Source of the DNA: a candidate division KSB1 bacterium
GTDB lineage: Bacteria > Zhuqueibacterota > JdFR-76 > DREG01
NCBI GenBank assembly: GCA_022566355.1
Contig: JADFJB010000037.1
Span: 1 to 36,120 of the forward strand
Length of the DNA stretch: 36,120 nt
Reading direction: 5' to 3'
The notes under the pieces were generated by a model. That model searched no databases, was not told where the DNA came from, and worked only from the letters and a program-made list of their open reading frames with translations. Position numbers and translations under genes: made by a program. Shown piece after piece: positions 1-36,120 of this stretch (position 1 is the stretch's first letter; every line of letters begins with the position of its first letter).

Positions 1-61
1 AAATGATATCCATAATCTGGCGTTCCCGGCGACTTAATTGTAATAGTGAATTCTTGTTCAT
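1..61 (-). CDS. BlaI/MecI/CopY-type transcriptional repressor, N-terminal fragment
   Basis: Only the first 20 codons lie in the window; the gene runs off the left edge. Starting at the ATG at 61, the fragment reads MNKNSLLQLSRRERQIMDII. The L-S-x-R-E-x-x-I-M-D-I-I segment is the hallmark opening of the winged-helix domain of BlaI/MecI/CopY (penicillinase repressor) proteins. An AGGAG ribosome binding site at 71-67 sits 5 nt upstream of the ATG. A promoter and three palindromes lie just upstream, fitting an autoregulated repressor. In this family the partner is often a BlaR1/M56 sensor peptidase, but nothing of one is visible here. Family assignment from 20 residues is good but not certain. 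Confidence 0.75.
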   Translation of the reverse strand, partial: MNKNSLLQLSRRERQIMDII

Positions 62-101
62 AGGATCTCCTATGTATACTTAGTTTTTTTGAAATAGTTA
101 T

Positions 102-179
102 TGCTAATTTATTAGCATGTGCTATTAATTTAGCATATAGATATGCAGATGTCAAGAAAAAGTTGCTAATTTTTTAGCA
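102..179. promoter_or_regulatory. Three tandem palindromic operators
   Basis: Three 16-bp elements share the form TGCTAAT-NN-ATTAGCA. Element 102-117 is perfect with 7-bp arms. Element 120-135 keeps the outer five bases of each arm (TGCTA/TAGCA). Element 164-179 has one mismatch. They cover the region downstream of the start site, the -10 box, and the region just upstream of the -35 box. BlaI-family repressors bind short dyads as dimers, so autoregulation by the adjacent gene product is the natural inference. Confidence 0.7.
127..155 (-). promoter_or_regulatory. Promoter of the BlaI-type repressor gene
   Basis: On the minus strand a perfect TTGACA -35 box (155-150) is followed by a 17-nt spacer and TAAATT (132-127), which matches 4 of 6 bases of the -10 consensus. 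The -10 box lies inside the middle palindrome (120-135), so a bound repressor would block RNA polymerase. The predicted start near 120 would leave a leader of about 60 nt. Confidence 0.65.
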
Positions 180-195
180 TTTTATTTTGTGGGAT

Positions 196-230
196 AAAAA
201 AACCCCGGGATCTTTGAGACCCAGGGGTTT
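196..230 (-). terminator. Intrinsic terminator after sppA
   Basis: The minus strand forms an AAACCCC/GGGGTTT stem (230-224 with 206-200), extended inward by CCC/GGG pairs across a bulged base, and followed by seven T residues (202-196). It lies 22 bases past the sppA stop and closes the larA-like/nlpC/sppA group. Confidence 0.88.
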
Positions 231-252
231 GAGGATTCCAATAATATTGTTA

Positions 253-2670
253 TTATTCTACTACCGGATAACTCCCTGGCTCCATAATAACCAGTGGTTT
301 ACCCCGATGTTTATTCAATAGTTTAATAAACGTTATCACCGGATCCATCTCTGCTTCTATCGCATATGGCAGAGACGGCAAACCAAGATCGATCAACCCC
401 TTATATTTTGGGATTTCAACGATTTCATATTCATCTTCTTCTGTTAAACCGGCTTTTTGCTTGGCGATTTCAATAGCTGCTAATAATCCACCGATCTCGT
501 CGACCAGTCCAATTTCTTTGCCATCTAATCCTGAATAAAAATGGCCTTCTGCTATTTTCTTTACTTCATCGACAGACATACCTCGGCCGTCAGCCACCTT
601 TGTCACAAATCTTTGGTAGAGACCTTTCATTATGGATTCCATTACTTTGCGTTCTTCCGGATCTAGATTCCTGACCGGAACTGTTCCGAAATATGGTAAA
701 TCAATCCCGCGCCAAAGATCTGCATGTTCCCCTCTTTTAACAATATCAGCAGTCATGCCGATTTTTTTAGAGAATCCTGCATCGTAGAGCCAGCCCCCGA
801 TCACGCCGATCGAGCCGGTGACTGTATTGGGCGCTGCGAGGATCATATCTCCGTACATGCTGATCCAATAACCACCCGATCCGGCAACCTGGCCCTGGCT
901 GACGATTACAGGCTTAGACTTGCTGAATTCTCTAAGCGCTTCGGCCACAACATCACTAGCCATGCCATCACCGCCAGGAGAATCTACACGAAAGACAACT
1001 GCCTTGATGTCTTTGTGAATAGCAAGCCGGCGAAATACTTTGTCGAGCCATCTTGCGCGAATACCACTATCCATTGCACATTCACCAAGCCCATACACAA
1101 TCGCAATCTTAGGCAGCTCACCCCACTGTTCGGTTTGGAGAGAATTTGTAAAAAGATCTCTTCTTTGCAACCTTCCTAATTTGCTGCCATGCATTTCTTC
1201 TATGAGTTCCTCTAATTCGGACCAGCGCCCAACCCGATCAACCAACCCCGCTTCTTTCGCCATATCTGCGGTTAAGTACACTTTTTCATTGACCAGAGTA
1301 TCAAATTGACCACCAGATATATTTCTTGAACGACTAACATCAGAACGAACCAATTCATACCAATCATCGATGTAATCTTGCCTTTGTCGTCTATCCGCAT
1401 CGGACATCTGCTCGCGGCTTAAAATTTCCACAGCTGACTTATACTCGAAAAATCGCCATTCATCAAAGGCAAGACCTAATTTTTCCAGGGTGCCTTTTAA
1501 GAACGTTCGGGACATGGAAAACCCCGGCAGCAATAAACTTCCTTCGGGATCCATCACAACTTGGTCTGCAATACTTGCAAGATGATAGGAACTCATACCG
1601 GCATTATCGATAAAGACAATAACCCTTTTGTCTGACTTCTGTGCTGATTTAAGCGCTTCCCTAATTTCCCAGGCATGTTCCGGAAGAATACGCATCCCTG
1701 AAAGACTAAGAGCAATGACATTCACACGAGGATCGTTTTTACTAGCCTCAATGTCCTTCAATAATGAAAACAAGGGAAGTGTATTTTGGTCGAACAGTTG
1801 ATATTTGTGGTACGCGATTCGTCCTTTCATATTAAATGACATATATTTGCGGTTCTTATCCATCAAGATCGGAAAGAGACTTGGCAACATGCCGCCACTT
1901 CGAATTGAATATGTGTTAGAATTAAAGTTTTGGTTAGTGTCATAGCGTGATTGTGAAGCCATACCTGCTCGGCCAAAGTTAACCGAAAATCCCAGGGAAA
2001 AAGATTTGTTGTCGAAATACCGGCCAACCAGAAACATCCCTTTTGAAATAGCAAGTGCTGCCCCTGTACTATACTTCAAATCTTTGATCTTCTGCCCCTT
2101 TTGTAGAGCGGCATCAGAAAAAATTGTCAAAAAAGAGCTGCCAAACGGCCTTAATCCAATATCAACAATGCCTTCCTTATCTTTACTTTGCAAAGAAAAA
2201 TTTCCGACAAACCCCATCGACAAATATTTGTTTGGGCGAAAAAGCCAACCTGTTGTGATTAATTTATCTCTTCTGATCGATGAACTACTGTTTGACCAGC
2301 CATAACTTAAACCAAACGCAGCCCTCTGGTTACCTTCTGCAATCGAAACCTTAAAGTCTGTAATTGATTGTTGGCCAAATTCTTGTTTTACTGCTGCAAA
2401 TCCAATATTCTTTGCAGCCAAGAACAATCCCCAATCTTTGAATGAAGACAAATTAGTGCCATCGGTCGACCAATCAAAACGAGATTCAAACCTGGGTATT
2501 ATGGCGAGATTAGCCGGATTTGTAAAGCCCAGTAACCCATAACCAAAGCTACCGGGAGAAGTCAACAAGAAACTGTTTCGTTGATAGTATCCAGGGAGTG
2601 ATTGGCCGGCAAGAATATTATTATTTAGAAAAATTGTTGCAGTGAGTATTAAAAAGTTAAATCGCCTCAT
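253..2670 (-). CDS. sppA: SppA-type signal peptide peptidase with a beta-rich N-terminal domain
   Basis: Membrane-associated serine protease of the S49 family, which degrades cleaved signal peptides in the cell envelope. The ATG at 2670 is preferred over the upstream GTG at 2688 because it begins a typical signal peptide (MRRFNFLILTATIF, then a polar stretch ending near Ala-Gly). The product is 805 aa. Residues ~25-280 are glycine- and aromatic-rich with alternating hydrophobics and an F-T-N-P-A-N-L motif, resembling outer-membrane beta-barrel proteins. Residues ~310-500 and ~515-770 are the two tandem SppA halves of the 67-kDa type. The catalytic Lys is K411 in E-Y-K-S-A-V and the nucleophile is S598 in V-A-G-S-G-G-Y-W. 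E. coli SppA is about 618 aa and lacks the N-terminal domain. It follows nlpC after 98 nt and is followed by a strong terminator. Confidence 0.88.
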   Translation of the reverse strand: MRRFNFLILTATIFLNNNILAGQSLPGYYQRNSFLLTSPGSFGYGLLGFTNPANLAIIPRFESRFDWSTDGTNLSSFKDWGLFLAAKNIGFAAVKQEFGQQSITDFKVSIAEGNQRAAFGLSYGWSNSSSSIRRDKLITTGWLFRPNKYLSMGFVGNFSLQSKDKEGIVDIGLRPFGSSFLTIFSDAALQKGQKIKDLKYSTGAALAISKGMFLVGRYFDNKSFSLGFSVNFGRAGMASQSRYDTNQNFNSNTYSIRSGGMLPSLFPILMDKNRKYMSFNMKGRIAYHKYQLFDQNTLPLFSLLKDIEASKNDPRVNVIALSLSGMRILPEHAWEIREALKSAQKSDKRVIVFIDNAGMSSYHLASIADQVVMDPEGSLLLPGFSMSRTFLKGTLEKLGLAFDEWRFFEYKSAVEILSREQMSDADRRQRQDYIDDWYELVRSDVSRSRNISGGQFDTLVNEKVYLTADMAKEAGLVDRVGRWSELEELIEEMHGSKLGRLQRRDLFTNSLQTEQWGELPKIAIVYGLGECAMDSGIRARWLDKVFRRLAIHKDIKAVVFRVDSPGGDGMASDVVAEALREFSKSKPVIVSQGQVAGSGGYWISMYGDMILAAPNTVTGSIGVIGGWLYDAGFSKKIGMTADIVKRGEHADLWRGIDLPYFGTVPVRNLDPEERKVMESIMKGLYQRFVTKVADGRGMSVDEVKKIAEGHFYSGLDGKEIGLVDEIGGLLAAIEIAKQKAGLTEEDEYEIVEIPKYKGLIDLGLPSLPYAIEAEMDPVITFIKLLNKHRGKPLVIMEPGSYPVVE

Positions 2671-2768
2671 AAATTCACCATAGTACACATTTAACAGATT
2701 TATTATGAGAGGTGATGGTTAGTTTAGTTCGAAATATTGTGATTGTATTTTATTGAGAAAACTAATTC

Positions 2769-3326
2769 TTACTCCACTGTAATTCGTCTGGCTTCGACAT
2801 AACGGCTGTTGTAATAAGGCTCATTCAACCCGGAAATGATTACGCCTTTTGTAACGCTGGCATGAACAAACTGGTTGGTATCAAGATAAATGCCAACATG
2901 GGAGGTTCCCTTTTCTTCTATGTTTTTGAAGAATACTAAATCGCCAAACTGTAATTGATCCCGAACAACACGATGCCCGGTTTGCACCATTTCTATAACT
3001 TTTCTAGGTAGAGGATATGCAACAGCATTTTTATAGACAAACTGAACAAATCCGGAACAATCCATTTCTTGTTCAGTAGAGCCGCCAAAGCGATAAGGAA
3101 CACCCAGCAAATTTTCGATCTCGGCCATCATCTTTTCTCTGTCGATCTGAACTGGAAAACTATCATTTTTTTCAACTAATTTGGGTTGTGCAACTTCCTT
3201 ACTTTTGTCTGGATTACTCGCTTTTTCTCCCTTTTTTGTTACATATATGGGCTTAGGTTTAAGGCCAGAGCATCCAATAAGGGAACATAAAATTAAAACC
3301 AAAGAGATAGTATTTAAACGATTCAT
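2769..3326 (-). CDS. NlpC/P60 family peptidoglycan endopeptidase lipoprotein
   Basis: Predicted cell-wall cysteine peptidase of 185 aa that would cut peptide stems of peptidoglycan. The N terminus is a lipoprotein signal with lipobox L-I-G-C (Cys19). A Lys-rich linker (residues 22-60) precedes the NlpC/P60 domain (~64-183). The catalytic Cys is C90 in M-D-C-S-G-F, the catalytic His is H143 in S-H-V-G-I-Y, and H155 in F-V-H-A-S is the third polar residue. All three are present, so the enzyme should be active. The ATG overlaps the upstream larA-like stop by four bases (ATGA), indicating translational coupling. Size and layout resemble Spr/NlpC lipoproteins, but orthology is not claimed. Confidence 0.92.
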   Translation of the reverse strand: MNRLNTISLVLILCSLIGCSGLKPKPIYVTKKGEKASNPDKSKEVAQPKLVEKNDSFPVQIDREKMMAEIENLLGVPYRFGGSTEQEMDCSGFVQFVYKNAVAYPLPRKVIEMVQTGHRVVRDQLQFGDLVFFKNIEEKGTSHVGIYLDTNQFVHASVTKGVIISGLNEPYYNSRYVEARRITVE

Positions 3327-4600
3327 TGAATCTTCGGTAAAAGTACAGATGCGTTCGGAATAATATATACTTTTTTTGTTTCGGTGTTGGAAGAAAAAAC
3401 CTGCTCAAAAGCTTCTTGAATATTGCTGGTTGGAATAAACCCTATTTTTTTTGCGTCTGCTTCAGAGATTTCACTGAAGAGATAAACGTTGTAATTATCC
3501 AATTTTTGTTTGAGTGAAATAGCTATATCGGCATTCATTTTTAAATTACCGGTTATTATCCCATTCTGATTATTGTTTTCAAACCACGAAAGGAAATCAT
3601 AGTTCCCCAATCCTTCCCTACATTCAGATAAAATGATTAAATCACCATTTGGTTTTAAAGCACGCACCGCAAAATGGATCGATTGATATGCCTGAATTAA
3701 ATTTATATCGTTCGGCCAACCACCAGTGCTGGCAATGACAACATCTGCCAATTCTGGAATCGCTAATACATTGTTCTGGTTTATTTTAAAGCAAGCCTTT
3801 TGAAAACTGCTGTTCATATTTCCACAGAAAGCATCAATCAAATTCTGGTTTTCACCAAACACCAGGTTAATCGAAAAATCAACAGGAACAGACTTAACCG
3901 CTTCTACAATATCCTCATAAACCGGATTCTGGTGTAGATTTCCGGGTTCACATGCAGGATGCAAAGATGAATTTTGAGGCATTAATGCTAATTGCTGATT
4001 TTGCCAAATTGTATTCAAAGTTGCAAGTCCGGGAATTATCATTTTTGGCCCACCATCAAAGCCGGAAACATTATGATGAGTGACCGAATTAATAGTGATA
4101 ATTTTATCATGCCTTTTCACTAACGGATTTATCACAACATGTGTGCCACGAGAAGTATTGCCTAATTTTTCCACAACAGCATCCTGGCAATTATGCTCAA
4201 TGACTTTGAACCTGTTATAAATATCGAAACCTAATATTTTTATTTTTTCTTCTTCTGTCATCCGTGGATAACTTCCATTTGCAAATAAAATAGTAATACA
4301 CTCATCCTCTATGTTTTTCTGTTGTAAAATTTCCAAAATTTTTGAAAAAACCAAATCCAGCTTTGCAAACTGTGTTTTATGAGGGACAATAATTAAGATG
4401 CGTTGTTTAGAAGCTAGCAGATCAATTAATCCAGGTGAACCAATTGGGTTTCTCAGGCGAATGTCTAAAATATCTTGCTCTTTAATCTGAAGTGAATGGT
4501 TAGGTAAGGTTAAAACATCAACACTTAAAGAATCAGGAAGAGCAAAATCAATTGTTTCAGACCCGTATTTCAACTCAAATTTTGCGAGTGTTTCAGTCAT
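3323..4600 (-). CDS. LarA-family (lactate racemase-like, DUF2088) protein, divergent
   Basis: A 425-aa cytoplasmic protein of the nickel-pincer racemase family. Family marks are the G-x-x-P-R-M-T-E-E-E segment (109-118), the H-H-N-V-S-G-F-D-G-G-P-K-M-I-I-P-G block (175-191) containing the equivalent of the cofactor-binding Lys184 (K186 here), and G-G-W-P-x-D-x-N-L-x-Q (293-303). Several substrate and catalytic residues of characterised LarA appear changed: D-x-T-R-P reads H-K-T-Q-F (74-78), G-x-H-R reads G-S-Y-P (109-112), and Q-x-x-K reads Q-A-Y-Q (303-306). No larB, larC or larE cofactor gene is nearby. It is the first gene after the ribosomal terminator, has no clear Shine-Dalgarno, and overlaps nlpC by four bases. 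The substrate is unknown. Confidence 0.8.
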   Translation of the reverse strand: MTETLAKFELKYGSETIDFALPDSLSVDVLTLPNHSLQIKEQDILDIRLRNPIGSPGLIDLLASKQRILIIVPHKTQFAKLDLVFSKILEILQQKNIEDECITILFANGSYPRMTEEEKIKILGFDIYNRFKVIEHNCQDAVVEKLGNTSRGTHVVINPLVKRHDKIITINSVTHHNVSGFDGGPKMIIPGLATLNTIWQNQQLALMPQNSSLHPACEPGNLHQNPVYEDIVEAVKSVPVDFSINLVFGENQNLIDAFCGNMNSSFQKACFKINQNNVLAIPELADVVIASTGGWPNDINLIQAYQSIHFAVRALKPNGDLIILSECREGLGNYDFLSWFENNNQNGIITGNLKMNADIAISLKQKLDNYNVYLFSEISEADAKKIGFIPTSNIQEAFEQVFSSNTETKKVYIIPNASVLLPKIQ

Positions 4601-4641
4601 ATATATTAATGAATATCCATTTCTTTAATAAAAATAAATCA

Positions 4642-4674
4642 TTGAAAAATGATATGCTATAAAATATCATTCAA
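4642..4674. other. Imperfect palindrome upstream of the larA-like gene
   Basis: ATGATAT (4649-4655) and ATATCAT (4664-4670) form a perfect 7-bp inverted repeat around an 8-nt AT-rich centre. TTGA/TCAA pairs (4642-4645 with 4671-4674) extend it across a 3-nt bulge. It sits 42 to 74 nt upstream of the start codon in the only intergenic space between the ribosomal terminator and the larA-like gene. No T-run follows, so it is more likely an operator or an mRNA hairpin than a terminator. I could not define a convincing promoter in the surrounding AT-rich sequence (4601-4690). Confidence 0.45.
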
Positions 4675-4685
4675 TTATCGACATA

Positions 4686-4713
4686 ATAAAAAAGGGCGCA
4701 CAAAGACGCCCTT
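4686..4713 (-). terminator. Intrinsic terminator closing the ribosomal protein operon
   Basis: The minus strand reads AAGGGCG, an 8-nt loop, CGCCCTT (4713-4707 with 4698-4692), then continues as a run of T residues with one A. It lies 27 bases past the rplQ stop and marks the end of the long ribosomal/RNA polymerase run. Confidence 0.9.
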
Positions 4714-4740
4714 AAACATTAACTTCGCTGTATTTTATTC

Positions 4741-5238
4741 TTATTTTTTTTCTTCTTCTTTTACCTCTGCAACGGTTTCTTCAGCTTCTATCTTTTCCAT
4801 TTTCTTTTGTTTTTCAACTTTTGTTTTTTCTTTAGCCTCTTGCTTCTCCTGTTTTTCTTTAGTTGTTTTATTGATAGCTTCTTCAAAATCAACTAATTCA
4901 AGAACCGAAACTTCTGCGGCATCACCGTGTCTTTGTCCCATCCTGATGACTCTTGTATAACCACCATTTCGTTGTAAATATACAGGGGCAATCTCATTGA
5001 ATAATGTTTGAACAACCCATTTATGTCTTACTCTTTGTAGCGCCAATCTTCTCGAATGGACAGTATTTGCTTTTGCTAAAGTGATTAGTTTTTCAATATA
5101 TTGTTGAGCAGCCTTGGCTTTGGCATGAGTTGTTACAATTCTTTTATGCTCAAATAAAGCTGCAGCCAAATTTGCTAACAATGCCTTTCGATGTGCTACA
5201 GTACGGTTAAGTTTTTTTACCGTTTTTCTATGTCTCAT
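4741..5238 (-). CDS. rplQ: 50S ribosomal protein L17
   Basis: A large-subunit protein near the peptide exit tunnel. It opens M-R-H-R-K-T-V-K-K-L-N-R, the standard L17 start, and the folded domain ends near residue 120. Residues ~121-165 form a Lys/Glu-rich tail of low complexity not needed for the fold, giving 165 aa against about 120-130 for compact L17 proteins. Charged L17 tails occur in several phyla. It is the last gene of the alpha operon, 42 nt after rpoA, and is followed by a strong terminator. Confidence 0.97.
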   Translation of the reverse strand: MRHRKTVKKLNRTVAHRKALLANLAAALFEHKRIVTTHAKAKAAQQYIEKLITLAKANTVHSRRLALQRVRHKWVVQTLFNEIAPVYLQRNGGYTRVIRMGQRHGDAAEVSVLELVDFEEAINKTTKEKQEKQEAKEKTKVEKQKKMEKIEAEETVAEVKEEEKK

Positions 5239-5280
5239 CTAACTACCTACATCCTTTTCTCAAAAACAGTTGAAAATGGT

Positions 5281-6267
5281 TTAAGAAACATCCTCTTTTA
5301 AGTATTTATCAACATCCATGCCGAAATGCAATCCTAAATTGTCTAACACTTTTCCGAGTTCATTCAGGGATTTTCTGCCAAAATTGCGAAATTTCAGCAT
5401 TTCTTGTTCATCTCTTCGCACTAAATCCGAAATATTGTCAATGTTAGCAGCCTTTAAACAATTGCTGGCACGAACAGATAATTCCAACTCATCAACACTC
5501 ATTTTTAGTAATTTTTTAATACGGAGTGCATCTTCATCAACTTCAACAACCTGTTCCTCATCCGGCTCAACTTCGTAATTAATAAATAACTCAATATGAT
5601 CCTTTAAGATCTTGCCAGCATAGGTTAATGCATCATCAGGAGTTAAACTTCCATCAGTAGTAACTTCCAGGATTAACTTTTCATAATCCGCTCGTTGCCC
5701 GACTCGTGTTTCTTCAACTCGATAGGCAACATTTATCACAGGGCTGTAAATTGAATCGATTGGAATGATTCCAATTGGTTGATCTGGCATTCGATTTTCT
5801 TCCGCGGGAACATACCCTCGACCACGGCTGATTTTCAGTTCAATTTCAAAGTCAGCTTCATTATTCAAAGTTGCTATATGAACATCTGGATTTAGAACTT
5901 CAAAATCAGCTGTTGCTTCGCCAATATCAGCTGCCTTAAATTCGCCTTTGCCTTTTAATTTGATTGTAACTTTGTCAGGCTTTTTAGCGATCAGTTTGAT
6001 CCTAACTTTCTTCAGATTGAGAATCATCTCGGACATATCCTCAGTAACACCTAGGATTGTTGTAAATTCATGTACTACACCGTTTATACGTAGCGTTGTG
6101 ATTGCTGCCCCAGGTAATGAAGACAACAATACTCTCCGTAACGAATTACCGATAGTAACCCCGAACCCTCGCTCTAACGGTTGAACAATAAATTTACCAA
6201 AATTATCTGTATAAGATGCTTCATCAAGCTCGATGCGCTCTGGCATCTGTAAGTTTAAAACGCTCAT
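5281..6267 (-). CDS. rpoA: DNA-directed RNA polymerase subunit alpha
   Basis: The 328-aa alpha subunit dimerises to scaffold beta and beta-prime. The N-terminal domain (~1-230) carries G-N-S-L-R-R-V-L-L-S-S (40-50). An acidic linker (232-247) leads to the C-terminal domain (~255-318). R266 and N269 in V-R-A-S-N-C correspond to E. coli R265 and N268, which contact UP-element DNA, so that function is probably kept. A GAGG motif lies 6 nt upstream of the ATG. It sits between rpsD and rplQ as in the standard alpha operon. Confidence 0.98.
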   Translation of the reverse strand: MSVLNLQMPERIELDEASYTDNFGKFIVQPLERGFGVTIGNSLRRVLLSSLPGAAITTLRINGVVHEFTTILGVTEDMSEMILNLKKVRIKLIAKKPDKVTIKLKGKGEFKAADIGEATADFEVLNPDVHIATLNNEADFEIELKISRGRGYVPAEENRMPDQPIGIIPIDSIYSPVINVAYRVEETRVGQRADYEKLILEVTTDGSLTPDDALTYAGKILKDHIELFINYEVEPDEEQVVEVDEDALRIKKLLKMSVDELELSVRASNCLKAANIDNISDLVRRDEQEMLKFRNFGRKSLNELGKVLDNLGLHFGMDVDKYLKEDVS

Positions 6268-6304
6268 TCAAATCCTCACTATTCGTTAGCTTTTTCTGTT
6301 AATG

Positions 6305-6934
6305 CTATTTGGAATAAAGCTCTACTATCACATTTTCGTTTATATTTACGGGAATTTCATCTCGCTTCGGTTTTTCTAATAATTTCCCACTAAGCTTGGC
6401 TTTATCCAATTCAAGCCACGGCATTAACCTACTATCTTTCATTCTGCGCAAAGAGGTATGGAAAATCTCTTTTTTGCGACTTTTCGTATTTACTTGAATA
6501 GTATCACCCACACTAACCTGGAATGATGGAATATTAACCAGGCGATCATTTACCATAAAATGCTTATGTAAAACCAATTGTCGCGCAGCATTTCGTGAAG
6601 GGGCAAGCCCCAAACGAAAAACCATGTTATCCAATCTGCTTTCCAGAATAATGAGCAGATTTTCTCCGGTAATACCTTTGCGACGCTCTGCTTCTTTGAA
6701 GTATTTATGAAATTGGGCTTCCAATAAGCCATAAATTCTTCGTAGTTTTTGCTTTTCACGAAGTTGTACTCCATAGTCAGATAATTTACGGCGGCTGGTT
6801 TTCCCATGTTGACCTGGCACATATCCTTTACGCTCAAATGCGCATTTAACCGTGTTGCACCGCAGTCCTTTTAGGAAAAGTTTTTCACCTTCTCTACGAC
6901 ATAATTTACAAACAGGACCTGTATACCTAGCCAT
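6305..6934 (-). CDS. rpsD: 30S ribosomal protein S4
   Basis: Primary 16S rRNA-binding and assembly protein, and often the autogenous repressor of the alpha operon. The protein is 209 aa. The N terminus carries a zinc-ribbon set, C9, C12, C26 and C31, so this is the zinc-binding form. The S4 RNA-binding domain follows (~98-160; [11 protein letters not shown], then H-K-H-F-M-V-N). A GGAGG lies 7 nt before the ATG. I saw no recognisable S4-binding pseudoknot upstream of rpsM. Confidence 0.97.
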
Positions 6935-6958
6935 TCAAAAACCTCCAAATATTCAAAA

Positions 6959-7345
6959 TTATACCCGTCTTCTTTTTGGTGGACGGCAGCCATTGTGAGG
7001 GATTGGTGTAACATCCCAAATTGCAGAAATTTCCATACCTGCCGCCTGAAGTGCGCGTATTGCCGCTTCTCTTCCTGAACCCGGGCCCTTAACCCTAATT
7101 TCCACTTTCCGCATTCCAAGGTCCATTGCTTCACGGGCTGCAGATTCTGCCGCCATTTGGGCAGCAAAAGGAGTGCTCTTTCTTGAACCCTTAAAGCCAA
7201 CCTTTCCCGCTGATCCCCATGAAATCACATTCCCGAATGTGTCGGTTAAAGAAATGATGGTATTATTAAAAGTCGCTTTTATAACCGCAATACCATTTGA
7301 ATCTACTGATGTTTTTTTCTTGCCACGTCTTCTGGATGTTACCAA
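6959..7345 (-). CDS. rpsK: 30S ribosomal protein S11 (TTG start)
   Basis: Platform protein of the small subunit, near the mRNA exit channel. The 128-aa sequence carries the family motifs [20 protein letters not shown] and the C-terminal [12 protein letters not shown]. The first codon is TTG (7345-7343), placed 5 nt after a full GGAGG; no ATG or GTG start is available before the conserved domain. It belongs to the alpha operon between rpsM and rpsD. Confidence 0.97.
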
Positions 7346-7377
7346 TTTTACCTCCGATCATGAATTTAATTAAATCT

Positions 7378-7752
7378 TTACTTTTTCTTTTTCTTCTGCC
7401 CAATTTGAGGACGATTCCCTTTATGCGTACGAGCATTAGTACGGGTTCTTTGTCCACGAACAGGCAATTTTTTGCGATGTCGAAGACCTCTGTAACAACT
7501 AATATCCATTAGTCTTTTAATATTCATATTGATATCCGTGCGAAGCGCTCCCTCAACTTTAAAGTTGGCATCAATATGAGATCGAATTTTCGCTGCTTCT
7601 TCGTCCGTTAATTTATGGACGATAGTATCCGGATTTACTTTGGTAGCTTCTAATATTTTTTTTGAAGTAGTTAGGCCAACACCAAATAAATAAGTTAAGC
7701 CTATTTCAATTCTTTTATTCTTTGGTAAATCGATTCCTGCAATACGAGCCAA
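7378..7752 (-). CDS. rpsM: 30S ribosomal protein S13 (TTG start)
   Basis: Head protein of the small subunit that contacts tRNA and the bridge to L5. I start it at the TTG at 7752 ([10 protein letters not shown], the canonical S13 opening; 124 aa) rather than the ATG one codon upstream at 7755. The AAGGAGG at 7764-7758 is only 2 nt from that ATG but 5 nt from the TTG. The C terminus ends in a lysine string, and the H2TH-type helices and G-L-R-H-R-K-x-L-P-V-R-G-Q-R-T motif are intact. First gene of the alpha set, 15 nt after rpmJ. Confidence 0.95.
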
Positions 7753-7770
7753 CATGACCTCCTTAAATAA

Positions 7771-7884
7771 CTATCCTTGTCTTTGTTTATGACGAGGATT
7801 GCTACAGATTACTCTAACAACACCTTTTCTCTTGATTATTGTGCATTTGTCGCAAATGCGTTTTACAGATGCTCTAACTTTCAT
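7771..7884 (-). CDS. rpmJ: 50S ribosomal protein L36
   Basis: A 37-aa protein read from the ATG at 7884 to a TAG at 7771. It begins M-K-V-R-A-S-V-K and carries the zinc ligands C11, C14, C27 and H32 in the family pattern C-D-K-C ... [12 protein letters not shown]. This is the zinc-binding form of L36. It lies between infA and rpsM with short gaps (11 and 15 nt), the usual map-infA-rpmJ-rpsM order. Confidence 0.97.
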
Positions 7885-7895
7885 TTCCAAACCTT

Positions 7896-8114
7896 TTATT
7901 TATAACGATATGTGATTCTACCTCTTGTTAAATCGTATGGTGATAATTCAACTGTAACCTTATCACCCGGCAATATTTTGATAAAATGCATTCTCATCTT
8001 TCCTGAAATGTGAGCCAAAACCTTATAACCATTCTCCAACTCTACACGAAAAGTTGCATTAGGCAGAGTTTCAACAATGGTACCGTCCATTTTAATTGGT
8101 TCTTCTTTTGCCAT
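7896..8114 (-). CDS. infA: Translation initiation factor IF-1
   Basis: A 72-aa S1/OB-fold protein that binds the 30S A site during initiation. It matches the standard IF-1 length and contains [10 protein letters not shown]-x-F-R-V-E-L-E-N-G and the C-terminal [10 protein letters not shown]. It sits in the spc-alpha junction between map and rpmJ, 23 nt after map. Confidence 0.98.
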
Positions 8115-8137
8115 TAATTCAGAGATCCTAAGTTATT

Positions 8138-8905
8138 TCAATGAAATGAATTTTCACCAATTCCTTCGGTTAATATTTGAGTCTCATCTTTATCGATCAC
8201 TATGGTATGCTCAAAATGAGCCGATGGTTTTCTATCTTTCGTAACCACAGTCCAACCGTCATTTTTTGTCTCTATGTCAAAGGTTCCAAGATTAAACATG
8301 GGTTCAATCGCCAAAACCATTCCTTCTCTTAATTTGGGCCCTTTGCCAGGATTTCCATAATTTGGAATTTGAGGCAATTCCCAAACGTCTAAACCAACTC
8401 CATGTCCAACTAATTCTCGCACAACAGATAATTGATTTGATTCCCCGTGCTTCTGAATAGCATGAGAAATATTGGATAAACGCTCACCGCATCTGGCTTC
8501 TTTAATTCCCAAATATAAACTTTCTTTTGTAACCTTTAGTAATTTGTCAATTTCAGGTTCAACTTCGCCTATCTTAAAAGTAAAAGCTGCATCACTAAAG
8601 TAACCGGCATAATTAACACCAATATCAATTCCAACGATCTGCCCGTTTTTCAATACTCTCTTATCCGGTATGCCATGGACAATCTCTTCATCTACGGAGA
8701 TACATACGCTTCCAGGAAACCCATTGAAATCCTTAAACGATGGAACTGCTTTTTTAGACCGGATAAAACTTTCGATTTCTTTGTCAATTTCTATCAGCTT
8801 TACACCGGCTTTTATGTTTTTTTCAATGAACTTAAATGTGTCAACAAGAATTCTACTGGATTCACGAATTCGATCAACTTGCTTTTTTGACTTTATTTGA
8901 ATCAT
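8138..8905 (-). CDS. map: Methionine aminopeptidase, type I
   Basis: Removes the initiator Met from nascent proteins at the ribosomal exit. The 255-aa product has the pita-bread fold. The five metal ligands are present: D94 and D105 (D-I-G-V-N ... F-S-D-A-A), H168 (V-G-H-G-V-G), E201 (I-E-P-M) and E232 (F-E-H-T). H77 in V-H-G-I-P is the substrate-binding His. The N-terminal SH3-like and zinc-finger extension of some type I enzymes is absent. Its ATG overlaps the adk stop by four bases (ATGA), so the two genes are translationally coupled. Confidence 0.97.
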   Translation of the reverse strand: MIQIKSKKQVDRIRESSRILVDTFKFIEKNIKAGVKLIEIDKEIESFIRSKKAVPSFKDFNGFPGSVCISVDEEIVHGIPDKRVLKNGQIVGIDIGVNYAGYFSDAAFTFKIGEVEPEIDKLLKVTKESLYLGIKEARCGERLSNISHAIQKHGESNQLSVVRELVGHGVGLDVWELPQIPNYGNPGKGPKLREGMVLAIEPMFNLGTFDIETKNDGWTVVTKDRKPSAHFEHTIVIDKDETQILTEGIGENSFH

Positions 8906-9567
8906 CCTTCGGCATACATATTTTGCAAAATCGATGTAATCGATTCGTATACATTGTTCGCAGATTGTGCTCCATCGACTTTCTGCAGAAGAGATTGATC
9001 CGCATAAAAAGAACTTACCGGTTTCGTTAGCTCATCATAAATTTTTAGTCTATTTTGAACAGTTTCCTCTCGATCATCTTCTCGCTGAATAACTGTCTCA
9101 TCACATTTTAAACATTTGCCAGAAGGCGGATTATTCAATAAGTTATAATCTACTCCACAATTTGGGCAAAGACGCCGGTTTGAAATCCTTTTAACAATTT
9201 CTTCATTGTCGAGTTCAATTTCGATAACTGCATCTATCGGTAAATTGAGTTTGGTTAAGGCTTCTTGCAAAGCTTCAGCCTGCGCAATAGTCCTTGGAAA
9301 CCCATCCAATATAAAACCAATATTTTGATCATTCTTTTGAATTCGATTTAACAGCATTTCAATAACTAAGTTATCTGGGACTAAGTCACCTTTGTCCATG
9401 TAAGATTTAGCTATTTCACCTAAGTTGGTTCTGGTTTTAATCTCATCTCTCAACATATCTCCGGTGGAGATATGTGGTATCGAATAAGTTTTACTAAACT
9501 TTTTTGCTTGTGTCCCTTTTCCTACACCCGGAGCGCCCAACATAATAATCCTGAGTGTACTCTCCAT
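8902..9567 (-). CDS. adk: Adenylate kinase (zinc-lid form)
   Basis: Interconverts ATP + AMP and 2 ADP in the cytoplasm. The 221-aa protein has the P-loop G-A-P-G-V-G-K-G-T-Q (11-20), the AMP-binding segment with S-T-G-D-M-L-R (34-40), and D-G-F-P-R-T (88-93). The LID domain carries four Cys in two C-x2-C pairs (C134/C137, C152/C155), the structural zinc form. Its ATG shares one base with the secY stop (TAATG), and its stop overlaps map. The secY-adk-map-infA order is the classic spc distal arrangement. Confidence 0.98.
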   Translation of the reverse strand: MESTLRIIMLGAPGVGKGTQAKKFSKTYSIPHISTGDMLRDEIKTRTNLGEIAKSYMDKGDLVPDNLVIEMLLNRIQKNDQNIGFILDGFPRTIAQAEALQEALTKLNLPIDAVIEIELDNEEIVKRISNRRLCPNCGVDYNLLNNPPSGKCLKCDETVIQREDDREETVQNRLKIYDELTKPVSSFYADQSLLQKVDGAQSANNVYESITSILQNMYAEG

Positions 9568-10892
9568 TAAAATCGTCGACTTTTTATCCGACCAGTTTTC
9601 ATGAAACCATCATAGTGCCGCATTAAAAGATGCGATTCAATTTGTTGTAGAAAATCCAGCGCTACACCTACTACAATCAATAAACCTGTGCCACCGTAAA
9701 ATGATGCAAAATTATAACTCACATTTGTAAACTTCATAATGAAGTAAGGAAAAATCGCAATTAAGGCTAAAAAGACTGAGCCTGGCAATGTAATTCTTGT
9801 CAAGATATAATCCAAGAATTCTGATGTTTTTTTGCCTGGTCTCACACCTGGTACGAAACCGCCGTATTTTTTCATATTATCCGCAATATCAACTGGGTTA
9901 AAAACAATTGCAGTATAAAAATAGGTAAAGAAAACAATCAACATTCCATAAAAGAACCAATAAACACCAGATGTAATATCAAACCAGCCACCGATGGTTT
10001 GCATGATTTCGCTGTCCGGAAATAATGGGATAACCGTATTTGGGACAAACATGATAGATTGAGCAAAAATGATTGGCATAACGCCCGCGGTGGTAACTTT
10101 CATCGGGATGTGTGTGCTTTGTCCGCCATACATTTTTCGACCAATAACACGCTTCGCATATTGAACCGGGATTTTCCTCGTGCCTTGTGTAATGAGAACC
10201 ACAGCTGCTATTGTTAAAACCATAACTGCCATTAATACCAATTCGGTTATTATCGCACGGTTTCCAGCCATAAGCTGCTGAACTTCATCTAAAATTGCAT
10301 TTGGGAACTGGGCGATAATTCCAATAAAAATGATTAGTGAAATTCCATTTCCAATACCTCGGTCATCTATCTGTTCTCCTAACCACATGATGAAAATAGT
10401 ACCGGTAGCGAGCGTAATCATTGTTAAAAATCTAAATCCATAACCGGGGTCTGCTACGGCCGCAAGGCCTGATGGTGTAAAAATACTTTCCAGAAATATG
10501 CTAACACCCCATGCTTGCATACATGCAATCGACACAGTTCCGTAGCGAGTATATTGAATGATTTTTTTTCTACCTTCTTCACCTTCTTTTTGAAGTTTTT
10601 GAAAATGAGGGACGACTGCACCTAATAACTGCAAAATAATGGATGCAGATATATATGGCATTATTCCCAGGGCAAATACAGTAGCTTTTCGGAACGACCC
10701 ACCAGCAAACATATCATAAAGGCCAAACAAAGTATTTTGGGAACTAGCGAAAAACTCAGCTAATGCGACCGTATTTATTCCCGGTGTAGGAACGTGGCCG
10801 CCTAATCGATAGATCACCAAAATTCCCAAAGTAAATAGAATCCGTTTTTTGAGTTCAGGAATTTTAAAAACGTTCTGAAATTGGTCTATCAT
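9567..10892 (-). CDS. secY: Preprotein translocase subunit SecY
   Basis: The channel of the Sec translocon in the inner membrane. It is 441 aa with about ten hydrophobic membrane segments. The family motifs G-G-H-V-P-T-P-G-I near residues 32-40, the D-R-G-I-G-N-G-I-S signature and R-F-V-P-G-x-R-P-G-K (here G-F-V-P-G-V-R-P-G-K) are visible. It overlaps rplO by four bases (ATGA) and adk by one, so translation of the three is coupled. SecE is encoded at 35397-35585 in the same window. Confidence 0.98.
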   Translation of the reverse strand: MIDQFQNVFKIPELKKRILFTLGILVIYRLGGHVPTPGINTVALAEFFASSQNTLFGLYDMFAGGSFRKATVFALGIMPYISASIILQLLGAVVPHFQKLQKEGEEGRKKIIQYTRYGTVSIACMQAWGVSIFLESIFTPSGLAAVADPGYGFRFLTMITLATGTIFIMWLGEQIDDRGIGNGISLIIFIGIIAQFPNAILDEVQQLMAGNRAIITELVLMAVMVLTIAAVVLITQGTRKIPVQYAKRVIGRKMYGGQSTHIPMKVTTAGVMPIIFAQSIMFVPNTVIPLFPDSEIMQTIGGWFDITSGVYWFFYGMLIVFFTYFYTAIVFNPVDIADNMKKYGGFVPGVRPGKKTSEFLDYILTRITLPGSVFLALIAIFPYFIMKFTNVSYNFASFYGGTGLLIVVGVALDFLQQIESHLLMRHYDGFMKTGRIKSRRF

Positions 10893-11329
10893 AGAACAAC
10901 AGCCTTTCCACCTGCAGCTTCAATTTTTTCTTTGGCCGATTTACTGAAAGCGTTTGCTGAAATTTCAATAGGATGAGCTAATTCGCCAACTCCCAATATC
11001 TTAACTGGTTTTCTAAGATTGTGTAATAGTCCTTTTTCTACAAGAACTTCAGGAGTAACCTGATCAATTTTTTCTAATCGAGCTAGATCTTTTAAATTTA
11101 AAATTGAATATTCAGTTCTAAAAATATTAGTAAATCCACGCTTCGGTAAACGTCGTTGAATCGGCATTTGACCACCTTCAAACCAGGCACGATTTTTATA
11201 CCCGGAGCGTGATTTTTGTCCTTTATGACCTTTACAAGATGTTCCGCCATGACCGGAACCCTGTCCCCGCCCAACACGTTTCTTATTTTGTCTTGCACCT
11301 TTTGGATATTTCAGGTTAGATAAATTCAT
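10889..11329 (-). CDS. rplO: 50S ribosomal protein L15
   Basis: Late-assembling large-subunit protein, 146 aa. The glycine-rich R-V-G-R-G-x-G-S-G-H-G-G-T-S-C-K-G-H-K-G-Q motif (residues ~19-40) is the family signature, and the C-terminal globular part ends in A-A-G-G-K-A-V-V-L. It is followed directly by secY with an ATGA overlap, the standard coupling of L15 with the translocon gene. Confidence 0.98.
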   Translation of the reverse strand: MNLSNLKYPKGARQNKKRVGRGQGSGHGGTSCKGHKGQKSRSGYKNRAWFEGGQMPIQRRLPKRGFTNIFRTEYSILNLKDLARLEKIDQVTPEVLVEKGLLHNLRKPVKILGVGELAHPIEISANAFSKSAKEKIEAAGGKAVVL

Positions 11330-11348
11330 AGTATATCAATAATCCCGG

Positions 11349-11534
11349 TTAAACTTCTTCTACAGAAACCAGATGCGCAACCCGGCGAATCATGCCACGA
11401 ATTTGCGGAGTATCATTATGCTCTGCAGTGTGGTGCATTTTTCGAATTCCAAGTGCTGCCATGGTTAATTTTTGTTTTTTCTGTCGATGGATTGTACTTC
11501 GTATTTGTGTTACACGTAATTTCTTATTTGGCAT
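11349..11534 (-). CDS. rpmD: 50S ribosomal protein L30
   Basis: A 61-aa protein starting at the ATG at 11534 (M-P-N-K-K-L-R-V-T-Q), chosen because a GGAG motif lies about 8-9 nt upstream and the sequence then matches L30 from its first residues; a longer in-frame reading from 11561 adds nine unrelated residues. The motif R-S-T-I-H-R-Q-K-K-Q-K-L-T-M-A-A-L-G and the tail R-M-I-x-x-V-x-H-L-V-type ending identify it. Located between rpsE and rplO as in the spc operon. Confidence 0.95.
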   Translation of the reverse strand: MPNKKLRVTQIRSTIHRQKKQKLTMAALGIRKMHHTAEHNDTPQIRGMIRRVAHLVSVEEV

Positions 11535-11564
11535 TGTAAATTCTCCGATTATCCAAATCAACTA

Positions 11565-12065
11565 TTAAGAGAAAATAAAATCTATATCCGTTTCGCGTTG
11601 CTTGGCAACAGTGAAAGCATCACGTAAACTTGCAAGCCCTTGCAAAGTCGCTTTAACGACATTGTGAGGATTGGTTGAACCAATATTTTTCGCAAGAATG
11701 TCTGTAATACCTGCAGAATCCATAATTGCTCGAATAGCTCCACCTGCGATTACACCAGTTCCCGGAGCAGCCGGTTTCAACATAACACGTGCTGCGCCAT
11801 ATTTTGCCAATAAAGCGTGAGGAATGGTTCCTTTTACAATCCGAACGCGGAATAGCGATTTTTTCGCATTTTCCGTGGCTTTGGAAATAGCCTCTGTTAC
11901 TTCGTTTGCTTTACCAAATCCCGCACCCACATGTCCTTTCCCATCTCCAACCACAACAATGGAATTAAAACTGAAACGCCGTCCACCCTTAACAACTTTA
12001 GCAACACGGTTTAAATGGACGACTCTTTCTTTTAAATCAAGTTCACTTGGACTTATCCTATCCAA
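11565..12065 (-). CDS. rpsE: 30S ribosomal protein S5 (TTG start)
   Basis: Small-subunit protein of the mRNA entry side and decoding fidelity. I start it at the TTG at 12065 (M-D-R-I-S-P-S-E-L; 166 aa) because a perfect AAGGAGG (12076-12070) lies 4 nt upstream. An in-frame TTG at 12086 exists but has no Shine-Dalgarno. The dsRBD-like N domain has [10 protein letters not shown] and V-G-D-G-K-G-H-V-G-x-G-x-G-K-A; the C domain has G-T-G-V-I-A-G-G-A-x-R. Spacing to rplR is 30 nt with this start. Confidence 0.95.
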
Positions 12066-12095
12066 AAGACCTCCTTGCTTATGCAATCAAAAAAA

Positions 12096-12479
12096 TTAAA
12101 ACTTAAGCCCACCTTTGCGAGCTCCTTCAGCAACCGCTTTAACGCGACCGTGATAAATAAAACCATTACGATCATACACTACAGATTCAATTTTTAAATC
12201 TTTTGCTTTTTTAGCAATTTCATTTCCAATAAGAAAACCTAACTCTATCTTTCCTTTTTCTTTCGCTTTTTCAACAGCGGATTTTAATTGGGGTGATAGT
12301 GTTGATATTCCTGTGATTGTCTTTCCAGCCAAATCATCAACTAATTGGGCATATATGTGCCTTTGACTGCGGTAAATCGTTAACCGGGGCCTTTCAGCAG
12401 TCCCTGAAACAGTGCTTCGAATACGCAATTTTCTTTTGATTCTGTTTTTTTTAGTTTTATAAAGTTTTTTATTTTTCAT
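12096..12479 (-). CDS. rplR: 50S ribosomal protein L18
   Basis: A 5S rRNA-binding protein of 127 aa, part of the central protuberance with L5. The very basic N terminus ([12 protein letters not shown]) is followed by the L18 motifs R-P-R-L-T-I-Y-R-S-x-R-H-I-Y-A-Q and the terminal [13 protein letters not shown]-x-G-G-L-K-F. It sits between rplF and rpsE. No oddities. Confidence 0.98.
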
Positions 12480-12506
12480 TTAAAATACCGCTTTAATTCT
12501 TTTCTT

Positions 12507-13043
12507 TTATGCAGCTGATTTACCAGCTTTTCTTCTTACAACTTCATCTTTGTAGCGAATCCCTTTGCCCTTGTATGGCTCGGGAGGTCTAAAGGACCGA
12601 ATTTTTGCCGCGATCATTCCCACTAACTGTTTATCGATTCCAGTTACTGTAAATTCCGTTGGTGTTTTTACGACGATATCCACACTTTTAGGAGGAACCA
12701 TGATGATAGAGTGAGAAAATCCTAAGCTAAAAATTGCGGCTTTATCTTTTGATTCCACACGATAACCCACACCGATTATTTCCAAGTCCTTTTCAAATCC
12801 TTTTGAAACACCCGTAACATTATTTGCTAACAAGGCCCGGTATAATCCATGGAAGGATCGATGCTGCCGATGATCTGATGGACGATTTACTGTTAAAGAT
12901 CCATCCTCCAATTTCAAAGATATAACAGGATCAACCTTTAATCCCAGCTCTCCTTTTGGACCTTTAATTGTGACATGATTCTTTTTGATATCAACTGTTA
13001 CTCCTTCCGGGATCGGAATAGGAACTTTGCCTATACGAGACAC
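12507..13043 (-). CDS. rplF: 50S ribosomal protein L6 (GTG start)
   Basis: A 178-aa protein near the factor-binding site. It starts M-S-R-I-G-K-V-P-I-P-I-P-x-G-V, the usual L6 opening. The first codon is GTG at 13043, placed 7 nt after AGGAGG. The tandem L6 folds and the C-terminal R-x-P-E-P-Y-K-G-K-G-I-R-Y signature are intact. It lies between rpsH and rplR. Confidence 0.98.
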   Translation of the reverse strand: MSRIGKVPIPIPEGVTVDIKKNHVTIKGPKGELGLKVDPVISLKLEDGSLTVNRPSDHRQHRSFHGLYRALLANNVTGVSKGFEKDLEIIGVGYRVESKDKAAIFSLGFSHSIIMVPPKSVDIVVKTPTEFTVTGIDKQLVGMIAAKIRSFRPPEPYKGKGIRYKDEVVRRKAGKSAA

Positions 13044-13065
13044 TGAATAACCTCCTGGTTAAACG

Positions 13066-13464
13066 CTACCAAATATAGCATAATACTTCCCCGCCGATAC
13101 TGCGCTTATTTGCTTCTTTGTTTGTAATAACACCTTGTGAAGTACTCATCACGGCAATACCTAAATTGTTCAAAACACGGGGAAGATTTTCGTTGTTTAC
13201 ATAAACCCGGCGACCCGGTTTACTAATGCGGCGCAAACCCTGAATAAGTGGCAGTTCATCCTTACCATATTTCAGATAAACCCTTATTAATCCCTGTTTG
13301 CCATCGTCGATGTTAATATAATTTTGAACGTACTTGTGTTGCAGTAATATCTTAGTTATATTCCTTTTAATATTAGAAGCAGGAATATCGACCTTTTTAT
13401 GGCCTGCTTTTTGTGCATTTCGAATTCGTGTTAAATAATCCGAAATTGGGTCAGTCATGGACAT
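13066..13464 (-). CDS. rpsH: 30S ribosomal protein S8
   Basis: Primary 16S rRNA-binding protein of 132 aa; in enterobacteria it represses the spc operon by binding the rplE leader. The protein opens M-S-M-T-D-P-I-S-D-Y-L-T-R-I-R-N-A and ends with the G-I-A-V-M-S-T-S-Q-G-V and G-G-E-V-L-C-Y-I-W signatures. A GGAG is 7 nt before the ATG. Located between the S14 gene and rplF. Confidence 0.98.
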   Translation of the reverse strand: MSMTDPISDYLTRIRNAQKAGHKKVDIPASNIKRNITKILLQHKYVQNYINIDDGKQGLIRVYLKYGKDELPLIQGLRRISKPGRRVYVNNENLPRVLNNLGIAVMSTSQGVITNKEANKRSIGGEVLCYIW

Positions 13465-13495
13465 TTACTTACTCCTAAAACAAATCATTACTTAT

Positions 13496-13681
13496 TCACC
13501 AACTTGCCTTTAGAACACCTGGAATTTCACCTTTTAAAGCCAATTCCCTAAAGCAGATTCTACATAAACCAAACTTACGCAAATATGCGCGAGCTCTACC
13601 ACAACGATTACAACGTGTGTATCCTCGAACTTTAAATTTTGGTTTTCTTTTTGATTTAACCACTAAAGATGTTTTCGCCAT
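13496..13681 (-). CDS. rpsZ: 30S ribosomal protein S14, type Z
   Basis: The short zinc-binding form of S14, 61 aa, which sits in the 30S head. Zinc ligands are C24 and C27 (C-N-R-C-G-R) and C40 and C43 (C-R-I-C-F-R-E-L-A). The C-terminal G-E-I-P-G-V-x-K-A-S-W is typical. A longer zinc-free paralogue, which many bacteria keep for zinc limitation, is not present in this window. The standard rplE-rpsZ-rpsH order is kept. Confidence 0.97.
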
Positions 13682-13697
13682 TCTCTATCCTTTCTTT

Positions 13698-14252
13698 CTA
13701 CCTGGTGCGAAATGGCATTCCGAACTCTTTTAAAAGCTCAAAAGCTTCTTCATCAGTTTTTGCAGTTGTGCAAAAGGTAACATCCATCCCACGAATCTGG
13801 TCTACTTTATCATAATCTATTTCCGGAAAAATAATCTGTTCACGAACGCCGATAGTGTAATTCCCATGCCCATCGAAGGATTTATCCGATAAACCGCGAA
13901 AATCCCTAACTCGTGGTAGTGCTATACTTATAAATCTATCCAAGAATTCATACATATAATTTTGCCGCAATGTAACCATACAGCCAATTTCCATTCCTTC
14001 GCGAAGCTTAAAATTAGAAATAGACTTTTTAGCTCGCCTGATGGAAGGTTTTTGTCCCGTTATTTGCTGTAAGTCGCTAACTGCCCCTTCAAGGACTTTT
14101 GGATTCTGAATTGCTTCACCCACACCAATATTGGTAACAATTTTTTCAAGTTTAGGAACTTGCATAACATTTTCATAACTAAACCGTTTCATCAGGTTTG
14201 CTATGATTGAATCTTTATATTGATTTTTTAATCTAGGTTTATAATCGCTCAC
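13698..14252 (-). CDS. rplE: 50S ribosomal protein L5 (GTG start)
   Basis: A 5S rRNA-binding protein of the central protuberance. I start it at the GTG at 14252 (M-S-D-Y-K-P-R-L-K, typical for L5; 184 aa) because a GGAG motif lies 7 nt upstream. An in-frame TTG at 14273 would add seven unrelated residues without a binding site. Motifs include V-P-K-L-E-K-I-V-x-N-I-G-V-G-E-A, Q-K-P-x-x-R-R-A-K-K-S-I and [17 protein letters not shown]. It lies between rplX and rpsZ. Confidence 0.96.
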
Positions 14253-14284
14253 TTCAATGCTCCATATTCCCAATCTAGTTTATG

Positions 14285-14638
14285 TCAAGCTGCTTGGATC
14301 ATTTCGCCGCATTTCTTACAGCTTCGTACCCTTGATCCATCGGCTATAACTTTAAAGCTTACCCGAGTGGGTTCTCCACATTTCTCACAAACAACCATGA
14401 CATTTGATGCGTTAACCATACCTTCCTTCTCAACAATCCCGCCTTTAGGATTGGTTTGACTAGGTTTTGTATGCCGCTTTATGAAATTAACACCTTCAAT
14501 AATCACACGCTGTTCCTTTGGCAAAACCTTAAGTACTTTCCCTTGCTTTCCCTTATCTTCACCAGACAAGATAAGCACATGATCGTTTTTTCTAACAAAC
14601 ATTGGTTTGCCAGAACCTAATTTTTTCTTTTTGAACAT
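14285..14638 (-). CDS. rplX: 50S ribosomal protein L24
   Basis: Assembly-initiating large-subunit protein of 117 aa. The KOW motif lies near residues 18-45 (V-L-I-L-S-G-E-D-K-G-K-Q-G-K-V). The C-terminal half carries two C-x2-C pairs (C84/C87 and C107/C110), likely a zinc knuckle that many bacterial L24 proteins have and E. coli lacks. Its ATG shares one base with the rplN stop (TAATG), so the pair is translationally coupled. Confidence 0.97.
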   Translation of the reverse strand: MFKKKKLGSGKPMFVRKNDHVLILSGEDKGKQGKVLKVLPKEQRVIIEGVNFIKRHTKPSQTNPKGGIVEKEGMVNASNVMVVCEKCGEPTRVSFKVIADGSRVRSCKKCGEMIQAA

Positions 14639-15006
14639 TACAAAACCTCTGGCGCCAATGATGCGATTTTCATAAATTGCTTTTCCCTTAACTCTCGTGC
14701 AACCGGGCCAAAAATACGAGTACCTCTTGGTTCGTTTTGTTCAGTAATCAATACAGCAGCATTTTCATCAAACCGGATATAGGAACCATCATGACGTCGC
14801 ATTTCTTTTTTAGTCCGCACAACCACTGCCCTGCTTACCTCACCTTTTTTAACACCGGCCCCAGGAATTGCTGATTTTACAGACACCACAATGATGTCAC
14901 CAATTCTGGCATACCGTCTTCTAGTCCCACCCAAAACACGTATGCACATCACTTTTTTTGCACCTGTATTATCTGCAACAATTAGCCGAGAATGTACTTG
15001 AATCAT
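14638..15006 (-). CDS. rplN: 50S ribosomal protein L14
   Basis: A 122-aa protein at the subunit interface. It has the standard opening M-I-Q-V[13 protein letters not shown] and the motif G-x-x-V-K-K-G-E-V-x-x-A-V-V-V-R-T-K, and ends with [16 protein letters not shown] lies 10 nt before the ATG. It begins the spc section, 27 nt after rpsQ. Confidence 0.98.
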
Positions 15007-15033
15007 TTTTCCAAATCCTCACAACTTTCCAAA

Positions 15034-15312
15034 TTATTTGGCTCGCTCGATTATTTCTACCAATCTCCATCTTTTGTGGCGACTTAATGGACGCGTTTCC
15101 ATTAGCATCACTTTATCGCCAACATTGGACTGGTTTTTTTCATCATGAGCCATGAAATTTTTTCTGCGCTTAATGAACTTCTTGTAAACGGCGTGACGAA
15201 CTTGACGCTCGACAGTTACGACTCTTGTTTTATCCATTTTATCACTGACTACCACGCCCTGGATAATCTTGCGACGTCCACGTTTATCTTCCGAAGTTGT
15301 ATTATTTTCCAT
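15034..15312 (-). CDS. rpsQ: 30S ribosomal protein S17
   Basis: Primary 16S rRNA-binding OB-fold protein. The start at the ATG at 15312 (M-E-N-N-T-T-S-E-D; 92 aa) gives the usual S17 length; the longer in-frame reading from 15369 only runs through rpmC. The nearest AGGAG is about 13 nt upstream, inside the end of rpmC, and the two genes overlap by 11 bases. Family motifs are [14 protein letters not shown] and [14 protein letters not shown]-x-K-R-W. Last gene of the S10 section. Confidence 0.95.
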
Positions 15313-15541
15313 TTTCTTGCACTTTCTCCTTTTCACCAGTAAGCTTTCGTAAACCCGACTCACTTTCATGTATCACAGTTTTCATTTGAGCTCTTTCTCT
15401 ACGAACGATTCTGATTCTTAAAGGATTATTCAATTGACCAAGTGCTTTCTGATAGCGAAGATTACTCATTTCATCTTCCAAATCTTCAAGCCGAAATTGA
15501 ATTTCATTTAACGAAAGTTCTTTCAATTCATGCTGTTTCAT
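15302..15541 (-). CDS. rpmC: 50S ribosomal protein L29
   Basis: Exit-tunnel protein that helps dock trigger factor and SRP. It is helical and begins [14 protein letters not shown]. The core ends around residue 65, and a short polar Lys/Glu tail makes 79 aa. The motif N-P-L-R-I-R-x-V-R-R-x-R-A is typical. Its ATG overlaps the rplP stop by four bases, and its own end overlaps rpsQ, so rplP-rpmC-rpsQ is tightly coupled. Confidence 0.97.
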
Positions 15542-15960
15542 GATAAACCTATTTCTTCTGCAACAATAAATTTTGTTTTAATCGGCAGTTTATGGGATGC
15601 CAATCGCATTGCTTCTTTTGCAACTTCCGGAGAAACTCCTTCCATTTCAAATAGAATACGACCAGGTTTAACAACTGCCACCCAAAATTCAGGCGCTCCT
15701 TTTCCTTTACCCATTCTAGTTTCAAGGGGTTTTTTGGTGACTGGTTTATCAGGGAATATCCTGATCCATAACTTACCACCTCTTTTAACATGCCTCGTAA
15801 TCGCGATTCGAGCTGCCTCTATCTGCCGGCTGGATATCCATGCCGGCTCTAGTGATTTTAGAGCATAACTACCGAAACTAATTTCACAACCGACCATGGC
15901 TTTGCCGCGCATTCTTCCACGATGTTGTTTTCTGTATTTAACTCTTTTTGGCATTAACAT
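15538..15960 (-). CDS. rplP: 50S ribosomal protein L16
   Basis: Near the A-site tRNA elbow, 140 aa. It starts [17 protein letters not shown]; the ATG at 15960 lies 9 nt after AGGAG, so the M-L-M form is preferred over the internal ATG two codons later. The motifs [10 protein letters not shown] and [14 protein letters not shown] identify L16. Standard rpsC-rplP-rpmC order with an ATGA overlap to rpmC. Confidence 0.98.
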
Positions 15961-15984
15961 ACCGAAGTACTCCTGAAATGAATA

Positions 15985-16623
15985 TTAATCCAGAACAGAT
16001 CCAATTACTATACCTTTACAAATCCAGACCTTAACTCCAATGGCTCCATAGGTCGTATTTGCAGTAGCAATTGCATAATCAATATCTGCTCGCAAAGTAT
16101 GCAATGGAATCACACCATCCTTATAACTTTCTCTTCTCGCCATTTCAGCACCGCCCAACCTACCTGAACACTGGATTTTAATACCCTGCGCACCCATTCT
16201 CATCGTTGCTGTTATAGCTCTTTTCATTGCCCGTCGAAAAGATATCTTAGCTACCAATTGACGCGCAATATTGTCAGCTACTAGATAAGCATCAAGCTCG
16301 GGACGTTTAATTTCATTTACATTAACTTGAACGTCTTTGTTGGTTAGCCGTCGCAATTCTTCCATAAGCTGATCGACTTCCTGGCCTTTACGCCCGATTA
16401 CGATACCCGGCTTCGCAGTATTTATGATAACAGTTGCACGCTTCGAAGTTCTTTGAATTTCAATAGCTGAAATACCGGCATTCTGTAATCTTTTCCTAAT
16501 ATAGCGCCTTAAAAATATATCTTCTTCCAGAGTAGTAGCAAAATTTCGCTCATCAAACCAATTTGATGACCAATTTTTTATTACGCCAAGTCGGAAACCT
16601 ATAGGATGTGTTTTTTGACCCAA
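15985..16623 (-). CDS. rpsC: 30S ribosomal protein S3 (TTG start)
   Basis: Lines the mRNA entry tunnel. The 212-aa protein opens [13 protein letters not shown], the universal S3 start. The first codon is TTG at 16623, preceded by GGAGG with a 10-nt spacer, and no alternative start exists nearby. The KH domain has [16 protein letters not shown] (~67-82), and the C domain has R-R-A-M-K-R-A-I and [10 protein letters not shown]. It follows rplV by 24 nt. Confidence 0.97.
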
Positions 16624-16647
16624 AATTAATCTACCTCCAATAAATAA

Positions 16648-16995
16648 TTATTCTTCAACACCTACTAATATCTTAATGTGACTTGATCTTCTCCTAATTC
16701 TACTAACACGACCCATAGAAGCAGCGCGAAACCGTTTCATAGTGGGACCTTCATCAATTTTGATTTCTTTAATAAACAATAACTCAGGATCAACCTTGCC
16801 TGATGAATCTTGATTATTAACCAGGTTAGAAACTGCTGATCTCAATGTTTTTTCCAATGGCCTCGCAGCAGCCTTGGGTGTGAAATGCAAAATATTAATG
16901 GCAGAATCCACATTCTTGCCTCGAATTAAGTCCGCAACACGGCGCACTTTTCGTGGAGACATTCGAATATATTTTGTCTGGGCAATTGCTTCCAT
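16648..16995 (-). CDS. rplV: 50S ribosomal protein L22
   Basis: Its extended loop reaches the exit tunnel constriction. I start it at the ATG at 16995 (M-E-A-I-A-Q; 115 aa), with GGAG about 10 nt upstream; an in-frame TTG two codons earlier has poorer spacing. The signature Y-I-R-M-S-P-R-K-V-R-R-V-A-D-L-I and the loop region M-K-R-F-x-x-x-S-M-G-R-V-S-R-I-R-R-R are present with no apparent macrolide-type deletion. It lies between rpsS and rpsC. Confidence 0.97.
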   Translation of the reverse strand: MEAIAQTKYIRMSPRKVRRVADLIRGKNVDSAINILHFTPKAAARPLEKTLRSAVSNLVNNQDSSGKVDPELLFIKEIKIDEGPTMKRFRAASMGRVSRIRRRSSHIKILVGVEE

Positions 16996-17018
16996 TGTCA
17001 AAATTCTCCAATATCCTA

Positions 17019-17306
17019 TTATTTTCTACCAACAACCTTTTCAGTTTTTTTGCCACTATGTCCTCGAAAGATTCTTGTAGGGGCAAATTCACCTAATTTA
17101 TGACCGACCATATTTTCAGTAATAAATACAGGAATAAATTTATTCCCGTTATGAACTGCAAGCGTATGTCCAACAAATTCCGGAGGAATTACTGAACGTC
17201 TTGCCCAAGTCTTGAGGACTCTCTTTTCACGCGACTGATTCAAAGCATCAATTTTATTCGCTAACTTTTCGTCGATAAAAGGACCCTTTTTAACGGATCG
17301 TGGCAT
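17019..17306 (-). CDS. rpsS: 30S ribosomal protein S19
   Basis: A 30S head protein that forms a complex with S13. The 95-aa sequence begins [15 protein letters not shown] and has [21 protein letters not shown] and [11 protein letters not shown]-x-F-R-G-H. Typical length and position between rplB and rplV. Confidence 0.98.
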
Positions 17307-17328
17307 AGAAACTCCTTAATCAATCAAC

Positions 17329-18150
17329 CTATTTTCTTTTCTTAACAATATATTTATCCGACTGCTTTTTCTTTCGGGTTTTCCACCCTTTCGTTTTCCA
17401 TCCCCATGGAGAAGTCGGATGCCTGCCTCCGGAACTTTTTCCTTCGCCACCACCCATGGGATGGTCAACCGGGTTCATAGCAACCCCGCGAACTTTGGGC
17501 CTTCTACCAAGCCATCTGCTTGCCCCGGCTTTTCCCAAAACAACCTTTTCATGATCCAAATTCCCCACCTGGCCTATGGTAGCACGACAATTCAAATTAA
17601 TTAACCGAACCTCACCGGAGGGTAATTTCAAATGAGCGTTTTTACCTTCTTTGGCCATCAATTGCGCATAGGTTCCCGCACTCCTGGCCATTTGTCCGCC
17701 TTTGCCAATCTTCATTTCAATATTATGAACGAATGTTCCCAAAGGAATATTACCAAGCAACATGGTATTGCCGATCTTGATCTCAACCTGGTCTCCGGAT
17801 ATTACCGTGTCATCAACTTTTAATCCTTGCGGATAAAGAATATAACGCTTTTCTCCATCGATATAAAACAAGAGTGCAATATAAGCAGATCGATTAGGGT
17901 CATACTGAATGGATGCAACCCTAGCAGAGATATTATCTTTATTCCGTTTAAAATCTATAACGCGATACTGTCGCTTATGCCCCCCACCTCTGCGCCGCAT
18001 GGTAATTCTACCTAAATTGTTACGACCGCCTTTTCTTTTCAAAGGCTCAATAAGAGATTTTTCTCTTTTGGTATCGGTTAGCTCCTCGAATGTGGGAGTC
18101 ATTCGAAACCGTAAGGAGGGTGTTTTAGGCTTGTATGCTTTTAATGGCAT
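17329..18150 (-). CDS. rplB: 50S ribosomal protein L2
   Basis: A 273-aa protein at the base of the peptidyl transferase region. The C-terminal motif reads [21 protein letters not shown]. The first His is kept, but the second His of the common D-H-P-H-G-G-G form is Met. This M form, with an S-G-G-R-H-P segment and a [12 protein letters not shown] tail, resembles Bacteroidota L2 as I recall it and is a useful lineage hint. The rest is normal. Located between rplW and rpsS. Confidence 0.98.
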
Positions 18151-18174
18151 TAAACTACTCCAATCACTCTACGC

Positions 18175-18468
18175 TCAATCACTACCTTCAACGAAATCAA
18201 TCGTATCGCCTTCTTTTAAAGATACGATAGCCTTCTTCCATTGGGCACGCTTTCCCTCAAAACGTCCCATTCTTCTTTTTTTCCCACGAACCAACATTGT
18301 GCGGACAGACAAAACCGTCACGTTAAACCTTTTTTCAATTGCTTTTTTTATCTCGATTTTATTTATATTTTTAACAATCTCAAATGCGTACTGGTTATTT
18401 AATTCAGCAAGATTTGTGATTTTTTCAGTTAACAAAGGCCTTTGAATTATTTGAAAAGTTTTATTCAT
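18175..18468 (-). CDS. rplW: 50S ribosomal protein L23
   Basis: A 97-aa protein at the tunnel exit; docking site for trigger factor and SRP. Motifs are I-I-Q-R-P-L-L-T-E-K near the start, Y-A-F-E-I-V-K-x-x-N-K-I-E-I-K-K-A-I-E and V-R-T-M-L-V-R-G-K-K-R-R. Its ATG overlaps the rplD stop by four bases (ATGA), so L4 and L23 are coupled. Confidence 0.97.
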   Translation of the reverse strand: MNKTFQIIQRPLLTEKITNLAELNNQYAFEIVKNINKIEIKKAIEKRFNVTVLSVRTMLVRGKKRRMGRFEGKRAQWKKAIVSLKEGDTIDFVEGSD

Positions 18469-19091
18469 GCAAACACCTCTTGCAACTTTTTAATTGCATC
18501 GTTTTCAACCAATAAAATCTCATTATCGAGCAGGTCATAAGTTGAAGCATTGGTTGCAAGACAAATCGATAAATTGGGAATATTTCTTCCGGAAAGCCAC
18601 ACATTTCTTTTATTTTCGCTTAATAAAACCGTAATTTTTTTTCTTTCAATATCCCAACTTTTCAAAAGATCAAACAAGTCTTTGGTTTTGGGGGTTTCCA
18701 TTTTAAGATCTTCAATAATTCTAACCGATCCTTCTTTCATTTTATATGAATATGCAGATTTCCTGGCAAGCGCTTTTACTTTCTTATTCACCTTCATATG
18801 AAAATTTCTCGGTTGCGGACCAAAAATAGTTCCACCACCGCGCCAAATTGGTGAACGATTAGTTCCGGCTCTGGCAACACCTCGACCTTTTTGTTTCCAT
18901 GGCTTCTTGCCACCGCCTCGAACCATCGCACGATTTTTTGTAGATGCAATGCCCTCTCTAGAATTTGTCATAACAGATTTTACATCCATATAGATTGCAT
19001 CATCATTTGGCTCAATCCCAAAAATATCTGCAGGCACATTTACAGCCTTTGCGTTTGTCGTCCCATCATTTTTGTAGAGATCTGCTTTCAC
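18465..19091 (-). CDS. rplD: 50S ribosomal protein L4 (GTG start)
   Basis: Exit-tunnel protein, and in enterobacteria the autogenous regulator of the S10 operon. The 208-aa protein opens with GTG (19091), 6 nt after a GAGG. Motifs include T-K-N-R-A-M-V-R-G-G-G-K-K-P-W-K-Q-K-G-R-G-V-A-R and a tunnel loop with W-R-G-G-G-T-I-F-G-P, followed by K-V-N-K-K-V-K-x-L-A-x-K-S-A. The gap to rplC is only 9 nt. No S10-leader-like structure is visible upstream of rpsJ. Confidence 0.97.
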   Translation of the reverse strand: MKADLYKNDGTTNAKAVNVPADIFGIEPNDDAIYMDVKSVMTNSREGIASTKNRAMVRGGGKKPWKQKGRGVARAGTNRSPIWRGGGTIFGPQPRNFHMKVNKKVKALARKSAYSYKMKEGSVRIIEDLKMETPKTKDLFDLLKSWDIERKKITVLLSENKRNVWLSGRNIPNLSICLATNASTYDLLDNEILLVENDAIKKLQEVFA

Positions 19092-19100
19092 CTGAAGCCT

Positions 19101-19724
19101 CTAGTTTTTCTTAATTTCTACTATATTATTCACAGAACCCGGAACACTTCCTTTTACCAGTACCAGGTTTTGTTCTTGAATAGTTTTAACGATCACAAGG
19201 TTTTTTACTGTCCTACGGCTATTCCCGGTTCTTCCGCCCATCTTCATCCCTTTAAAAACTCTTGATGGATAAGAAGACTGACCGATAGATCCAGGTGCAC
19301 GCAATCGATCACTTTGCCCATGAGTTTTCTGACCACCGGCAAAACCATGTCGTTTCATAACTCCCTGGAAACCCTTTCCCTTGCTCTTGCTCGAAATGGA
19401 AACAACATCACCTGGAGTAAAAATACTTGCATCAATTGTCTCACCTAACTGAATTTCTTTATCTAACTCAAAATCACGAAATTCTCTTAAAACATAAGTC
19501 GGTTTCACCTTTGCTTTGGCAAAATGACCTAGCAATGGTTTACTAACTCTTGCTTCTTTCTTTTCTTTAAATCCCAACTGGACAGATGAGTAACCATCTG
19601 TGCTTTCCGTTTTAATTTGAGTTACATAGCAAGGGCCTACTTCTAACACTGTAACAGGAAAGTCACGCCCCTCCTCATTAAATATTCGCGTCATACCAAC
19701 TTTGCGACCAAGCAAACCAACCAT
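19101..19724 (-). CDS. rplC: 50S ribosomal protein L3
   Basis: A 207-aa assembly-initiating protein reaching the peptidyl transferase centre. It starts M-V-G-L-L-G-R-K-V-G-M-T-R-I-F. The central loop has K-G-F-Q-G-V-M-K-R-H-G-F-A-G-G, and the Gln methylated in E. coli is seen in the H-G-Q-S-D-R context. S-Y-P-S-R-V-F-K-G-M-K-M-x-G-R-x-G closes the signature. It follows rpsJ by 31 nt. Confidence 0.97.
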   Translation of the reverse strand: MVGLLGRKVGMTRIFNEEGRDFPVTVLEVGPCYVTQIKTESTDGYSSVQLGFKEKKEARVSKPLLGHFAKAKVKPTYVLREFRDFELDKEIQLGETIDASIFTPGDVVSISSKSKGKGFQGVMKRHGFAGGQKTHGQSDRLRAPGSIGQSSYPSRVFKGMKMGGRTGNSRRTVKNLVIVKTIQEQNLVLVKGSVPGSVNNIVEIKKN

Positions 19725-19755
19725 TTGTTCTTTCCTCTAATTTATCTAACCCGCG

Positions 19756-20064
19756 TTACACCTTGATTTCAACATCAACACCAGCGGGAAGCTCTAATTT
19801 CATAAGAGCGTCAATCGTTTTTGGAGTTGAATTCAAAATGTCGATTAATCGCTTATGAATTCTTGTTTCGAATTGCTCTCTTGATTTTTTATCAACATGG
19901 GGTGAACGTAATACAGTATAAACCGATCGCTTAATGGGTAATGGAACCGGACCGGAAATCGCTGCTCCTGTTGATTTTGCAGTTTTAATAATTTTATCCG
20001 TGGATTGATCAATCAAGCGATGATCATAAGCTTTTAGTTTGATTCTAATTTTTTGACTTGCCAT
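19756..20064 (-). CDS. rpsJ: 30S ribosomal protein S10
   Basis: A 30S head protein that also pairs with NusB in antitermination. Length is 102 aa. The sequence has [39 protein letters not shown]-x-R-x-H-K-R-L-I-D-I and the closing [16 protein letters not shown] precedes the ATG. It follows tuf after 40 nt with no terminator in between, so str and S10 sections look co-transcribed. Confidence 0.98.
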
Positions 20065-20104
20065 TTAAATTATCTCCAATATGGGCAGGCGATTAATATT
20101 CAAT

Positions 20105-20330
20105 TTACTTTAAAATTTTACTAACGACCCCAGCGCCAACCGTTCTACCACCTTCACGAACCGCGAAACGCAAACCTTCTTCCATAGCAATCTCCGAAAT
20201 CAGCTCTACCTTCATGGTGATATTATCACCTGGCATCACCATCTCTACGCCATCAGGAAGCTGGATCGAGCCTGTTACATCTGTCGTTCGAAAATAAAAT
20301 TGAGGACGATAGCCATTGAAAAATGGGGTA
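20105..20330. repeat. Near-identical segment shared by the two tuf genes
   Basis: Bases 20105-20330 match 35895-36120 with a single difference, G at 20203 against A at 35993, a synonymous CTG/TTG Leu change. Identity stops exactly at the stop codon (20104 and 35894 differ), and the flanks are unrelated. The full repeat presumably extends beyond the right edge of the window. Confidence 0.97.
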
Positions 20331-21295
20331 TGACGGCCACCTTCTTCTTTTGTTAACACATAAACTTCCGCATCAAAATCGGTATGTGGGGTAATCGAAC
20401 CCGGAATCGCTAACACCATCCCTCGTTCAATCTCGTCCTTATCTACACCCCGAAGCAATAATCCTAAATTATCTCCCGCCATACCTACATCCAACAACTT
20501 GCGGAACATCTCCACTCCAGTCACAACCGTTTTACGATTGGCACCCAAACCGACTAACTCTATCTCATCTCCCACATGAATTTTACCACGATCTACACGG
20601 CCTGTAGCTACAGTGCCACGACCTGTAATACTAAAAACATCCTCAACCGGCAATAGAAACGGCTTGTCAATCTCGCGCTCGGGAACCGGTATATATTCAT
20701 CCAAGGCATCCAATAACTTCTGGATTGAATCTGTCGCTTCCGCATCTCCCGGATTCTCCAAAGCTTTTAAAGCACTGCCTTGAATAATGGGTATTTCGTC
20801 TCCGGGAAACTCATACTTGCTTAATAGCTCACGTAATTCCAGCTCCACCAACTCCAATAATTCCGGATCATCAACCATATCTACTTTGTTCATATAAACC
20901 ACGATAAAAGGCACACCAACCTGGCGAGCCAACAAAATATGTTCCCGGGTTTGGGGCATGGGGCCATCTGCCGCACTTACTACCAAAATGGCGCCATCCA
21001 TCTGGGCTGCACCTGTGATCATGTTCTTAACATAGTCAGCATGACCCGGACAATCTACATGAGCATAATGACGATTTTCCGACTCATACTCAACATGCGC
21101 TGTCGCTATCGTTATTCCTCGCTCCCGCTCCTCTGGAGCATTATCTATTGAATCAAATGTCCGAACCTCGGCCAACCCTTTATCGCTCAAATATAAAGTC
21201 ATCGCTGCTGTTAAGGTTGTCTTCCCATGATCAACATGGCCTATTGTCCCTACATTCACATGGGGCTTCGTACGTTCAAACTTTGCCTTAGACAT
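20105..21295 (-). CDS. tuf: Elongation factor Tu (complete copy)
   Basis: Delivers aminoacyl-tRNA to the ribosomal A site as a GTP complex. The 396-aa protein has G1 G-H-V-D-H-G-K-T (19-26), G3 D-C-P-G-H (81-85, with H85 catalytic) and G4 N-K-V-D (136-139), then domains 2 and 3 to the end. GGAGA precedes the ATG. This copy lies in the str section after fusA. A second copy at the right edge of the window matches the last 226 bases of this gene with one synonymous difference, indicating concerted evolution. Confidence 0.99.
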
Positions 21296-21323
21296 CGCTT
21301 CTCTCCTTTAAATTTCTCTAAAA

Positions 21324-23417
21324 TTAAACTGCAACGTTAGACATATTCATCTTTTCTACCAGCTCGCCTGCCAATCCCTTTGGCAGTGGCTGATAATTTG
21401 AAAACTGCATTGAATAAATGGCTCGACCCTGCGTCATGGATCGAAGGGACGTCGCATAACCAAACATTTCACTCAAGGGAACCACCGTGGAAATTACTTG
21501 AGCATCACTCCTGGGGACCATTCCAACAATTTTACCTCTTCGCGAATTTATATCACCTAAAACATCACCCATATATTCTTCGGGAACTACGATCTCAACA
21601 TCCATAATGGGTTCCAATATGACCGGGTTTGCTTTTATAACCGCATCTTTCAAAGCAATGGACCCAGCAGTTTTAAAGGCAATTTCTGACGAATCTACCG
21701 GATGAAACGAGCCATCAAGTAATGTTGCCTTAATGTCTACTAAAGGATAACCTGCAATTACTCCATTCCCAAGCGCACCTTTTATTCCGGTTTTTACAGG
21801 ATTAATAAACTCTCGAGGAATCGCACCACCAAAAATTTTATTTTCAAATACATAACCCTCTCCTTTCTCTGAGGGTCCAAACTCCATTACAACATGAGCG
21901 TACTGTCCTCTACCGCCTGTTTGCCGAACAAATTTAGTTTCGACACTTACTTTCTTTGTAATTGTCTCACGATAGGCTACTTGTGGTTTGCCTACATTTC
22001 CCTGCACCTTAAACTCTCTTAATAATCTATCAACTAAAATTTCAAGATGAAGCTCCCCCATTCCCGAAATGATGGTCTGTCCCGTTTCTTCATCTACTTT
22101 CACCTTGAATGTCGGATCTTCTTCCGCCAGTTTAACGAGGGCTTCAGTTAGTTTATCACTTTCCGCCTTCGTTTTGGGCTCGATTGCTACCCGGATAACA
22201 GGATCTGGAAAAACCATTGATTCCAGCACAACAGGATGTCGCTCATCACTAAGCGTATCGCCGGTTCTGGTTTGTTTCAGTCCAACTGCAGCGATAATAT
22301 CACCGGTGAAGGCTTCTTCCAAATCGGTTCGTTTATTTGCTTGCATCTGTAGAATTCGACCCAATCGTTCTTTCTTACCGGTTACTGTATTCATGATGTA
22401 AGATCCAGCTTTAACTTGACCGGAATAGACTCTGAAATAAGTCAGCTTGCCCACATAAGGGTCTGTCATAATTTTAAAAGCAAGAGCAGAAAATGGCTCA
22501 TCATCACTTGGAGCACGAGTTTCTTCTTTTTTAGATTTTGGATGAATACCCTGAACAGAAGGAATATCCGAAGGTGCCGGTAAATAATCAAGCACTGCAT
22601 CCAGCAATCGCTGAATCCCTTTATTCTTAAAAGCGGAACCGCAAATGACTGGCGTAAAGGAGCCATCAAGAACAGCTTTTCGAATTGCAGCTTTTATTTC
22701 TTGTTCCGAAATCTCTTTCCCGTCTAAATATTTCATCATGATTTCATCGTCGTAATCCGAAATAGCTTCGATCAATTTCTGTCTGTATTCTTGCGCTAAC
22801 GGAAGCAAGTCATTAGGAATTGAAGTCTCATCCCAATTCACACCAAGAGTATTGTCGTTATACATAACCCCCTTCATTTTAACAAGGTCAATCAAACCGT
22901 TAAATAACTCACCGGACCCCATGGGAATTTGAATGGGAACCGGATTTGCTCCAAGGCGTTCTTTTATCATTTTTAATGTGTTAAAGAAATCAGCACCTAC
23001 ACGGTCCATTTTGTTTACAAAAGAAATTCTGGGAACTTGATATTTATCAGCTTGCCGCCAGACAGTTTCTGACTGTGGTTCTACTCCACCAACTGCACAA
23101 AACACCGCAACTGCTCCATCAAGAACACGAAGTGACCGTTCAACTTCAACTGTAAAATCTACGTGGCCGGGAGTATCAATAATATTAATGCGATTATCTT
23201 TCCAGAAACAGGTGACCGAAGCCGATGTAATTGTAATTCCTCTTTCTTTCTCTTGTTCCATCCAATCCATCGTAGCCGCACCATCATGTACTTCACCCAT
23301 TCTATGGATTTTTCCAGTATAATACAGTATTCGCTCGGTCGTGGTGGTTTTCCCAGCATCAATGTGCGCCATTATTCCGATATTTCGGGTTTTTTCTATA
23401 CTGAATTCTCTTGCCAT
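21324..23417 (-). CDS. fusA: Elongation factor G
   Basis: GTPase for ribosomal translocation. The 697-aa protein has G1 A-H-I-D-A-G-K-T (17-24), G3 D-T-P-G-H (81-85) and G4 N-K-M-D (135-138). Domains II to V follow, with the domain IV motif Y-R-E-T-I and a C-terminal [14 protein letters not shown]. Length and sequence look like the canonical EF-G1 of the str operon rather than an EF-G2 paralogue. It lies between rpsG (34 nt) and tuf (28 nt). Confidence 0.98.
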
Positions 23418-23451
23418 TTACTTCTAAAGCCTTTATTTCTTCTATACATTA

Positions 23452-23922
23452 CTACCATCGGAAATGCGCAAATGCTTTATTCGCTTCTGCCATTTTATGA
23501 GTATCTTCACGTTTTTTAATTGTTGCGCCTTCTTTTTTAAACGCATTCAATAATTCTGTAGCCAATCTTTCTGCCATAGTTTTTTCCGGTCGTTGTTTCG
23601 CAAATTGAATTAACCACCGCATTGCCAGTGCTATACTTCGATCCATAGCGACTTCCATAGGAACTTGATAGGTAGCACCGCCAACTCTTCTTGATTTAAC
23701 CTCTAGCAGGGGTCGAGAATGCTCTACAGCTTTCTGAAAGACTTCAAGACTATTCGTATCTGTTTTCTGTTCGATTAAATCGAAAGCATCATAAAGAATA
23801 TTCTCAGCAGTACTCTTTTTTCCCTTTCTCATAATATTATTCACAAATTTCGCAACCATCTTATTATTATGCTTGGGATCCGGTAAAATCTCTCGCTTGG
23901 AAATCCTTTTACGCCTCGACAT
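23452..23922 (-). CDS. rpsG: 30S ribosomal protein S7
   Basis: Head-organising 16S rRNA-binding protein of 156 aa; in E. coli it regulates the str operon. It opens [10 protein letters not shown] and has [23 protein letters not shown] and [12 protein letters not shown]. It is separated from rpsL by 95 nt holding a strong hairpin, unlike the tight rpsL-rpsG spacing common elsewhere. Confidence 0.98.
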
Positions 23923-23961
23923 TTACACTCCAACTTAATCTAAACTCATTATTCATAACAT

Positions 23962-23989
23962 AAAAACTCCCCAAAGATTGGGGAGTTTT
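23962..23989 (-). terminator. Terminator-like hairpin between rpsL and rpsG
   Basis: A perfect 12-bp inverted repeat, AAAACTCCCCAA (23963-23974) and TTGGGGAGTTTT (23978-23989), around a 3-nt loop. On the minus strand the stem ends in five T residues. It lies 28 bases past the rpsL stop and 40 bases before rpsG. It could terminate or attenuate transcription out of rpsL, or mark an mRNA processing or stability site; the T-run is short, so read-through is likely. Confidence 0.7.
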
Positions 23990-24017
23990 AAATTGAAATT
24001 GTAATTTGCAAAAAAAA

Positions 24018-24389
24018 TTATTTGCTGTTTTTGGTGCCATACTTCGAACGACCATTTTTTCGGTCTTCGACACCTGCGGAATCTAATGCTCCTCGGATAA
24101 TATGATATCGGACCCCAGGAAGATCCCTCACCCTTCCGCCACGAATGAGCACAATACTATGCTCCTGTAAATTATGCCCTTCACCAGGTATATATGCAGT
24201 GACTTCAATACCATTAGTCAACCTTACACGTGCTACTTTTCGAAGAGCAGAGTTAGGTTTTTTGGGAGTTGTAGTATACACACGCGTGCATACACCTCGC
24301 TTTTGCGGGCAAGCCTTTAACGCAGGAACCTTATTTTTCTTTTTAACAACTTTCCGGCCTTTCCGGATTAATTGATTAATAGTTGGCAA
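24018..24389 (-). CDS. rpsL: 30S ribosomal protein S12 (TTG start, Arg88)
   Basis: Decoding-centre protein. I start it at the TTG at 24389 ([12 protein letters not shown]; 123 aa) because GGAGG at 24399-24395 lies 5 nt upstream; the in-frame TTG at 24401 precedes that site. The accuracy loops are visible: T-T-P-K-K-P-N-S keeps K43, while [10 protein letters not shown] has Arg at position 88 (codon AGG, 24128-24126), where E. coli has Lys. K88R is a known streptomycin-resistance change. A candidate promoter precedes the gene and a terminator-like hairpin follows it. Confidence 0.96.
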
Positions 24390-24416
24390 ATTGCCCTCCA
24401 AAAAAAACAGACACTA

Positions 24417-24445
24417 AACCTAATAAAATAATAACGAGTTGTCAA
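24417..24445 (-). promoter_or_regulatory. Candidate rpsL promoter
   Basis: In the 75-nt space between rpoC and rpsL the minus strand has a perfect TTGACA (24445-24440), a 17-nt AT-rich spacer and TAGGTT (24422-24417), which matches only three bases of the -10 consensus. Transcription would start about 20 nt before the rpsL start codon. The -35 box is convincing; the -10 is weak. Confidence 0.4.
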
Positions 24446-24464
24446 CGATAAATCGCCAATTATT

Positions 24465-27400
24465 TTACTTCTTTAACTTTAATATTTCTTGTTCTTCTTC
24501 AATCATATCTTCTATATTCACAGTAGGTTCTTCTTCAACTTCTTCTTCTTCTTCTTCTTTACCGCTAACATATAGCTCTGAGTAGACTTTCAAACCAGTA
24601 CCTGCCGGAATTAAATTACCCATAACGACATTTTCTTTTAGCCCATATAGGTTATCCACTTTTCCTGCAATTGCGGCATCTGCCAAAACCCTGGTGGTCT
24701 CTTGAAAGGAAGCAGCTGAAATAAAACTCTCCGTTGACAAAGAAGACTTAGTAATACCCAATAATACAGGTTTAAAAGTTGCCGGATGAGGTTGTCTGGC
24801 AGTTACTTTTCTTCCATCAATTTTTTCCAACCTTTCATTGATTTGGGCAAATTCATCCGGAGTTATCATTTCACCCGGGAAATATTTTGAGTCTCCAGGA
24901 TCTGTAATAACGATTTGTTTCATAAGTTTTTCATTATCATTCAGGAACCTGAATTTATCTACCAAATCTCCCTCGAGAAATTGGGTATCTCCTGGATCTT
25001 CCACCTTAACTTTCTGCAACATCTGACGCACGATTACTTCAATATGTTTGTCATTGATACGAACACCCTGTAATCGATATACTTCTTGGATTTCGTTAAC
25101 CAGGTATTCTTGCACCTTATTGGGTCCCAAAATATTTAGAATATCTTGTGGAGCAACTGAACCTTCTGTTAATTTCTCACCTGCTGTAACAAAATCACCT
25201 TCATGTACCAACACATGCTTGCCATATGGGACATTGTATGATTTTTCATCAACACCATCATGTGATGTTACTGACATTTTTCGAATACCTTTGCGAATTT
25301 CGCCAAATTTAACAACACCATCGATTTCACTGACTATTGCAGGATCTTTTGGCTTCCGGGCTTCAAATAATTCAGCAACTCTTGGTAGCCCACCGGTTAT
25401 GTCGCGGGTTTTTGCTATCTCACGGGGAATCTTAACCAAAACATCACCAGCCCGAATATTTTGACCATCCTGGCAAATCAAGAAAGCGCCAGTTGGTAAA
25501 ATATGAGATTCAAAATCCTCACCATTATTATCAACAATAGCAATCTGGGGACTCAATGTTCGACTACGAGTATCTATGATAACCTGTTGTTTTTTACCCG
25601 AAGTTTCATCCAATTCTTCTTTATAGGTAACCTTTTCAATCAAATCGCGAAAAACAACCTTACCAGAATTACTGGCTAAAATTGAAACTGAATAAGGATC
25701 CCATGAGAAAAGTACATCTCCACGTTGGACTTTATCATTATCTTTAACAAGTACCTTCGCACCATAAGGGACTATTAATTGTGATGTGATACGGTTGTTA
25801 TCATCAACAATTTTTATCTTGCCATTTCTACGTAATGTTACCTTTGTATCATCCGCTTGATCTATTAAGCGCAAGTTTTCAAATTGAACCGAACCTTCAG
25901 ACTTCGCGGTTGCACGAGATTGGGCTGCAATTCTGCTTGCGGTACCACCAATATGGAATGTTCTCAGTGTTAGCTGCGTTCCGGGTTCACCGATACTTTG
26001 AGCCGCCATAACCCCAACGGCTTCACCTGTTTCAACATTTCTATTGGTTCCCAGGTTTCTTCCATAGCATTTTGTGCACACACCCCGGGGTGCTTCGCAT
26101 GTAAGCACTGATCTGATATATACGGTTTCAATTCCTGCATCCGAAATACGATCTGCAATATATTCATCAATCAAGGTGCCTGCTTCTGCTAATACCTCGC
26201 TTGTTTCGAGATCAAATACATCTTCGACACAAACACGTCCTAAAATTCGATCACGAAGCGGTTCAATAATTTCTTCTCCTTCTTTGAGGTCAGAAATTTT
26301 TAACCCCAAAATAGTGCCACAATCGTTTACTGTAATAGTTACGTCTTGTGCAACATCAACCAACCTTCGCGTTAAATATCCTGCATCCGCCGTTTTTAAT
26401 GCCGTATCGGCAAGACCTTTACGAGCACCGTGAGTTGATATAAAATATTCCAGAACCGACAGACCTTCTTTAAAATTTGCCGTAATTGGTGATTCAATAA
26501 TTTCGCCGATCGAACCAGTCATTTTCTTTTGTGGTTTTGCCATTAATCCTCGCATTCCTGCAAGCTGGCGTATCTGCTCCTTTGAGCCTCGAGCGCCGGA
26601 ATCAGCCATCATAAACAGGGGATTAAATCCCTGGTTTGAATCCTTCAAATGATCGAACATTTCTTCTGCAACGGCATTTGTAGCATTCGTCCAAATGTCA
26701 ATAACCTGGTTATACCGTTCGCCATCTGTAATAACACCCTTTTCATACCTTTTTTGAATTTTATCAACCCGATCATACGCCTTAATAATTATTTCATCTT
26801 TAGCTTCTGGTATTTGTACGTCATCTAGTCCAATGGAAACACTAGAACGGGTTGCATAATGAAAACCAACTTCTTTCAATCGATCTAAGAATTTTACTGT
26901 TTCATAGTTACCTAATTTCAGGTAGGCCTCGCCAACAATTTCTTCGATTCTTTTTTTGCTAAGGAGTTCATTCACAAAACCAAATCCTTCCGGCACACAT
27001 TGATTGAAGATCACCCGGCCTGTTGTCGTCTCGATTGACTCGCTTTCCAAAAGAACCTTAATACGGGCATGGAGACCAACTTTATTGTTGTTAAAGGCAA
27101 TCAACACCTCATCTTTTGAACTGAATGACATTCCTTCACCAAGATCACCACTTTTGGCCTTGGTTAAATAATAGCATCCAATAACCATATCTTGACTTGG
27201 AATAGCCAAAGGTTTACCATTTGCCGGTGATAGAATATTGTGACTTGCTAACATTAAAATGGAAACTTCCGCTTGTGCTTCGAAGGAAAGTGGAACATGA
27301 ACCGCCATTTGGTCACCATCGAAGTCAGCGTTAAAGGCTGCGCAGACAAGCGGGTGAATTCGAATGGCTAGGCCTTCAACCAGGATGGGTTGAAACGCCT

Positions 27401-28724
27401 GAATACCCAGCCGGTGTAGCGTTGGTGCACGGTTCAACATAACCGGATGGTCTTCAATAATCTCTTCAAGGATATCCCAAACTTCAGGTCCTCTTCGTTC
27501 AACCAATTTTTTTGCACTCTTAACAGTCTTTACCATATGGCGCTGAACCAATTTATTAATGATAAACGGTTTGAAGAGTTCTAAAGCCATCTCTTTCGGT
27601 AAGCCACACTCGTGCATTTGTAATTCCGGTCCTACCACGATTACGGATCTGCCGGAATAATCTATTCGCTTACCCAAAAGATTTTGACGAAATCGGCCTT
27701 GTTTTCCTTTTAACATATCTGAAAGGGATTTAAGCGCTCGATTTCCATCACCTCGCACTGCAATAGATTTTCGCCCATTATCGAGTAAGGAATCTACGGC
27801 TTCCTGAAGCATTCGTTTCTCATTCTTAAGGATGACTTCCGGAGCTTTAATTTCCATCAATTTTTTAAGCCGATTGTTCCGAATAATTACCCTGCGGTAT
27901 AGATCATTCAAATCCGAAGTCGCAAATCTTCCACCTTCTAATGGAACCAGGGGACGTAATTCAGGTGGTATCACTGGTAAAACTGTCAATACCATCCATT
28001 CCGGTTTATTTAAACGACCTCCGTCTTTCGGCTTAAAAGCTTCAATGACTTTGAGTCGTTTCATCACTTCGGTCTTTCTTTGCTGTGATGTTTCTGTTCG
28101 AGCTTGTTCCCGAAGAGTTGGTGACAAAGAGACTACATCAACGATCCGCAACATATCTAAAATTGCCTCACCACCGGTTTTGGCAATAAATCTATCTTCG
28201 CTTCCTGGCTCTTCTTCGCTGAGGATACTGTAGTATTCATCCTCATCAATTAACTGTTTTTCTTTAAAGTCTGTTTTACCGGGTTGCAGGATAATATAAG
28301 ATTCATAATAAATAATCTTCTCAAGATCTTTTATTGAAATTCCAAGTATGTAACTGATTTTTGATGGTAGAGACTTCCAAAACCATATGTGCACTACAGG
28401 AACAGCCAGAGTAACATGACCCATCCGTTCCCTACGCACACCCTTGGTGGTTACTTCAACACCACAACGATCACAGACAATTCCTTTGTAACGAATCCGT
28501 TTGTATTTACCACAATGGCATTCATAGTCTTTTACAGGCCCAAAGATCTTTTCACAGAAAAGACCATCTTTTTCAGGCTTGTAAGACCGATAGTTTATCG
28601 TTTCCGGTTTTAAGACTTCGCCATTGGAACGTTCTAAAATCTTATCTGGCGATGCCAAACCAATAGACAGCCTGGTAAATCTTTTCCAGCCGATTCTACT
28701 CACTTCTTTATTTATATTTATCAA
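24465..28724 (-). CDS. rpoC: DNA-directed RNA polymerase subunit beta-prime (TTG start)
   Basis: Catalytic subunit of RNA polymerase, 1419 aa. The first zinc site is C69, C71, C84 and C87. The active-site motif N-A-D-F-D-G-D-Q-M lies at 465-473 with the three magnesium-binding Asp at 467, 469 and 471. The second zinc site is C802, C876, C883 and C886. The C terminus is a Glu-rich tail encoded partly by a GAA repeat. The first codon is TTG at 28724, 7 nt after GGAGG, with no alternative. It follows rpoB by 38 nt. Confidence 0.98.
24541..24559. repeat. Trinucleotide (GAA/TTC) tract in the 3' end of rpoC
   Basis: About six uninterrupted repeats encode part of the poly-Glu tail of beta-prime ([11 protein letters not shown]). 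In-frame slippage would only change tail length. A shorter GAA-rich stretch continues beside it. Confidence 0.8.
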
Positions 28725-28762
28725 GGGTAAACCTCCATAAGATTATGGTGTTCCCAAATCAT

Positions 28763-31700
28763 TTACTCTAATTCAACATCTAAGCCAAGGCCTTGGAGTT
28801 CTTTTAATAGCACATTAAAAGATTCCGGAACACCAGGCTCGGGTAAATTTTCACCTTTTACAATTGCTTCATAGGCTCGCGAACGGCCTTTGACATCGTC
28901 CGCTTTTACTGTAAGAATTTCCTGCAACGTATGAGCCGCTCCATAAGCTTCCAGTGCCCATACTTCCATTTCACCAAATCTTTGACCACCAAACTGCGCC
29001 TTCCCTCCCAGGGGTTGCTGTGTAATTAGTGAATAAGGCCCTATTGACCGAGCATGAATTTTATCTTCTACTAGATGGGATAGTTTCAATATATAAATAT
29101 ACCCAACCAGTGCTTCCTCGTCAAATGGTTCTCCGATCCGGCCATCAGATAACTTAATTTTACCGGATTCAGGCAGGCCTGCTCTTCTCAATTCTTCCTT
29201 GACTTCATCAATACTAGCGCCATCAAATACCGGCGACGCATATTTGATCCCCAATTCATTTCCAGCCCAGCCTAATATAGTTTCCAAGATCTGACCGAGA
29301 TTCATACGTGATGGTACACCCAGTGGATTTAACACGATATCTACAGGAGTTCCATCCGGTAAAAACGGCATATCTTCAATCGGAACGATCTTCGCAACTA
29401 CACCTTTATTTCCGTGGCGGCCAGCCATTTTATCACCAACCATTAGTTTCCTTTTTTTGGCAACATAGACTTTTACTTTTTGAACGATTCCTGGAGCTAA
29501 ATCATCCCCAATTTGGATCTTTAGCTTCTCCCTCTCAGCGCGTTCATATAACCCATTCAGTTTACTATGAAACTTCTCATAGATAAGAGTTACTAATTCG
29601 TTTATCTTTTCATCTTTTGTCCAAGGCACCGATGGGTTAACTCTATCAAAATTGATTTTTAATAAGCTTTTTTCTGTCAAGGAAACTCCATCCCGAACTA
29701 AAACCTTTGCATCAATCTCGTCTCTTATGCCTGCAGAAACCTTGCCATCAAGGATAGAAAGCAACTTTTTGTTACGGACATTTCGTAATCGTTCTTCGCT
29801 TTCCAAAAGCTTTCGATCGATTTCTTCGAGCTGCTTTTTCTCCCTAGTTTTAGATTTTGAATCTTTCTTCTTTCTTGAGAAAAGCCTGCTCTCTACAACA
29901 ACGCCTTTCATTCCAGGAGGGGCTTTAAGAGATGCGTCTTTTACATCGCCAGCTTTATCACCAAAAATGGCTTTTAATAATTTTTCTTCCGGAGTAGGCT
30001 CTGTTTCGCCTTTTGGTGTAACTTTCCCAACGAGAATATCATCTGCTTTAACTTCTGCACCATTACAAATAATCCCATTTTCATCGAGATCTTTTATCGC
30101 TTCTTCGCTGACATTGGGAATCTCACGAGTGATTTCCTCTTCACCTCTTTTTGTGTCTCGAACTTCAATATCAAACTCTTGGATATGAATGGATGTATAC
30201 ACATCATCCCGCACAACTCTTTCTGAAATAACTATCGCATCTTCAAAATTGTAGCCATACCAAGGCATAAAGGCCACCAACACATTTTTTCCAAGGGCCA
30301 ATTCGCCATTATCCGTTGCACAACCATCAGCAAGGACATCTCCCTTTTCAACCTTCTGGCCTAACGAAACTATTGGTCTCTGGTTAATCATGGTATCTTG
30401 ATTGGTGCGGGAAAATTTTTTAAGATAGTAAGTAACGGTATCTTCTTCATCAAAATCTAAAATTTGTTGGAGACTTAATTTACCGTCTTTTTTCTGGCGT
30501 TTTCTAATAACAATCTTAGTAGCATCAAGGTGCTCCACTTTTCCATCATATTCAGATATCAGAAGTGTTCGAGAATCTCTTGCAACTTTTGATTCAATAC
30601 CTGTTCCAACAATCGGTGAATCTGTGATTAGCATTGGAACTCCCTGACGTTGCATGTTGGAGCCCATCAAAGCGCGATTCGCATCATCATGTTCTAAAAA
30701 TGGAATTAAAGCGGCTGCCACACTCACCATTTGGGTTGGCGAAACGTCCATGTAATCTACTTTTTCAGGTGGAACGATTGGAAATTCTCCTCTGAACCTC
30801 GCTTTAACCCTATCATTAACAAATTTCCCACTTTCATCAACCGGCGCATTAGCTTGTGCAATTACAAATCGATCTTCATCATCGGCTGAAAGGTATTCAA
30901 TATTCTTTGATATAACCCCATTTTCAACTTTAAGATAAGGAGTTTCCACAAATCCAAAATCGTTGATCCTCCCATAAGTCGTTAGTGAGGAAATAAGACC
31001 GATATTTGGACCTTCCGGTGTTTCCACAGGGCAAAGTCTTCCGTAATGGGTATAATGAACATCTCGAACTTCAAATCCAGCTCGCTCTCTAGTAAGTCCG
31101 CCTGGGCCTAAAGCGCTTAACCTTCTTTTGTGAGTAAGTTCAGCCAGGGGATTGGTTTGATCCATAAATTGAGAAAGTTGACTTGTCCCAAAAAATGTAT
31201 TGATAACTGATAAAATAGTTCGTGCATTGACCAAGTCTTGGGGAGTTACCTTATCTTGATCCCTCAGGTTCATTCTTTCTTTTATCATTCTTGTCATTCG
31301 TGAAAAAGCAACATTCATTTGAGCTGCCAATTGCTCTCCGACAGTTTTAACACGACGATTCCCTAGATGATCGATATCATCAGGAGATCTACGACCTGAG
31401 TGAAGCTCAATTAAACATTTGAGAATTGCGACAATATCTTCACGCGTTAATACTGTGGTTGATTCATCAATGTCTAGGCTCAACTTTCGATTCATACGAT
31501 AACGGCCTACTTCTCCTAAATCATATCTTTTAGGATTAAAGAATAATCGATCAATGAGAGCCTTTGCTGCTTCAGCATCCGGGGTATCTCCTGATCTAAA
31601 TTGGAGATAGATCATTTCCAACGCAGCTTTTTGAGATTCAGTTGTGTCCTTAACAAGGGTGTTGCTGATCAGTTGAGGTGTGCCGTATTCGGATTCATGG

Positions 31701-32548
31701 ACAACCTTTAATGTTTTTAGTTTGAGATGTTTAATTTTTTCCAACATCTCATCATTAATTTCGGCGCCCTTTTCAACTAAAATTTCTCCAGTAGTAACAT
31801 CCACGATATCGCCAAATATCTTCTTGCCGAAACTATCCACCTTTTGCTTACCGGTTATTTTAACCACATCGATCATGTCGAATAATTCTAACAAATCCTC
31901 ATCTGTGGAATAACCCAAAGCTCTTAGTAAAATGGTTACCGGGAATCTTCTTCTTCGGTCGATATAAACATAAATGATGTCATTAATATCCGTTGCGAAT
32001 TCAATCCAGGAGCCTCTAAATGGAATCACACGAGCTGAATACAAACTTGTTCCATTGGGATGTTTGGATTCGTCAAAGAACACACCAGGAGATCGATGCA
32101 ATTGACTGACAACAATTCGCTCTGCACCATTTATAATAAAAGTTCCGGTTTTTGTCATCAAAGGAATATAACCCAGGTAAACCACCTGCTCGATCGTGTC
32201 CGTATACACACCTTCTTCCCCGCTTTCTTTATCTTTTGAAGAGAGTCTTAGCTTGGCTTTAAGCGGAACGGAATAAGTAACACCCCGTTCCTTACATTCC
32301 GCTTCTGTATAACGTGGGTTCTCTATATAATATTCGACAAACTCAAGGATGTAGTTTCCACGAGTATCAGAAATTGGAAACACATTTCTAAAGACATTTT
32401 CCAAACCCTTATCTAGTCGTTTTGATGGTGACATTTTTGATTGTAAAAAATTTTCAAAGGATATCAATTGAACATCTAAAAAATCAGGCATTTCTGAGTA
32501 AACCGGGATTTTTGCGAATGACTTACGGCCATTACTGGAATTATTCAT
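28763..32548 (-). CDS. rpoB: DNA-directed RNA polymerase subunit beta
   Basis: Forms the catalytic cleft with beta-prime; 1261 aa. The rifampicin pocket (F-F-G-T-S-Q-L-S-Q-F-M-D-Q, residues 452-464, then T-H-K-R-R-L-S at 472-478) keeps D463, H473 and S478, matching E. coli D516, H526 and S531, so the sequence looks rifampicin-sensitive. A charged, helix-prone insertion of about 120 residues (~889-1008) interrupts the region before I-Q-I-G-D-D-L-A-P-G, as in many diderm bacteria. The C terminus ends in L-K-E-L-Q-G-L-G-L-D-V-E-L-E. It follows rplL by 57 nt. Confidence 0.98.
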   Translation of the reverse strand: MNNSSNGRKSFAKIPVYSEMPDFLDVQLISFENFLQSKMSPSKRLDKGLENVFRNVFPISDTRGNYILEFVEYYIENPRYTEAECKERGVTYSVPLKAKLRLSSKDKESGEEGVYTDTIEQVVYLGYIPLMTKTGTFIINGAERIVVSQLHRSPGVFFDESKHPNGTSLYSARVIPFRGSWIEFATDINDIIYVYIDRRRRFPVTILLRALGYSTDEDLLELFDMIDVVKITGKQKVDSFGKKIFGDIVDVTTGEILVEKGAEINDEMLEKIKHLKLKTLKVVHESEYGTPQLISNTLVKDTTESQKAALEMIYLQFRSGDTPDAEAAKALIDRLFFNPKRYDLGEVGRYRMNRKLSLDIDESTTVLTREDIVAILKCLIELHSGRRSPDDIDHLGNRRVKTVGEQLAAQMNVAFSRMTRMIKERMNLRDQDKVTPQDLVNARTILSVINTFFGTSQLSQFMDQTNPLAELTHKRRLSALGPGGLTRERAGFEVRDVHYTHYGRLCPVETPEGPNIGLISSLTTYGRINDFGFVETPYLKVENGVISKNIEYLSADDEDRFVIAQANAPVDESGKFVNDRVKARFRGEFPIVPPEKVDYMDVSPTQMVSVAAALIPFLEHDDANRALMGSNMQRQGVPMLITDSPIVGTGIESKVARDSRTLLISEYDGKVEHLDATKIVIRKRQKKDGKLSLQQILDFDEEDTVTYYLKKFSRTNQDTMINQRPIVSLGQKVEKGDVLADGCATDNGELALGKNVLVAFMPWYGYNFEDAIVISERVVRDDVYTSIHIQEFDIEVRDTKRGEEEITREIPNVSEEAIKDLDENGIICNGAEVKADDILVGKVTPKGETEPTPEEKLLKAIFGDKAGDVKDASLKAPPGMKGVVVESRLFSRKKKDSKSKTREKKQLEEIDRKLLESEERLRNVRNKKLLSILDGKVSAGIRDEIDAKVLVRDGVSLTEKSLLKINFDRVNPSVPWTKDEKINELVTLIYEKFHSKLNGLYERAEREKLKIQIGDDLAPGIVQKVKVYVAKKRKLMVGDKMAGRHGNKGVVAKIVPIEDMPFLPDGTPVDIVLNPLGVPSRMNLGQILETILGWAGNELGIKYASPVFDGASIDEVKEELRRAGLPESGKIKLSDGRIGEPFDEEALVGYIYILKLSHLVEDKIHARSIGPYSLITQQPLGGKAQFGGQRFGEMEVWALEAYGAAHTLQEILTVKADDVKGRSRAYEAIVKGENLPEPGVPESFNVLLKELQGLGLDVELE

Positions 32549-32605
32549 ATATTCCCATCAAATTTTCAATAATTAATATTTAGTTATTTTATTTATAAGA
32601 TAGCT

Positions 32606-33073
32606 TTACTTTAATTCAGCAGTAGCACCGACATCTTCAAGTTCTTTTTGAACCTTTACAGCTTCATCCTTGGCAATGCCTTCTTTCACCTTACTAGGAG
32701 CTTCGTCAACCAAATCTTTTGCTTCTTTAAGCCCAAGTCCTGTAAGAGTTCTTACAACTTTAATGACCTGGATTTTATTGCTACCAAAACTAGTTAGGAC
32801 AACATCAAATTCGGTTTGTTCTTCTACTTCAGCTTCGGCTGCGGCTCCACCACCACCAGCAGCAGGCATTGCCATCGCCATAGGCGCTGCTGCTGTAACA
32901 CCGAATTCTTCTTCCAGTGTTTTAACCAATTCAGATAGTTCCATCACAGTCATATTCTTCACAGATTCAATGATCTCTGCAACCTTAGAACCACTGTCTG
33001 CCTTCTTTACTTTCGTTGCTTTTTTTGTTTCTTTTTTTTCTTCAACAGCAGCTTCATCTGTTTTTTCAGCCAT
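32606..33073 (-). CDS. rplL: 50S ribosomal protein L7/L12 with N-terminal extension
   Basis: Multicopy stalk protein that recruits translation GTPases. It is 155 aa against about 120-130 usually. Residues 1-29 are an extra Lys/Glu/Ala-rich segment. The dimerisation domain is ~30-60 ([16 protein letters not shown]), the Ala/Gly/Met hinge ~61-86, and the C-terminal factor-binding domain 87-155 (K-I[18 protein letters not shown]). The extension is genuine: GGAGG lies 7 nt before this ATG and no other start codon occurs before the domain. Confidence 0.97.
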
Positions 33074-33101
33074 TTCGCAACCTCCATTAATGTTAAAAAA
33101 G

Positions 33102-33623
33102 TTAGTTGTTTTCTTTTTCTTTTTGTATTGCAGCTAATGTGCCAACAAACTTTTGCAAAATATTGTTTAAACCTCGGACAAAATTACTAATTGGCGCATT
33201 TAATCCACTAACAAAATTAGCTATCAATTGATCCTTCGATGGCAAGTCAGCTACTTTTCTAGCATCCTCGCCGGAAAATAAATGTTCATCAAACCAAATT
33301 GCTTTGATTTTTGGTTTTTCCGTTTTTTTGCTGAAATCCAAAATAACCCGTACTGGTGTTCCGGGATCATCATATCCAAAAGCAAAACCTGTAGGTCCTT
33401 CCAAATAATCGAGCAACTCGGTATATCCCAGGCTTTTCAACGAAATCCTGGCAAGTGTATTTTTAACGACTCTATAGTCAATCGATTGCTCGCGAAATTT
33501 TCTTCTGAGTTCTGTAATTTCTTCAACGTTCAAACCTGTAAAATCGGCCATTACAATACATGAAGCTTTTTCAGCCGCTTTCCTTGTAGCTTCAACAATG
33601 GCTACTTTTTCCGGTCTTGGCAT
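33102..33623 (-). CDS. rplJ: 50S ribosomal protein L10
   Basis: Base of the ribosomal stalk that binds L7/L12 dimers; 173 aa. The N-terminal rRNA-binding domain begins [11 protein letters not shown] and has D-F-T-G-L-N-V[11 protein letters not shown] and V-V-K-N-T-L-A. The C-terminal helix that carries L7/L12 is the stretch from about 130 on. The leader between rplA and rplJ is only 43 nt, too short for the elaborate L10-binding leader of enterobacteria. Confidence 0.97.
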
Positions 33624-33666
33624 ATTTTTTCCTAACTCCTTTACATTACATGTTTATTCATACAAA

Positions 33667-34368
33667 CTAACGAAGCTCAGCCATAACCAAACTTCGGTCA
33701 AGCTTAATTCCAGGACTCATTGTAGAAGAAAGAGAAACACTTTGCAAATATTGGCCTTTTGCAGATGCGGGTTTCAATCGTAGCACTGTTTCAATAAATA
33801 CCTTTGTATTTTCCAGTAATTTCTGCTCATCAAAAGAGGCTTTACCTACGGAAACATGAAGAATACCATACTTATCAACACGAAATTCAATGCGTCCGGC
33901 TTTCACTTCTTTCACTGCAGAACCCACATCCATTGTTACGGTCCCACTCTTTGGATTAGGCATTAGACCTTTTGGACCTAGCAGCTTACCTAGTTTTCCA
34001 ACGTCACTCATGACGTCCGGGGTGGCTATAATAACATCTGTCTCCGTCCATCCGTCTTTTATTTTTTGAATATAATCCTCGAACCCTACCATATCGGCAC
34101 CAGCTTCTTCAGCTTCCTTGGCTTTAGGCCCCTTGGCTAAAACCAATACACGAACCGTCTTGCCAATACCGTGTGGTAATGAAACTGTTCCGCGAACCAT
34201 TTGATCGGATTTACGAGGATCGACACCAAGTCGAATAGCCATTTCAATTGATTCATCGAACTTTGCAGTTGCATTCCGTTTGACAATCTTAATGGCTTCC
34301 TCTAAGCCAATTTCTTGTTCGGTTCCTAATGATTTAACTATATTATTGTATCGTTTACTTCTTTTCAT
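33667..34368 (-). CDS. rplA: 50S ribosomal protein L1
   Basis: L1-stalk protein that assists E-site tRNA release; in E. coli it represses the rplKA mRNA. The 233-aa sequence has [20 protein letters not shown], the central [11 protein letters not shown] and the C-terminal [11 protein letters not shown]. It follows rplK by 37 nt. A candidate L1 mRNA site was not identifiable by eye. Confidence 0.98.
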
Positions 34369-34405
34369 ATTTACCTCGAGAATACTCTTTCACAATAAAA
34401 ATAAC

Positions 34406-34831
34406 TTATTCATCTACCACTATACCCATGCTGCGGGCAGTACCTTTTATCATCAACACCGCTGCATCAATATCATTCGCATTTAAATCCGGCATTTTCA
34501 ATTCGGCGATCTCTTTAACTTGATCTAAAGTTACATTACCTACTTTTTCTTTATTTGGCTCACCCGATCCTTTTTCCAAACCGGCTGCTTTCTTTAAAAG
34601 TACAGCTGCAGGCGGTGTTTTTGTGATAAAAGAAAATGATCGATCAGCATATACAGTTATAACCGCCGGGATGATTAATCCTTGTTTATCTTGTGTCTTG
34701 GAATTAAACGCTTTACAAAACTCCATTATGTTTACACCATGCTGACCCAACGCCGGACCTACCGGGGGTGAAGGAGTAGCACTTCCTGCCGGTAGCTGTA
34801 ACTTAATCAACCCAATTACTTTTTTTGCCAT
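34406..34831 (-). CDS. rplK: 50S ribosomal protein L11
   Basis: GTPase-centre protein and target of thiostrepton; 141 aa. The N domain has [27 protein letters not shown], including the proline-rich helix, and the C domain binds 23S rRNA (ends T-A-R-S-M-G-I-V-V). Adjacent to nusG by 13 nt. Confidence 0.98.
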
Positions 34832-34844
34832 AATATCACCTAGT

Positions 34845-35378
34845 TTACTGTTCTATTTCTACTTGAAGGAAGTCCAACTCTACCGGTGTAGAACGCCCAA
34901 AAATACTTACCATAACTTTTAATTTTTGCTTTTCCTCATTTACATCATCTACTTTCCCGGTAAAATCCGTAAACGGGCCATCAATAACTCGTATAGGATC
35001 ACCCACGGTGAAAGGAGTATCCAATATCTTCTTATCTTTACTGGCTTCCAATCGTCCTATTATTCGATCGACTTCTTCCTGGCGAAGTGGTTGGGGATTA
35101 TACGTATTACCAACAAAATTTGTAATCCCTGGAATATTCCTTACAAAATCCAATACATCTTTATCCGCCACTAAAAGAATCAGGATATAACCTGGGAAAA
35201 ATACTTTATTTTTTAATCTTTTTTTCCCTTCACGCATTTCAATAACTTCTTCAGATGGAACTAACACTTCTGAAATTTTCTCTCCAAAATCCGAATTATC
35301 AATCTCGTTCTCAAGATAAAGCTTTACTTTCTTTTCATGCCCGGATAGCACATGAGCTACAAACCATTTATGTTCCAC
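34845..35378 (-). CDS. nusG: Transcription termination/antitermination factor NusG (GTG start)
   Basis: Travels with RNA polymerase and couples it to the ribosome. The 177-aa protein has the NGN domain ([15 protein letters not shown], then F-F-P-G-Y-I-L-I at ~62-69 and the tail of the domain with I-P-G-I-T-N-F-V) and the KOW domain (~128-176; I-D-G-P-F-T-D-F-x-G-K-V). The first codon is GTG at 35378, 8 nt after AGGA. It follows secE by 18 nt. Confidence 0.97.
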
Positions 35379-35396
35379 GAAAGCTTTCCTTATCCT

Positions 35397-35585
35397 TTAG
35401 AAACCATAAAATAAATCAAACAAATATTTAAGTATATTATCTATAATGAATGTAAAAACAATGAAAGCGAAACTTACAACCATTATAACCTTGGTAGAAC
35501 TTCGCAACTCCTCTCTGGAAGGCCACGAAACCCGAGTCATCTCTGTTCTTACCTCTTGAATAAAAGAAGCAATCTTTTTAAACAT
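35397..35585 (-). CDS. secE: Preprotein translocase subunit SecE
   Basis: Clamps SecY in the inner membrane. It is the short single-span form, 62 aa. The amphipathic segment with V-R-T-E-M-T-R-V-S-W-P-S-R-E-E (12-26) is the SecE signature and precedes one transmembrane helix (~32-55). The gene begins 56 nt after the tRNA-Trp, the conserved tRNA-secE-nusG order. Confidence 0.97.
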   Translation of the reverse strand: MFKKIASFIQEVRTEMTRVSWPSREELRSSTKVIMVVSFAFIVFTFIIDNILKYLFDLFYGF

Positions 35586-35641
35586 AACAATCCCGAATTC
35601 TCATTTTTTTTGATTCAACCTCAGAATACATTCAACACTAG

Positions 35642-35715
35642 CAGGCCTGGAGGGATTCGAACCCACAACACCCGGATTTGGAGTCCGGTGCTCTAGCCGT
35701 TCGAGCTACAGGCCT
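35642..35715 (-). tRNA. tRNA-Trp (CCA anticodon)
   Basis: A 74-nt cloverleaf on the minus strand. The acceptor stem AGGCCTG pairs perfectly with CAGGCCT, and the discriminator is G (35642). The anticodon loop CTCCAAA (35683-35677) gives anticodon CCA at 35681-35679, reading UGG. The T loop has the normal GTTCGAATC. The 3' CCA is not encoded. It lies 17 nt after rpmG and 56 nt before secE, and is probably cut from the same transcript. Confidence 0.97.
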
Positions 35716-35732
35716 GTATTCATACATTCCAA

Positions 35733-35882
35733 TCAACGAGTTTCTTTATGATTTGTATGTTTATTACAACGCGGACAATATTTTTTATATTCAACACGCT
35801 GTGTGTGTATTCGTTTATTTTTCGTACCGGTGTAATTCCGCTCTTTACATGAAGTACATTCTAAAATAATATTATCACGCAT
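35733..35882 (-). CDS. rpmG: 50S ribosomal protein L33
   Basis: A 49-aa zinc-binding form of L33 read from the ATG at 35882 to a TGA. Ligands are C9 and C12 (E-C-T-S-C-K) and C36 and C39 (K-Y-C-P-R-C-N-K-H). The motif R-N-Y-x-T-x-K-N-K-R and the tail H-x-N-H-K-E-T-R are family marks. It lies 12 nt after the right-hand tuf gene and just before tRNA-Trp. Confidence 0.97.
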
Positions 35883-35894
35883 ATTGCTTCTCAC

Positions 35895-36120
35895 TTACTT
35901 TAAAATTTTACTAACGACCCCAGCGCCAACCGTTCTACCACCTTCACGAACCGCGAAACGCAAACCTTCTTCCATAGCAATCTCCGAAATCAACTCTACC
36001 TTCATGGTGATATTATCACCTGGCATCACCATCTCTACGCCATCAGGAAGCTGGATCGAGCCTGTTACATCTGTCGTTCGAAAATAAAATTGAGGACGAT
36101 AGCCATTGAAAAATGGGGTA
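35895..36120 (-). CDS. tuf: Elongation factor Tu, second copy, C-terminal fragment
   Basis: The last 74 codons and the stop of a second tuf gene; the 5' part lies beyond the right edge. It encodes the end of domain 3, beginning in the [10 protein letters not shown]-type region and ending [11 protein letters not shown]. It differs from the copy at 20105-21295 by one silent base over 226. It is the first gene seen of the tuf-rpmG-tRNA-Trp-secE-nusG-rplKAJL-rpoBC section. The promoter of the whole run is outside the window. Confidence 0.98.

Follow-up and report, generated by a model that had tools for sequence, protein, structure and literature searches.

LarA and its homologues

In annotations, homologues of the lactate racemase LarA go by the name of nickel-dependent racemases. 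The LarA/LarAH superfamily comprises 2-hydroxyacid racemases and epimerases that depend on the nickel-pincer nucleotide (NPN). In the numbering of the L. plantarum LarA, which is used here for all LarA positions, NPN is bound by R75, K184 and H200, and the residues described as catalytic are D72, H108, H174 and K298 (PMC7583248). The ribose of the cofactor is contacted by Asp, and its phosphate as well as the substrate carboxylate by Arg (PMC12611868); in the Isosphaera enzyme, the carboxylate is bound by R73, H107, H173, Q295 and K298 (PMC11851776). Departures from this arrangement are on record. The single-histidine homologues LarA_Bw and LarA_Sp (PDB 9q3j and 9q3k) lack H174 but keep H108 and the nickel ligand, and the LarAH groups 12, 13 and 16, which are thought not to use NPN, are described as devoid of the residues conserved for catalysis and NPN binding (Desguin et al. 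2020, PMC7583248); in general terms, then, LarA-like groups without NPN residues have already been reported. Among the papers searched, none combined 'nickel-pincer nucleotide' and 'pseudoenzyme'.

The window analyzed here, a stretch of 36,120 nucleotides from the genome of a candidate division KSB1 bacterium, encodes a protein that shares with the LarA superfamily the full-length two-domain homology, the fold, the linking lysine and one catalytic histidine, but scores far under the equivalog cut-offs of LarAH10 and LarAH6 and has D72, R75, H108, H200 and K298 replaced. Its resemblance to LarA_Bw and LarA_Sp consists in the LarA fold and in the departure from the two-histidine mechanism, which is, however, of the reverse kind: the single-histidine class has Asn174 and keeps H108, H200 and K184, whereas in the window protein H174 is present, and H108 and the nickel ligand H200 are lost, so that it falls outside this class. 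The comparison with groups 12, 13 and 16 is by description only; those are whole groups within a gene-context study (PMC7583248), whereas the window protein represents one lineage in a mostly intact clade.

A LarA-superfamily protein in a conserved locus

The gene (3323..4600, minus strand) encodes a protein of 425 amino acids, P0001, with the Lar_N domain at residues 12-207 and the LarA_C domain at residues 284-417, and has no internal stops over its 425 codons. Both Pfam models score above their cut-offs (Lar_N, 152.8 bits against 23.3; LarA_C, 46.5 against 25). Among the solved structures, the nearest relatives by sequence are the malate racemase Mar2 (3.6e-53) and lactate racemases. Among the NCBIfam models, for which the window protein was the sole member of its clade scored, the nearest are LarAH10 (314.3 bits, cut-off 540) and the LarAH6 malate racemase (302.3, cut-off 500), and the protein is also below the curated cut-offs for LarA (225.5, cut-off 460), LarAH5 (254.3, cut-off 462) and LarAH14/15/16 (43.6, cut-off 740).

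The assignment to the LarA family, already made in a sequence-only reading, is borne out by the AlphaFold model, a LarA fold predicted confidently over the whole length (mean pLDDT 92.9). The model aligns with the lactate racemase 8ezf over 409 residues at 2.2 A (VIA-align, Z 50.3), and the query-normalized TM scores to lactate racemase chains are 0.85-0.90. Residues 341-360, near the substrate-reading region of LarA, have pLDDT values of 58 and 76 (two ten-residue blocks), compared with 94 in the same stretch of the intact orthologue L057. With both domains and the full-length LarA fold present, the window protein belongs by descent to the LarA superfamily, but it lacks most of the residues expected of an NPN-dependent racemase.

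Upstream of the gene lie rplQ (ribosomal protein L17; 4741..5238, minus strand) and rpoA (5281..6267, minus strand), identified by domain search and synteny and both retained as neighbors in relatives from the same order. Downstream, the start of a gene for an NlpC/P60 family protein (2769..3326, minus strand), with a lipoprotein-like N-terminus and a lipobox recognized by eye, shares 4 bases with the end of the LarA-like gene, an overlap that is identical in the related genome G004. Next follows a gene for an SppA-like (S49) peptidase (253..2688, minus strand; domain search), a candidate only as part of the unit. In the clade to which the window protein belongs, 11 of 24 loci have an NlpC/P60 gene no more than 300 bases downstream of the LarA-like gene and in the same orientation, and in a twelfth locus the distance is 496 bases. 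The pairing is seen with both intact and degenerate LarA-like proteins, which suggests that the locus has an old connection with turnover of the envelope or of peptides rather than with the use of lactate. Other common neighbors are genes for an M24 peptidase, the rRNA methylase RlmD and glycosyltransferases. Direct contact between the two proteins was considered and is thought unlikely: the NlpC/P60 protein has the appearance of an exported lipoprotein, and no signal peptide was recognized by eye in its LarA-like neighbor.

Loss of active-site residues

In the alignment with the L. plantarum LarA, the seven core positions D72, R75, H108, H174, K184, H200 and K298 are H-Q-Y-H-K-Q-Q in the window protein. 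The D72-x-T-R75 element, which provides the ribose and the phosphate/carboxylate contacts, is replaced by H74-K-T-Q77 (4370..4381, minus strand; Q77 encoded by CAG), the catalytic H108 by Y111 (4268..4270, minus strand; TAT) and the nickel ligand H200 by Q202 (3995..3997, minus strand), all three losses being evident from the alignment, the invariant columns and the codons. Alignment and codons likewise show that Q295-x-x-K298 has become Q303-A-Y305-Q306 (3683..3694, minus strand; Q306 encoded by CAA), in which the glutamine is kept, and K298 and the histidine preceding it are lost, and that the loop H175-H176-N-V-S-G-F-D-G-G-P-K186 (4043..4078, minus strand; K186 encoded by AAA) keeps H174 (as H176) and K184 (as K186), with Y/F at 175-176, A177 and G180 in LarA numbering replaced. 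In window-protein numbering, the Tyr, Phe and His that the 25 closest intact relatives have at 177, 178 and 305 are N, V and Y. The catalytic set H108, H174 and K298 is thus reduced to H174, and the NPN-binding set together with the ribose contact D72 to K184. The five replaced core positions are now occupied by uncharged or weakly basic polar residues, and the pocket would be left without its fixed charges.

The sequence-only reading, with residues mapped by eye, had noted the preservation of K186 and of the surrounding block and the replacement of Arg75, His108 and Lys298 by Gln77, Tyr111 and Gln306; the alignment agrees on all of these, and no such residues occur at shifted positions. It had also reported the loss of a D-x-T-R-P motif, which holds for D72 and R75 but not for the proline, a residue that the intact relatives in the clade lack as well. 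Two losses had escaped it, the cofactor ribose contact D72 (H74) and the nickel ligand H200 (Q202), and with these added to the three noted residues, the case for active-site loss becomes stronger.

The replacements are unusual and are not random noise. Among 115 aligned rows, H-Q-Y-H-K-Q-Q is found in the window protein only, and the canonical D-R-H-H-K-H-K in 109, LarA and Mar2 included, a count that is biased because 80 of the 115 rows were fetched with patterns favoring an intact HYFAG motif. A scan of contigs for close relatives with the window substitutions, with the window protein as the only query, yielded 26 pattern matches, none of them a relative, and in a search of seven genomes from the same order, no orthologue was found to share the losses. 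The nearest orthologue is 45% identical to the window protein.

Probable vertical inheritance of the locus

Three further genomes of the order to which the window belongs (G004, G005 and G006) encode orthologues in which none of the seven core residues is replaced. Gene names in these loci were read by eye and from similarity clusters; on this reading, G004 (contig L057) and G005 show the order rpsD-rpoA-rplQ-larAH-NlpC/P60, matching the window, and in G006, where the contig begins 333 bases upstream of larAH, the visible order is larAH-NlpC/P60 only. In a tree of the quick kind, built with only two of the GntE-like rows and with no row shorter than 350 amino acids, the window protein is the sister of the G004 protein (SH-aLRT 99) and belongs to a group of four from its own order (support 97) inside a 38-row clade. 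As the sequence-only reading had called for clustering among LarA homologues, it can be added that the protein groups with the intact homologues of its order and not with LarA. Because the syntenic orthologues of the same order keep every core residue, the loss is assigned to the window lineage: most simply, the intact pocket would be ancestral at this locus and would have been lost on the window's branch.

In G002, a genome of the same family, the LarA-like gene has given way to a 1.1-kb segment (L244:4666-5803) that has no long ORF and in which repeats were seen by eye; a remnant of LarA was sought between rplQ and nlpC, and none was detectable. Given this absence from the syntenic place, the gene appears to be dispensable in G002. 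The search of G001 (77% complete) gave no LarA-type match.

Pocket and scaffold

The losses are concentrated in the pocket. From 30 loci, L032, L035 and L036 (K298R) and L037 (degenerate) were set aside, which left the window protein (L008) and 25 relatives for comparison; these 25 are invariant at 43 columns. The window protein has lost 9 of the 13 active-site columns versus 4 of the 30 others (Fisher p = 0.0006), or 5 of 8 versus 4 of 30 when the count is limited to the eight columns that strictly concern the cofactor or catalysis (p = 0.01); two of the four losses outside the active site fall in the H-H-x-x-x-G-F-x-G-G loop. In leave-one-out controls with the 25 intact rows, active-site losses number 0 in 23 rows and 1 in two. 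At the 30 columns outside the active site, LarA and Mar2, both active enzymes, have 6 and 4 differences, respectively, so the scaffold of the window protein is no more eroded than that of working enzymes.

The overall rate of change is unremarkable, too. The ratio of the G000 (window genome) branch to the G004 branch, a rough measure obtained from single-outgroup distances, is 1.68-1.76 for larAH, 1.85 for rpoA, 1.42 for rpsD, 1.41 for rplQ and 0.9-1.46 for nlpC; relative to the sister, the larAH branch does not exceed that of rpoA, and it exceeds the rpsD and rplQ branches by little. Overall, the gene does not appear to be accelerated relative to its ribosomal neighbors, and the contrast between pocket and scaffold, together with the branch ratios, would favor retention of the fold over uniform decay.

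Cofactor synthesis genes

The sequence-only reading had found none of the cofactor genes larB, larC and larE nearby. This holds for the window contig (C37), where all three had zero matches, and for larB and larE in the genome as a whole (213 contigs, 98.5% complete), where the searches returned only a PurE-sized match and sub-cut-off matches, respectively, but a larC scoring over the cut-off is present on contig C83 (L137:76-1559). This gene sits 378 bp from the contig end; larB and larE are likely absent from the genome, although they could lie past that end. The lone larC adjoins a gene for a BFD-type [2Fe-2S] protein at the end of this 38.9% GC contig. Its composition (GC 53.1%, GC3 60.4%) compares with a GC of 37.5% in C83 beyond base 2600 and a GC3 of 29-42% in three other C83 genes, and it may have been acquired. 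Origin from a contaminating contig is ruled out by the presence on C83 of cysS, gltX, ispD, ispF, queA, ruvA, ruvB and ruvC (named by eye) and by a composition that fits the genome.

Across the phylum, the presence of LarA homologues and of cofactor genes is poorly matched. A larC over the cut-off without larB and larE is also found in G024, G035, G036 and G057, and as a partial match in G052. Of the genomes that are at least 90% complete and encode an intact LarAH with all NPN-binding residues, 24 of 42 have no larB, larE or larC over the cut-off, the five-contig G049 among them; in these, either NPN is imported or shared, or there is another route of synthesis. The literature consulted on this point mentions only the reverse case. 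Three genomes (G032, G045 and G054) possess larB, larE and larC, and the sole LarA homologue detected in each is degenerate, so NPN may serve another protein there. Loss of the pocket through missing NPN synthesis was considered as a phylum-wide explanation and is opposed by both of these observations.

Other degenerate homologues

The 59 genomes of the phylum that were searched (G000-G058) contain 107 LarA-type loci. Besides the window protein, degenerate homologues occur in the families f12 and f16 and in G049. Those of f12 and f16 form one branch of nine members (L037, L157, L159, L160, L180, L190, L192, L193 and L205; support 99), although the placement of L205 is unsure because of long branches. 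The members belong to the same phylum-wide clade as the window protein, have likewise lost most pocket residues and partly have an NlpC/P60 neighbor. They differ in that K184 is gone and D72 is kept in five of the nine; scaffold changes are larger in L192, L193 and L205 (9-13 of the 30 columns). The window protein lies outside this branch, and most simply, the pocket would have been erased at least two times, independently, in the clade. The persistence of the nine-member clade in two families suggests that cofactor-less versions can last long. The G049 locus (L206) encodes a very divergent LarA-like protein on a very long branch, with a 373-amino-acid frame and the core APPHSYE.

Possible function

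Of the two options that the sequence-only reading had offered, a non-racemase is favored by the loss of the contacts to the ribose, phosphate and nickel of the cofactor, of one of the two catalytic histidines and of the lysine that binds the substrate carboxylate. The other option, a different substrate, is disfavored: the characterized LarA homologues with other substrates, as described in the reports, keep these residues (PMC7583248, PMC11770544). The window protein is probably a retained LarA-fold pseudoenzyme with a cofactor-independent role rather than a racemase that has taken on a new substrate; the findings fit a pseudoenzyme or an NPN-independent protein kept for a role other than racemization. 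The starting point would be a LarA homologue passed down vertically within the rplQ-larAH-nlpC/P60 locus. The window lineage would then have lost the residues that hold NPN (D72, R75 and H200) and those for proton-coupled hydride transfer (H108 and K298), and with all five gone, the altered protein could hardly bind the cofactor or racemize 2-hydroxyacids. Selection would have kept the two-domain fold for a cofactor-independent cytoplasmic role, for example, ligand binding in the remodeled, charge-neutralized cleft, or holding a partner. Several points count against a pseudoenzyme: the absence of the gene at the G002 locus, the larC in the genome, the failure to find a close relative with the substitutions, against which selection could be gauged by dN/dS, and the retention of both K184 and H174, which a cofactor-free protein need not keep. 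A wider reading, possible but doubtful, is that the LarA scaffold was turned, on two or more occasions within a single phylum and each time at this inherited locus, into a protein with a new function independent of nickel and NPN, possibly a sensor or a new catalyst that employs the kept histidine and lysine, operon-linked to peptidoglycan turnover through NlpC/P60.

Neutral decay, whereby the NPN pathway was lost in the family and the gene is on its way out, the pocket having changed first by chance, appears unlikely. It would account for larB and larE going undetected in G000, for the gene having gone from its syntenic place in G002 and for the failure to find a match in the incomplete G001, but decay would strike both classes of columns alike, and all 425 codons are still open, the start and the 4-base coupling to nlpC are intact, and there is no acceleration relative to the neighboring genes. 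If the frame were kept merely for the coupled translation of nlpC, the scaffold residues would not be kept thereby. That the protein is a working NPN enzyme acting on another substrate, or carrying out a half-reaction, as has been proposed for the single-histidine class, is improbable: K184, H174 and Q295 are indeed retained, and single-histidine homologues are on record, but members of that class still have H108, the nickel ligand, the linking lysine and the ribose Asp, and replace R75 by Lys only (PMC12611868), whereas the window protein has D72, R75, H108 and H200 replaced, and larB and larE were not found in its genome. An artefact of sequencing, assembly or alignment can be practically dismissed despite the fragmentation of the assembly, given about ten separate pocket substitutions in an otherwise regular open frame, the preserved flanking anchors (H174, K184 and Q295), the synteny and the confident fold prediction.

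Implications

The window protein, together with the second, independent clade of degenerate homologues, suggests that the LarA fold can outlive its cofactor. For this reason, a match to LarA should not lead to a racemase call before D72, R75, H108 and H200 have been checked. Because the altered gene occupies the same place as the intact orthologues of its sister lineages, the locus would offer a clean natural comparison for a nickel-free role of the LarA fold.
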